Shown here piece after piece: positions 1 through 64,000 of a stretch of 64,000 nucleotides of DNA (position 1 is the first letter of the stretch; every line of letters begins with the position of its first letter). The position numbers and the translations under genes are program-made. The notes beneath the pieces are model-generated. The model was not told the origin of the DNA. It did not search any database and worked only from the letters and a program-made list of their open reading frames with translations. The stretch is taken from positions 134,720 through 198,719 of the forward strand of contig SIJG01000172.1 in the NCBI GenBank assembly GCA_023374025.1. Reading direction: 5' to 3'. The DNA comes from Heterodera schachtii (lineage: Eukaryota; Nematoda; Chromadorea; Rhabditida; Heteroderidae).

Positions 1-3000
1 AATTTTATATAACCTTAAAAGCCCATTTCTTATTTCTTTCTCTAAATGTTCTCATTATAATAAAAAAGTGAATAAACTCTCATTCTTATTACAATTTCAA
101 TTTTATATACCAAAAAATGAACAATCCAATTTTTATAAAAATGATGCAAATTTAATTTAAAAAGTAATTTAATAAAATTTGCCTATATATTATTTTCAAT
201 AAAAATATTAGTACAACGTTGCAAAGAATAGAATAAATAATTATTAGTTTAAGGTTCGAATAACTAGCATAAGTTGCTAATCAAACTGAAAATTTTTTTT
301 AATGAAATAGGGATAGTCTATACAATGTAATTAAAAACATAAAATAGAACAAAATATTCAATACAAAAACAATTTACATAATTAAAATGTACGGCTGTTT
401 TTGGTCGCAACACCAAGGATCAAGAGCACACAACAGCAAGAAATATATAAATTTAATAATTCAGAAAATTTTCATATTAGTTTTGCAACTATTAAATATT
501 TATTAAAATGTTAGCATCAATAATATTGCCAACATTTGTTCTTTATTCATTTGAATTTTTATTAAAGTTTAAATAATTTTGTTATATTAATTTTAATTTA
601 ATTGTTAATTGTAATATTAATTAAATAATAAAAATAAATATTAAATATTTTGTTCATTAGATTTTTGTATTATTTAAAATCAGTAATTTTCCAAAAGAAT
701 GAGTGTCGTGGAATATTAACTATACACCGTCAAATTCTGGTGATTCGGATCAGTAGAACTAGAAATGGTAAAATTTCTATAGTAAAAATATTTTTTGTAT
801 TTAAATAATTTATTGAAAATTATCAAAAAGAATAAACTTTGACGATGTAAAATTTAACCAAAATGAAACAATTAAAAAAGCAAATATTGACTATCAAAGC
901 TATAGACTGGAAAAATATTTCCATGAAATTAAAAACTTGTGACATAAAAAAAGATGTTGTAAATTTATGAAAAAAGAAATTTAAAAACAAGTAAGTCTAA
1001 AAAACTGATATTAACGAATAAAATTAATAAACATTATAGTTTATAGGTAAGTTATTTCTTATTATAAAATAGAACCTAAAAATAAAAATAAATTCAAAAT
1101 TAGTTTAAAACAAATATCAAAAAATTAAATAAAATTTTTTTAAAATAATTACAGCACAATTAAATTAAAATATATTTACAAACTAAGATAATGGTTTAAA
1201 AATTGATGATATTTTTTATTTCATAGAATAGATAGGAAAAGTGAATAAGCAGTTAATTTCATTTCAAATTCTTTGTATAATTTTTACTTACGTATTTATT
1301 TTTCAAATGTTTTGTTTTATTTTCAAATTAGTATTTTAAAATTTTTGTTTTTTTCTACCTTAATAATTAAATATATTGCTTAATTAAATAATTTTTATAC
1401 TAAAATTTTAGATTGATAAGAAATTATTATTTAGTAATTAGTTTAATTTATTTCATGACACCTGCTTATTTATTTTCGTAACATATCATCAAGATGTTAA
1501 TTTAAATCCTTTGTTTTTCCGTTCTTTACAATTGGTTGATTTTTATGCTTCGTAACGACTTATCCACCAGTTTGCCATTATGTATTTTTCTTTTAATGAA
1601 AAACATGACAATAATGAGATTTTTATATATTTACCAGTCAATAAAAAGAAAAATTTATAGTCGGTAGAACATAAACTGCATGATGTTTATTTTTTGCTAT
1701 TTTTTCTTTAAATAAATTTTTATTTTAATGATTTTAATGATATTGTATTTATGGTTTTATCTTTTAAATTTTTGACAATTAATCATAATTATCAATAATT
1801 TGCAAGTTTTATTGATCTAAATTTTTCAATAATTTGTGAATAATGGTGGATTTTTTATAATAAAAATTAATAGAACATTAATTTATGCAGTGCATAATTT
1901 TTTAACTTCCTTTTTTTCTCTGCTGAATTATCATTTAAATTTAAAATTCAAATATCTTATTTTTTAAAACTATTTATCTATTTATTAACTGTGTTTTTAA
2001 AGAAAAATTTTATTTGATGATTAATACTTGTGGGGTGCCTATTCTTATTCTAAGAGTTAATCAAAACTTCATGAGTTCTGCATTTTGCGAGGAAACATTG
2101 TTGGCCCTCATTTATTATTTATTATTTTATAAATTATTAAATTGTTCACACTTATTTCTTTATCATTGTGATAAAAATAAAATTTATTGTTGTTATTTTA
2201 GTTATTAAAATTTTACATTAAAATTATTTTTGCTTGATTATATTGCCTTTTATGCGTTATTAATCCTTTTTCTCTTTATGAGAGCATTTGATTTAGAATT
2301 CGTAGTTTATTTTATATCATATTTTCCAATTCATTAAATTTGTTGGGTTTAATATTATATTTCGCCAAATAGCTATTTATTTGTAATTATTTTTATGTTT
2401 GTTTATGACAATTTTTTACCATATACTCGTCATAAATTAATAATTATGGTAGTAATCACACGAAAACATGTTACTAGTTTAAAAATTAGAAGTCTTAAAT
2501 ATTTACAAAATAGTTACGGGTCCAAACTGCCATTAAAAGTGTATTTTATCTCTGATTTATAAAAATGTAAAGTTTAATTTTTTATATTGTTATTTAATAT
2601 ATACATTTTTCATATTTTAATGTTTTTTAGAAATAAGTATTTATAGTACAGTTAAAATTTAAAATTTATTTATTGTATTTTTATTACGAACTCATTTTTG
2701 CATAAAATTAATTATTGAGTTGCAAAAATCTATGAGGATAATTTTGTTAAAATCAAAATTTAAAAAATATCTAAATTTGGTTTTCCGAAAAAAAGATCAT
2801 AGAATAATAGACCAACCCAACGAGACAATTGTTTGAAGAAGATAACAAGTAAATTTAAATAAATATTATTTTTAAATTGTCGTTTTAATGAAATCACATG
2901 CAATAAGTTCTCGTCACGCCTTTTCCATTTCAAAGAAAATATAAATATTTTTTGAGGAAAAATTAATTCTTTATCTTTTTTTGTGTCAATAATTTATTCA

Positions 3001-6000
3001 ATTGAGTTAAAGCCGCATAAAAAATAAGTAAAATTTTTTTAAAAAAGTTTTAAAAAATTAACATTTTAGACGCAAGACAAAAAGGAAATGAAAAAATTAT
3101 GATGAAATTAAAAGATCTCAAAATAAAGCAAAATAAATACGTTGACATCTTTCCGGTCAACAAATTCAAGGAATATAAAAGCAAATAAATGATGGCATAT
3201 AAACTAAATTCAACTTTTTAAAATATTAGTAATAATTTGATTTTTATTTGTTATGCTTAGGAATACATATAAATTTATTTTACCAAGGTAGGCAAACTCG
3301 GTTTATTTCATAATCCATGACCATTGATACAATTTGCAATTTTAATTAATTTTCGAAGAATGCTTTTCTAATAGTGAGTCTTTTTTAAAAACAATATTTT
3401 CAAAAAGAGTATTTTTAATTTCTTATTGTAATTTTTATGAATTTTTAAAGCCCTTTAATAATTTATAATTCGATAATAATTCAATTATTTATTAAAAATA
3501 ATTAAATAATTAATTATTGTAACTTTATTGATATAAAATAAATAAATATTTAATGTTAAAAATACGATAATTATAAATGATTTCTCCATACTTTTTTATT
3601 TAATTTTAAGAACTATGCTTTATTTTATTACAGAGATTTAAAATGAATCTTATTTATCATATTTTTCAATAACTTTAGTATATTTGAATTAATGCAGAAA
3701 ATTTTTCGTTATCAGTTGACAAAGTAATTTATTTTTCAAATTTTTTTATCAAATATAAATTTTTATTTATATCTTAGCTTTCTTAAGTTTATTTAGGTTG
3801 TTGTATTATTATTATTTTATTAATTTATATACGTATATTTTGTTATTTTTTTAAATATTTTTTATGAACTTTTACTTAATTATAAATACAGAGATAGTTT
3901 GTTTTTTTGATTTACTTAATAGATAAATATTGTATTAGTAATTTTAAGCCTAAATGTAATATTTAATAATTCAAATCTTGAAATAAATTTTGATGTAAAT
4001 TTTGTTTGAATTATTAATTTTATTAATTATGAACCTTCTCAAAATTTATATGAAATTTTATTTTATTTTTTGTAAATTGTTTTATTGGAAATCTAAGGAC
4101 TCGTCCAACGGATTCCGAATTTCAAATTCATGGACATTTTGCAAATTTACTTGTATAAATAAATAAAATATTTGATTTTTAAATAATTCTGTGTATTAAT
4201 TTATTTCTAGGAATTTAAAAAAAGATAAATTATTTTTAATAATCTTGTGATGTAAATCGATTCAAAATACTTATTTTCAATATTTAATTATGTTTTTTTA
4301 ATAACTAAATAATAAACAAAATCTTATCATCATCATTTTTTGTAGTTACACATGCGAGATTTTTTCTTATGTACTTATTCAAAATTTAATTACAATTCTT
4401 TAAATTAAACAAAAAAATGTTCATATTACAAATATGAAAATAATTAACTTTAACAGGTTAAAAGAATATAGCATTGCATTCTGTTATCTTTTTTAACTAA
4501 AATTTTATTTTTATATGAGAAAATTAAACTTCGTTCTCGGTATTACTGCTTTAAATTTTTAATAGATTCTTATCTGTTAAACTATTTCAAATATTTATAA
4601 AAATTAGTTTATGTAATCTAATACGAATAAAAAATCTTATAATTTAGTGTTCAAACAAAAATATGTAAATATTTATTCTTCTTATTCTTTTTTAACAAAT
4701 TGCTGTAGAAACATTTATTTTATAATTATTCATTCATCTCTTTTTTATGAATAAATCTTTTGTAATTATTTTTACTCTTGTAAATTTTTCATAAAATTAT
4801 TTTTCTAACAACTTTTCTATTTTTTTATTAAAAGTTTTAAATATACATTTATATTTTTTTTAATATTTGAAAGAAAAAAAATATAAATTTAACACAATAT
4901 ATTATTTATTGTTATAAGATAGAATAAAAAATGTTTTTTTGTTTGATTATTCATAACCAATTTATGAAACCAAAAATTTATTTTAATTTAAAACAGTATA
5001 AAAAACAAAATGTAAAATTTCAGTTATAACTAATATTTGGGTATAATAACTTTAAATACTTAATAAGCATATTTTCAAAAAACAAAAACTCATTGAATAA
5101 TTTCCAAAAAATTTATGAAACAGAAAATAACAAACTACAGAACAGTGGAACATATGAGGAAATAGCAATATTTATTTCGTAAAGTATTAAATTCAACAAT
5201 TAACACGTGTTGACGTAGTTAAGAAATAAATTATTACAAAAAATAAAATAAATTCAAAAGAAAAATAATGAAAACAAAAGATTTCATTAAAAATTACAAA
5301 TAAAATTCAAATTGAAATATACGAATAAATTCTAATCGAAAAAATCAAAAATATTTGAGAGCTAACATACTTTGAATTAACTAAAAAATAAAAGCCAAGT
5401 TTATTTAAGAAATCGAGAAATTCAAAAATAATAATTTAATTCATAAACGTTAAAATAAAATAAATATTTGAAATAAATTATTTAAATCTTTAAATAAAAT
5501 AAAATAATAATATTTTCTCGAAGTTCTCCTATCAACTAGATTAACTAAACCAATTATAGCGTTTTATAACTCGAGATTTAATCAAAGATAATTTTCTTAA
5601 TAAATCAAAAATCCCAATAACATTAAAATTAGCAGATCAAATAAATCATTTATTTTGGTTTCAAAAATATTAATTAGATATCCTGTTGCTTCTGGAATAT
5701 ACTTCGCAAAGTTAACATAAATATGCGTGGAGAATTGAAGCAAATTCATAATGGAATGCTACCAAGTAAAAGAATTTTACCGTGAATCTGTCGCATATGA
5801 ATTTTTATGATTCTAAAAATATAAACAAAATTAAATTTTAATTAGAATTAAAGAAAGTCAAATGAATTATCAGTTGAATTAGAAGCCTTTTAATTCGTAA
5901 TCTATTTATTATTTTGAAAAAAAACGAACTCGAACAAAATGAAAATCATTAATAAGAAATTTCATCTAAAAGTATTAGATGATAGGAAGTTAATTAAATA

Positions 6001-9000
6001 ATCATTGCACCATATAGAATTTTTAAATAAGCTTTATAATACATATTTTGCGAAACGGAAAATGCAAAATGAAAAAAAAGCGAAATGCGAAAAGCCAAAA
6101 AGTGCGAAAAAGCGAATGGTGAAGTGCGAAATTTTTTCAAAAATTAATAACAATTTAAACATTTTATAGCAAAAATAATTGTTAATTTTTTAATATTTAC
6201 TTCTATTTTAACGAAATCACATTAATCATTTAAGTAACTTTAAATAATAATGATTATTTTTTCATATTAAAATCAATCATGGCCTCATGCGGATTAGGAG
6301 AATTGGTAATTTATCCAAAGTATTTACCGGACTTAAAGTGTATATTATGGTAATTATATAATTTATAACATAAAATGAAAAATTGTTTTAATTCATTTCT
6401 TTCACTTACTTTTTTTTATAAATAAAATTTTATTTCATAATTGGCTTTAATTCATTTAATTTTATTTTTCTCAAGTAACTCAATTCCTAAATAATCACCA
6501 AACATAGAAACCAAATGTTATATTTTTTTGTAAATTATATTGTGTTTTTTTTATTTTATAATACTGAAGATCTACTCTATATAAATTAAAGAAAGGGCGT
6601 GTGTATCTGTTTTTAACTATGCAAAATTAACTTATATTTATTTATAATATATCGGTTAAATTCAATGTAGATAATTACTATTTAATTCTTTTAATTCTTG
6701 AGCAATCTCAATTGACATTGCGATTTGGTGGAGTATTGAAAGGCTCTTTTAAACGATTTTCTAAATTCATTTTTCTTCCTATTTAAAGTAGTTCATGAAA
6801 AGATAATTTGATTTTAATTTAATTTTTCTTTAATATTGAGTTTATTGAATGTAAAATTCATTTAAACTTTAGTATCTTTATTTGGCAATTTTTATTTAAT
6901 TTTTCAACTTTTAATAGTACAAAAATTGGTTTTTGTCTAATTAATTATTAATATTATTTTTTGAGATTTGTTTCTTCAGTGAACATAAAAATCATTTAAA
7001 TCTGTTTTATGAGTGTCCTTCATCATAATTCAAAGCATATAAAATAAACAAAATATAAATTTTATTTTTATCACACATTGTTTAATTTTATTTTTTTGGT
7101 GAAATGATAATTTTTTTAGTTTATTACGGTATTTTTACAAAGATTTTATGTGAATTATCACAACTTTAAAAGATGTTGTAAAAAATTTACATTATTGGAT
7201 TATGTCTTTTCTGCATATGAAATAATTTTTTTCTCCATTGATAGTTAAATTCTTTTTAGAAGAGCATCCATCAGCTGTTTAAAGTATTAGAAAAAAGACG
7301 GAAAGTCTGAACCCAAACATAAAAAACTAATTCTAAATGCTATTAAAAATAAAACAATTCTTAAAATGTCTTTTAAATCAACTCGGCCAGATCAGTCCTT
7401 CAAGGAGATCTGTAAACCTACAAATGACTTGAAATTGTGAAAATTACAACTTATGAAAAAATAATCGGTACTTTTCCGGCCGGACATTCATCAATTTTCG
7501 GCAGATGCCCGGGTTAACAGCAGTCAACGGCGTAAAAAAATGGAAATATTGATATTTTTGATTAAAAAAGATTGGAGCTAATTACATGAAAAATGCGAAA
7601 AATTTAAAAGTATTATAAATTTATTTGAATATAATATTTTAAAATTATAGCTAAAAATTAAACTTATAATAAATTCAACCACCATTTAAAAGCAATTAAT
7701 GCTTGGAAAATAAAAGAATTATATTTATAAATAAAACATAAAGCAATTTTAAAAAAAGGTTTGGGTCTAAATACTTAGTGGCCGGCTTGGGTAAATTATA
7801 ATAAATATAAAATTTCAAAATATTAAAACCAACAAATGATTTAAATTAAATTTATTCACTCACTTATAAATTTAAGAAAATAATCAAATTCTGAATACAA
7901 CATCAATCAATTAAAAAAGAAACATCAGTTTTGGGCGTTTAAATATTCCCTTTTTTAATTCTTATATATTTGTTTCAGATTTCCTAATGATTTTTTTATT
8001 TAATATGATTAACATAAATCTAGCATGCACAGAATCTCAACATTTATAAAATAGCTAAAATTCTATCTTTCGTATAATGGAAAATATTTAAGATTTTAAT
8101 TGGATTTTTCACTCCTTTTATGAACTTAAGTAATTTATTTATATGTTTGTTTTGGGCGATTTAATCTTGCAAATTTCTTATGATATGATGAATTTAAGCG
8201 ATTCGAATTTAGAAATTATTAAATATATTACATATTTTCATTTATTTTTCTTAACCATTATTTATATTGACAGTATATGGTCATAAGAACAAAAAAATTT
8301 CTTATAAATATAATGAAGGGTTTCATGAAGTCATTATTTTAAAACAATTAATATGAATTTTTCATATTTCTTTGGAATTAATACCGCAGAAAATCTCCTT
8401 GTTTTGGTTGCCTCTCTTAGTTTGACATAATGGTCGTGCGAGTTTTCAAAATATGATTTTATCGATGGACAAATTTAGGTTGTATTTTAATATTTAAATT
8501 TCTTGTATCAATTTTATTCTATTTTATTTATTTAGTCATTTTGCTATTTAATAGTCAATTTTTCCGTAAAAGCAAACTCCTATTTTGGTCCACAGCCTTT
8601 CCTATCAATGATAAAAAAAATAAAATTTTATTGAAATAAATTAATTCATATTTCAGCTATAAAAATATTATATCGATTAATTTATCTTTGATTAAATTAA
8701 CATTAATAATGCTTTTTAAATTACGCCCAGTTTAATGGTTTTTTAAATAATGACCATTTTATACTGATTTAGAATGAGGGTTATTCAATGAAAATAATAT
8801 CATAGAAATTTTAATGATTTATATAAGTAAGTGATAAATTCAATAGGATAATGGATGAACATTTTACAGAATTTTAAATTGTACTAAAATTAGTTTTTTA
8901 AATTTAAAATTTATAAGATTAATTTTATATTACCCAACAAATTTTAAAATCAAAAATTTATTTATTATAAATGCCACTTGTAAGATTAAATAAATTAATG

Positions 9001-12000
9001 TGAATCCATTAAAATCACATGCCTGCCAGGTTAAATAATTTCCTCGCTTAATGTTAAGTATATTTGTTTTCTTTTGTTGTTAAATTTTTAAAATGAACTT
9101 TATATTTTTAATACTTATATCAAAGTTGTCTATTTCATAAAATATGAATATTTTCTATTTTTGGTAGGCAGATAAAAATTAGGTCATGAATATTTTTTAA
9201 TATCGCTAATTTGATTGCAATTTATCGAATTACGCACTTTCAAAGCATTTGAAGGCTGAGCAGAAAAATATGAATTTTTAGGCAAATTCTTTTTTTTCAG
9301 AATATTGTAATAAAGAGTTCTAAAATAAATACGATGAATAATAATATTTTATTGATGAAATGCCATTTTCCTGGTTAAATGGCGATACTTGGGGATCTTT
9401 TCTCTTATTATTTTTGTGAATGCGAAAATGCGAACAATTTTTTAAACTTGAGTTAAAATTAGATCTATTAACTGTTTATAAAATAATTTTTTATAATTTA
9501 AATATTGTATAGTTAAATAAATTTCAAATATTTTTGGTGTTAAAGACTTAATTAATGTTTTTACTCACACAGAATGTAAAGCATTTTTTCTAAATAAAAG
9601 ATTGGCCGCCGGCCGAACTTCTGTTTAAACAATGATTTATATAAAAAAAGTTAAAAATCTATTATTTAATTTGGTTTTACAGCTTTAATTTATTGCTAAT
9701 TTAAATTACAAAACAAAAAGCACCACTTTTAGATCATTTTTGGACTGAATTATACCTTGTTATTTAAAGGAAAATATTTGTATTATTTAAATCACTTAAT
9801 AATTTGAGGATTCCTTGGTGGGTGACTATAAAAATCGTTCCTATTAATCTTCCTTTAGCTTATAAAGAATTTAAAAAGCAGAAAAATTATATTTAATATC
9901 GTACATATTGATCTTATATTTAAAATATTTTGAATTTATTAAATAAAATTTTGAAAGCTGTAAAAATAAAATGAAAAAAACAATAAAGAACATGCAGGAA
10001 AAAGTTGTTTGCAACCGATTTGTGGTGGACGATTGTTAAAGGCGACCAACTAAATAAATTAAACATAAATTAAGTAAAATCGTTTTTGTATTGCGTTTTA
10101 TCCTCAAAAAATCATAAAAGTGCTTTAAAATAGAAATATAAAACAAAAATTTAAACCAAGCAATTAAAAAAAGAAACCTTAAATGAAAAAATGAGTATAC
10201 GTATTTGAAATTTGAAAATATAACTTGAAAAATATAGCTTTATACTCTTAGAAACAATACTGTCAAATACAAGTATATTTGCAAATATTTAAAAAAATTA
10301 TATTTTTTAAATGAACATCTCGAATCAAAAAATTTGATTTCTTTTAAATAAATAAAAACATTATTAGAACTAACACCGACTTACAAACGTATTACAAAAG
10401 TTTAAAATTTACTTAATGATAATTGAAATTTAAATGAGATGGCAAGAAAAAACTAAATGAATTGAATGATATTTATAATCTAATTTTAAAATTTTGAAAA
10501 GTTATTATTTATTTTTTAAAAACCTAATGAATACAATCAAATAGATTTTTGAAATCGCAAGACGAATTCCTTTTTCTCAAAATACGAACTCATGACGGTT
10601 CTGGATATCAAGAATTTTTTGTATTTAAATTAAAAGTGGAAAGAAAGCAGTAATAGTTCAATCAATAAAATATACAATAATTTAATATTTTTAAATTTAA
10701 AAAAAATATAGATATCTTTAACTGTAATAATAAAATAATAATAAGTGTAAAATTATCGATTTATTAACAAAGAAAGAATAATTAATTTAATTGAAAAGTA
10801 TTAAACAATTAATATTGGTATTCGATTATAATAATATTCCTTAATAAAATAAAAAGAAATAAATAATATTGAAAATCGCAATATTGCCAAAATCTTTTCT
10901 AAAACAAATTACTTATCTATATAAATATCAAAAATTTTTAATAAATTTTGTCAAAAATTAATTGTGTGTTGGCATTCTCATAGTGGCAAACGAGAATAAA
11001 AATATTTTAAAGACAATTAATTAAATAAAATGTTATATGTGCACTGGAAATTTCATAATGTTGCAATGGACCATAATGAATAAAATCAATGAATTTATCA
11101 CGAAATTTATAAAATTAAATTGGAAAATATTACGAAGTGTGACGATATCTATGTGACGCCCTTCTACAAAAAAGCCAGATCATGTCAAGAAAGGCAGAAA
11201 GGCAAGGCCTTATTTTAAGTAATCGACATTTATAAATGCAAAACTTAAATATTAAAAATCCTTAAACAAGTAAAAAGAAACACTTGAATTTTAACTCATA
11301 TTTTCTTCTAGGTTTAAAATATAATTGACTATATAAAATGAATTATTGATTCAATTAATTATTATAGAACTAAAAAACTAAAAATCATAAATAAATGAGC
11401 CCATGATTATTATAATATTGGCCAGAAAATGTAAATAATAAAAAATTTAACAAAATTTTTAAAAAATTTTAAAAACTTGTTCAATACGTAAAAAAAGAGC
11501 GTCATTGCAGATTCTTCTATTTCGGGCTCTGCTGAATTATTTTAATAATTTTTTTTTGAGCTGAAGTTTTCGGATTTACATATTTATATTAAATAAAATT
11601 ACTATTAAAAAAGAACTTATATATATTATAAATTTAAATGACGGAAAACCAAAATCGCCGTCGGGAGTGTCGCGAAGAGCGCATAAATTTAAAACACTAA
11701 AAATAAAAATAAATAATCTTGAAAGATTTAATAAATCTAATGAAAAAAATTTATGAAAATGAATAAATTGCAGAAAGTTAAATTTTAAAATTATAATTGG
11801 ACAAATCCAATAATAACAAAAAAAAAAGTATAAAATGTAAGAAAATATTAATCGCAAATTTCAGAAGAAATTAATTTATAAATTAATTTATCAAAAAATA
11901 ATAAATGAATAGTTTGATAAAGTAAAAAGAATGATTATTTTTATTAATAAGATATTTAAATAAACTTTTGTTTTTGTTTATTTTTTGCGGTCTTTATTAA

Positions 12001-13200
12001 AAGATATTTAAATATAGTATTTTTTTACTTATGCATTTTCAAAAGCATCTAAAAAATTACACTATATCAAAGCAAGAATTTATAAAAAAAAATTTAAAAT
12101 AATAAAATTTATAAAAACAAAAAAAATAGATAAAATATGAGTCTTTGCTTATTTAGAACCAATAAAATCAATAAATATTTAAATTGCAATACAATATTTA
12201 TTAAATATCATTAACTCATTGCTATAATTTTTATTTTTACACTTGTAATCTTTTTTTTATATTTTTCCATTTAAATTTTTATTCTTTTTATTAAGTAAAA
12301 TAACTGTTTAAATAATTTTGAGTCAAATATTAAAATGTGGTTCTTAATTTATTTTGATTCATCATTTTAAATTACTTTTCTGTTTTATATCTTTTTTTAT
12401 TTTTAAAAAGATGAAGTATATTCTTCATTGTTTCTTATACCTGATTTAGGCAGGGTTGTAAGATTTGTCTTTATTTAATCTCTTTGTCTTTGTTTTAATC
12501 TTATTTTTGGATTCAGAGAGAAATTTAGGGTTTAAATGATACTTTTTGAAAGAAATATTTTTTGAAGTAAATTAATAGGCTAAATTTATTTATTATTATG
12601 TTTGGTTAATTTTGATTCTAATATTTTCCATATATTACACGCAATGCTTCCTTCAGTTAAAGGTTTTCTTCGCGGTTTTGTTGAGCAATGAATTTGGTAT
12701 TTGTTTTTTAATATTCGGATTTTAAAGTTTGTTATGCAAATGTGTGTTAATTTTAATCTTTGTTCCTAAATTTTCATTTCTATGATTTTAACACTTAAAA
12801 ATAGTTTTTTATTCATTTGATATTTTGAACTTTAAAGGTTGTTTTAGATCAATCGTTAAATGTGCACTTTTAGGTCTATTAGTTTATATTCATTTTACCC
12901 GTCCAATCATTTTAATGTATTTCTTTATTTTTCATTTGAGATTAAAGAATAATTCTTTATCCTGCAAAATTTCAAAAAATTCATTAAGCTTCAAAAAAGT
13001 TATGAGCTGAAAAACTTAAAAAAGCAAGTTTTCTTGGACATTTTTTGTCATAACTTTTCTTCAATTGCAATATAATAGAAAACAATTAGTGCTATCAAAT
13101 GACATTAAGAATCAAAAATTATATTGTTTTTGAACAAAATTTTATCAAAATTTTTACATTTTGATGAATTTTCTAATACGCCAGTAGTATAAGGTGTAGT
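1..13200. other. AT-rich desert without recognisable genes
   Basis: About 13 kb of very AT-rich sequence. Open frames are short, made of low-complexity Ile/Phe/Asn/Lys codons, and show no domain, signal peptide or plausible exon chain. Slightly GC-richer patches lie at 7,380-7,560, 9,600-9,620 (a GGCCGCCGGCC palindrome) and 11,640-11,690, but none reads as coding. I see no RNA gene, CRISPR array or complete mobile element here. Confidence 0.7.
6051..6130. repeat. Degenerate GCGAAA-rich simple repeat
   Basis: Within 80 bases the words GCGAAA, TGCGAAA and AGCGAA recur about eight times. Shorter echoes lie near 7,590 and 9,425. It looks like a degenerate minisatellite. No coding or regulatory role is apparent. 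Confidence 0.5.
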
Positions 13201-13260
13201 TTACACGTGTCCAAATTCCTCCCCCCGCCCAAAAAACACCCATTTTACCAATGTTTTAAG

Positions 13261-13720
13261 TGTCGAGACCACCCAGGGTGATCCCAGGGGCAGGGGGTCC
13301 AAACCCATGAGGGGATTTAATTCAACCATAAGCAAGGGGATCCGAACCCAAGAGCCAAATCCAGAGCACAACCAATAGGCCAAGGATAGTGTTGACAGAA
13401 AAAGGATAAATGTCTTATATGTGTGATTTAAAATCACTCAGTCCCAGGGGCCGGGGTCCAAGCCCATGAGAGGATTTAATTGAATTAAATCCTCACAGGC
13501 AGGTGGATTCGAACCCAAGAGGTCGAATCCAAAGCACTACCATTCGGGTAGCGGTACAGTTATCCGAAAAAGGATAAATGTCATCTATATATGATTAAAT
13601 TAAAATTAATTCACCAACAAGCAACAGGACCCGAACCCGAGAGTCGAATCAAAAACAATACCATTCGGTCAACGGTACAGTTATCCGAAAAAGGTTATTT
13701 ATCAGCTATATGGTGAAAAA
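13261..13720 (-). repeat. Three tandem SINE-like units with tRNA-like heads
   Basis: Read on the minus strand, three related units (roughly 13,261-13,435, 13,441-13,600 and 13,600-13,720) each hold an A-box-like stretch such as TGGCCTATTGG and, 25-35 nt later, a B-box-like GGGTTCGAATCC or GGGTTCGGATCC. Each is joined to the same unit-specific tail containing AAAGGATAA. This pairing of internal Pol III promoter boxes with a non-tRNA body is typical of tRNA-derived SINEs. No complete cloverleaf can be drawn, so these are not functional tRNA genes. They lie immediately outside the left end of the Maverick. Confidence 0.6.
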
Positions 13721-13740
13721 TGGTGACACATGAGTCAAAA

Positions 13741-13835
13741 CGGGAAGGAGACGGGGTCCAGATGACCTTTGTGCCCTTATGCCTATTTAAAGAGAAAATA
13801 CTATGAAAAAAAACACAAATAAATTTTATTAAAAA
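13741..13835 (+). promoter_or_regulatory. Candidate promoter upstream of the Maverick ATPase gene
   Basis: A GC-richer leader is followed by TATTTAAAG at 13,784-13,792, a TATA-like box about 45 nt before the ATG at 13,836. It is placed by position and composition only. Confidence 0.35.
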
Positions 13836-14450
13836 ATGTTCAACGCGCCGTTTACATTAATTTTATCCGGCGCTACGGGAAGTGGAAAAACTCAATGGTT
13901 ATTAAAACTTTTAAAACACTACAACATGCTGATCGCACCGCCGCCTGTAAAAATACTCTATTGTTATTCCGAGATGAACGATTCTGTGATTGGGTTAATG
14001 AAACAAGGAATTGAGACACATAACGGGGTCCCGACTCAAACATTGGTTCAAAGCATGCCTAAACCCTTGCTTTTGATCCTAGACGACCTGATGCTGAGCG
14101 TAAACAACGATTTTTTGGATTTATTGTTCACCCGAGGCTCCCATAACTGGGACGTAAGTGTGATTTTTGTAACGCAAAGTCTCTATGGACGCAATATTCG
14201 TACCGCAAGAGCCAACAGCCATTATTTGGTTTTAACTCGGAATCCTTCTGGCCAACTCCAGGTCAGAACGGTGGGATCTCAACTCTTTCCGAAGAGGCTA
14301 AATTATTTTATGGAGGCATACAATGATGCAACCAGCGAACCGTTCAGCTATTTGGTTATAAATATGCATCCTAATGCGCCCGAGTCTGAACGTTTAACAA
14401 CTAAAATTTTCCCTAATGAACAACGTGAGGTGTACCTACCAATTGAATAG
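13836..14450 (+). CDS. Maverick/Polinton genome-packaging ATPase
   Basis: A 204-residue P-loop ATPase of the FtsK/HerA type that Mavericks and related viruses are thought to use to drive DNA into capsids. The Walker A loop GATGSGKT is at residues 12-19. Walker B is the hydrophobic run ending ILDD at about 81-84, and a sensor-like VIFVTQSLYG lies at about 109-118. The ATG at 13,836 is the first in frame and places Walker A close to the N-terminus, as usual for this family. The frame is intact to a TAG stop. A 45-base gap separates it from the next gene on the same strand. Confidence 0.85.
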   Translation: MFNAPFTLILSGATGSGKTQWLLKLLKHYNMLIAPPPVKILYCYSEMNDSVIGLMKQGIETHNGVPTQTLVQSMPKPLLLILDDLMLSVNNDFLDLLFTRGSHNWDVSVIFVTQSLYGRNIRTARANSHYLVLTRNPSGQLQVRTVGSQLFPKRLNYFMEAYNDATSEPFSYLVINMHPNAPESERLTTKIFPNEQREVYLPIE

Positions 14451-14495
14451 AGAAAGGGTATAAAAGGTTGAGAAAATCTATTTTTGTCACTACAA

Positions 14496-14846
14496 ATGTA
14501 TGAATTCAGTCCATATATAAGGGAAAACGCAGAATTTTTTAAAAAAATCGCCTCTACGAAATCGGAAAAAAAGAAAAACATTCTTCTGCGAGACGCCACA
14601 GCCGAACAAATATTAGGACTTGTTGAAATTTGTGCAAACATATTAAAGTTCAATTTCAGCCTAAACAGAAGCCAGAGGAAACGGTTGGCCGAATACGCGG
14701 ACTATTATCGTGCAATTGCACGCTCGCGTAGCGAAAAGACAGCGAGAAAGAGATTACAACAGGGAAGTGGTATTGCATTAGGAGCAATATTAGTACCTAT
14801 TCTTGGTGCACTAGCTCAACACTTGGTCGAAAAAATTACGGCCTAA
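14496..14846 (+). CDS. Small basic Maverick protein with hydrophobic C-terminus
   Basis: A protein of about 116 residues starting at the ATG at 14,496. The frame is open slightly upstream but has no earlier ATG. The middle is rich in Arg/Lys with a predicted helical run (about residues 35-90). The last ~25 residues are a Gly/Ala/Leu/Ile/Val-rich amphipathic or membrane-active segment. It sits between the packaging ATPase and the next Maverick gene, so a virion-associated or membrane-active role is plausible by position only. I do not recognise a named domain. Confidence 0.65.
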   Translation: MYEFSPYIRENAEFFKKIASTKSEKKKNILLRDATAEQILGLVEICANILKFNFSLNRSQRKRLAEYADYYRAIARSRSEKTARKRLQQGSGIALGAILVPILGALAQHLVEKITA

Positions 14847-14862
14847 CAGGTGGGAGTTACCA

Positions 14863-15783
14863 ATGATATTTACAAAAAAGATGGTTATGGTGCCAGAAAG
14901 CGAGTATTTGGCCCTCATTAATCTACTGAAAGGGAGCAGCGGCGTATCTCCTCCTCTAGCCGATCCGTTACAGGGCGAGAAAACGCTGCTTGATGTACAG
15001 ATTCAAAGGAATTTGGCAGATCCAAAAACGAACGCAGAAATAAAAATGAAACGTCACTCATGGTTGTACAAACGTAGACACCAGCTAAAAGATATTATTG
15101 AGAACAAACCTCAAAGAGTGATTGTTGAAAATAATGCAGTTACTGCACCAAACGTTGCGCCGTATATGGGCATTCAAAAACAACAAACACCGTCAAATGT
15201 GAATGCACCACACCGCAATTCGACTTCAATTCAATCATTTGGTGGCGTAAGTAAGAGCAACACTGATGTAGAAGAGGACACGGATTTTTCAACTGCTTCT
15301 GATCAGGTTGAGCCTGCTGCTGCTTCTTCTGCTGCTTCGTCGGGGAAAACGCCGCACCAAAAGACGCCAACCGTTTCATTAAGGACCAGCCCGAAAAATT
15401 TCCCAAAAATGATGGGCATTATCGGGAAGGATCACAAAAAATTCGGTGTCAATGCAAGCAGCGGAGAAATTTTGACTAATTTCAATAAACCCGTTTCAGG
15501 TTCTCATTTCACCGAGTCGTTAAAACATTTGACAGGTCAGCGCGATGATGTGCCCAGAGGCCATCGCTTCTTCATTCAGCGCATCTCCAAAGACCCGGAA
15601 ATGATGAAACTGCTTCAAAAAATGCCACAAAGAGGGGAAGGTCGGCGACGCAACACAGTGAAGAAGATGAAAAGGAAAAAAATTGTGCTTGTCAATGTGA
15701 ATTCATCGTCTATAAAAACGCCAGGTTTACACAGAATGGAACCAAAACGCAAATTTAAACCTGAATTATGGGCAAGACTATAA
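14863..15783 (+). CDS. Maverick protein of unknown function, Lys/Ser-rich
   Basis: An intact frame of 306 residues from the ATG at 14,863 to a TAA at 15,781. The N-terminal ~80 residues look ordered (MVPESEYLALINLL near the start, then a basic stretch with WLYKRRHQL). The middle (about 95-185) is low-complexity Asn/Thr/Ser/Ala and probably disordered. The C-terminus is strongly basic (KKMKRKK). Its last 16 bases overlap the start of the integrase gene in another frame, a compact arrangement expected in a virus-like element. Similar unassigned proteins accompany integrases in other Mavericks. I assign no function. Confidence 0.7.
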   Translation: MIFTKKMVMVPESEYLALINLLKGSSGVSPPLADPLQGEKTLLDVQIQRNLADPKTNAEIKMKRHSWLYKRRHQLKDIIENKPQRVIVENNAVTAPNVAPYMGIQKQQTPSNVNAPHRNSTSIQSFGGVSKSNTDVEEDTDFSTASDQVEPAAASSAASSGKTPHQKTPTVSLRTSPKNFPKMMGIIGKDHKKFGVNASSGEILTNFNKPVSGSHFTESLKHLTGQRDDVPRGHRFFIQRISKDPEMMKLLQKMPQRGEGRRRNTVKKMKRKKIVLVNVNSSSIKTPGLHRMEPKRKFKPELWARL

Positions 15784-16889
15784 TTGCACAGCAGCCGACT
15801 GTGGATAAATTATTGGAGCAAATTTATTACGATTTACGCTCACCGGCCAGCTATGCTGGTATGCTAAAAGTTTGGGAGGAGGCCAAGAGAAGAAATCCCC
15901 GAATTTCCTTACATAATGTCTATGATTTTCTTCATCGCCAACGCACTTACACATTGTTTAAGCCACGGAGAAACAAATATCCTAGGCTCAAAACTGTGCC
16001 TAGTGGTTTGCATACAGATTGGCAATGTGACCTGTGCATTATGGATACGTTAAGGGCGCATAATGACGGTTACCGCTACATTTTGGTTTGTATCGATGTG
16101 TTTAGTAGAAAAATTTTTACCGCAGAGTTGGAGTCGAAGAAAAGCGAACACATGATTGAAGCATTTGAAAAGGTGTTCAAAAAAGCCGGTGTGCTGCCTA
16201 ACAAACTGTACAGTGATGCAGGTTTGGAGTTCCAAGCAAAACGGATGATTGAATACTGGAAGCAAAAAGACATAATCAAACACATAATGTACAGTCCTAG
16301 CCTACATGCGGGTGTGGTTGAAAGGGCGAATCGAACACTCAAGGAGCGCTTATACAAATATTTTAGCGAAAATAATACTCTAAGGTGGTTGGGGGTGATA
16401 GATAAAATCGCAAATAATGTGAACAATACTACAAATCGTACCATTGGTACAAGTCCAGCTTCTGTAACCTTTAAGAATGCTGCGGAGTTAAGAAAACGTC
16501 TATATAAAGAACACACCGGTGACAAGGAAATCAAAGTAAACGCAAAATTCAAATTTGGCGATATTGTAAGAATTAGCAAAGAGAAAGGTCATTTTTCAAA
16601 AGGTTACTATCCAAATTTTACTGACGAACTTTTTAGGGTCCAACGTGTAAACAACACAGACCCGCACTCGTATAGAATACGTGATTTGAACGGAGAAGAC
16701 ATAAAGGGAATCTTCTACGATCAAGAACTTGTAAAGACAACGGAAAAGGGTACCTACCGCGCAGAAGTGCTAAAATCGCGTACACGAAACGGAGTCAAAG
16801 AACATTTCGTCCGTTGGGTTGGCTTGTCTGACAAATACAACAGCTGGGTCCGTGATTCAGATTTGGTGAAACGGAGATCATTTGAATAA
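15768..16889 (+). CDS. Maverick integrase (DDE, rve fold) with C-terminal chromodomain
   Basis: 373 residues. The retroviral-integrase catalytic core carries Asp88 (WQCDL), Asp150 (LYSDAG) and Glu185 (GVVERANRTLKE). There are 34 residues between the second Asp and the Glu, so all three metal-binding acidic residues are present. The first ~80 residues are basic, with a possible N-terminal DNA-binding region. Residues about 328-370 (AEVLKSR...FVRWVGL...YNSWV) form a chromodomain-like module that could guide integration to particular chromatin. The frame is uninterrupted and starts inside the end of the upstream gene. In Mavericks this enzyme inserts the element's ends into the chromosome. Without visible termini, this copy has no obvious substrate in cis. 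Confidence 0.9.
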   Translation: MGKTIIAQQPTVDKLLEQIYYDLRSPASYAGMLKVWEEAKRRNPRISLHNVYDFLHRQRTYTLFKPRRNKYPRLKTVPSGLHTDWQCDLCIMDTLRAHNDGYRYILVCIDVFSRKIFTAELESKKSEHMIEAFEKVFKKAGVLPNKLYSDAGLEFQAKRMIEYWKQKDIIKHIMYSPSLHAGVVERANRTLKERLYKYFSENNTLRWLGVIDKIANNVNNTTNRTIGTSPASVTFKNAAELRKRLYKEHTGDKEIKVNAKFKFGDIVRISKEKGHFSKGYYPNFTDELFRVQRVNNTDPHSYRIRDLNGEDIKGIFYDQELVKTTEKGTYRAEVLKSRTRNGVKEHFVRWVGLSDKYNSWVRDSDLVKRRSFE

Positions 16890-16892
16890 ACA

Positions 16893-17648
16893 ATGGAAGA
16901 TTTTTACATTGTGCTTCCTTCAAACACACCTGGTCCAGGAAATACGGCTTCAAATTTTACGGTTAGACTTCCGCATACTTTAGAGCTTGACTCCAAATGG
17001 TCCGTCGCATTATCAGCAATAATCTATCCGTATTCTTTCCCGTCGATCAGTGTGGACGAGGATGACTCTATCTCTGTCAAACTGGTTAATCCTAACTACA
17101 GAGAAGATGCTGGGAATTCTGATGAGGAATCGCAAAAGTTTATCAATTTGTCAGTGAAGATTCCAAATGTACAATTCCTAACTGTACAAAGTTTACAAAA
17201 AACACTGAATCAAATAATCCAGAATGCTTACGATACAAAATTTGGCGGCTCATCATTAAATGATGGTACACCCAACAACAGAGCCAAACGACAAACCGAA
17301 TTGTCAGAAACAGGCGCTGGAGTTATCGAAGTAGAGAATTTCTTCACTCGAAATCCATTTGACTACTGGCAACAGATTGGAGAACTGAGAAAAAAGCACT
17401 ATCAGCTCAGAGAAAGGGTTGAAAAAATGACAAAGGAGTACAATTCCACAAAGGATGGAGAACGAAAAACACTTCTTTCGACGGAGCTCGGGGTCTTTCA
17501 GGGGCGAGAAACATTTCTGAAAGAACATTTGCATTTGATTGAAGAAGAGGCGAAGAAAGACTCATTGACCGTTTCTTTGCCCGATAACCCGACAATTATA
17601 GAGAGCAGCTGGACGGGTGTAGGTCAACTTACCTCCGAGATGTGTTAG
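16893..17648 (+). CDS. Candidate Maverick structural protein, C-terminally disrupted
   Basis: 251 residues beginning three bases after the integrase stop. The N-terminus (FYIVLPSNTPGPGN, then TVRLPHTLELDSKWSVAL) has the beta-rich look of a protein commonly encoded by invertebrate Mavericks and suspected to be a structural or minor virion component. A charged, helical, coiled-coil-like stretch follows at about 165-235. The frame stops at 17,646-17,648, but coiled-coil coding sequence continues in another frame just downstream. The listed C-terminus is therefore probably the product of a frameshift. Role inferred from context. Confidence 0.6.
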   Translation: MEDFYIVLPSNTPGPGNTASNFTVRLPHTLELDSKWSVALSAIIYPYSFPSISVDEDDSISVKLVNPNYREDAGNSDEESQKFINLSVKIPNVQFLTVQSLQKTLNQIIQNAYDTKFGGSSLNDGTPNNRAKRQTELSETGAGVIEVENFFTRNPFDYWQQIGELRKKHYQLRERVEKMTKEYNSTKDGERKTLLSTELGVFQGRETFLKEHLHLIEEEAKKDSLTVSLPDNPTIIESSWTGVGQLTSEMC

Positions 17649-17791
17649 ATCTACAAACACAGATGGGAGAGTATGAAGGAGTTAAAGATTTGAAAAGGCT
17701 TGAAGAGCTCAATTCACAAACAGAACGAATGAGAAATTCCATACACGTCTTAAAGCTTCTAATTATTTTTAAGATTTATTTGCAGAAATAA
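17615..17791 (+). pseudogene. Frameshifted continuation of the Maverick structural gene
   Basis: From about 17,620 the +1-shifted frame reads a charged helical segment (DVLDLQTQMGEYEG, then KDLKRLEELNSQTERM) that extends the coiled coil of the preceding gene. It runs to a TAA near 17,789, beyond which the sequence is anonymous AT-rich DNA. This supports a frameshift near 17,620 and loss of the rest of the element. Confidence 0.55.
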
Positions 17792-17794
17792 TGG

Positions 17795-18289
17795 GAGCTT
17801 CTAGGATTAGTCATGTCCTTGTGCCAAAAATAGTTAGGTTTTAAAAAACCCAAAAATAGGTGATAAATAAAACCGTATTACTTCAAATGCTCATAAGCGC
17901 ACGAAATTTTAAAGAATTAATAAAAAAGACGACAAGTAAGGATGATTAGTTAATCCTAAAAATTATTAAAATCGAAATTTTATTGATTTTAATAAAATAA
18001 TTAATTAGAAATAAAAAAAATTTTATGAATAAATTCTTCCAATAACTCAAATAATGGTAAAATAAATGTTTTCCATCCAATTATATGTAATGATTAGGGA
18101 AGAGCTTACCTATTTTTTTCCTGAACTCCCAATAACCTGAAAACATGAAAAACACGTTTTTTCGGTTGTTGTTAAGCTACTTTTCGAGTTTTTGAACCTA
18201 TTTTCTAGTTTTTTATTTTTTTGAACCTAAAAACTTTAAAAAATTTTGAAAAAAACTAAATATGCATTTATAATATTTTTTTCTTAAAT
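17795..18289. other. Intergenic AT-rich sequence
   Basis: About 500 bases between the Maverick remnant and the first HTH-family repeat. No gene, RNA or repeat was recognised apart from poly-A/T runs. Confidence 0.5.
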
Positions 18290-19010
18290 AAAATCCAAAT
18301 AATTAATTTTAGTCTATTAAGAGCCTTTTTATTCACATGAAAAAACCACAACTCTACTATAATTTCTTTCATTTTGAAATGCTTGAACCACTAATTTTCA
18401 TCATTTGCAATTTTCTAATCACTCACTTTTGGATTATCATTTTACATATTTTCCAAAAATAATAATTTATTTTTTCCTTTTTTATTAATCAATAGAGCAG
18501 AGAAAAAAGAAAGTATTTCATAAAAAAATTTATTTTAAATAAATGTGATCAGTAGGGAAGAATATATCATCTTTTTTTCATTTTTAAAGCAATTTTTTAT
18601 GACTTTTGTTTGAATTTTTTATTTTCTGATTTAATTTGACTAATTAGGGCAATTAGAATTAAAATCAAACAGAACAATAGTAATATTTGCATTTTCCGAG
18701 ATTATATTCCCAAATATGAATTTATATAATATTTTTTTCTTAAATAAAATCCAAATAATTCATTTTAGTCTATTAAGAGCCTTTTTATTCACATGAAAAA
18801 ACCACAACTCTACTATAATTTCTTTCATTTTGAAATGCTTGAACCATTAATTTTCATCATTAGCAATTTTCTAATCGCTCACTTTTGGATTATCATTTTA
18901 CATATTTTCCACAAAAAAATAATTTATTGTTTTCCTTTATTTATTAATAAAAAGAGTAGAAAAAAAATTATTTAATAAAAAAATTTTTTTTAAATAAAAG
19001 TGATCAGTAG
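18290..19010 (-). repeat. Tandem duplication carrying HTH-module relics and family upstream sequence
   Basis: 18,290-18,580 and 18,730-19,010 are near copies. Each, read on the minus strand, has a decayed third HTH module of the secreted family (about 18,335-18,450 and 18,800-18,930; NPKVSD and IA-like residues remain among stops). Each also has GTGATCAGTAGG near one end and the AAAAGGCTCTTAATAGAC-like upstream element near the other. The copies arose by local duplication of a family fragment and are not coding. Confidence 0.6.
18598..18692 (-). pseudogene. Secreted triple-HTH family copy, 5' fragment (signal peptide only)
   Basis: A minus-strand ATG at 18,690-18,692 opens a hydrophobic signal peptide (MQILLLFCLILI...) followed by a remnant of the conserved LQQKS motif, then a stop. 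The rest of the gene is missing and is replaced by upstream-module sequence. It lies head-to-head with the copy starting at 19,181. Confidence 0.6.
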
Positions 19011-19180
19011 GGAAGAAAATCATCATTATTTACAAATAAATTTGATTTGCGATTTTTTTCCCGGAAATTCAGTAGAATTGAGCTTTTTTCATGTGAATAA
19101 AAAGTCTCTTAATGGACTAAAATGAATTATAAGAAAAAAAAACATTATATGAATTCATATTTGGGAAAAAAATCATAAAA
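19002..19180 (+). promoter_or_regulatory. Conserved upstream module, type A, of the triple-HTH family
   Basis: Contains GTGATCAGTAGGGAAG, TCAGTAGAATTGAGC and CATGTGAATAAAAAG, then a conserved run up to the ATG at 19,181. The same order and near-identical sequence occur before the copies at 45,237, 46,841 and (minus strand) 48,886. AATAAAAAG may serve as a TATA-like box. Conservation across copies reflects duplication and perhaps shared regulation. Confidence 0.5.
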
Positions 19181-19470
19181 ATGAAATTATTATTTTTATT
19201 CTGTTTGATTTTAATATTAATAGCCCTAATTACTTCAAATGAATTAGAAAATAAAAAATTGCAACAAAAGTCATTTGATGAAATATTTGGAGAAAAATGG
19301 GAAGAAAAATAACAAAAAATGCAAAATGAACAGAAGAAACGGGAAATAATAAGAAAATATATAAATCAAAAATATATTAATGAATTTGGTCTTCAAAAAA
19401 ATAAATGTCATAAATCAAAAAGTGATCAAGAAAAGCTCGCAATAGTACAAAAATATGTTGAAATGAAAAT

Positions 19471-19705
19471 TGTTATGTCCAAACGTGGACACAACTTAAA
19501 ATTAATAAAGTTTATTTGTCAGAAGTAAATAATAAAAGTCGGAGTGAAAGACGAGCGATGAGGAAGGAATTCAATAATTAAAAAGCGAAGTCCATGGATG
19601 AGTGAAAAGAGACGGGTATTTATGAAAGCGAGAGAAAGGAAAAAGAGTGGAAATACAGTAACCAGAAAATGACGTAAATTTCAATATTTAACAATGTACT
19701 CTACA
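19471..19705 (-). repeat. LTR (3') of the Gypsy element
   Basis: 235 bp ending in the TG...CA termini expected of LTRs. The outer end carries an inverted pair around GTCCAAACGTGGAC. The first 125 bp recur at 19,987-20,111, and the last ~55 bp recur at 21,801-21,856. Solo LTRs with related ends occur at 36,876 and 49,734. Confidence 0.8.
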
Positions 19706-19762
19706 CCTCCCCGTTTAAGTTTGAATTGGTTTAAAAAAAATGGGTAGGCGAAAGCAAAATGA

Positions 19763-19986
19763 TCACGAAATGTAATCATAACGTTGTTTTGAGGTGTCTA
19801 ATTCCAATTTCTTTGTTGGACGCCGTTGACGGTCTGAACGTCGGACTTCGATTTGTTTATCGGCGTCATCGGCGATTTGTTGTTGTTGGTCTCGAGCAAT
19901 GGCACCGTTTTGATCCACTTCATCAGCGAAACGAACGTGGCGCCTTTGAACAAGACCAGGAGAACCATGCTGTGTGCCGGGCCCAA
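19763..19986 (-). pseudogene. Gypsy polyprotein C-terminal tail (integrase end)
   Basis: The minus-strand frame reads RRHVRFADEV, then RRSDRQRRPTKKLELD to a stop at 19,763. This Arg/Lys-rich tail is typical of the end of nematode Ty3/Gypsy polyproteins. The catalytic integrase domain is missing, because an LTR fragment directly abuts the upstream side. Confidence 0.6.
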
Positions 19987-20111
19987 TGTTATGTCCAAAT
20001 GTGGACACAACTTAAAATTAATAAAGTTTATTTGTCAGAAGTAAATAATAAAAGTCGGAGTGAAAGACGAGCGATGAGGAAGGAATTCAATAATGAAAAA
20101 GCGAAGTCCAT
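19987..20111 (-). repeat. Internal LTR fragment within the Gypsy element
   Basis: 125 bp nearly identical to 19,471-19,595. It is fused on one side to the integrase tail and on the other to the middle of the reverse transcriptase gene. It marks a recombination or nested-insertion scar. Confidence 0.75.
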
Positions 20112-20813
20112 CAACTTTTGAAAAATGCTTGGCGCACTTTTGACTCCGAATGGCAAACGTTGATACTGAAATAAACCACGGTGCGTGTTTATGCCCACCA
20201 GCTCCTTTGACTCTTCGTCCAATTCGCCTTGGAGGTACGCGTTGCGGAAATCAATTTGACTAAAAACTGTGCAACCCTCCAGTGAGGCAAAAATATCATC
20301 AATGCGTGGCAGCGGGTGGCGGTTTAGTTCCAGACTGTTATTAAGCCCGGTTGCAAAATCAATACAAACCCGCACGTTGCCACATTTCTTCTTAACGACC
20401 ACAATTGGCGCCGCCCATTTGCTGAAGTCCACTGACTTATTGGCACCACAAGCGAGCAAACGGTCGAGTTCTTCGTCGACAGCTGCTTTGGCTGCATGCG
20501 GAACTGGACGAGGCCGGCAGAAAATGGGCTGTGCGTCCGGTTTGAGATGAAGGTGCGCTCGCATCTTTGTGCAAAGACCCAAACTTGAGGAAAAAACTTT
20601 TGAAAATTTTTGCTTTAAATTTTTGGACAATGTGTTTGGATCGTCGCAAACTGTGACGGTTGCCTGTGCGAGGTTGAGTGTCGTAGCGATTGGTCGCTGC
20701 AATGCCACTTCAAATGCTTTGATCCATGGCAATCCGAACAAATTCATTGGTCCGTCCGGGGCGACGTGGCATTTGAGTTGAAGGGTGCAGCCCTGGTACG
20801 TGACTGAACACAC
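20112..20813 (-). pseudogene. Gypsy reverse transcriptase, N-terminal part
   Basis: A minus-strand frame with the Ty3/Gypsy RT landmarks in order: FCRPRPVPHA, WAAPIVVVKKK, VRVCIDF, NRHPLPRIDDI, FSQIDFRNAY (first catalytic Asp), FQYQRLPFGVKSAPSIFQ. It then runs into the internal LTR fragment at 20,111, so the YVDD-type box with the other catalytic Asp residues, the thumb and RNase H are absent. A frame change near 20,810 separates it from the protease. It cannot polymerise. Confidence 0.85.
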
Positions 20814-21800
20814 AAAAACCCCAAAATTTCGAAAAAGTGACCAGAATATGATTTGGCCTTTTTGATGCCACTTATGAGTTTGGGTTTACCCAATTTTTCC
20901 CATAAACCAATCTGAATGACCGACAGACGGGACCCAGAGTCAGCCATCAATGACACATCAATGTTGTTAATCCTGCAGTTGATCATTATCCATTCCGATA
21001 AGTCGTCGTCCGTAATGTTGAAGACCGACATTGTTGCGTTGTACCGTTGTGAATTGGGCCGGGATGAAGATGACGAACGGCATTCGGAGCGGAAGTGGCC
21101 ACGGCGGTTGCACTTTGAGCAAGTTGGCGCCCGTGAACAATCACGCACCCAATGCATTTGACCACAAAACCTGCACGGTGATGGCGGCTTTGGTTGGCGC
21201 TGAAAAGTGGAAGGGCTGCGATTGTTGTTGCTTTGTGCCTTCGTCGATGGGCGCTGCGATGTGCTGCGCTTTTTGTGTTGCTGTTCTTTCAATTTCTGCG
21301 GCCTGAGAGTGATGGCGTTTGTTGCCGAAATAGTTGCCAAAGATTGAGATGTGTTGCGCAATGACAAAAACGCACGGCACTCCTCAGTAAGTTTCTCAAA
21401 AGTGATCACTTCCGGCGGTGTTCTCTTTTTGGCTTCCTCCAAAATCCGTAAACAGCGTTCCCTCAGTTCCCTGTCTTCATCTGAGAGGCCAGTGAGGAAA
21501 ATGAGGGCCTTGATTTCGTCTTTTGTCAAATCCATTTTCGAACTTTCACACATGGCATTCACTTGACTAGCAAAATCTAATGGTGATTGGGAAAATGATT
21601 TAGCTAACTGAAAACACTCATATCGACGAGTGAAAATGCTTTTGGTTTCCCCAAACAAAATTTTAAGCTTATCAATTGTCTGTGCCAATGACACGTTCGG
21701 CATGACGAGCGTACTCCTCCTGACCGAGTTTTCCAAGCAGCAGTCGCACTTGCATTGCGTCTGGAAGGTCCTTGCCATCCACCTGAATAAACGGGCCAAA
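20744..21800 (-). pseudogene. Gypsy gag-protease with two CCHC knuckles
   Basis: The minus-strand frame carries a gag core (KLKILFGETKSIF, YECFQLAKSF), two nucleic-acid-binding knuckles (CRFCGQMHWVRDC, CSKCNRRGHFRSEC; both CX2CX4HX4C-like, the first spaced slightly differently) and an aspartic protease active-site region (LMADSGSRLSVI). The first ~45 residues run out of the LTR remnant, and gag-like sequence there is in another frame, so a frameshift lies near 21,700. The leader and primer-binding site are deleted with the 5' LTR. Confidence 0.8.
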
Positions 21801-22375
21801 GAAATACAGTAACCAGAAAATGGCGTAAATTTCAATATTTAACAATGTACTCTACAAAAATGAATATAAACAAATAAAAAAATATTCCTCAAAAGAATGG
21901 GACCAAAATCATAAGGAAATTTGTAATAAAATTGGAGTTGGCTATGTAACAATTGAAAGATGGAAGAAACAATTTGGAATTAGCAAGAAAAGATTAATGA
22001 AGAAAGAAAAAATGGAAAAATGAAATTATATTGGGAAATTAAAGGGAAAAATCCGAAAATGAGTGATGATTCCATTGCAAAAATGTTGGATGTTTACCCA
22101 CAGAGAATTAAAAAATGAGTGACAAGGAAATTGGAAAAATATTGAAAATTGATAGAAAAAGCATTTTCAATTTAAAATATTATTTTTGGTGTTTTTTCTT
22201 TATTAATTATATAAATTTCCTTTTTTTTGAAAGTTTTCATTACGGTATTAAAAAAAGGACAAAACGAGTAACATTTTTTGCAAATTGTGACAACCCAAAA
22301 TTAGTGTATATAAAATTATATAAAATTAAATTATTTAATAAAAATGAATTAGGAAATAGTAATTTATTTACAACC

Positions 22376-22605
22376 TGTTTTTTAATATAGGAATCTGAAA
22401 TTTTCTGCTGCATTTTTGGCACTTTCGTCCAGTTGTAGCACGGGTGGCGCGTCTTTTGTGTGCCATTTTGAACCCAATCGGTGGCATTTTTTAAGCTCCT
22501 GACTAAATCTTTGTGCTATAAAAAGATAGTGATTATTCGGTTGTCCTAGAAGAAAGATTTTTTGACACATTTGCTCCCGTTGGCCCTTGGGGAAGGCTTT
22601 TTCTT
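22376..22605 (-). other. GC-richer coding-like fragment, unrecognised
   Basis: On the minus strand a frame of about 70 codons (FPKGQREQMCQKIFLLGQ ... KWHTKDAPPVLQLDES) stands out from the AT-rich flanks. It has no start, no stop at an exon-like position and no domain I recognise. It may be a fragment of a transposon gene or a captured exon. Confidence 0.35.
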
Positions 22606-23751
22606 TTTTATAATAATATAAAATAAAATTTCCATTTTATTTTATTTTTTTGAAATTGAACTTGTCCTCAAATTCATATCCTTAAATGTGTAATCCTCAA
22701 AAATGTTCATTTCTTAGCCAGGCGACATTTCTAAAAGTTTCTATCATTTAGCTAAAATCAACATTCTTCGGGCGTTAAAATGTCATTTCTTGGCATTTTA
22801 CACCAATTTTCGGTTTAAAGCAATTCGCAGAATTCTTTTCTGCTAAATCACCAATTCTTTTTTTTAATTAAAAGGTATTTAATGTTATTAATTTTACTCA
22901 AAAATCAACTTTGTCCGTTTTTAGATTCCCATTGTGTCGAATTGTTAATGAATGTTACCCCATATTGAATTAATTTTATTTTTATTTAAAATATATATAC
23001 GATTTTTGAACTGAGCACCAATCGAATTGACATACCTATTAATTAATCAATATTTAATTTCATCATTACCTTACCAATTTGAAATTTTTTGCTAAGAAAA
23101 AAAAAAAATTAATTAGTAATTACAAGGATGGAATTTTTATGTGCTAAAAATCTCGAAATATATAATAAAATATGTGCTAAAAAATGCTGAAATATGTGTT
23201 AAAAACCCAAAAAAAAATGAAAATATATGCTAAAATATGTGCTCAAAATTAGAAAAATCCGGTCTCGTTATGCAGAAAAATCCCAAAAATCTCATTTTTT
23301 ATCTTTTTCGCCCGCATAATTACAAATCAAATAAATTTCAAGCTGTTTAGGGGTAAAAATTTTTTCTAATAAAATTATTTTTATAAATTCCAAGATTTCC
23401 AGCAGAGAACTTCGAAATCCAATGACGAACGAATTAATGAATTAATAAAAAAATAATTTTTAATTATATTTATACTCTACTGAACATCAAAATTAAGTGA
23501 AAGTAGGAAAAACAAATATTTTTTGAGCAGTAGGATAAAAATATTTATTTAATCGTGGAATTAATTAATTTTTTCATTTATTTATAACTTAATTTTTTCA
23601 TTTATTTACAAACTTCTTAAAATTATTTATTCTGAAAAAATATATGAATATATATGTATTTGCAATGAATAATATGCTGTCAAATTAAAATAATAAATTC
23701 ATTTTTTTAATGTTTAAAATTTATTTGTTTTTAGAAATATATCATCTTAAA
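22606..23751. other. Intergenic sequence with a degenerate ATATGTGCTAAAA repeat
   Basis: No gene seen. 23,141-23,250 has four to five degenerate copies of ATATGTGCTAAAA. 23,465-23,750 is the type B upstream module of the next triple-HTH copy (CTCTACTGAACATC, GAGCAGTAGGAT, then TTAGAAATATATCATCTT just before the ATG). Confidence 0.5.
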
Positions 23752-24148
23752 ATGAAATCATGCCTAATTTTAATTTTGATCGTCCTAATTAATATTAATT
23801 ATCTTGAATCAATAGATAAAAAATTGCAACAGAAATCATTTGATGAAATATTTGGAGAAAAATGGGAACAAAAAGAAGAAGAAAAATTGGAAGAAAAAAG
23901 ACAAATCATTGAAAAATACTATAAAATAAAAGAAAAAATAAAGCAAAAAGGAAGAAAATATCCAAGAAAAGAATGGAACAAAATTGAAAAGAAAAATATC
24001 AAAAAAATTGGGGATAAATCGAAAGAAAATTTATGAATGTATTAAAGAATTGGGGCTTAATAAACAAATACAAAAAAGCTATAAATTAATAACAGATGAA
24101 GAAAAGTTTGAAAGTGTGCAAAAATTCATTGAAATGACAAATGAATAT

Positions 24149-24396
24149 TGTTAGAAATAAAAGGGGACGGACTTTGGGGACAGGGCTGGGATTGTTGGAC
24201 CACACTTTCACTCAACTCAATACAATTCGAAGCCCACAAAATAGTCAGAAGAGAACGAGCACAATTATTTATTAAAACAATAAAACTAACAATAATTACG
24301 AACTGAGGGAAAGGCAATTAACAAAACAAATAAAGAAAGGACGCCAACAAAACGCCAAACTAATTTAAATAATGAAAAGGTCACAAATATCCAACA
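24149..24396 (-). repeat. 3' LTR of the gag-protease retrotransposon
   Basis: 248 bp, paired with 27,403-27,644. The half nearest the internal region is essentially identical to its partner. The outer half differs by several substitutions and small indels. Confidence 0.85.
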
Positions 24397-24469
24397 TCCC
24401 GGCCCTTTAACGAAAAAAGCGTCCCCTGCTTTTTCCCGCAAAAGGTTGGAGTTCGGCCAGAGCAGCGTC

Positions 24470-26737
24470 TCATTGGTTCCCAAGGTTCGGCAAGGTGCGA
24501 TCATGAAGCCGATCGGTGGCATAGGGCCGAAAACGCGAAGTCCCAAAAGGTCGATTTTCAACTCGACGAGAATCAGCCCGATTTCTCGAAGAGTTCAAAA
24601 ATTGGCCTAGGGATTCAACCCGAATTCCCAATGGATTTGGTGCACCAGAATCCTTACGGTTATCATACTGACGAACCGTTGAAACGAAATTTTTCTTTTG
24701 ATGGGTCCTAATTTTCAAATCACTTAAACCATCCCCCCTTTCTCTCTGTGCAATTGTCCCCAATTGCAAATGCATTTCGCCCTGATTGTGCGGTGCCTTC
24801 TTCGCCGTTGGCTTCCAAATCCTTTTCCTTTGGCCAAATTTCGGTTTTTCTTCCACGATCTGTCGCTGCTTCTCTTGTCCTGCCAATTGGAAAATATTGC
24901 CTTCGCATTTCGGTTGCTTTGGCGATTTGCTCCCTTTCTTCGGTTTTTTCGCTTTTTCTCGTTTCGGTGATCCGCATTCAAATTTGGTTTGAAAAATGAC
25001 GGTCTCGAAATCTTTTCGTTCGGAGCTGGTCTTTTCAAATGGGACCATCACTTCATTCACTTCGTCGTAAAGCTTAAATCCCAAATCTCCTAGGGCATTC
25101 GTTCCCAAAAGCAAATCGAAACCGATCGGTGCCTCCGTGATGTTGAAAACACACATCTTTTGTTCAGCCAGGCCTTTACGATGAATTGGGACCGAAACTG
25201 TGCCAAGGCATTTCAATGGATTTCCGTTGACGTCCAAAATTTTTGGATACGATTTGCAGAAATTTGCCTGCCGCAGATTCAAATTTTTCTCAATGACCAA
25301 TTTGTAGAGTAAATTTGCGCTGATCAGCGAAATTTGGGCGCCACCATCCATCATTGCCTTCGTCTCGAGCCCCAAAACATTGACTTGTGTCGCCATTGTT
25401 TTGCCAACCATGAATGCCATTCCTTCTTTTTTGCTGCAATTCGCTCCAAATTCCTTGAAAAATTCAGCAACTTGCGACTCGTGGCACTTTTCCCGGATGT
25501 AATTGTTTGAACGATGCACTACGTTTCTTTGAAATACAACACAATTTTGCCGAAAATTTCTCGGCTCGATTTGCCTTGACTCTTCATTTATTTGCGGCAA
25601 ATTTGTGTTTTGGCTTGGTCGCGGTCGCAAACAGTTGCGAGAAATGTGACCGTACTCATCGCAATTGTAGCATCTGATGTTGGAATAAGGACGCTGATAA
25701 ACATTGGCTGGACGCGACGAAAAATTCCGATTTTGGTGAAAAATTAGGCCATGGTCGTCATAGCTGTTCATCCGATCAGCATTTCTCGAATTCGTGGCCG
25801 TAAAACGTCTTGCGGCTTTTTGAGTGGACTCAGCACGAGCTGCGAGTGAGACGAAATGGTCGAGGCTCATGCCTGGTGTGCGAGAAAGCTCAAGGTTGAG
25901 TGCCAACTCAGGGTTGCCCATTGCGCGAATCAAAAATTTGATTGCGTATTCGTCACAAAAGTGTTGCGTCAGTCCTACATAAGCTTTTTGAACAAGTGCC
26001 GAAATTCGGTTAGCCAGCGAATCGATTGTTTCGTTTTGGCCCCGTTTAACTCCGACCATCAATTCGTCGAACGCGCCCAGCTGTGATGCGTCCGTTTCCT
26101 CCAGTTGGTTCATCATGTCGCGGCGAATCAGCGCGTACTGGAACGGCTGAGTGGCTTTTGCGGCCTCAAATGCACGTTCTGCACGGCCATACACTTTCGT
26201 TTCCAGCGCATTGATGCGCTTTTTGTCGGGCCACTCCGCTGTGTAGACATCAAATTTCTTGAAAAATCGTCTCACTGCGTCGATGCCCTCCGAACCATTC
26301 AAATCCGGGATTTTTTCCAATACAAGGTGGAATTCGAGGCCTTGCAAAACATCGAAATTTTGGTTGGGGTCGGGCGCATTTTGTTGCGGCTGATAACGTT
26401 GCTGCTCAAAATTTGGCTGTGGACAAGTCGGGGCAGGTGTGATGCGTTCGTTCGCGTATAGAAAGGACTGTGGCAGCGGTAGATGCTTCACCAACGGTCG
26501 CTGTTCTCCAAATTCGCGGTTATCAGTAACCCGAAAATTTGCTTGACCTCCTCTTTGACGCTCCAAATTTTCAAACTCTCGCAAACCTCCATGCATTTGT
26601 TGTCCAATTTCCAATTGTTCGTCGCCATATCGTTCGTCGTTGTCATCATCACCCATCAGTTCCACCTCTGTCCTGTTGGTCGTCGTTCTGCGCATTTCCG
26701 TTCCGCTGATTGTTGTCCCGGCGCCCAATGTCCACAT
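24470..26737 (-). CDS. Retrotransposon gag-protease polyprotein
   Basis: 755 residues uninterrupted. Residues ~140-320 are a gag capsid-like helical domain (FHLVLEKIPDLNG, RRFFKKFDVYTAEW). A single CCHC knuckle CYNCDEYGHISRNC is at about 355-368. A retropepsin-like domain is centred on MMDGGAQISLIS at about 460-472. There the usual D-S/T-G-A signature reads D-G-G-A, so the residue after the catalytic Asp is changed. The C-terminal ~200 residues are Lys/Arg-rich and disordered-looking, with no polymerase domains. An intact frame with near-identical LTRs suggests recent movement. The start at 26,737 is the first Met of a frame preceded by the leader and primer-binding site. Confidence 0.8.
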   Translation of the reverse strand: MWTLGAGTTISGTEMRRTTTNRTEVELMGDDDNDERYGDEQLEIGQQMHGGLREFENLERQRGGQANFRVTDNREFGEQRPLVKHLPLPQSFLYANERITPAPTCPQPNFEQQRYQPQQNAPDPNQNFDVLQGLEFHLVLEKIPDLNGSEGIDAVRRFFKKFDVYTAEWPDKKRINALETKVYGRAERAFEAAKATQPFQYALIRRDMMNQLEETDASQLGAFDELMVGVKRGQNETIDSLANRISALVQKAYVGLTQHFCDEYAIKFLIRAMGNPELALNLELSRTPGMSLDHFVSLAARAESTQKAARRFTATNSRNADRMNSYDDHGLIFHQNRNFSSRPANVYQRPYSNIRCYNCDEYGHISRNCLRPRPSQNTNLPQINEESRQIEPRNFRQNCVVFQRNVVHRSNNYIREKCHESQVAEFFKEFGANCSKKEGMAFMVGKTMATQVNVLGLETKAMMDGGAQISLISANLLYKLVIEKNLNLRQANFCKSYPKILDVNGNPLKCLGTVSVPIHRKGLAEQKMCVFNITEAPIGFDLLLGTNALGDLGFKLYDEVNEVMVPFEKTSSERKDFETVIFQTKFECGSPKREKAKKPKKGSKSPKQPKCEGNIFQLAGQEKQRQIVEEKPKFGQRKRIWKPTAKKAPHNQGEMHLQLGTIAQRERGDGLSDLKIRTHQKKNFVSTVRQYDNRKDSGAPNPLGIRVESLGQFLNSSRNRADSRRVENRPFGTSRFRPYATDRLHDRTLPNLGNQ

Positions 26738-27387
26738 TCAACAAACGACGTCGCAGTTCGTCTTCGCTCATTTCATTTTCCACCAATCCGTTGTCATTGG
26801 GATTATGCGCGACCACAGAAGAATCGAAGCATTTCGGTTGAATTGAAATAACGGCGGGTCGTTTCCATAGACAGAACGTTGGTTCAAATTCTGTGCGGTG
26901 AATGGTGGGTGCGCTCGAAGTGCGACGCCGTCGTTAATTCAGCACAATCCCCGCATTTGCTGCTTGTCGGCGGGTCAAGTAAGGGCTCCGCACAAATGCC
27001 ATTTTCTTTCGTCAAAAAAAAAAAATTTCGCCGATTTGCTGTTTTTCCGTCGTTCAGCAAAATTTGATGATTTTGAGGCGGTTGGCGTGGCGAAAGTGAA
27101 GTTCAACCCGAACTTTTCAAACCGCAATCAAATGAAAGTCCAACCGGATCTTTCTAGGCAAAGTCCAATAGGATCTTCCCCTTTTCCGCCGCTTTTTATG
27201 CAAAATTCAACCGAACTTTCAAATTTCCACTCGCTTTTTGTTAGGAAAGTTCAGACCCGAATCTTTCCACTAATGCCAGCAGATAAAATTGCTCTTTTAT
27301 CGTTCAAACCGAATCGATAAAAATTTCCTCCGCTTCCTTCACTTTCTTAAAACTTTGGATGGGAACCGATAAGATTGTTGCTGCTCT

Positions 27388-27402
27388 GTTCCAGGAGCGC
27401 CA
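27388..27402 (-). other. Primer-binding site of the gag-protease element
   Basis: Read on the minus strand, TGGCGCTCCTGGAAC directly follows the 5' LTR. TGG complementary to a tRNA 3' CCA is the normal start of a reverse-transcription primer site. The tRNA species is not assigned. Confidence 0.65.
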
Positions 27403-27644
27403 TGTTGGAAATAAAAGGGGGACTTTTGGTGACAGGGCTGGGACTGTTGGACAAAACTTAACTCAACTCAAACAATTCGAAGCCCACAAATAGTCAGAGG
27501 AGAAAGGGCACAATATTTATTAAAACAATAAAACTAACAATAATTACGAACTGAGGGAAAGGCAATTAACAAAACAAATAAAGAAAGGACGCCAACAAAA
27601 CGCCAAACTAATTTAAATAATGAAAAGGTCACAAATATCCAACA
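27403..27644 (-). repeat. 5' LTR of the gag-protease retrotransposon
   Basis: 242 bp with the same TG...CA ends as its partner. It is followed by the second copy of the ATAT target duplication (27,645-27,648) and then the resumed HTH-family reading frame. Confidence 0.85.
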
Positions 27645-27933
27645 ATATAAACAAAAAGGAAAATATTCACATAATGAATGGAACCAAAATTATGAATTAA
27701 TTGGCCAGAAAATTGGAGTGAGCTCTGCAACACTTAATAAATGGAAGAAACAATTTGGCATTAGTAGTAAAATAAAGGAGAATGAAAAAATGGAAAAAAT
27801 GAAAATTTATTGGCAAATGAAAAAAGAAAACCCAAAAATGAGTGATAATGCAATTGCCAAAATTGTGAACACTTCAAATCAGAATATTTCCAATTGGAAG
27901 AAACAATTTGGGAAAGAAATGTTTGAGAATTGA

Positions 27934-28436
27934 AAAACGAATGGTTTTAGAATTTTTCATACCCATTTAATACATTAACAAACAATTTTCTACAGTTAAT
28001 TGAATAAAAAATCACATAAATGTTCGAAAATTCCCCCATTGACTAAGATAACAAGAATCAAAGCGCTTCCGAAAATTGGCAATAATTGTCGCACTAATTT
28101 TATGCTATTTTTAACAATGCCAATTATTACCAAAATGACATTTTTGGGCAAACTAATAGCCACTATTAAACAGGCAATTAGGCGATAATATTTTCACAAA
28201 ATTTCAGAACTGGGCTTCATTGCTAATAATTGTTGGGAATGGGACACAACAATAATCACTCATATTTATTTTAAAAAACTTGCAATTTATAATATTAAAT
28301 AATTTATTTAATTCTAAAATGAATCAATTTTTTCGATTAAAAAAATACGCGTAATTCTTTTTAAAGGAAATAAAAAATAAATAATGAATACAATATTAAA
28401 TAAAGAAAATTAAAAACTAAAATCATTAATTAAAAT
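27934..28436. other. Intergenic sequence, no gene seen
   Basis: AT-rich 3' flank of the split HTH copy. A short open frame near 28,000-28,188 is unsupported by any domain or composition signal. TGTTGGGAATGGGACACAACA at about 28,232 resembles an LTR terminus of the local Gypsy family but cannot be extended. Confidence 0.4.
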
Positions 28437-28451
28437 GGGCGCGCAGCGCCC
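28437..28451. repeat. Perfect GC hairpin
   Basis: GGGCGC-GCA-GCGCCC, a 6-bp perfect stem with a 3-nt loop embedded in sequence that is mostly A/T. No gene start or end is adjacent, so a terminator role is not supported. Confidence 0.5.
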
Positions 28452-28839
28452 GTCTGAATCAACAAAATTTAAAAAACGGATGCGAAGCGCTCGTCCGAGC
28501 TTTGAGGAAAATGTGAGACTCTGATCAATTTCCCTTGCCCGCCCGTCCGCGGCCCAACAAATTTCTCTTGAAGCTTGGGCTCCCAACTTAAATTTTCAAA
28601 ATCCGCATTTGGTTGTCAAAAATCAAAATTTTGGAAAATTTTATTCAAATAAAAAAAATGTTTTTTGCGGCGCGCTTTTTCCTAATTGATAAAGAATAAA
28701 AAGTCACACAGTGAAAAATCAACATATCGCCATAATTTGAAAAATTGGGAGTTTTTTGTAGCAGTTTTACATAAAATGGCCATTTTTAAGAATTTTGCTG
28801 GCTGGGCAGTAGCAGCTACCGCAAGGTACGTGGCCGGAT

Positions 28840-29010
28840 GTTCGTGCAGCAGCAGCTACCGGAATATGCGTGGGTCTTCGCGCCACGCTTTGTCCGCAGG
28901 GTAGTCACTTTGTTCGCTGGGTAACTTGTCCGCTGGGTAGACACTTGTCCCACTTTGTCTGCTGGGTAGACACTTTGTCTGGTGGTCGACACTTTGTCTT
29001 ATTTGGCCAT
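28840..29010. repeat. Degenerate tandem repeat with CTGGGTAGACACTTTGTC-like units
   Basis: Five to six imperfect 18-22-bp units around GCTGGGTAGACACTTTGTC lie between about 28,893 and 29,000, next to a GC-rich stretch with CAGCAGCAGC. Short frames across it are not convincing as coding. Confidence 0.45.
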
Positions 29011-29054
29011 AACTTCCGCGCGCCGCAACTCCGGACTTTGAAATAAATTGTGAA

Positions 29055-29110
29055 AATATGCTTCATCCATTTTGAATAACTGAACGACTAACTACTATTT
29101 TCTTATCAAT
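29055..29110 (-). pseudogene. HTH module 2 relic
   Basis: The minus strand retains a decayed ATTTCG...TCGTTCAGTTATTCAAAATGG pattern, matching the AEICKK.G.S...TI.KW core of module 2. Related relics at 50,030-50,100 and 50,215-50,290 share the same flanks, so the three belong to one dispersed repeat. Confidence 0.4.
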
Positions 29111-29300
29111 TTCGGTATTTGAATTCAAAAATTCCGATTCTAAAAATTTAGAAGGAAAAACCCTCCAAAATTGTGGCAGTCTCTCATTCTCATGTTATTC
29201 GGCTTATCTTTTTTGACCGTATCACATTTTTCGAAAAAAAAGAAAAAAGCACCAAAAATAATATATTAAATTGAAAAAGCACAAGCATTCACTCTTCTTC

Positions 29301-29992
29301 TCAGGCTGTTCTCTGAAACATTTCTTCTCCAAATTGACTCTTCCAATTGAAAATGCTCTTTTGGTGTATTTTCAATACTTTTGCAATTTCCTTGTCACTT
29401 ATTTTAGGCTTTTCTCTTTTTATTTTCCAATAAATTTTCATATTTTCCATTTTTTCGTTTTCCGTTATTTTGCAAAAAATGCCAAAGTTTTTCTTCCATT
29501 TGTTAATTGTTCCATAGCTAATTCCGATTTTCTTGCAAATTTCAGCATAATTTTGCTTCCATTCATTTTTTGAATATTTTCTTTTTGTTTATATTCATTT
29601 GTCATTTTAATGAATTTTTGCACACTTTCAAACTTTTCTTCATCAGTTTTTGATTTGTGACATTTCTTTTTTTGAAGTCCGAATTCTTTTATCCATTCAT
29701 AAATTTTAATTCGATTTGTCCCTAATTTCTTAGCTATTTTTATTTCAATTTTATTCCATTCTTTTGTTGAATATTTTCTTCCTTTTTGCTTTATTTTTTC
29801 TTTTATTTTATAGTATTTTTCAATGATTTGTCTTTTTTCTTCCAATTTTTCTTCTTCTTTTTCTTCCCATTTTTCTCCAAATATTTCATCAAATGATTTC
29901 TGTTGTAAATTTTTCTTTTTTGATTCAACATAATTAAAATTAATTAGGACGATCAAAAATAAAATTAAAACGAATAATGGGCATAATCCATT
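29301..29992 (-). pseudogene. Secreted triple-HTH family copy with two frameshifts
   Basis: The minus-strand ATG at 29,990-29,992 is out of frame with the signal peptide by one base (a deletion directly after the start). The next frame carries the signal peptide end, KKNLQQKSFDEIFGEKWE, HTH module 1 and the linker. A second frameshift near 29,580 leads into module 2 (EICKKIGISYGTINKWKK) and a complete module 3 ending EEMFQRTA with a stop at 29,301. All three modules are present, so decay is recent and slight. Confidence 0.8.
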
Positions 29993-30369
29993 TTAAAAAG
30001 ATGGAAATATTTCTAGAAACAAATTAAATATTAAAACATTCAAAAATGAATTTATTTAATTTGAAAGTAATTAATCAATTCAATTACATACACAATTAAT
30101 ATATTTTCTCAAAAACAATTTATTAAAATTTTTAATAAGATTGTAAATGATTTCATTGCAAATTAATAATAATAATATATTTTCTTAGAATAATAATTTT
30201 AAGAAGATTGTATTTTAATAAAAAAAAATAAAGTAATGCCATGATTAAATAAACATTTTTATTCTACTGATAAAATATTTTTTTTTATTCCCTACTTTCA
30301 TTCCAATTTTGATGACATTTTGCCCTATATTTTTAACTTTGGGAATATTTTTCGGTTCCAGTTAATTTT
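29993..30369 (-). promoter_or_regulatory. Upstream module, type B, of the preceding minus-strand copy
   Basis: From the start codon outward: TTTCTAGAAACAAATTAAAT, a conserved AT-rich stretch with AATTTGAAAG, then CTACTGATAAAATATT and CCCTACTTTCATT at about 30,270-30,305. The same order precedes the copies at 23,752, 31,225, 32,878, 38,895 and 51,255. Confidence 0.45.
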
Positions 30370-30612
30370 AAAAAAAAAAGAAAGCATATATAGAATTGAT
30401 AAGCAAATATTTAGAAAGAAGAAAAGTCAAATTATAACTGAGAAAGAAAAGATTGAAAAAACGAAAATTTATTTGGGAAATAATTTCAATATTTATTTTA
30501 AAGAAAGGCAATAAAATTATGCAAAATTTGAGAAATTCTTAGTAACTTCAGAAATTGCAAAATTGTTAAAAATAAAAAAAAATACCATTAAAATAGAAAA
30601 AAAAATCGGCTC
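30370..30612 (+). pseudogene. HTH-family 3' relic
   Basis: The frame around 30,380-30,470 reads SQIITEKEKIEKTKIYLG, matching the linker between modules 2 and 3. EIAKLLKIKKNTIK follows at about 30,550-30,600, matching module 3, with stops between. It is a decayed 3' part of a copy without promoter or signal peptide. Confidence 0.6.
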
Positions 30613-31224
30613 GTTAATTTAATAAAAAAATTTTAAATAAAAAATATATTTATTCAAAGATAAGTTTTCTTCCATATTTTCTACTTGTTTTAGTTAGATT
30701 TTCAAAAAAAAAAAAATTATTATGGTTTTTCATAAAATTGGTGCATAATAATTTGTAATTATTTATCCATCGTTTGGCGTTTTGTCCTTTTTACTTTTGT
30801 TTGCCCAAATATAACCAAACTGTACAATTAAGATAAAGCCAAACTATAGAATTAAAATGAAATGGATGTCTAATTGAAATTGGATTTTCCGTCTTTTTAA
30901 ATCAAATCACTATTCTAATACAATCACTTTTATTTGTGTTAAAAAATCTTTTCTATTATTGATCAAGTTAATAAGCAGTAATTACATCAATTGATTTTGA
31001 ACGAAATTTATTTTTTGATCAGTAGAGATAAAAATGTTTATTTAATCGAGGAATTACTTTATTTTTTTTTCATTATAATTTATATAAAATTATTTAATAA
31101 ATAATAGTGAGAAATTTTATTAATTCTATTACTAATTGCCGTGAATAATATGCTGTCAAATTAAAATAATAAATCATTTTAATTCTATAAATTTAATTTG
31201 TTTTAGAAATATATCATCTTTGAA
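30613..31224 (+). promoter_or_regulatory. Distal and proximal upstream module (type B) of a deleted copy
   Basis: About 30,780-30,900 holds a conserved distal element (CAATTAAGATAAAGCC, TTGAAATTGGATTTTCCG) that also occurs at 31,610-31,690 and, inverted, at 33,500-33,590 and 51,800-51,920. 31,010-31,060 has TTTTGATCAGTAGAGAT and 31,195-31,222 has TTTTAGAAATATATCATC directly before the ATG. No coding sequence. Confidence 0.5.
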
Positions 31225-31358
31225 ATGAAATTATGCCAATTATTCTCTTTAAGAAAATCCAAAAATGAGTGATAATGCAATTGCTAAAATTGTTAACACT
31301 TCAAATCAGAACATTTGTAATTGAAAGAAAAAATGGGGAAGAAATGTTTGAGAATTGA
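31225..31358 (+). pseudogene. Secreted triple-HTH family copy, internally deleted
   Basis: ATG and the first nine codons of the signal peptide (MKLCQLFSL) are joined by an internal deletion directly to module 3 (NPKMSDNAIAKIVNTSNQNICN), then a stop. The upstream module is intact, so the locus could be transcribed but gives no family protein. Confidence 0.75.
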
Positions 31359-32210
31359 AAAACGGATGATTGTAAGAAATTGCATTGAGCCCCTCGCCGA
31401 TGGAATTTTTTCTTATATTTTAACATTGTACTGCTGATGAGTGGTTGTCTTATGATTTTTTCATGAATATAAAGTCTGCTAATTTCAGACCAAAAAAAAA
31501 GAATTTATGTAGAAAAAAATAAAAAAGCTTTTTGAAAAATTAACAAAAAGGGAAGAAAATATTCAGCGATAGCGCCCTTACCCCTTTCCCTGATTTTTTG
31601 TGACAAACCTATAAACTGTAGAATTAAGAGGATTTGGCTGTCTGATCGAAATTGGATTTTACGTCTTCCTCCCCATCCGCGAATTTGCCAACCATTTTTT
31701 AACTTTGAACTTTATAATTAAAAAATTATATGAGAATCACACATTCTAAAAATCTCTTAAAAAATAATATTAAAAATAATTTTTTTTTCTGTTACTGATC
31801 AAATAAATAAGAGGTAATTACATCAAATGGTTTTCTTCAATCCAGTTTTGATTATAAATTCGTGGTTTTCAGTTTACACGAATTTCTTTTCCTTATTTTT
31901 TTGCATAATATAATATTTTCGATTTGACCAATTTAGTAAATTATATATTTTTTTTTAATTTTGTGTTTCGCCATTTTTTTTTTGGCTTCCCATTTGCCAT
32001 TGTCAATATATAATATTTAATCAATCGGAAATAATTTATTTAGAATGTATGATTTTCGAAAAGTTTTATGAATAATTTTAATTGAAAATTTTTAAATGCT
32101 AGAAAATCACAGAATAAAGGATTAAAGTCAGGACAGGAAAAACAAGAAAAATAAAATCAAAATTTTCAAAAAAATAAAATTCGTTCTTTTCATTCATCAC
32201 TTAATTCTTT
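31359..32210. other. Intergenic sequence
   Basis: A second copy of the distal upstream element lies at 31,610-31,690 without a gene after it. The rest is AT-rich with poly-T runs. No gene or RNA seen. Confidence 0.5.
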
Positions 32211-32878
32211 CTAAAATTGATTCTTCCATTTTGAAATGGTCGAATGATTAATTCTCATAATTTTCGCAATTTCCCTGTTATTCATTTTTGGATTTTTTTT
32301 TTTTATTTGCAAATAAATTTTTATTTTTTCCATTTTTTTCTTCCTCCATTATCCTTTTCTTACTAATTGTAAATTGTTTCTCCCATTTATTAATTGTTTT
32401 ATGGCTAACTCCAATTTTCTCACAGATTTCGGCATAAATTTGTTCCCATTCTTTTCTCGAATATTTTCTTTTTTGTTTATATTCATTTGTCATTTTAATG
32501 AATTTTTGTAAAATTTCAATTTTTTCTTCATCAGTTTTCGATTTATAGCATTTCTTTTGGTTAAGCCCCAATTCTTTAATCCATTTATAAATTGTTGTTC
32601 ATTTGTTCCCAATTTTTTTGCAATTTTTCTGTCAATTTTCTTCCATTCTTTTGTTGGATATTTCCTTCCTTTCTCCTTTATTTTCTCTTTTATTTTACAA
32701 TATTTTTGAATTTTTTCTCTTTTTTCTTCCAATTTTTGTTCTTCTTTTTCTTCCCATTTTTCTCCAAATATTTCATCAAATGATTTCTGTTGCAAATTTT
32801 TCTTTTTTGGTTCAACAAAATTAATTTTAATTAAGGCGATCAAAATATAATTAAAGAAAATATTTGGAATAATTTCAT
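32211..32878 (-). pseudogene. Secreted triple-HTH family copy with several frameshifts
   Basis: The minus-strand ATG at 32,876-32,878 starts a signal peptide that is frameshifted within ~15 codons. NLQQKSFDEIFGEKWEEKEE and module 1 follow in one frame to about 32,570. A shift leads to the linker and module 2 (EICEKIGVSHKTINKWEKQF), and another shift near 32,345 gives module 3 (NPKMNNREIAKIMRINHSTISKW) ending at 32,211. All three modules are recognisable. Confidence 0.8.
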
Positions 32879-33764
32879 TTTAAAGATGAGATAAATTTCT
32901 AAAAATAAATAAATTTAAAACATTAAAAATGAATTTATTATTTAATTTGACAGAATATTTTCATGGCAAACACATATATATATTCTCAGAATAAATAATT
33001 TTAAGAAGGAAGATTATTATTAAATAAAAAATAAAGTAATTCGTCAATTAAATTAAACATTTTTACCCTATTGATCCAAAAAATATTTATTTTTCCCTAC
33101 TTTCATTGCAATTTTGATGACAAAAGTAGAGTATAACATATTTAAAAATATTTTTTATTTACAAATGCGTAATATTATTGTTTTTAAATGTTCTAATGAT
33201 AATTCAACCAACCGTACTGCCTAGCGGGGGATGCGCCGAAGGCGCTGACCCCGTTATTATTCAAAAATTAAATCTGATTTACAAATGCCTAACTAAATGT
33301 GTCAAATGAAATCCTGAAGTAATAAAGAAAAAATACTGAGATTATAAAATGAATGCAAAATCATTGGGTGTAATTACTGCTTATTAACTTAATCAGTAAA
33401 ATAATCATATTTATTTTTTCATAGAAACATTTTTCTTAAGAGATTATTAGAATTGTGATTAACATATTAATTTTAAATATAAATATTAAATTAAAAATAA
33501 GTTGGCAAATTCGCGGATGAAGAAGAAAACGGAAAATCTAATTTCAATAAGACAGCCAATTCCTCTTAATTCAACGCTTTCGTTATATTAGGGCATCAAA
33601 TTAACTAATTGGATCAGAAGCGGATTTATTTAGATTGAAAACTAAAAATTAGAAACAAAAGTACAAAACATGGACTCAATTGTGGGCAAAAAATTCAAAT
33701 TATTGATCACAAAATATCAAGGCTAGGGTTTTTAAGTTTTAGCTCATATTGGAGCGGAAATAAG
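32879..33764. other. Upstream region of the minus-strand copy, plus intergenic DNA
   Basis: 32,880-33,130 is a type B upstream module (CCCTATTGATCC, TTTCCCTACTTTCATTGCAATTTTGATGAC on the plus strand). 33,500-33,590 is the inverted distal element (GCAAATTCGCGGATG, GAAAATCTAATTTCAAT). Between them a GC hairpin lies at 33,235-33,263. No gene seen. Confidence 0.5.
33235..33263. repeat. GC-rich two-step hairpin
   Basis: CGGGG ... GCGCC-GAA-GGCGC ... CCCCG: an inner perfect 5-bp stem with a GAA loop and an outer 5-bp stem separated by short bulges, in an AT-rich context. Confidence 0.5.
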
Positions 33765-34177
33765 ATTCAACAAGCCAATTCTCCAGTAAGCCAAAATGGG
33801 CCGCGAAAATCAGCGCTCGCCAAGAGGAAGGAGCCACTCTACTGGGAGAACACTACAGAATTGTTGAGACCCATTTTGATGGATTTACTTTTTATGGTCA
33901 GGAGGGTCTCTACCTTTCTCCGGGTGCCACGCTCCTCGACAATTTTGTACGGTTCGGCCTTCAAGTAGACCCAATGAATCCGTGCATACATGAATATGTG
34001 GGGTTTAGCCCTCGCGCGCAAGGGATACTTGTGGATCTTTATCCGATCGAATTGGTCAATACCCGAAACCGAGTCGGAGTTGCCTGGAGAGCGCCTGCAG
34101 TGGTGGAGGAACCTCACCCTCCTCCACGTGACCGAGCACAGCTAACAGAGATGGGCGTTTGGAGAATCATCCCTTGA
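33765..34177 (+). other. Unrecognised coding-like fragment truncated by a DDE_1 transposon
   Basis: An open frame of about 137 codons with balanced, GC-richer codon use (KWAAKISARQEEGATLLGE, FTFYGQEGLYLSPGATLLD, VGVAWRAPAVVEEP) but no ATG at an obvious start and no known domain. Its stop TGA (34,175-34,177) overlaps the first base of the transposon's inverted repeat. The original reading probably continued, and the insertion supplied the stop. It is most likely one exon or fragment of a host or mobile-element gene. Confidence 0.4.
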
Positions 34178-34420
34178 CAAAGGAGAGTTTCCAAGTGATG
34201 GTGGAGTTTCGAAATGAGACTTTGTGGGTGGCTAGACCACCACAAGATTCTATTGTGAAAATTTTTTGTAGCTGTTAAATGAGCCTCTGGGCCGAATTAT
34301 GAGGCCTTAAACTTTTAATAAAAAGTTTGGTGGCCTAGTGGTTAGTGTGTTGTACTCCTCTTTTTGTTAGTGAAAGTTCGAGTCCACCACAAGTAAATTA
34401 TTTTTCCCTCTTTTTATACC
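34177..34420 (+). repeat. Left terminal inverted repeat with tRNA-like insert
   Basis: 244 bp matching the reverse complement of 36,335-36,614 with scattered differences. The inner part, 34,329-34,391, is tRNA-like (GTGGCCTAGTGG A-box-like, GTTCGAGTCC B-box-like, CCACCAC end). Confidence 0.8.
34329..34391 (+). repeat. tRNA-like sequence inside the left inverted repeat
   Basis: GGTGGCCTAGTGGTTAGTG resembles a tRNA D-arm region with A box, and AGTTCGAGTCC resembles the T loop with B box. The end CCACCAC is complementary to a GTGGTGG-type acceptor strand. The anticodon arm is irregular and the T stem poorly paired, so this is a tRNA-derived remnant or Pol III promoter and not a tRNA gene. Confidence 0.55.
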
Positions 34421-34559
34421 ATATTAATTGAATTAGCTTTTCTAAAATTTTTATTTAAGCTTTTATAAATGGCCTCAAACCGAAAAATATTATTTTTATG
34501 CTTGAAAGCCATTTCGAAAAAGCTATTCGAGTTTATCAAATTATTGCCAATCGAAACCG

Positions 34560-35880
34560 AAATTGCCAAAAGTTTTATTTCAAACAGCGAGCGATGTATT
34601 AAGAATGACGAAGAAAAAAATTGAAATTTCTGAAGACCTCGTTTTTGACGAAAGTGCCAATTATTTGAGAAAGGAAGAAAATGAAAATGAATCAGATTCG
34701 GATTTTGACGAAGACCCTGCTGAATGCCAAAATGAAGACATAGAAAGCATTTGTGGTTCAGGCTTTGGTGTCTTTTTTTATCATCAGATGGATCAATTTT
34801 TTTACATCACAAGGAAAAAATCGAAAACAGCTACTATTTCTTATGCTGATAAAAAATGGCATTACAGCATTATCGTTCACCTGGAAAGGGTTATCGCTCT
34901 CTGGAAAGCATGCGTTCGGGATTTCGCTTTATTCAGTCCCCTTCTGACTTAAACATGCTTTGGAAGTTTTAATGAAAACAAAAATAATAATTAAAATAAA
35001 TTAATAAGGTTTGAAAAAAGCATGAAAGACCGGACTGACGCACTCAAAATAATTGACAAGGAAGTTTTGGAACAATTTCAGCACAAGTTTGCGATGAATT
35101 TAAGTCTTTCCGATGTAATCCCCCGGAAATGGGCGCTCATTGCCAACAGAAACTTGGAGATAATAAAGTTATTGGGTTTCAAGCCTCAAAAACATGGATT
35201 AATAAATTCAAAAAGAGGCACCCAATTATCTCCAGAAATGTTACTAAAAAACTTTGCATAAGAAAATAAAAAATTAAGATAACCAAATTTATTTGAAAAA
35301 ACATTTTGTGAATTACGAAAATGTGAAGGAAGAAACTGCTATATTTGCGGAACGAATCAGAGAAATTTTCGAGGTGGATAACTTTTCCGATCGAGATTTG
35401 ATCAATGCGGATCAATCGGGATTCGAACTTGAAATGCATGCTAAACGAACATTGGCGCCAATGGGACCAAAATAGTGGTCGTACAGTCTGTGGGTACCAC
35501 ACACAGTTATACAATAATGCCTGTGATAACGGTAAACGGACAGCTATTGTCTCCATATTCCTTGTCATTGCTGAACGATCATGGAAATTTCCAAAAAAGG
35601 AATTTTCCAGGTTTTGATCGGAAAATAAAATGATTTGAAGGCAAAAAAGATTTACGCTGTGGCTAAAAGAAGTCATATTATGACAAAGAAATTAATGATC
35701 GAGTGGGTCGAAGAAGTCCTAACCCCAATTTTACGTCCTGGGCATAAATCTGTACTTTTGGTAGACAGTTGATCAGGGTGGAATGAATTTAAAACCAAAG
35801 GTGTGGAATTAAACTTAAAACAAATACCGAAACATGGGACAGGAATTTGTCAGCCGCTTGACGTTTATGTTTTTAGGTAT
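34560..35880 (+). pseudogene. DDE_1/CENP-B-type transposase pseudogene
   Basis: An N-terminal region (KKIEISEDLVFDESANYL, an acidic patch, then KTATISYADK) has frameshifts near 34,850-34,930. It is followed by a CENP-B-like DNA-binding part near 35,020-35,265 (SLSDVIPRKWALIANRNLE). The catalytic domain begins about 35,300 with INADQSGFE (first Asp). Stops and frameshifts follow from 35,475. SVLLVDS at about 35,750 (second Asp) and IPKHGTGICQPLDVYVF at about 35,825-35,875 (third acidic position) are still readable. In this family the protein cuts and pastes its own element. This copy cannot. Confidence 0.8.
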
Positions 35881-36334
35881 ATTTAATGAAAAAATTGAAA
35901 AAATAAAATAAATTAAGAATGTGGAAGGAATTTACATGGAGAGTAACACAATTTGCCCTTGTTTATGGAATTGACATAAATTTGCACATCAGGAACAATA
36001 TTATTTAGCTCAAATCGCTGATTCATAACCAGCTCCAAGCAAGTCGCTTTAATGCTTGGATTAACTTCGAATGGCGAAAGGCTGGGTGGGTATTATGGAA
36101 ATTATCCATTTCCAATTTTTACGCACCCGATCAAATATTGTTTAGATGCCAAAAACAGCCATGTCATTGCCAAAAAAATAATTTCTTAAGTGTTGTACTC
36201 TTACGTTGTGCCCATTGTGAATTTTTCCTTTGTTAGGAACATTACTTCATCGATTATCATATGTGTGCTGATTAAATGATAAAATTTTCAAGTAAAATTT
36301 TCAGGTTAAAAAAATATAAAAAAGAATAAATTTA

Positions 36335-36614
36335 GTATAAAAAGAGGGAAAAAAATAATTTACTTGTGGTGGATTCGAACTTCACTAACAAAAAGAGGAG
36401 CACAACATACTAACCACTAGACCACCACACTGCTTACAACACCTAATAGAAAATTTTATTTTCTAATATAATTAAAAGTTTAAGGCCTCATAACTTGGCC
36501 CAGAGGCCCATTTAGCAGCTACAAAAAATTTTTCTCAATAGAACCTTGGGGTGGTCTAGCCACCCACAAAGTCTCATTTCGAAACGCCACCATCACATGG
36601 AAACTCTCCTTTGT
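36335..36614 (-). repeat. Right terminal inverted repeat with tRNA-like insert
   Basis: Reverse-complement partner of 34,177-34,420, with a ~35-base AT-rich expansion. It includes a tRNA-like unit at 36,366-36,428 (minus strand). Confidence 0.8.
36366..36428 (-). repeat. tRNA-like sequence inside the right inverted repeat
   Basis: On the minus strand it opens GTGGTGGTCTAGTGG and closes GTTCGAATCCACCAC. The first and last seven bases pair perfectly (GTGGTGG/CCACCAC) as an acceptor stem would, and A and B boxes are present. The middle does not form a normal anticodon arm. It is better preserved than the left copy. Confidence 0.6.
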
Positions 36615-36875
36615 GAGGGTGGCTCGTCGACTTCTAATGAACCGACGATGAAAAAATTTAATTTTTTGATCTTTTCGTCGATCAATTTCTACTTTCGCTC
36701 GCTTTTTTGAATTATGACTGATCCTTTTTCCCTCCATTTTTGATAAAAATAACAATGAAAGAATAATTTCATTAAGTCTCAAAAATGTATTTTACTTTTT
36801 ATTCATAGAAGAAAAATAGAAAATTGCTCGTGTTTTTATACATGAAAAAATGGTAAAACTATATTTTACTGAAAA
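36615..36875. other. Unassigned flank of the DDE_1 element
   Basis: A short Lys/Arg-rich open stretch on the minus strand (about 36,640-36,740) has no domain or exon signals. The rest is AT-rich. Confidence 0.4.
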
Positions 36876-37155
36876 TGTTATGTTCAACGGTGAACACAAC
36901 GTATAATAAAATACTTTATTTTGTCGGAGGCAAAAGAATAAATAATAAAATTGGTGGGTCGGTGGATGAAGAATAAATGAATAATAAATGATGTGATGAA
37001 TGAGTGGGAGAAGAGCACGAATAATAAATGACTGAGCGGAATACGACGTGAGTGATAAAATGATGGGTATTTATGGACGATGTTGAGAGATAGGTAGGAC
37101 ACGAATTGCGTACAGTAATTGGCGTACATTTGAATATTGACTGATATACACAACA
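36876..37155 (-). mobile_element. Solo LTR of the local Gypsy family
   Basis: 280 bp beginning TGTTATGTTCAACGGTGAAC and ending ATACACAACA, with a perfect 5-bp target duplication GAAAA on both sides (36,871-36,875 and 37,156-37,160). The end sequence matches the LTR at 19,471 (TGTTATGTCCAAACGTGGAC), including the paired arms. GTACAGTAATTGGCGTACATTTGAATAT near the other end resembles that LTR's ACAGTAACC...GACGTAAATTTCAATAT. Such solo LTRs arise by recombination between the two LTRs of an element. Confidence 0.8.
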
Positions 37156-37314
37156 GAAAATGAATCTTCATTTATAAAATCTTTTTTCAATGAATGAAAA
37201 TTTTCTGGATAAATAAATTTGTTTTCTTTATTTCCGAAATTTTGTTGAATCAAAAAGTTCGAATTTTTGAAGGTGGTGATCGGGGAGGGACTCAACACAA
37301 ATTCTACAATCATC

Positions 37315-37400
37315 CGTTTTTAATTCCCAAACATTTCTTCCGCCAAATTGTTTCTTCCAATTATAAATATTCTGATTTGAAGAAGTTTTTTTCAAAATTT
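37315..37400 (-). pseudogene. HTH module 3 tail relic
   Basis: The minus strand reads SNQNIYNWKKQFGGRNV, the end of module 3, without any upstream module. Fragment only. Confidence 0.55.
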
Positions 37401-37429
37401 GAGTGCAATTTAGAAAATTAGTAATTTAA

Positions 37430-37660
37430 TTAAAAAACCGACCGTTCCGATCTCAAATTATAAGTAGAGATCGGACCGGTCGGTTTTTTTTTTGTTTTTT
37501 TTTCGGTATTTTTCGATTTTGGGTTTCGGTTTTTGACCGAAAAAAACCGACCGAGAAATTTTTGAGTTTATCGGTTTTTTTCGGTTTCGGTTTTTTTCGG
37601 TTTTTAACCGAAACCGACCGACTGAAATAATCAAAAAACCGAAACAATCGACCGACTTTT
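37430..37660. repeat. CCGAA/TTCGG-rich interspersed repeat, copy 1
   Basis: Opens with a hairpin-forming pair around AAATTATAAGTA (GACCGTTCCGATCTC / GAGATCGGACCGGTC). It is followed by runs of TTCGG, TTTTTCGG and AACCGAAACCGACC. A second copy in the same orientation is at 38,285-38,470, and a weaker echo lies at 63,780-63,840. Confidence 0.6.
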
Positions 37661-37720
37661 ATGAAAAATCAGTTGGCCATTTTTTAACAAAATTCATTAA
37701 AAATTCTTAAAATTTTCCCC

Positions 37721-37870
37721 CGGCGGCGCCTATCGGCACCGCCGGCTCATCAAAAACCTATCTTTTCTTAAAAAACTAGCCCAAAATTTGGTCATTTTTT
37801 AGACAAAGTCTGCTAACAAATAGCATTAAAATTACAAAAAATTTCCGGCGACGCCTATCGGCATCGCTGC
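37721..37870. repeat. Interspersed repeats with the GGCGGCGCCTATCGGC hairpin
   Basis: GGCGGCGCC-TATC-GGCACCGCC at about 37,722-37,744 forms an imperfect stem. A diverged copy lies at about 37,845-37,870, preceded by CATTAAAATTACAAAAAATTT. Related copies are at 44,580-44,606 and 46,272-46,300, so this is a dispersed repeat family. Confidence 0.6.
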
Positions 37871-38284
37871 CGCAACGTTATGCCTAGGGCTCGCAAAAAA
37901 GGCACTAAAATAGGCACCACAAATTAAAAAAAGGCATTAAAAATTTTTTTTATTATGTATTTTTAGGGAGCAAAACACGTAAAACTTAACCAAAAGACTT
38001 AATTTTGCTGATTTAATAATAATTCAATATTTTATAATGTTTTTCAATAGGAAAACAAAAATTTTCGGAAAAACACCAAAAAAGGCACCATATCACTAAA
38101 ACAAATCTTTGTGGTTTTTTTAGAATCAAGGAGCAAACACACGTTTTTTGGCTGCCTTTTCTATCATTTTCCAAACCTTTAGTACACCATTCAATAGAGT
38201 TTCAATAGCTCTACAATTTTACTCAGAGAGATTTTTCGCTTTTTCTATTAATAGAAATAGTTTATTGCTTTTTTGGAATAAAAT
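37871..38284. other. Intergenic sequence
   Basis: AT-rich, with several AAAAAAGGCAC words (37,895-37,930 and 38,080-38,100). No gene seen. Confidence 0.5.
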
Positions 38285-38470
38285 TAAAGAAATTCAAAAA
38301 AAACCCGAAAAATCGAAATAAACCGAAAAATTTTCTTCGGTTTTTTCGATTTCGGTTTTTTTCGTTCGACCGAGAATTTTTTGAGTTTTTCGGTTTTTTT
38401 CGGTTTCGGTTTTTTTTCGGTTTTTAACCGAAACCGTTCGACCGACCCTCTTGTCCGGTCTCTAATTATA
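38285..38470. repeat. CCGAA/TTCGG-rich interspersed repeat, copy 2
   Basis: Shares TTTTGAGTTTTTCGG, CGGTTTCGG, TTAACCGAAACCG and the final CTAATTATAAGTA with copy 1. Confidence 0.6.
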
Positions 38471-38639
38471 AGTATATTTAACATTTTTTGCACTTTTTTT
38501 TGCTTTAATCATAAAATTTTCCGGTTTAAAAATTTTCTTCTTTACTTCACTATTTGTTTTTGAACATTTTTAAAAATAAATATTAGGCATTTGTAAAATG
38601 AGAATTGCATTTAAAATAATTATTCTATTCTACCCTTGT

Positions 38640-38894
38640 CATCAAAATTGCAATGATAATAGAGAAAAATATATATTTTTGATCAGTAGAACAAAAAAGG
38701 TTTATTAAAACGTAGAATTACTTTACTTTATTATTTTAATTATTATTTATTTAGGAATATTTATTATATAATTAGTGAATAGATATATTAATTATAATGT
38801 GTTTGCCAGGAATAATATGCGATCAAATTAAATAAGCAACCATTTCTTAATGTTTTAATATTAAATTTGTTTTTAGAAATATTTCTTCTTTAAA
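38640..38894 (+). promoter_or_regulatory. Type B upstream module of the intact plus-strand triple-HTH gene
   Basis: Has ATCAAAATTGCAATGATAATAGAG, TTTTGATCAGTAGAAC, a stretch with GTGTTTGCCAGGAATAATATGC, and TTTTTAGAAATATTTCTTCTTTAAA immediately before the ATG. Upstream modules of five other copies share this order. Confidence 0.5.
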
Positions 38895-39587
38895 ATGAAA
38901 TTATGCCAAATATTTTATTTTGTTTCATTTTTGATCTTCTTAATAAAAATTAATTATGCTGGATCAGAAATGAAAAAACTTCAACAAAAGTCATTTAATG
39001 AGATATTTGGAGAAAAATGGGAAGAAAGAGAAGAAAAACAACGAAATGAGAAGAAAAAAATAGAAATAATTGGGAAATATTATAAAATAAAAGAAAAAAT
39101 CAAGCAAAAAAGAAGAAAATTCCCAAGAAATGAATGGAATAAAATTGAAGTGAAAATAGCAAAAAAGTTTGGGACAAATCGCAAGAAAATTTATGAATGG
39201 ATTAAAGAATTTGGTCTCCAAAAACTCAAATCTTACAAATCAAAAACTTATGAAGAAAAATTAGAAATTGTACAAAAATTCATTGAAATGGTAAATGAAT
39301 TTAAGCAAAATGGAAGAAAATATTCAAAAAAAGAATGGAACCAAAATTATGCCGAAATTTGTAAGAAAATCGGAGTAAGCCATAGAACAATTAAGAGATG
39401 GAAAAAACAATTTGGAATTAGCAATAAAAGAATAACGGAGAAAGAAAAAATAGAAAAAATGAAAATTTATTTGATAATAAAAAGTGAAAATCCAAAAATG
39501 AGGGATAATGAAATTGCAAAAATTGTGAACACTTCTCAACAGAATATTTCCAATTGGAAAAAACAATTTGGAGAAGAAATTTTTTAG
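38895..39587 (+). CDS. Secreted triple helix-turn-helix protein (intact copy)
   Basis: 230 residues, no introns or stops. Residues 1-23 form a signal peptide (MKLCQIFYFVSFLIFLI...). KKLQQKSFNEIFGEKWEE follows, then three tandem ~50-residue modules. Module 1 (about 62-110) has KIAKKFGTNRKKIYEWIKEFGL. Module 2 (about 122-172) has EICKKIGVSHRTIKRWKKQFGI. Module 3 (about 184-230) has NEIAKIVNTSQQNISNWKKQFG. Each fits helix-turn-recognition-helix, as in homeodomain-like or transposase DNA-binding domains, with Trp-(Ile/Lys)-Lys closing the last helix. A signal peptide on a DNA-binding-like protein suggests either export, for example as an effector acting in other cells, or a changed function. The base composition matches the surroundings. 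Family function is inferred. Confidence 0.8.
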   Translation: MKLCQIFYFVSFLIFLIKINYAGSEMKKLQQKSFNEIFGEKWEEREEKQRNEKKKIEIIGKYYKIKEKIKQKRRKFPRNEWNKIEVKIAKKFGTNRKKIYEWIKEFGLQKLKSYKSKTYEEKLEIVQKFIEMVNEFKQNGRKYSKKEWNQNYAEICKKIGVSHRTIKRWKKQFGISNKRITEKEKIEKMKIYLIIKSENPKMRDNEIAKIVNTSQQNISNWKKQFGEEIF

Positions 39588-39946
39588 AGAACAACAGAAG
39601 AAGAAGAAGAGTTATTTGTTTGTGCTTTTTCAATTAACATATTTTTTTTGGAGCTTTTTTCTTTTTTAATATGCTAATTATATTTATTTATTATTTCTGA
39701 TTTGTCCCCATTTTTCAGCATAAAAATATCTTAAGTTAAAATATGTAATCAGTCTTAGTGTTTTTTTTGTCTTTATAGTTTTCAAAATTTAAAAAGTTTT
39801 TTTTTATAAATTTTAAGGGCAAAAAAAATAGTTCATCCTTTTGATCTATGCAAAAATTTGGATGATTTAATAAATTTCTCAAAGTCATCCGTGTCCAAAA
39901 TTGATTCTTCCAATTGTACAATATTTTAGTATTTTCTTTTTTACCA
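39588..39946. other. Intergenic sequence with a minus-strand HTH relic
   Basis: 39,890-39,935 on the minus strand reads ILYNWKNQF, an end-of-module-3 relic. The stretch ends TTTCTTTTTTACCAG, a good 3' splice site for the first visible exon of the next gene. Earlier exons of that gene were not found here. Confidence 0.5.
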
Positions 39947-42254
39947 GGTCCGTTGTTCAGTCAGTCTGGGCTTTTAGGAAAGGACGGTGAAAAAGCAAAG
40001 AAGGGTGGCAACAAACGTGGTCTTACGACACCGATGGCATCCAATTTGGACAGGACAACATGGGAAATTTTCAGGAACAAAGACTGGTCAGAGTAAGTGT
40101 TTTTAATAGCTATGCCAAGTTGATGATTTCAATTTTTTCAGGATAATTAGTGGGTACGACTTGAAGAGCAAGAAGGACACCAAAGTAAAAATCATGGGAA
40201 AGGTCTACACGCTGAAGAAGAATGGAATTGCGCTTCCTAAACCGCTGGGGGTCCGTCGCAAGAAAGTAGTTGGACCACAAAAGGACAAAGTGGTAAAACT
40301 ACCAACAGTGTGGGTAAAAATGATACAGATAAAATCTAAATTATTCATTATAGGAACGTTTCGAAGGCTGCGTTGAAATCTAAGCTGCGCGACAAGGAAC
40401 ATGAGATCGAGTTTTTAATTCTTATAGTTGGTACGCTTAAAAAAAAGAGTTTATAAGACTTCGCGCACGTTTATTAGAAGCAGAAGAAGCTAAAGGGGGT
40501 CCGCTACCGCTATTCGTTCAATCTGCAAATGTCAACGATTCCATTATCCAGCCTAATGGGGGTCCGGCTTTTAAGTAAGTTTTGGCATTTTTTAATGCTT
40601 TATTTGTTAAAATTAAGTGCGTCGGATGTGGCATCTCAACGCAATGCGTTTTCGTTATCGAGTCCAACAAATCGATATGGAAAAGAAGCCAAGGGAAACG
40701 CGACAGCTCCTTCCGTGGGTACGGCTGTCGACGGAACACCATCAATTCGACCTCCTTCCCTGGGTGCGTGTGTTCATGCCGCAACACCACCAGCTGCACC
40801 ACCTTCCGTGGGTACGTCTGTTCATGCCGCACCATCAGCTGCACCACTTTCCGTGGGTACGCCTGTTAATACCGCAACAACACCAGCTGCACCACCTTCA
40901 GTGGGTACGCCTGTTCATGCCGCAACATCAGCTGCACCACCTTCCGTGGGTACGCCTGTTCATGCCGCAACAGATGTACATGAATTTGCAAAGCCAAAGC
41001 TGTTTTCGGACGTCAATTTGCATGAACGTTATTATGGGAAAAATTGGTGGAGACATGAGGCTGATTCTGTGGGTCCGGAAAATTTGCAATTTTTGAAGGA
41101 TAGCTTTTTTTTTTGTATTATTGTTTTTAACATAACATCATTTTTATGAATTTAGGACGGTGAATGGCTATCGGACCAGGAAATCACTGACTATTTGGAC
41201 TACTTATCTGAAAAATGCAAAAAAGAGGGTTCGGTTCCGAAGGATATTCCATATAAGGTGGTTCCACTGGTTGAACTGATGCCATATTACGCAAAAGCGC
41301 CCGAACAAATTGAAGAGGCCTTTCTACATCGCCTTCGAGCAAGTATTAACGTTTCCTTATAAAATATATTTAACACATAGTTATTAAAAGGTCGGGAAGA
41401 TGATTTGGCAGTCCAATGGGCGCACAAATTTATTGACAGATGCAAACTGATCACTGTTTTACACTCAAAAAACCACTTTATCGCGGATTTAGTTCATCTG
41501 AGTCATTTTGTGGGTACGAATGTATGCAATATACACTTCTTCGACAGCCTCAATAAACAGCGCAGTCAAATAATGTAATATTTTTAAGCAATTATTAAAG
41601 ATTTCTTGAGTATTTTAGGGTCAAAAAGGACGAAAGACTCTGGAAGAACTACGCGGAGCCCATTTTTAAATACTTGGGAATTTTACGTGAACGTGGGTAC
41701 GAAAATGGAGTAACCATCTCAATTGTGCTCAAACCATGTCCAGTTCAACTAAATTAGTGGGATTGTGGTGTGATGGCCTTGGCATGTGCTGAGGTATGAC
41801 CGGTTTTTGTTAATGTATGCAAATTTTTTAGGAAGTGTTGCGGGTCAGAAAACTTTTTGTGGGTACGGACACGGCCTGGGGCTTTTCGCAAGAGCACACG
41901 GCGTTTTACCGTCGTTGGATCCATCAGACACTGAGCATGTCAAAGAAGGCACCGAAAGATGATGACGATGACATGGACAACATCTCTGTTTTGGAGGGTT
42001 CGGAAATGGACCGTTGAACAGAGACTCAGCAAGCGGAAAATGTTGGTACGTTGAAGGATACAGCTACAGAGGGTTCGAAAACGGATGGGAAAGATGATGC
42101 AGAGCAAGTTACGAGAAAACGCCCTGGGGGTCCGCATGTGCTCAAGCCGCCCAAAGAAAAAAAGAGGAAAGGTCGACGAAGGACCGAAGTGAGCCGTCTT
42201 ATTGAAAATGCATTGGCAGTGAATTATGAAAAGAAGAAGAAGAAAGATAACTGA
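39947..42254 (+). pseudogene. Spliced ULP1/C48-type cysteine protease gene with in-frame stops
   Basis: I infer nine exons: 39,947-40,092; 40,142-40,309; 40,354-40,410; 40,458-40,574; 40,618-41,098; 41,156-41,342; 41,391-41,574; 41,619-41,793; 41,832-42,254. Exon 5 has Ala/Pro-rich repeats (PPSVGTPVHAAT). Exons 7-8 carry the C48 protease landmarks: His in KNHFIADLVHL, Asp in FFDSL, Gln in PCPVQLN and Cys in WDCGVMAL. C48 enzymes cleave SUMO or similar modifiers, and related proteases occur in transposons and viruses. A TAG (41,755-41,757) falls between VQLN and WDCG, and a TGA interrupts exon 9 at 42,015-42,017. The tail is basic and NLS-like (KEKKRKGRRR). The intron at 41,099 lacks a GT donor. 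The 5' end is not found. It is a pseudogene unless the stops are read through or are assembly errors. Confidence 0.7.
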
Positions 42255-43204
42255 GGGTTCGGTTGTTACACATATGCTACTAATTTGTTTTTTTATCTGA
42301 TTTTTTGTAAAACATATGAATTATAAAACTTTCCTCAATAATCTTTAGTTTACAAATCTAATTTTATATATATATTTCTTTCTTAAAATTAATTTATATT
42401 AACTAATACTTTTTCGAGTAACCATGAAACGTGGCTGTTTTCATTGCAACGGCAAACATTTTGTCCGGGCGTGCCCACATATCAATCGTTTAGGGGGTCC
42501 GAAACGAGAAAGGTGTTTCAGATGTGGCACTTGGGAGCATAGCCCATCTGAATGCTTAAATCGCCATCCTTCGTCCTATTGTAATTTTTTTCATCTATAT
42601 ACTTTAATTAATCTTATTAGTTTGTGCCATCATCTGTTGGAACTGCGGAATTTCGGGTCATAAGGACAACAACTGTAGAGCAGCCTATTTATGGTATAAT
42701 TTGTCTAAAGCCTACCAAACAAACTTATTATTAAGTCACATTCCCGAGTGTGGCTGCCAATTCCAGTTTATTGTGGCAAATGGCAACGGAGTGGGTACGT
42801 CGCAGCCAAGCCACCCACATAAAGCAGACAACGGAGTGGGTACGTCGCCACCAAGCCACCCACATGAAGCAAACAAAGGAGTGGGTACGTCGCCACCAAG
42901 CCACCCACACGAAGCAGACAACGGCGTGGGTACGTCGCCACCAAGCCACCCACATGAAGCAGACAACGGAGTGGGTACGTCGCCACCAAGCCACCCATAA
43001 GAAGCAGACAACGGAGTGGGTACGTCGCCACCAAGCCACCCACATGAAGCAGACAACGGAGTGGGTACGTCGCCACCAAGCCACCCACATGAAGCAGACA
43101 AAGGAGTGGGTACGTCGCCACCAAGCCACCCACATGAAGCAGACAACGGAGTGGGTACGTCGCCACCAAGCCACCCACATGAAGCAGACAACGGAGTGGG
43201 TACG
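40150..43204 (+). other. Field of a 9-bp motif G-N-GGGT-N'-CG with complementary N/N'
   Basis: Outside the tandem array I find 22 sites. GTGGGTACG: 40150, 40715, 40808, 40853, 40901, 40946, 41510, 41693, 41859. GGGGGTCCG: 40247, 40495, 40558, 42126, 42493. GAGGGTTCG: 41225, 41995, 42069, 42253. Near matches: GTTGGTACG (40427, 42043), CTGGGTGCG (40760), GTGGGTCCG (41069). Ten more GTGGGTACG sites lie at 45-bp steps from 42,791 to 43,196. They occur in three reading frames, in an intron (40,427) and across a stop codon (42,253). No exact copy was seen by eye elsewhere in the window. Confidence 0.8.
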
Positions 43205-43696
43205 GCCTCTGCTTATTTGGACATCGACGATTATTACTTGGTTAACCAAAACGACCCTGACTCCGACTTCATCTCACCTTCGGATTTCATCGAACAACAG
43301 GCTGAAATTCCAACAAAGGAACCGAATAAAGCCGACGACCTTGTAATTTTTATAATAGGAATTTTTTAGGTGTGCATGATTGTGGCACCGTGCAACCATG
43401 CATATGTTTGGTTTCGCTTTTTATTTTTCCTTTTGCAACAGCCCTGCTATTTATGACCCTTTTTGTCTGCCCCACCCACATTTTATTCTTGTGATCACCT
43501 CCCTGTACAAATTCCATCTAACTTTCCGTGTTTATTTTTAGAATGGTCCCTGTGCCTAAAAAGGACACGGCAGAAGTCGGGACCGGCATTTGTCGACAAG
43601 GCATTCTTGCCCAATTACGGTGCCAATTTATCGCAAAAATTGGCACAATTCGCCAAATTTTCCAGCGAAGGCCAAAGGACGAAAAAAAAGGAATGA
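42424..43696 (+). pseudogene. CCHC zinc-knuckle gene with tandem-repeat domain
   Basis: Exons inferred: 42,424-42,580; 42,621-42,693; 42,736 to about 43,338; and probably 43,541-43,696. Three knuckles sit in the first two exons: CFHCNGKHFVRAC, CFRCGTWEHSPSEC and CWNCGISGHKDNNC. A Cys-rich stretch (IPECGCQF) follows, then nine 15-residue repeats (NGVGTSPPSHPHEAD-like), an acidic segment (YLDIDDYYLV, DPDSDF) and a basic terminal exon (PNYGANLSQKLAQF). CCHC knuckles bind single-stranded nucleic acid in retroelement gag and RNA-binding proteins. A TAA replaces His at 42,998-43,000 inside the fifth repeat, so the allele shown would be truncated. It starts 170 bp after the protease gene and shares the 9-bp motif, which suggests a linked pair. 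Confidence 0.6.
42786..43200 (+). repeat. 45-bp tandem repeat, nine full units
   Basis: Units of 45 bp carry one GTGGGTACG each, at 42,791 plus multiples of 45 up to 43,196. Unit sequence is nearly uniform. Differences include CAG for CCA in unit 1, AAA for GAA in unit 1, AAC/AAA alternation, and the stop-creating change in unit 5. The length is a multiple of three, and several frames on both strands stay open across it. Confidence 0.9.
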
Positions 43697-43960
43697 AAAA
43701 TTGTTTTTTTTCATTTTTCAAAATTTTGAAGAACAATTACACTTAAAAATATGTAATTTTTCTTTTTTTTTTAAATTTTATATTTATATTTATTTTTTAT
43801 TTTATTTTTCTTTGTTTCTGCTCATTTTTTACATTGAATTCTTTTTTATTTGTGGTTTTGAATTGGGTTTTTCATGAAAATAATTGTAAAAGTTTGTTCA
43901 GATAAAAAAAATGCTATTTGAATTTTCATCTTTTTTCCTTTTAGCAGATTTAATCACCCT
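43541..43960 (+). repeat. Duplicated segment: terminal exon plus 3' flank
   Basis: Begins at the terminal exon (KSGPAFVDKAFLPNYGANL...) and continues through the 3' flank to about 43,960 (TTCCTTTTAGCAGATTTAATC). It matches 49,170-49,640 in the same orientation with moderate divergence, so the exon and flank were copied together. Confidence 0.65.
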
Positions 43961-44137
43961 TTCTTAATGGCGCTAATTAGCAAGGATATGCTAATACTAA
44001 ATACAGAATTATAATTTTTTAAGAGTTTTTAATTACATAATTATTTTAATATTTTTGTGAAAATTTAATCCCAAATAAATACCCAAAAGCTATCAGAAAT
44101 TCTAAAGTTTCTTAATGGCTCTAATTAGAGTTGCACG
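43961..44137. other. Intergenic AT-rich sequence
   Basis: No gene seen. GGCGCTAATTAG (43,970) and GGCTCTAATTAG (44,115) form a short direct repeat. Confidence 0.4.
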
Positions 44138-44252
44138 GGACCGGGTCGGGAATTCCCGGGTTTTTCAGGTCCCGATCCCGGTCCCGGTTTTTGAAAAAAA
44201 GAAATCCCGGTCCAGGTCTTACCAGTCCCGGTCCCGGCGGGACAAAACAAGC
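44138..44252. repeat. GGTCCCGG-rich interspersed repeat
   Basis: GGACCGGGTCGGGAATTCCCGGG, then CAGGTCCCGATCCCGGTCCCGG, and AGTCCCGGTCCCGGCGGG at the far end. Partly palindromic, in the style of the CCGAA repeats at 37,430. Short open frames across it are products of the repeat. Confidence 0.55.
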
Positions 44253-44365
44253 ACTGGTAAGAATGGGGGTCTGGGTGAAGAATAATGAGCGATGGGGGAA
44301 AGGAAAAATTTTTTGTAAAAATCAATTGTAAAAATTCTTTTTAAAGTAATATGCAACTGAAAATA

Positions 44366-44425
44366 TGGTCTAGTGGTTAATCGTCCTGCTGGTTTTCTAC
44401 TTTTTTCCCTTGGTTCAATCCCTCT
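44366..44425 (+). repeat. tRNA-like sequence
   Basis: TGGTCTAGTGGTTAATCG (A-box-like) and TTGGTTCAATCCC (B-box-like), 46 nt apart. No acceptor stem can be paired convincingly. It resembles the A-box region of the tRNA-like units in the DDE_1 inverted repeats. Confidence 0.5.
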
Positions 44426-44869
44426 TCAGGAAAAATATATTGTGATTTTTTCTTTTTGTATACTCATGGGTTTCACATCGAAAAAGAATGATTCTTCACA
44501 TTTTTTAAATTGACCCATATTTTATCTTTTTTTAAAGAAAATCCGTTAACAAATTGTACTTAAATTTTTAAAATTTTCCCCGGCGGCGCCTATCAGCACA
44601 GCCGGACCCCGTTCTTTGCAAAAGTTTTTTGGAAAAAGAGTGACGACAAAAAGTGATGTAGAAAAAAAAAGGTTGCCGACTAGGGCGGTGATATCCCCTC
44701 GAAGAAAAAATCCTGGGACCGTCCCTGACCTCTGGACCACAACATCTTCCCTAATTAAAAAAAATCGACTCAAAATCCCAAAGTTTGGCGAATTTTGGGA
44801 TAAATTCTGTCAACAAATTTTGTTAAATAGCTTTAAATAATTCTAACTTTTCTAAAAAATAATTTCTTT
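44426..44869. other. Intergenic sequence with one GC hairpin repeat
   Basis: 44,580-44,606 (CGGCGGCGCCTATCAGCACAGCCGG) is a member of the hairpin family seen at 37,722 and 46,272. It is followed by a GC-richer stretch to about 44,730 with no coding support. Confidence 0.45.
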
Positions 44870-45060
44870 CATTTTAAAAATGCTTGAAGCATTAATTTTC
44901 ATCATTTGCAATTTTCTAATCAATCACTTTCGGATTATCAGTTTACATATTTTCCACAAAAAAATAATTAATTATTTCATTTATTTATTAATAAAAAGAG
45001 TAGAAAAAAAAAGAAATTATTTAATAAAAAAAAAATTTATTTTAAATAAAAGTGATCAGT
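44870..45060 (-). pseudogene. HTH module 3 relic joined to upstream module
   Basis: The minus strand of 44,878-44,960 retains the decayed NPK.SD..IAN pattern of module 3. The arrangement is the same as at 18,335 and 18,830. Confidence 0.5.
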
Positions 45061-45236
45061 AAGGAAGAAAATCATCATTATTTACAAATAAATTTGATTC
45101 TTGATGATTTATTTTTTCCGGAAATTCAGTAGAATTGAGCTTTTTTCATGTGAATAAAAAGTCTCTTAATGGACTAAAATGAATTATTTAAGAAAAACAT
45201 TAGACAAATTCATATTTGGAAAAATAATCCGAAAAA
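45050..45236 (+). promoter_or_regulatory. Type A upstream module
   Basis: GTGATCAGTAAGGAAG, TCAGTAGAATTGAGC, CATGTGAATAAAAAG and TTAATGGACTAAAATGAATT in order, ending at the ATG at 45,237. Nearly identical to 19,002-19,180. Confidence 0.5.
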
Positions 45237-45936
45237 ATGGAAATATTACTATTATTCTGTTTAATTTTAATTATAATTGTAAAAATTAGTCCAATTGAAT
45301 CAAAAGAGAATAAATTACATGAAAAATCATTTGATGAAATATTTGGAGAAAAATGGGAAGAAAAAGCACAAAATGAACAGAAGAAACGTGAAAAAATAAG
45401 AAAATATTATAAAATAAAAGAGAAAATTAAGCAAAAAGGAAGAATATATATAGCAAAAGAATGGAATAAAATTAATTCGAAAATAGCGAAAAAATTGGGG
45501 ACACACCGTACAAAAATTTATAAATGGATCAAAGAATTGGGACTTAATCAAAAAATACATAAAGTCACAAACCAAAAGTGATGAAGAAAAACATGAAATT
45601 GTGCAAAAATTCATTTCAATGAAAAACGAATATAAAGAAAAAAGAAAATATTCCTTAAAAGAATGGCATCAGATTTATGTGGTAATTTGTAAGAAAATTG
45701 GAGTTATTTATGGAACAATTGAAAAATGGATGAAACAATTTGGCATTAGCTGCAAAATAACGGAGAAAGAAAAATTGGAAAAAATGAAAATTTATTGGCA
45801 AATGAAAAAAGAAAACCCAAAAATGAGTGACAAGGAAATTGCAAAAATATTGAAAATTGATAGAACAAGCATTTCAAAATGGAAGAAACAGGAGAAGAAT
45901 GAAATGAACCTTGATAAAATAGATTTTCTAAATTAA
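45237..45936 (+). pseudogene. Secreted triple-HTH family copy with one frameshift
   Basis: ATG at 45,237. Signal peptide MEILLLFCLILII..., KLHEKSFDEIFGEKWEEK, module 1 (KIAKKLGTHRTKIYKWIKELGL). A one-base shift near 45,565 moves the linker into the next frame, which carries module 2 (ICKKIGVIYGTIEKWMKQFGIS) and module 3 (KEIAKILKIDRTSISKWKKQ) with a longer, divergent end (NEMNLDKIDFLN). One correction would restore length, so this is a young pseudogene or a single sequencing error. Confidence 0.8.
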
Positions 45937-46640
45937 AAAAAAACATTTCTTTATTTTGTCAATTTCAGTTTTCCGATTTCTTAAAAATTTTTGGTTACTA
46001 ATTTCTTAGTCGATTTAAAAAATAGGAATAAATTTTACTAAATTTATGATAAAAATTGATTTCTTCATCAAAAATTATCATTCGGTTGCTCTTGTGAGAG
46101 AAAAATCTTCTGATCACTTTTTACGAGATTATTTGCGAATAAATTTTCAATAAAATATAAATTCACTATTTATGGGTCCTGCTTTTAGGATTAGCATGAT
46201 CTAAGCGCAAATTTAGTCATTTTTTGGATAAAATCTATTAACAAATCGCATTAAAATTACAAAAAAATTTTCCGACGGCGCCTATCGGCACCGCCGGACC
46301 CACTTTTCCCCAAAAGTTTTGGAAAAAACGCGTCCCCAAAAAAATTTGTCCGAAAATTTTTAACGTTGGAAAATTACCGGTTTTACCGGTACCTGTTTTT
46401 TACAATTACCGATTATCGCTCTATCTCTAAATGTAATAATCGAAACTTTACTTATTTTAAGAAAAAATAAGAAAATCCTCTTAATGGCATTTTGCTCAAC
46501 CACTAATTTTCTAATTACTCACTTTCGGATTTACACTTTATTTTTAAGAAAATTTATAGAATAGAAAAAATTAAATTATATTGAGCTCCTTTCATCAAAA
46601 CAATTAAGCAAAAAAAAAAAAAATCGTTAAATCACTAAAA
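45937..46640. other. Intergenic sequence with hairpin repeat and HTH relic
   Basis: 46,205-46,310 is the hairpin-family repeat (GACGGCGCCTATCGGCACCGCCGG). 46,375-46,415 has TTACCGG and TACCGGTACC words. 46,490-46,535 holds a minus-strand module 3 trace. No gene seen. Confidence 0.45.
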
Positions 46641-46654
46641 GTAGCGTCCCTAGT

Positions 46655-47165
46655 GATCAGTAGGGAAGAAAATCATCATTATTTATAAATAAATTTGATT
46701 CGTGATTTTTTTCTTTCTGAAATTCAGTAGAGTTGAGCTCTTTTCATGTGAATAAAAAGTTTCTTTGTGGATTTAAAATGAATAATTTGGATTTATTAAA
46801 ATATATATAAATTAATATTCGGGAATATAATTCCAGAAAAATGAAATTACTATTGTTATTCTGTTTGATTTTAACTTTAATTGCCCTAATTAGTCCAACT
46901 AGTTTTTTGTTCTGATTCAATTGGACTTATTAGGGCAATTAAAATTAAAATCAAACAGAATAACAATATCATTTTTACGAATTTTTTCCCAAAAATAATT
47001 TTATTTAATATTTATTTAAATAATAAAATTATTAATTTAGTCGATTAAAGAGTCTTTTTATTCATATGAAAATATTACAACTCTCTACTGATCTACGGGG
47101 AAAAATTGCTTTGGAAAAAGAAAAAAAAATGATATATTCTTCCCTACTGATCACATTTATTTAAA
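46655..47165. repeat. Large palindrome of family upstream module plus signal peptide
   Basis: The plus arm (about 46,655-46,900) has GTGATCAGTAGGGAAG, the type A module and an ATG at 46,841 opening MKLLLLFCLILTLIALISPT. The minus arm (about 46,912-47,165) has the same parts inverted, with its ATG at 46,970-46,972 opening MILLFCLILILIALISPIES and CTACTGATCACATTT at the far end. The arms meet around 46,903 with only a few unpaired bases. Neither arm carries HTH modules. It is a tail-to-tail inverted duplication of truncated 5' ends. Confidence 0.7.
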
Positions 47166-47224
47166 ATAAATTTTTTTTTTATGAAATAATTTCTTTTTTT
47201 CTCTACTCTATTTATTAATAAAAA

Positions 47225-47330
47225 AAAGGAAAAAATTAATTATTATTTTTGGAAAATATGAAAAATGATAATCCGAAAGTGAGTGATTAGAAAATTGTAA
47301 AATGATGAAAATTAGTGGTTGAGAGTCAGA
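47225..47330 (+). pseudogene. HTH module 3 relic
   Basis: The plus strand reads MKNDNPKVSD then a stop, with further module 3 traces to about 47,310. Decayed fragment. Confidence 0.45.
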
Positions 47331-48211
47331 ATTTTGTTTTAAAAGGAAATTATTATTATTATTTTGTTTGGTGAGTTTTTTAATTTGAAAAAATCATCAA
47401 AATTTCCACTTGGGCCGGAAAAATAGGCTGTCCGCTTAAATATGTATATTCAAAGCAATTTTTATTTAGAAATTAAAAATCGTAAATTTACTGATTTTTT
47501 AAAAATATAATTTTTTATGAATAAATTCTTTCAAATTGACCAAAATATTGTCAATTAAGTAAAACAATGAAAAATCAATTTTTTCTTTAATTAAATTTCT
47601 AATTCTTTTGATCACATAAAAAACCGTAAATATATCTTTGAAATCAAAATTTATTCACTATTGTGCAGTAATGAATTAATGAATTAATTAATTAATTATC
47701 ATCTTGACTATACGGGGCAAGAAGACAATAGAAAAACAGACAAAAACAATTTCTGGAACAAACAACACGAATTTGAACTTGGATTGTATATTTCTTTTAT
47801 TGCTGGATTTTCAGCAAATTTTAATCACTCACAATTCACTTAAAAATCGTAAAAAAGTCTCCTAATTATAGCGTTTTGAATTATTTGTCTTTTTCGCATT
47901 GGTCAAGAGCAATACTGCGTTATTAGGATGCTTTGGACAATAAATATTAGTTAATTACACAATTAAAAATTAGGTAATTTTTAGCTATCAATATTTATTA
48001 AAGAATATTACAAAACGAGGATAACAATAAATGTTTCATTCAAAATCTGAAATAGTTTATGTCAATTTACAATATCAAAAAATAAATAAATAAATAATTC
48101 ATGCCCCCAGGACAAAAGTGAAAAATTAGCAAAGAAATTTAAGAAAAAATAAAATAAAATAAAATTTTTATTTTCAAATAAAAAAAAAATCACTTTTTTC
48201 TTCTGCTGTTG
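47331..48211. other. Intergenic sequence
   Basis: AT-rich. 47,700-47,940 is slightly GC-richer (TTGACTATACGGGGC; GCATTGGTCAAGAGC), which could be an old LTR or transposon piece, but no termini or coding are visible. Confidence 0.4.
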
Positions 48212-48886
48212 TTAGAACAATTCTTCTCCAAATTGCTTCTTCCAATTACAAATATTCTGTTGAGAAGTGTTCACAATTTTTCCAATTTCATTATCATTCA
48301 TTTTTGGATTTTCAATTTTTATTTGCCAATAAATTTTCATTTTCTCCATTTTTTCTTTCTCCGTTATTTTACAGCAAATGCCAAATTGCTTTTTCCATCT
48401 CCTAATTGATCCATAGCCAACACCAATTTTCTTACCAATTTCGGCATAATTTTGGTCCCATTCTTTTGGTGAATATTTTCTTTTTTCTTTATATTCTTTT
48501 GTCATTACAATAAATTTTTGCACAATTTCAAATTTTTCTTCATTAGTTTTATTTCTTTTCTGATTAAGCCCTAATTCTTTAATCCATTTATAAATTTTCT
48601 CGCGATTTGTCCCCAACTTTTTTGCTATTTTCTGTTCAATTTTATTCCATTCATTTCTTGGGAATTTTCTTCTTTTTTGCTTGATTTTTTCTTTTATTTT
48701 ATAATATTTGCCAATTATTTCTCTTTTTTTCTGCTCATATCGTTGTTTTTCTTCTTTTTCTTCCCATTTTGCTCCAAATATTTCATCAAATGACTTTTGT
48801 TGTAATTTATTATTTTCTGATTCAATTTGACTAATTAAGGCAAATATAATTAAAATTAAACAGAATAATAACAGTAATAATTTCAT
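48212..48886 (-). CDS. Secreted triple helix-turn-helix protein (second intact copy)
   Basis: 224 residues without interruption. Signal peptide MKLLLLLFCLILIIFALI.. (1-22), NKLQQKSFDEIFGAKWEEKEE, then module 1 (QKIAKKLGTNREKIYKWIKELGL), a shortened linker (NQKRNKTNEEKFEIVQKF), module 2 (EIGKKIGVGYGSIRRWKKQFGI) and module 3 (NEIGKIVNTSQQNICNWKKQFG) ending EELF. Compared with the copy at 38,895 it has a type A promoter and signal peptide but the same final module, so copies have exchanged parts or diverged unevenly. Being intact in a cluster of dead relatives suggests selection or recent duplication. No function is recognised beyond predicted export and DNA-binding-like folds. Confidence 0.8.
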   Translation of the reverse strand: MKLLLLLFCLILIIFALISQIESENNKLQQKSFDEIFGAKWEEKEEKQRYEQKKREIIGKYYKIKEKIKQKRRKFPRNEWNKIEQKIAKKLGTNREKIYKWIKELGLNQKRNKTNEEKFEIVQKFIVMTKEYKEKRKYSPKEWDQNYAEIGKKIGVGYGSIRRWKKQFGICCKITEKEKMEKMKIYWQIKIENPKMNDNEIGKIVNTSQQNICNWKKQFGEELF

Positions 48887-49065
48887 TTTTCCGGGATAAT
48901 ATTCCCAAATATGAATTTATATAATGTTTTTTTCGTAGATATTTAGTCCATTAAAAGCCTTTTTTATTCACATGAAAAAGCTCAATTCTACTGAATTTGC
49001 GTAAAAAAATCTCCAATCCAATTTTTTGTAAATATAAATGATTTTCTTCCCTGCTGATCACATTT
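48887..49065 (-). promoter_or_regulatory. Type A upstream module of the intact minus-strand gene
   Basis: On the plus strand the order away from the gene is TTTATTCACATGAAAAAG, CTCAATTCTACTGAATTT, then TTCTTCCCTGCTGATCAC. It is the reverse complement of the type A arrangement. Confidence 0.5.
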
Positions 49066-49169
49066 ATTAAAAAAAAAAAATTCCTAAATTAAATAATTTA
49101 TTTATTTTTTTTACTCTACTGAACAAAAAAGAAAAAGAAAAATTTTTTTTTTGAAAATAAAGTGATAAT

Positions 49170-49640
49170 CCAAAACCGGGACTGGAATTTGTCGGCAAGG
49201 CATTAATGCCCAATTACGGTGCCAATTTGCATCAAAAATTGGCACAATTCGTCAAATTTTACAGCGAAGGCCAACGGACGAAAAAAAGGAATGAAAAATT
49301 TTAATTGGCTTTTTTGAATTTGTTTTTCATCTTTTCATCATCTTAAATGTCAAAACCTTTTTTCATGTACATTTATTTGGACCCTTTAATTTTCTGAAAA
49401 GTTTTATATTTTTAGAATATGAAATAGGTTCTGCAATACTTCTTTATTTTTAATTTTATATTTATTTTTGGTTTTTCTTTATTTCTGCTAATTTTTTACT
49501 TCAAATATACTTTATTAATTATCTTTTTAAATTGTATTTTTTCATTAAAAAGTTGTAAAAGTTTGATCAGATAAAAATCTATTCGAATTTCAACTTTTTT
49601 AAGCTTTTTTCCTTTTTACAGATTTAATCCCCCATGACTC
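49170..49640 (+). pseudogene. Copy of the zinc-knuckle gene's terminal exon and 3' flank
   Basis: 49,175-49,300 reads KPGLEFVGKALMPNYGANLHQ and KLAQFVKFYSEGQRTKKR to a TAA, matching the terminal exon at 43,541-43,696. The flank match continues to about 49,640 (TTCCTTTTTACAGATTTAATC). There are no upstream exons, so it is a partial duplicate inserted within the HTH cluster. Confidence 0.65.
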
Positions 49641-49733
49641 TTCTTTAAGTGATCATAAAAAACACACAAATTTTACTGGAATAATTACGAGAAAAAAGTT
49701 AACTCGTTCATTTTTTTTTATTAACTTAATTTA

Positions 49734-49875
49734 TGTTGTGTCGTGCGATTGGCACAACAAAAAAATAAATAAAAACCAATATTTATTCAGGTGAATGAAG
49801 TAATGTACAGTATGGTAATAAGCTGAGCATCATTTGGCGTAAATTTGAATGTATGGCTATTGTCACTACCCAACA
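49734..49875. mobile_element. Short solo LTR
   Basis: 142 bp starting TGTTGTGTCGTGCGATTGGCAC and ending TACCCAACA, flanked by the perfect 5-bp duplication ATTTA (49,729-49,733 and 49,876-49,880). Internal words GTACAGTATGG and GGCGTAAATTTGAAT match the LTRs at 36,876 and 19,471. Confidence 0.75.
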
Positions 49876-50029
49876 ATTTATGTTTTTTTAATGGCATAAA
49901 AAATTTTTAAGAAAATTTGTAACTAATTTACAATCAGTTACAATTTTTTAGGGACAAATTCAACTTTCATACTAAATAATCTTCGGAAAAGCATATATGC
50001 GAATGCCAAAATGGTTCTTTCATTTTTCA

Positions 50030-50290
50030 ATTGTTTTTCCATTTTTCAATAACTGAACGAGCTAACTCCAACTTACTTACCAATTTCGGCATTTGAGGGC
50101 CAATAATTTTAAGAATTTTGAACGAAAACCCTACAAAATTATGTCAATCTCTTATTCTGATGTTACTCAATTTTCTTTTTTTATACCGTATCACATTAAA
50201 TAGGAAAACAAAATGGTCTATTTTTCAATAACTGAACGACTAATTCCAAGTTTCTTACAAAATTTCGGGGTTTGAGGAAATTCAAAACTC
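50030..50290 (-). pseudogene. Two HTH module 2 relics in a dispersed repeat
   Basis: 50,030-50,100 and 50,215-50,290 each carry, on the minus strand, the AEI..K.GIS.SVIEKW pattern with stops. Their flanks (GTCTCTCATTCT, GATGTTACTC) match 29,055-29,220. Confidence 0.45.
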
Positions 50291-50459
50291 AAATAATCTT
50301 GAGAATTATGAACGAAAAACTGTCTCTCATTCTAATGTTACTCGGTTTGTCTTTATCCCGTAATGAAATTTTTCGAAAAAAAGGAAATTTTATAATTTAG
50401 CATAATTAATAAAGGAAAACCGCAAAAAAATATATTTTAAATAAAAATCACAAACATAA

Positions 50460-51255
50460 TCACTTTTCTTCTTCTTCTGTTCTCTTAAACATTTCTTCTC
50501 CAAATTGTTTCTTCCATTTTAAAATGGTATTTTGGTGGATTTTCATAATTTTGGCAATTTCATTATCACTCATTTTCGGATTTTCTTTTTAAATTTGCCA
50601 ATAAATTTTCATTTTTTCCATTTTTTCTTCTTCCGTTATTCTTTTCTTGCTAATGCCAAATTGTTTCTTCCATTTAAAAATTGTTCCATAGCCAATTCCA
50701 ATTTTCTTACAAATTTCGGCATAATTTTGTCTCCATTCTTTTCTTGAATATTTTCTTCCTTTTTGTTTAAATTCATTGATCATTTCAATGTATTTTTGAA
50801 CAATTTCGCGTTTTTCTTCATCAGTTTTTGATTTGTAGTTTTTATGTATTTGTTGGTTAAGCCCAAATTGTTTATTTTCTGTTTTGTTTATATTCATTTG
50901 TCATTTCAATTAATTTTTGCACAATTTCAAATTTTTCTTCATCAGTTTTTGATTTGTGACATTTATTTTTTTGAAGACCAAATTCTTTGATCCATTTTTG
51001 AATATATGTGCGATTTGTCCCCAACTTTTTTGCTATTTTCTGTTTAATTTTCCCCCATTCTTTTGATGAATATTTTCTTCCTTTTTGCTTTATTCTCTCT
51101 TTTATTTTATAATATTTTTGAATTTTTTCTCTTTTTTCTTCAAATATTTCATCAAATGATTTCTGTTCCAATTCTTTATCCACCCATCCAACATAATTAA
51201 TATTAATTATGATGATCAAAAACAAAATTAAAGAAAATATTAAGCATAATTTCAT
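50460..51255 (-). pseudogene. Secreted triple-HTH family copy with duplicated linker
   Basis: Signal peptide MKLCLIFSLILFLI..., then KELEQKSFDEIF with the usual GEKWEEKEE shortened, and module 1 (KIAKKLGTNRTYIQKWIKEFGL). The linker KSKTDEEKFEIVQ..NEYKQNRK ends at a frame change near 50,875. A second linker copy (NYKSKTDEEKREIVQKY) and module 2 (EICKKIGIGYGTIFKWKKQFGIS) follow. A TAA at about 50,590 precedes a complete module 3 (NEIAKIMKIHQNTILKWKKQFG) ending EEEEK at 50,460. The repeated linker is a tandem duplication of about 110 bp. Confidence 0.75.
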
Positions 51256-52245
51256 TTCAAAGATGAATTATTTCTAAAACAAATTAAATTTAAAGCATTA
51301 AAAAGAATTTATTATTTTAATTTGATATCATATTATTCATGGCAAATACATATATATAATTAATAAATTTTCTCATTAATTATATAATAAATAATTTTAA
51401 ATAAATTATAAAGAAATAAAAAATAAAGTAATTCCTCGATTAAATAAACATTTTTATTCCTACTGCTGATCAAAAAATATTTTTGTTCTTCCCTACTTTC
51501 TTTGCAATTTCAATTAAAAGAGTAGAGTAGAAATTAATTATTTAATAATATTCTTACTTACAATTACCTAATATTTATTTTGCTAATGTTAAATCGCCAA
51601 GTAATAAAAGAAAATTTTTAATAAAAATCGGATATTTCCATGGTTATGCAAAAATCGTGCAAAATCATTTTAATGTAATAATACTTATTAAATTGATAAA
51701 AAATAGAGAAAAAATTTTTTTTTTCATACAAATAAAAATGATTATTTTTGAATAGTATTTTCATAATAATTTGAATTATATAATAACAAAATTAAAAAAA
51801 AAAATTGTCAACTTCGCGGGTGAGGAAAAAGTTTGAAAATCCAATTTCAATTAGACATCTAATTCATTTTAATTATACAGTTTGGCTTTATCTTGTACAG
51901 TTTGGTTATATTTAGGCAAACAAAATTAAAAATTTTTCAAAAATAAAAATGGGAAAAAGCGGATTTATATAGACAGAAAATACAAAATTAGAACATAACA
52001 CCAAAATATGGATAAAAAATTACAAATTATCATTAGAGTTGTAAATTATATGGACTAAAAAACGCAAAAAATGTATATAAACCATCAAATAAAAAAGCAC
52101 CAAAACAACCAAAAAAAAAAAAAAAAAAGAATTTAGACCTTTTTTTATTTAGAATTTTTTTTATTAAATATTGAGCCTATTTTTTTTCTTCTATTTAATG
52201 CTATTTTTTTATAAATTTTCAACAATTTTGGGATTTCCGAAGTTA
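51256..52245. other. Upstream region of the minus-strand copy, plus intergenic DNA
   Basis: 51,256-51,550 is a type B upstream module (CTACTGCTGATCAAAAAATATT, TCCCTACTTTCTTTGC). 51,800-51,920 is the inverted distal element (CTTCGCGGGTGAGG, GAAAATCCAATTTCAATTAG). A 17-base poly-A run lies near 52,115. No other gene seen. Confidence 0.5.
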
Positions 52246-52843
52246 TTACGAGTTTCTCAAATTTTGCATAATTTTATTGACTTTCATTTTTTCCATTTTA
52301 TCTTCCTCCGTTATTTTACAGCAAATGCCAAATTGCTTTTTCCATCTCTCAATTGTTGTTTGACTTACTCCAATTTTCTTACCAATTTCGGCATAATTTT
52401 TGTTCCATTCTTTTTTCGAAATATTTTCTGTTTTGTTTATATTCATTTGCCATTTCAATGAATTTTCGAACAATTTCAATTTTTTCATCATCAGTTTTTG
52501 ATTTATAGTTTTTATTTATTTTTTGAAGACCAAATTCATTAATCCATTGGTAAATTTTCATTCGATTTGTTCCCAATTTTTTCGCTAATTTCATAGTAAT
52601 TTTACTCCATTCTTTTGTTGAATATTTTTTTCCTTTTTCCTTTATTTTCTCTTTTATTTTTAAATATTTTCCAACAATTTCTCTTTTTTTCTGCTCATTT
52701 CGTTCTTTTTCTTCTTTTTCTTCCCATTTTTCTCCAAATATTTCATCAAATGATTTTTGCGGTAATTTTTTATTTTCCGTTTTAATTTGATGAATTTCCA
52801 TTATCATAAATATAATTGGGATAAATATTAATCGGAATTTCAT
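52246..52843 (-). pseudogene. Secreted triple-HTH family copy lacking module 3
   Basis: Signal peptide MKFRLIFIPIIFMIMEI, KKLPQKSFDEIFGEKWEEKEE, module 1 (KLAKKLGTNRMKIYQWINEFGL) and the linker. A frameshift near 52,430 leads into module 2 (EIGKKIGVSQTTIERWKKQFGI), which ends after EEDKMEKMK. Module 3 is replaced by unrelated sequence and a stop at 52,246. The signal peptide belongs to a distinct subtype shared only with the copy at 53,457. Confidence 0.75.
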
Positions 52844-53456
52844 CTTCTTCAGAAATTTAAAAACAAATTTATATTATTTTCTTGTAAAAATGTAATTTTT
52901 CATTATTATTTTGGCTTTTATTGATGTCAAAATCGCCTTCTACTGATTTCCTGTAAAATAAAATCCTTATTGAAAATAAATAATAATTTTAATTAAGTAT
53001 ATAATTTTTCTACTGAACATGGAATAATAAATTATAAATTTATATGTGTAATTTTTTCTTTTAACGACTTTGGCTAATGACTATTTTTTCAAAATTTATA
53101 CGAAAATTTCAATGATACAAAAAAGCATCAAAAAAAACATTTTTTTTCTTTCATAAAGTGACAAATTATTTATATTCTCTAATAATAAATGAAAAAAAAA
53201 AAATTAAAAAACGATTCCTATTCCAAAAAAAATAAAATAAAAATTAATAATTTTATATTTTCACATACAATTTATTTATTATTAGAAAAATTATATACAT
53301 GAGCAAAATTATTTTATATATTAAGTAGTAATTTTGATTTAGAGGAAACCAATAGAAAGGCGATTTTTACATCAATAAAATACCAAAATAATAATCAAAA
53401 ATTATATTATTACATGAATAAATATTAACTTTACTTTAAGAAAATTTGTGAAGAAA
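52844..53456. promoter_or_regulatory. Shared inverted upstream region of two divergent copies
   Basis: 52,905-52,950 (TTATTTTGGCTTTTATTGATG, AAATCGCCTTCTACTGATTT) is the inverse of 53,340-53,395 (AGAAAGGCGATTTTTACATC, AAAATACCAAAATAATAA). The two flank a divergent pair of gene starts at 52,843 (-) and 53,457 (+). It is an inverted duplication of gene start plus upstream region. The centre is plain AT-rich DNA. Confidence 0.55.
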
Positions 53457-53700
53457 ATGAAATTTCGCATATTAATAATTCCAATCATATTTATGATAAT
53501 GGAAATTCACCAAATTTTATCAGAAGATAAAAAGTTGGGAAGAAAAAGAAGAAAAACAACAAAATGAGCAGAAAAAAAGAGAAATAATTGGCAAATATTA
53601 TAAAAAAAAGAGAAAATAAAGCAAAAAGTAAGAAAACATTCGAAAAAAGAATAAAAATCGCAAAGAAAATTGGGGACAAATCGCACATATATTCAAAAAA
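53457..53700 (+). pseudogene. Secreted triple-HTH family copy, degenerate 5' part
   Basis: ATG at 53,457 opens MKFRILIIPIIFMIMEIHQI, the same signal-peptide subtype as the copy at 52,843. A deletion removes the LQQKSFDEIF motif. A frameshifted remnant of the acidic/basic region and module 1 (AKKIGDKSHIYSKN) fades by 53,700. Confidence 0.7.
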
Positions 53701-53799
53701 TAAGACAAATTTTAATGTTGTGTTATTTATTTCATTCAAATATCTTTCAATTTCATGGGTAAATGAATATCTTATATATTTCAAGTCGAAAAAATAAAG

Positions 53800-56700
53800 T
53801 ATATTGTGATGTTTTTCATCAATCTAAGATTTACATTAATTATTATCTTTTTTTTTCATTCGAAAGGTTTTTTATTTCATAATTAATTGTGTATATTGTG
53901 ATCTATTTTTATTACAATTATTTATTAATTATATAAATTTTTGCACGCTCATTCATCAACAATATGACTTAATTATTTTTTCATAATTTGTCTTTTGATA
54001 ATAATAAAAAAAATACCAAATAAGTTAGACTTACTTTCCTAATTGTTATCTGAATTGTCCAATATATATTCATAAAATTTTTGTATTTACATATAATTAG
54101 ATTCTGTCTATACGACATAGTGTAAAATTTGCTTCCTCAAATGTTTTGAAAAATTTTAAATTTATTTTTAATGTTTGATTCAAAGATAAATTTTATTTAC
54201 CCAATTGTTTGGTCAATATTTAATTCGATACTGTATTGTATTTCTGCAATAATTCAATTTTACATAAAAATGTTGCTCTTCAACAGCAGTTGGTCCAATT
54301 GTTCCCACCCTTTATAACACACTTGTTATAATTGGCGCAAAAATATTTTATTTATTACGAATTTGTTTTAAATTTGTTTTGGCGATTAGAAAATTGGTAT
54401 TTTTGTTTTTAATTTATTCATTGAATTGTTTTTAATTTGACTGAATATATTTAGATTTTCTATAAACTTTAGACCACGAACACGATAATCTTTTCCGGGA
54501 CGATCTCGTTTACTAGGAGACAATATTTAAAATAAAATTATTTTATTTTAATTTAATCATATTTGAAAATATTTCTTTATTTTTTTAATGGATATAGTAA
54601 TTAAGTTTATTCAACTATTTTTTTCTGTTATTTAGAGTGGATTATTATTTTAAAATTATTTTGCTTCTTTTATCAATTTTTTTCATGATGGTTTATTTCC
54701 TTTGCAGTAAAATGATTCATAATGTAATACCACTTTTAGAGGTCATATTTTATTATTTTTATTAATTATGATAGTGTTATAAAATTTTAATGATTTAAAG
54801 TTCTCATAGTTTTATATTCTTAATTTTATATTTTTTGGTTTTTCATTTGGCTATAATATTTCTAATGATTGATTCATGTTAATATTTTCTTTCAATTGTT
54901 AATTTTCGCTAAATAAATAGGCATTACACTTTTCGGCAAATTCTGACAAAGACTAATGCATTTCAATTTTTTCTTTATTTTTAATTTACTTTTATATATA
55001 ATTTTTTTTATTTAAGTTTTTTTGTTGTTTCTTTATAATATTTATGCATTTATTATTTATTTATTTGCTTAATAATATATGTATAATTTTAATTTAATTA
55101 ATTCTGATCAAATATTCAAGGATAATTTTCTTAACTGCAAAAATTAAATTATTTACTTTATCTTTTAATTTTTTTATTGAATATAAATATGGTTTTTAAA
55201 CTCTTGATTATGGGCAAGTTCTTTAAGTTGTGATATCGTTCATGGAATTTTTATTTAATTTTTTTTTACATATTTTAGTCTGTGTCTTACATAATATTTG
55301 ATTATATTCATGTTTTTTAGTTTTTGTTCCGCTTTTTTCCTCGATAATTTTCTCATCTCGCTTATTTTTGCCTTTTAATTATAGTTGAGCTCGTTTTAAA
55401 TATTATTTAAGTGGTTTTCCATTTAAAATGTTCAAATAATAGCAAAAGTTCAATTATAAATAATAATTTTTATTAAAAAATTTTCAAATAACCACCATAA
55501 GTGAAATATGTTTATGATTTTTTATTGATTTAGAAAAATTTTTTTTATGAAGTTTTATGAATTTTTGTTTGACTTAGTCTTTGAATTTTTTTTATTGTAA
55601 AATTGCGTTCATTTTCTAATATTAAAAAAATTCGTTCAATAAATTCCAATATTATAATTATCCGTAAAAACTTTTAATTTTAAGCATTTATTATTTTAAT
55701 TATTCCTCACAATAAATTAAATTTACTGACTTGGTGTTTAATTTTTTTTTTATTGTGATTATAAATATCTTTTTAAATTCTTGTAACCTAAAAATTGTTC
55801 CGCAGTGTTTTCAACGATATCAATTCGTTGCCGACCCATTTGGATATTAACTATTTTTTACAATCAATTAAATTATTGACTTAATCCTTTTTAATTTAAA
55901 AAATCTTTTGAAATATCAATATTCAATTTAGCTTTTTATATTAATTAAAAGAAAACTATCGTTTTTCCATTTATGTTAATTTTATTTACATTTTTAAATG
56001 TACATGTTTCCCAAAAAATTTTTTATCATCATATAATTTAATTTTATCTCGGAATTCATCATAACACGAGCCGATCGGCCATTTCCATCAGCAACCTATA
56101 AATAATAAGCAATTGTTGATTATTTTTTTAAGAAAAATTATAAAATATAATCGTTTTAGCAAATTTTATTTTATTAAGAAATATAATCATATATAAATTT
56201 GATCGTAATAAGAATTAAATTGAAAAATATGCATATATTAAGGAAAAGAATTATAACATTTCATTTAAAAGCTATCATAAAATTTAAATGAAGAAGAAAT
56301 AATTTTTAGAATGCCATTTAATTATAAGTTTTATTTCTTTTTTCAAACAGATTCATATTAATTTTAATACTTCAAGGTACTATTTATTGTTCTAATATTT
56401 ATATAAGTAGTCCAATTACATTCCAAAATTTCTTTCCTGTCTATCATTTGTCTTTAATTTGAATTGCGATGGAACATATGTATATGATTTTATTTAAATT
56501 TTAATGTTCAAATGCGCATATTTTCTTTACTATTATTAGTATTGGTTCAATTATTCAGTAAATGTTTAACCTCATTAAATTAATTATCAATCATGCGAAA
56601 AATGGCCGAGTAATTTCTATTGTGTAAGAAAATGGATATTTTTTGTGAAATTAATCTAACTGATGAATTAAATATTTAAAATTTCTATTTAATTTTTACT

Positions 56701-59700
56701 ATTGACATTCCGATGCTCAAAATGATCCATCAAACATTTTCAATAAATTAACGTATTTCTCAGTATTATCTATTATCCAACACCAAATTTGGGTAAATAA
56801 ATCATAAAATTTTTATTTTTACTATAATTAATAAAAATATGACTTGCATATGCACCCTTGCTTATAAATCATTGATTGCTGACTACGCCTTCAACAGTTA
56901 GCAGTTTTATTTTAAATTTAAAGCTTTTTTGTATTATTTTTATTTTTGTTTATTTATTTTTACATAATAATGATTTCACTCGCTGTCGTGATGTTTGATG
57001 CTTTTTGTAGACCCTCTTGGTTTTTTTTTTGTTGATTTTGCAACATAAAATATATTTGATTAATATTCATTAGTTTTATTTGAATTTTTTTTTTAAACAT
57101 TACAATTTTCTCTAAATTAAATATAATCAATTTAAGAATATTTCAACGAATAATAACATAACATTTATTTTTTTATTTTCTCGCTTTCTTCCTCGTGCTT
57201 AACTGAAAGTTTTATTTGTCAATTTTTTTTTTGTATTCTTCTGTTGATTTAGAATATGCATATAGTATTAATTAATTATCAATTATAACAATAATCCCAA
57301 AAAAACTTTTTTCTACAGTATGAAAAAACTATTTAAATGATTTGATTTAAATATTATTAATAATCAATTATTTATTTAAAAATTATATTTTTCTTACACG
57401 TGAGAGATGATTTTTTATAATTCCTTTGAACTTTCATATCTTGCTTTATGGAGGTTTATAAGGCCGAGCACATAAGCTTCTTTGCGTTGCATTTAAAATG
57501 TTTATTATTTAAAATAATATCGTATAAAAGGATCATTGTTTAAAAATTATAATATATTTATGACTTTTGAAATAGTGATGCTTATAATCGTTTTTATAAT
57601 TTAAATAATTTTTTTTAAATGAGAGTAGGGCGATACCAGTTTCATTAGCAGGTACCGGTAATCAACGGTACTGGAAAAACCGCCGGTACGGATAACAAAT
57701 AATATTTTCAGCAGGTACCGGTAAAATGTCATTTTATTCTAAATTTTTTGCACATTTGTAATTCTATAAGTTTATTTATAATTGTCTATATTTTTAAAAT
57801 TTCATATTTTAGAGAATTTTCTGTTTCTAATTAATTTTGTGACTCATATTCGTTTTCATTTCAATAAGATCATGAACCGAATATTCGTTTATGTATAAAT
57901 AACTTTCATTTTCAAAATCGGAATAATTTTTTTATTCTATGCTTTTTTACAAAATTTTATTTGTAACTTTCGCTTATATTAAAAACGATATTATTATAAG
58001 ACTGTAATAATTGAGAATTGAAAGTGTTTTTTAAATAACTTTTAAACAATTATTCTATTTAATAAATTTTTCTAAACCACGATCATCTGACAAACGTCGT
58101 TGATAATAACGACCTCTGGTAACCGATGCCACCAGGCAATGTCTCTGAGTGTGTGAACAAGACTTCGATAATCTCGGGAAACATATTTTATCATCATGTT
58201 TTATAAATGATTCTCATTTTTAATAAATTCTTAATTTCAAATTAAGCATTAATTTTATATTTTATTTTTTTGGTATTTTTCATATTTTTAATTCAACAAA
58301 TAAAATACACCATCAAAATTCGTAATTTGACCAAGGTGCTGGGTGTTTTATGTCGCCGTCTTGTTGTTCTTCTTCTTTGCTGCTTTCTTTCATTTTTAAT
58401 TTACATAGATGATTTTTTTACAGTGAATTTGTATTTTTATATCAATCATTTTTATTGCAAATAATTACCTGAAGCAGAATTTAAATAACAAATAAAAGTT
58501 TTCAATTATTTTTTTCTTTAACCCTCTAAATTGAAAAAATCGTTTATCATATATATATGTATAATTTTTTTTTGAAATTTCTTATTTTTGATTTAAAATT
58601 AAACCTCCAATTTATGATTAAGTTAAGCTTTGATCAGTGAATTTCATGAGCACTTTTTATTGATTGCCTGAGTTATTTGCAATTTTTCTGACATTAAGTA
58701 AATTATAAAATATGCATAGGAGACGAAACAAACTACAAATCAATATGGCTAATAGATGCCAATTAATAAATAATAATTAATAAGAAAGGGCCTTTTTTAT
58801 TTCCAACCTCTTTACGATTTACATTTCAGGATAAAAAAATTGATATATTAAAAAAAATTTCTTTTTTTATATTATATTTTACTTAACAAAATTTTTCATT
58901 TTATTTTATATATCTTAAACAATATTTATGACAATTATTGTTTTTATATCATATCTGTTGCCGTCTAATCTCTATGCTGTTTTATTTTTACAGGTATAAA
59001 TTTAAATTTTAAATTATTCAGGGTCCTTATATCAATAAAAAAAATTAATTTCTCCTTCAATTATCCTGAGTCTTAATACATTAGTTCTATTAATTTGAAT
59101 GTTGATTCCAAATTTAAAAGATTTATGCTAGTTTTTATAAATATTTGATTGATAGTTTTAATATAATTTTTGTTAAGCTTTTTAAATTTAGTATATCCTT
59201 ATTTTTAATAATTAACAAAATTATAAATATTTTTGCTCGTTTTGGTTGTAATAACAAGTTGAAGTTGTCAATTTAAATCTCGGCGCTCTTTAATAAAAGA
59301 TGAATAATCATTAATAATTTTTGTAATTTGGAAATGCAGTTTAATAATTTTATAAAAATGAGTTCCTTTTAACTCTTTGTTTATATAATATCTTTTCTAT
59401 TTTGGTTGCATGTTTTCGTTTTCGAATACTTGGGTAATCAATTTCAATAAGATTACTTTATTTATTTTTGGATTTTAATTTAAATGATATTAAATATGCT
59501 TCTTCATAAATATTTAATGTTTATTTATCTAAGAGTCCTTGTATAGTATTTAATATTAATTCATTCATTTATTTTACTAATTTAATTTTAAATTTTTTTG
59601 AATAATAATTTTCTTTTCTTTGCACCTATGACTTTTACAAAAAATATATGACGTTTTTCCAAAAGAAGTTTTTTTAAAATTTCAATCATAATTTATATAT

Positions 59701-62700
59701 TTTATTTTGATTAATAAACAAATGTTCGCCTATTGCGATTGCAATTATAAATCAAAATGAGTTAACAATGATTTTATAGATTTTAAATTTAAAATTTTTA
59801 TCTAAAATTATTATAAAGAAAAGAAGATTTTGTGAAAAAGATTTATTTAGTATAAATTACTATTTATCTAATTTTTGTTATTGGTATTTATTTATAAAAT
59901 GGGCTTTGCCAATTTAATTTATATTGAGTAATTTTTTTTTAAATATGCATTGAGACCATTTGTCATTTTTCATATTATAGTTTCAAATATTTTTTCTTTG
60001 TTATTTGAAAATAATTTAGAAATTTAACAATAATTATTAAATAGAATTTTCAAAAACGTCGCCTTAAAATCTGAAAGATTCAATGGGAAGTATTTAGAAA
60101 GGTTATTTATTATACATACATGACAAAAGTATGGGAATTAATTTTTTTTTTAAATCCGGGTTTCCTAGGTAGAAATCAGCAATTTTAATTGTCCAATTTT
60201 TCACGAAAAGAAAAATTTGGCATTACGGCAAAACTCCTAAAAGAATTTTCTGGGCTTTTCGGCATCCTACAAATTAATTTTTTTTTTTTGTCTGCATTAA
60301 TCATTTTGATGATGGCACATAAATGTCAAAGATGTAGCGCTCAAAATAGTAACCTTTATATTTAAATAATTGAATATTTGAGTTTTATGGCATTTCGTGC
60401 ATATATATTTTATGAATATATTTGGTCATTTTCATTGGAAGTCCAACTCTGAAGAATGCTATTTTAATATATACCGTATTATCTCTAATTATCACCCCGG
60501 GGGATGACATAGTAAAAAATAGGTGCAAAACCTCGGAAATAGGTATTTTTAGATGTTTATTTTAAGTAAATTTGGGCGGAAAATATAATTTTCGTGCCTT
60601 TTTGTAAAATTCAATTTAGCAGAAAAATAGTTGAAACGTTAAAACTTAAAAATCCGGGGTTTGGAAATTACAAAGGAGAAAAAATTGTCGTGAGAAGTAA
60701 AATAGGTAATTGAAGTGGAGGAATAAGGAGGATGTAGGACTCAGCGGAGGAAGCATGGCAATGCCAAACTGTGTGTTGTGAGGCAATGATGCCAATGGTG
60801 CGGTGCGATGGATGGCGTCGTTTTGTGCGTTGATTTGCTAACAAAGAATGCAGCGAGAGAGTGATAGAAGAGTCAGAGAGGGGAAAGAAAAGAAATAGAG
60901 AGAAAGAGATTACAGAGAGAGAGAAAAGAGGTGGGTGAGGAAGTGAAAGAAAAGAGAGAGCGTGAGAGGGGGGGGGGGGAGAGTAAATTTTAATAATTTT
61001 CCATAGAAACTATTTATATTGGTTTTATTGAGGGGACTATCGGGACCCTTGGTTTAATCGTTTTGATTAATAATTGATATATTTTTAATTTTTTTATTGA
61101 TTTTCTCTGTATTTTTTTCTGCAATTTTTCATCAGATTGCGAAAAGTCGAAATTTTTGAGAGTATGCATAGAGCTTTCGAATGATACCAAGATTGTTGGC
61201 TTTGGTTGACAAAAAAAAAAGCTATAGATCGAAAACTTGGCTGGGGCCGAACCGTGCGGGGCCAAACCGAGCGAGCACATAGAAAGAGTTTAGTTCAAAA
61301 TTAATTAATTTCTAAACATCGATCATCCACGACTCATTTGTGATTGATCAACCGCTTACCAAATTTTTGCAGAGATAAGTAATTCACCCGAGGAAATCTG
61401 TTTGGTACTGGTTAATAAACGATCGTGAACAACTCTACTTATTTTTATTTTACATAAATTCCTAATTTTTGAAAAACTAATAAGGAAAATATGATGATCA
61501 TCAATTTTTTTTTAAATCATATTTCTTTAATATTCAATTATTTACATCAGTAAATTTATCAAATTGAATATCATAAAAAATTTAATTTGAACTCATTCAT
61601 CATAAATAATTTAATAAAAGCACAAAATATTTACAAAAAAAAATCGATAAATAAACTTAGTAATTGAAATATTAATAAAAGAAATAATACTTTCATTAAA
61701 AATTATTGGCAAAACATTTCAATTTAATGAAACTTTATTTACACATTAACTTGAATATTTTTGCAATATTTTTCTTATATTAATTTTTCATTAAATTGTT
61801 TTAGTAATTAGACTGAATTAAAATTATTTAAATTTATTTTGAAAAAATTTTCTGAAATTATTAATTATTTGTTTTTGAAAGAATGGGTTTATATGTGTTA
61901 TTAAATTCTTGTTCCACATTGTTCTTTTAGGGCGACCGAAGAAGCATGTTTTATAATTATATACAAAATTCTTAAATCAATTATATATAAAATTCTTAAA
62001 TCAATCTTATTTTAAAATGGTTTTCTTATATTAATTTTTTATAAGGATAACATAAAATAATTGAATGTATTAATCTATTTGTTTTTTACATGAAAAAAAT
62101 ATTATTTTAAAATATAATTTTGTTTTAATCAATTATTTATAATGACGTTTTTAATTCATTTAAAAAAAATTTCTGAAGGTTTTCTGAGTGAAACTTTCGT
62201 TTTTTAAACATTTATTTGCAAAAGAATTATCAAAGTTTAATTTATAATTCGATTTTTTGGACTGAAATTGTTTCTGAGCTCTACCAGATGTGGTTGAGCA
62301 GTTAGAGATTATTTTCGAATGTTTTTTTTTATATAAAAAACTTCATTTTTATCTTATTAAAAAAAAATTTCAATTAAATTATACTTTAAATTGCTATTAA
62401 TTTTTTTGTTATATTATAAATTATTATTTTTTTTAAATTATGTAAAGCTTTGATTTCACCATGTATTTTATTATTTTCATGCCATAATTATTTAATTCTT
62501 TTATTTTAATCTTGTCACCTTCGGAATTCGTCAGACTTATTTTTACGCGTCTCATCATATACGTATTTAGTATAAAATGCATTACACATATTTTTTCCTT
62601 AATTTATTTTTTGTATTTTTTAAGAGAAAATAATGAATAATTTAAGTATGGTGCTGAATTTAAATTTATCTTTATTACATGCGGTGAATTTTCATTTGGC

Positions 62701-64000
62701 GATTTCACTTTACAATAAAAATTTCTTAGTTTTATGATTTCCTCTTTTTTTATATCTTACCTTTATTAATTTTCTAATAAACTAGAAATTATTTTCTCTC
62801 TGCATTATAAAAGCATTAATAAATTTATTATTTAACAAAATGAAAGGAGTGCCAACTGCTGAAAAAATATTATTCACAAAAAATAACATGATTAAATTGA
62901 ATTTATTTATTTTTGCATTCTTTAAATTTTAAGTTTTATTTCAAATATTTTTTTTATTTTATCAAATATTTGATAAATGTATTTCGTTGTTTATTCTAAA
63001 TATTACAATTTTCATTGCGCGAAACTAATTTCATTTTAAAATAAAAATTCCAACTTTTATGATTTCCTCTATTTTTTAATCACTCGGCTACACGCGTATA
63101 TTATACTTTTTATCTTTGTTTGTTTTTTATGAAATTTATGTCTTTGTAAAAATCAATATTTAAGCTGGCTTATTTTTCTCTTAGTCTATCATTTGTTGCC
63201 ATATTTCATTTCGGGTTTTTAAGCTTGCTAATTAATTGATTTTTATCTTGTCGTTATAGTAGATAATTGGTACTTTTCTCTTGTAGGCTTGACAAAACTT
63301 TTAAAATTTGCAAAGAAAAATTTAAATAATTTTATTTATTTTTTGGTTTGTTTGGGAAAAAAATTCTACTTTTATTTCTCATAATATTTAAGGATTTGGT
63401 ATAAAATATTTTTTCAAAAATTTTTTTGATTTTGAATTATATTTAATGTTTTTCTTTTTAAATAATTCCTTCACTGATTATGAAAACATTTTATTTTACA
63501 AGAAAAGTAAGTGTAATAATGATGATGGGAAAGGATTGCTTAACTTTTTTCCATATTTTAATACTAAAATAAATAACTTTATACTGGATTTATTGTTTCA
63601 ATAATTTGGTTAAATAATTTTTAAATTCACATTATTTTACTTTTGGGTTCCTACCCTGGAAGGTACAATATTTTAATTTTTTTCGAATTAAATGCTTTCG
63701 CCGAGGCGAATATAAAATTTCTTTGAAATTTTCAAATAATTTTGTTCATTTTGCCGATCAATTTTCTGCGTTCGCTCTGTTCTTCCGAAAACCGGCATAA
63801 CCGAAAAATGGGTGTGCCGGTTTCTTTTTTCGGTTTTAAAAAATACACCCCTAAAGATTAAAGACGAAAACTCGTTGACAATATCGAGGTTTTTAATGAT
63901 ATTATAAATTTTGCTGAAATAAAAGTTTATCTTCACTTAAACCTAAAACTTTCTCTTTTTTTAACTCCTCAAAAGCGCAAAATTTCGCCCGTTTTGGACA
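53800..64000. other. AT-rich desert without recognisable genes
   Basis: About 10 kb without convincing coding, RNA or element structure. Small GC-richer islands at 54,475-54,525, 58,080-58,180, 61,225-61,430 and 63,700-63,830 do not read as exons. 57,630-57,725 has several GGTACCGGTA words. Confidence 0.65.
60841..60984 (+). repeat. Polypurine (GA-rich) tract
   Basis: About 145 bases that are almost all A and G (GAGAGA and GAAAGAAAAG runs), ending in 12 consecutive G at about 60,968-60,979. Such tracts can form triplex (H-) DNA and often disturb sequencing. Confidence 0.75.

Follow-up and report, generated by a model that had tools for sequence, protein, structure and literature searches.

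The locus described here raises the question of why a single 9-bp motif, G-N-GGGT-N'-CG with N and N' complementary, saturates two adjacent genes in a 64-kb stretch of the Heterodera schachtii genome (hereafter, the window). On both strands of the window, the pattern GNGGGTNCG has 31 matches versus 0.71 expected, a number reached by 0 of 100 shuffles, and 29 of these lie between positions 40150 and 43204, every one on the + strand. N and N' are complementary at 28 of the 29 island sites, the sole exception being GTGGGTCCG at 41069, and the two matches beyond the island (26905 on the + strand and 46295 on the - strand) are non-complementary. Ten of the 28 complementary words lie in the second of two tandem arrays and 18 lie outside it, exactly as the initial annotation had counted; it had also claimed four near matches, under no stated rule, for which the recount gives three one-mismatch forms on the + strand (GTTGGTACG at 40427 and 42042, plus the site at 41069). 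On this strand of the island, 28 exact words stand against 0.033 expected from 30 shuffles and three one-mismatch words against 0.8 expected; the - strand carries no exact word and a single one-mismatch word. When both arrays are left out, the three words GTGGGTACG, GAGGGTTCG, and GGGGGTCCG are alone among 9-mers in occurring at least four times in the dispersed part (5, 4, and 4 times in some order versus 0.004-0.007 expected). Chance or base composition as the source of the words is excluded by the shuffles, the exact versus near counts, and this 9-mer census, and the saturation of the two-gene island is confirmed as a real observation. The shared sequence is limited to 9 bp, in that a single base never occurs in more than 18 of 35 dispersed sites at any flanking position; this 35-site set, which also served for the folding analysis below, includes sites from other loci, takes one site per array, and leaves out 41069, the copies on contigs C12 and C15, and one site in a duplicated exon on C23.

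The features of the island are listed in Table 1. Gene 1 comprises, in order, N-terminal exons, a repeat-rich middle, and a weak Ulp1/C48-like peptidase region. Below E 5, a genome search with the N-terminal exons matched the window alone. The match to Pfam Peptidase_C48 (14.5 bits, E 0.033) is under the cut-off of 20.7 bits, and the His, Asp, and Cys motifs are recognisable by eye only. In the window copy, an in-frame TAG (41755-41757) lies ahead of the presumed catalytic Cys motif, WDCG, which reads NFCDCG in the paralogue on C15 and NCCDCG in that on C12, and another stop is found at 42015 in a shifted stretch. Zinc-knuckle profile matches of gene 2 are under cut-off as well. Elsewhere in the window, about 22 kb from the island, A32-like ATPase and integrase ORFs with a near-cut-off chromodomain occupy 13833-17645 on the + strand, which we take to be Maverick/Polinton-like. 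Retrotransposon-like ORFs are present on the - strand at 20031-21838 (judged by eye) and 24473-26737, the latter encoding a CCHC knuckle and weakly matching an aspartyl protease. Three genes that resemble one another and have a hydrophobic start are located at 38895-39587, 45237-45936, and 48215-48916; the first of these adjoins the island and matches helix-turn-helix families. A dispersed repeat at 43450-43700 accounted for 37 of the 41 matches listed in the genome DNA search for island copies, many of them on contig C51.

Table 1. Genes, words, and tandem arrays of the island (positions in the window). Gene and exon limits are those suggested by the translations.
Feature	Position	Strand	Reading and remarks
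Gene 1	39950..42254	+	Several exons; putative limits
Word GTGGGTACG	40150..40158	+	S-G-Y
Word GGGGGTCCG	40247..40255	+	L-G-V-R
Word GGGGGTCCG	40495..40503	+	GGP
Word GGGGGTCCG	40558..40566	+	GGP
First tandem array	40709..40972	+	Period 45 or 93 bp; 5 words at 40715, 40808, 40853, 40901, 40946
GTGGGTCCG, non-complementary form	41069..41077	+	VGP; present in C12 too
Word GAGGGTTCG	41225..41233	+	EGS; kept in C12 and in the C19 fragment; exon part absent from C15
Word GTGGGTACG	41510..41518	+	VGT; between presumed catalytic His and Asp; C15 GTGGGTAGG, C12 deleted
Word GTGGGTACG	41693..41701	+	R-G-Y; C15 GTGGATACG
Word GTGGGTACG	41859..41867	+	VGT; C15 GTGGGTCCG
Word GAGGGTTCG	41994..42002	+	EGS
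Word GAGGGTTCG	42069..42077	+	EGS; C12 GAGTGTTCG, C15 GAGAGTTCG
Word GGGGGTCCG	42126..42134	+	GGP
Word GAGGGTTCG	42253..42261	+	Spans stop codon and untranslated end of gene 1; exact word in C12 and C15 too
Gene 2	42424..43369	+	CCHC zinc-knuckle protein with C-terminal 15-residue repeat array; exon limits inferred
Word GGGGGTCCG	42493..42501	+	GGP; in zinc-knuckle exon; C15 two mismatches
Second tandem array	42784..43204	+	Unit 45 bp, 9.4 copies, 10 words GTGGGTACG (42791 to 43196)

Across the genome (178.5 Mb in 356 contigs), GNGGGTNCG occurs 9113 times, a background of about 0.05 per kb versus 9.5 per kb in the island, and 25 control loci (78.7 kb) contained two matches, neither of them complementary. 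Complementary N and N' were found at 29 of 100 genomic GNGGGTNCG places sampled (the first 100 listed, all on the + strand of C1), which rules out complementarity as a general rule of the genome, versus 14 of 15 dispersed window sites (P 3e-7, for sites that are not independent and among which a few forms recur). Also on C1, at 1475842-1476478 (L073 2343-2979), an apparently unrelated tandem array with a period of 159 bp carries the non-complementary GGGGGTGCG. The word GTGGGTACG is present 234 times in the 178.5 Mb, below its reversed control (509), and GAGGGTTCG is present 438 times. The complete listing of GTGGGTACG resolves into 177 singles and 13 clusters at gaps of at most 10 kb: 19 matches on C172, the contig of the window (which spans 134720-198719), 12 within 6.4 kb on C111, four on C12, four on C23, and nine pairs, with no further cluster of more than two anywhere in the genome at this gap size. 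Among the 202 matches outside C111 and C172, which still include paralogues, about 2.3 pairs would be expected at random. Eleven of the 13 clusters are wholly one-stranded, including those on C172 (19/19), C111 (12/12), and C12 (4/4); the exceptions are C23, with two divergent pairs, and C24, which is mixed. A genome-wide word is ruled out for GTGGGTACG by the count of 234 versus 509 and by the clustering in few loci. The initial annotation had anticipated sites in a few loci, which is where GTGGGTACG is concentrated, and the contrary outcome that it had named, unrelated genes across the genome carrying the motif about as densely, was not borne out by the GTGGGTACG scan.

The cluster on C111 belongs to a Helitron helicase gene, two pieces of which match Helraiser (7lcc_A, E 6.1e-13 and 7.6e-6) and which contains the Pif1_2B_dom of PIF1-type Helitron helicases at 37.1 bits (cut-off 23.9). 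A third, upstream piece gave no Helraiser match and one N-terminal piece gave no Pfam match; this copy carries a frameshift. A 1.1-kb piece of the locus and the island have the word itself in common but show no other homology. The roughly 2.3 kb covered within the 6.4-kb cluster contains 13 words, 12 GTGGGTACG and one GCGGGTGCG, and the pieces L085-L092 are uninformative on density because they were chosen for containing GTGGGTACG. The pairing rule for N and N' proposed from the window also holds on C111, in a gene unrelated to those of the island; with GCGGGTGCG, the fourth form, present there, all four complementary forms are represented. The pairing suggests palindromic or single-stranded contact. 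The carriers on C23 comprise eight complementary words in three forms (five on the - strand and three on the + strand), partly in a duplicated exon, and the reading frames there resemble a coiled coil and CCHC by eye. For the coiled-coil piece, no Pfam family scored above cut-off, and a genome search gave no further relative. Counted on the sense strand, exact words and one-mismatch words number 28 and 3 in the island, 9 and 3 on C12, 5 and 5 on C15, and 5 and 0 in the 1.1-kb piece of C111; at a locus on C98 with a CCHC relative, the numbers are 1 and 6.

The Helitron can be compared with its relatives as protein, the words in those relatives being deduced from residues. VGT at site 477 corresponds to VHE in a Meloidogyne relative at equal length, VGT at site L085 to HEA in Helraiser without gaps, and SGCG at site 865 to SGDA or SGNA in cyst nematode relatives, again at equal length. 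Because relatives have other residues at equal length, the words at these three sites replaced code, and 9-bp insertion is ruled out there by the alignments. Two other sites are uninformative, 1053 because VGT is ordinary in cyst nematode relatives and 654 because gaps interrupt the alignment with several relatives. In Heterodera trifolii (P0003), word-type residues are present at all three of the compared sites that it covers (654, 865, and 1053). As judged from these alignments, the word on C111 apparently overwrote the original code, which points to a recognition signal or a copying process. The insertion unit proposed in the initial annotation is unsupported, given the equal-length replacement at the three Helitron sites and the point substitutions by which words differ among the paralogues described below.

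Whether the words act as nucleotides or as peptides can be approached through their reading phase. Of 25 coding sites tallied by eye, phase 0 accounts for 18 (10 of 13 from the window, 8 of 12 from C111; P about 1e-4); the tally left aside 41069, 42253, the array words except 40715, L090 on C111 (frame unclear), and C23. This excess would be accounted for by selection on a peptide of the type [VEG]-G-[TSP] (a linker or a protease site, for instance), an explanation that is largely refuted by phase and codons and that we consider very improbable. The other seven sites lie in the two remaining phases and read SGY, RGY, QWVRN, LGVR, or SGC, one more word covers a stop codon and untranslated end, and the phase-0 words use one fixed codon set, two phase-0 peptides of the same type being present in other codons (ENVGT and VVGPQ, by eye). 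Because the words occupy three phases and a stop/untranslated site and use fixed codons, the constraint is probably on nucleotides, not peptide. The protein would act as a filter on word sites, and an excess in phase 0 is expected if protein tolerance filters sites. Folding of RNA at the 35 sites gave a GGGT exposure of 0.27 versus 0.31 for randomly placed words (sd 0.035) and formation of the N:N' pair at 0.060 versus 0.036 (sd 0.024), which is not significant. Pairing past the word ends was observed at 19 of the 35 sites at the first flank (G9) and at 13-15 thereafter, about chance level; an RNA hairpin with an exposed GGGT loop is unsupported by folding. A role of the words as splice sites was set aside after a by-eye inspection.

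At least two further DNA copies of the window locus exist, on C15 (84%) and C12 (90-92%), both partial, as found with 40 of 136 candidates scored; in a peptide search with the Ulp1-like region, all nine candidates were scored. C19 carries a lone exon fragment in which GAGGGTTCG is still present. Across the three copies, homology of the window unit to C12 and to C15 stops at different points, and no word-free relative of the window genes was found. The H. schachtii protein niasHS_015604 (P0001) equals the C15 paralogue in every aligned exon by eye, with its first exon in a different frame, and was the only homologue of the Ulp1-like region at E <=10 in two protein searches (837 and 1102 candidates), which are confined to candidates of similar length that have short exact words in common. 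Comparable dispersed words sit at homologous places in the three paralogues and differ by substitutions, never by the gain or loss of 9 bp; word-bearing exon parts are missing whole in two cases, that with 41225 from C15 and that with 41510 from C12. The second array differs between paralogues, with 10 word units in the window and two in C15. In C12, 1 of 99 word bases (11 sites) is changed versus 152 of 1615 bases elsewhere (P 0.004; P 0.048 against GC-matched 9-mers), and in C15, 6 of 72 (8 sites) are changed versus 220 of 1490 (P 0.14; GC-matched 0.36). Relative to GC-matched sequence, conservation of the words is thus marginal in C12 and no different in C15, and strong present-day conservation is unsupported by these rates. 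Outside words, divergence at codon positions 1/2/3 is 0.109/0.061/0.109 in C12 (non-coding 0.096) and 0.148/0.134/0.191 in C15 (non-coding 0.133). Because divergence is rather flat over codon positions, the paralogue copies appear to diverge in a nearly neutral manner; a trace of coding constraint may account for the lower rate at second positions versus C12. The common ancestor presumably had a near-perfect set of words that has decayed since.

The main rival to a recognition word is that short-patch copying or editing, akin to the HVD editing put forward for HYP effectors, wrote the 9-bp words from site to site in a few target genes. Such a process would be in keeping with the exact 9-bp limits, the codon-phase excess, and the equal-length replacement of quite different Helitron triplets (VHE or HEA for VGT), and precise shuffling of motifs at specific loci is documented for the HYP genes of cyst nematodes (PMC11228951). 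At 41746-41765, a cluster of changes found only in the window makes AATTAGTGGG, a 10-mer also present at word site 40150, together with a stop codon; these changes might represent a word that is as yet only partly written, or simply coincidence. However, dispersed words are never gained or lost whole among the three paralogues, where point substitutions are found instead, one Helitron site is possibly a single residue step from a relative (SGDE in P0010 and SGYE here, by eye), and copying leaves the complementary pair unexplained, such that we regard it as doubtful.

Two further origins can be weighed against the same evidence. The islands might derive from a foreign genome, viral or symbiotic, in which such words are frequent everywhere, and would now be decaying. 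The islands are higher in G+C than their surroundings (52% in the C111 piece) and the divergence of the paralogues looks near-neutral, both consistent with such an origin, whereas the introns, as predicted from the sequence, are short and AT-rich. Moreover, the Helitron is matched best by proteins of nematodes, and word residues are absent from Meloidogyne P0005 (477 and 865) and Globodera P0004 (865). Viral contigs gave 48 pattern-matching stretches, none confirmed as a relative of the Ulp1-like region, for which the two protein searches, confined as above to candidates of similar length, returned H. schachtii P0001 only; we consider a foreign origin improbable. The words could alternatively be relics of old tandem arrays spread by unequal crossing over, each the conserved heart of a unit whose flanks have diverged. 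The two arrays of about 45 bp with one word per unit would fit this origin, yet dispersed words have no strong common flanking bases and some are located within conserved domains that lack repeats, the PIF1 helicase of C111 among them, making it quite improbable. At the three Helitron sites, relatives of equal length with other residues contradict it directly.

The explanation that we tentatively prefer, as possible but short of probable, is a word recognised at the nucleic-acid level, built up in active mobile-type genes and decaying in dead copies. The 9-mers would be copies of one sense-strand word, G-N-GGGT-N'-CG, carried by a two-gene Ulp1-like/CCHC unit, a Helitron, and a coiled-coil/CCHC gene. 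A common factor would read the word in the DNA or RNA of these genes, favoring molecules with many copies; words would have settled over existing code wherever the protein tolerated them, and dead copies, such as the paralogues on C12 and C15, would have shed them through ordinary mutation. This reading draws on the excess of exact over near words, the single strand per gene, the recurrence in an unrelated gene, the N:N' pairing, the 9-bp limit, the spread over three phases and a stop codon, the phase-0 excess, and the equal-length replacements in the Helitron; the weak present-day conservation, the folding results, the differing ends of homology to C12 and C15, and the G+C richness of the islands count against it. 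Here, we infer the existence of the reader, an advantage of the words, the near-perfect ancestor, and past or present mobility of the window unit. A more specific form of the recognition word, which we think unlikely, is a eukaryotic uptake-like word: a factor common to unrelated cyst nematode mobile elements would recognise G-N-GGGT-N'-CG in single-stranded DNA or RNA, N:N' would close a tiny stem, and elements would evolve dozens of copies over their own protein code. If true, a single signal would let different elements share one machinery. Unrelated genes of a single animal in which a nucleotide word takes precedence over the protein code would imply a sequence-reading process in cyst nematodes; in the portions of open-licence literature covered, no description of such a process and no text with two of the three words together were found. 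With their many natural replicates, the loci lend themselves to a search for the reader, and the process may bear on locus-specific variation in these parasites.

Several known systems resemble the recognition word in part. Subterminal transposase-binding repeats of DNA transposons lie near the element ends; they too consist of a short cis word repeated within the DNA of a mobile element, but the words described here run through coding regions on one strand. The dispersed packaging signals of RNA viruses are many short sense-strand words inside genes with a possible stem pair, and the words share these properties; in contrast to that system, no virus is seen here and exposed loops are unsupported by folding. 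In the HYP effectors of potato cyst nematodes, HVD editing involves short, precise, locus-specific motif units in one in-frame central domain (PMC11228951). Cyst nematodes, short precise units, and locus specificity are common to both systems, whereas HYP units are longer and the 9-bp words are found in several exons, in three phases, in an untranslated end, and in other genes; the island words are not in-frame units in a single central domain. The DNA uptake sequences of Pasteurellaceae and Neisseriaceae are short, present in many copies, partly in coding sequence, and explained by molecular drive (PMC1939737). Those sequences are bacterial, genome-wide, and devoid of a covarying pair, whereas the words here occupy a few loci of an animal genome and GTGGGTACG lacks genome-wide over-representation. 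Like DNA uptake sequences, they are nevertheless a short, many-copy word, partly coding, of which exact copies exceed near ones (28 versus 3 in the island).
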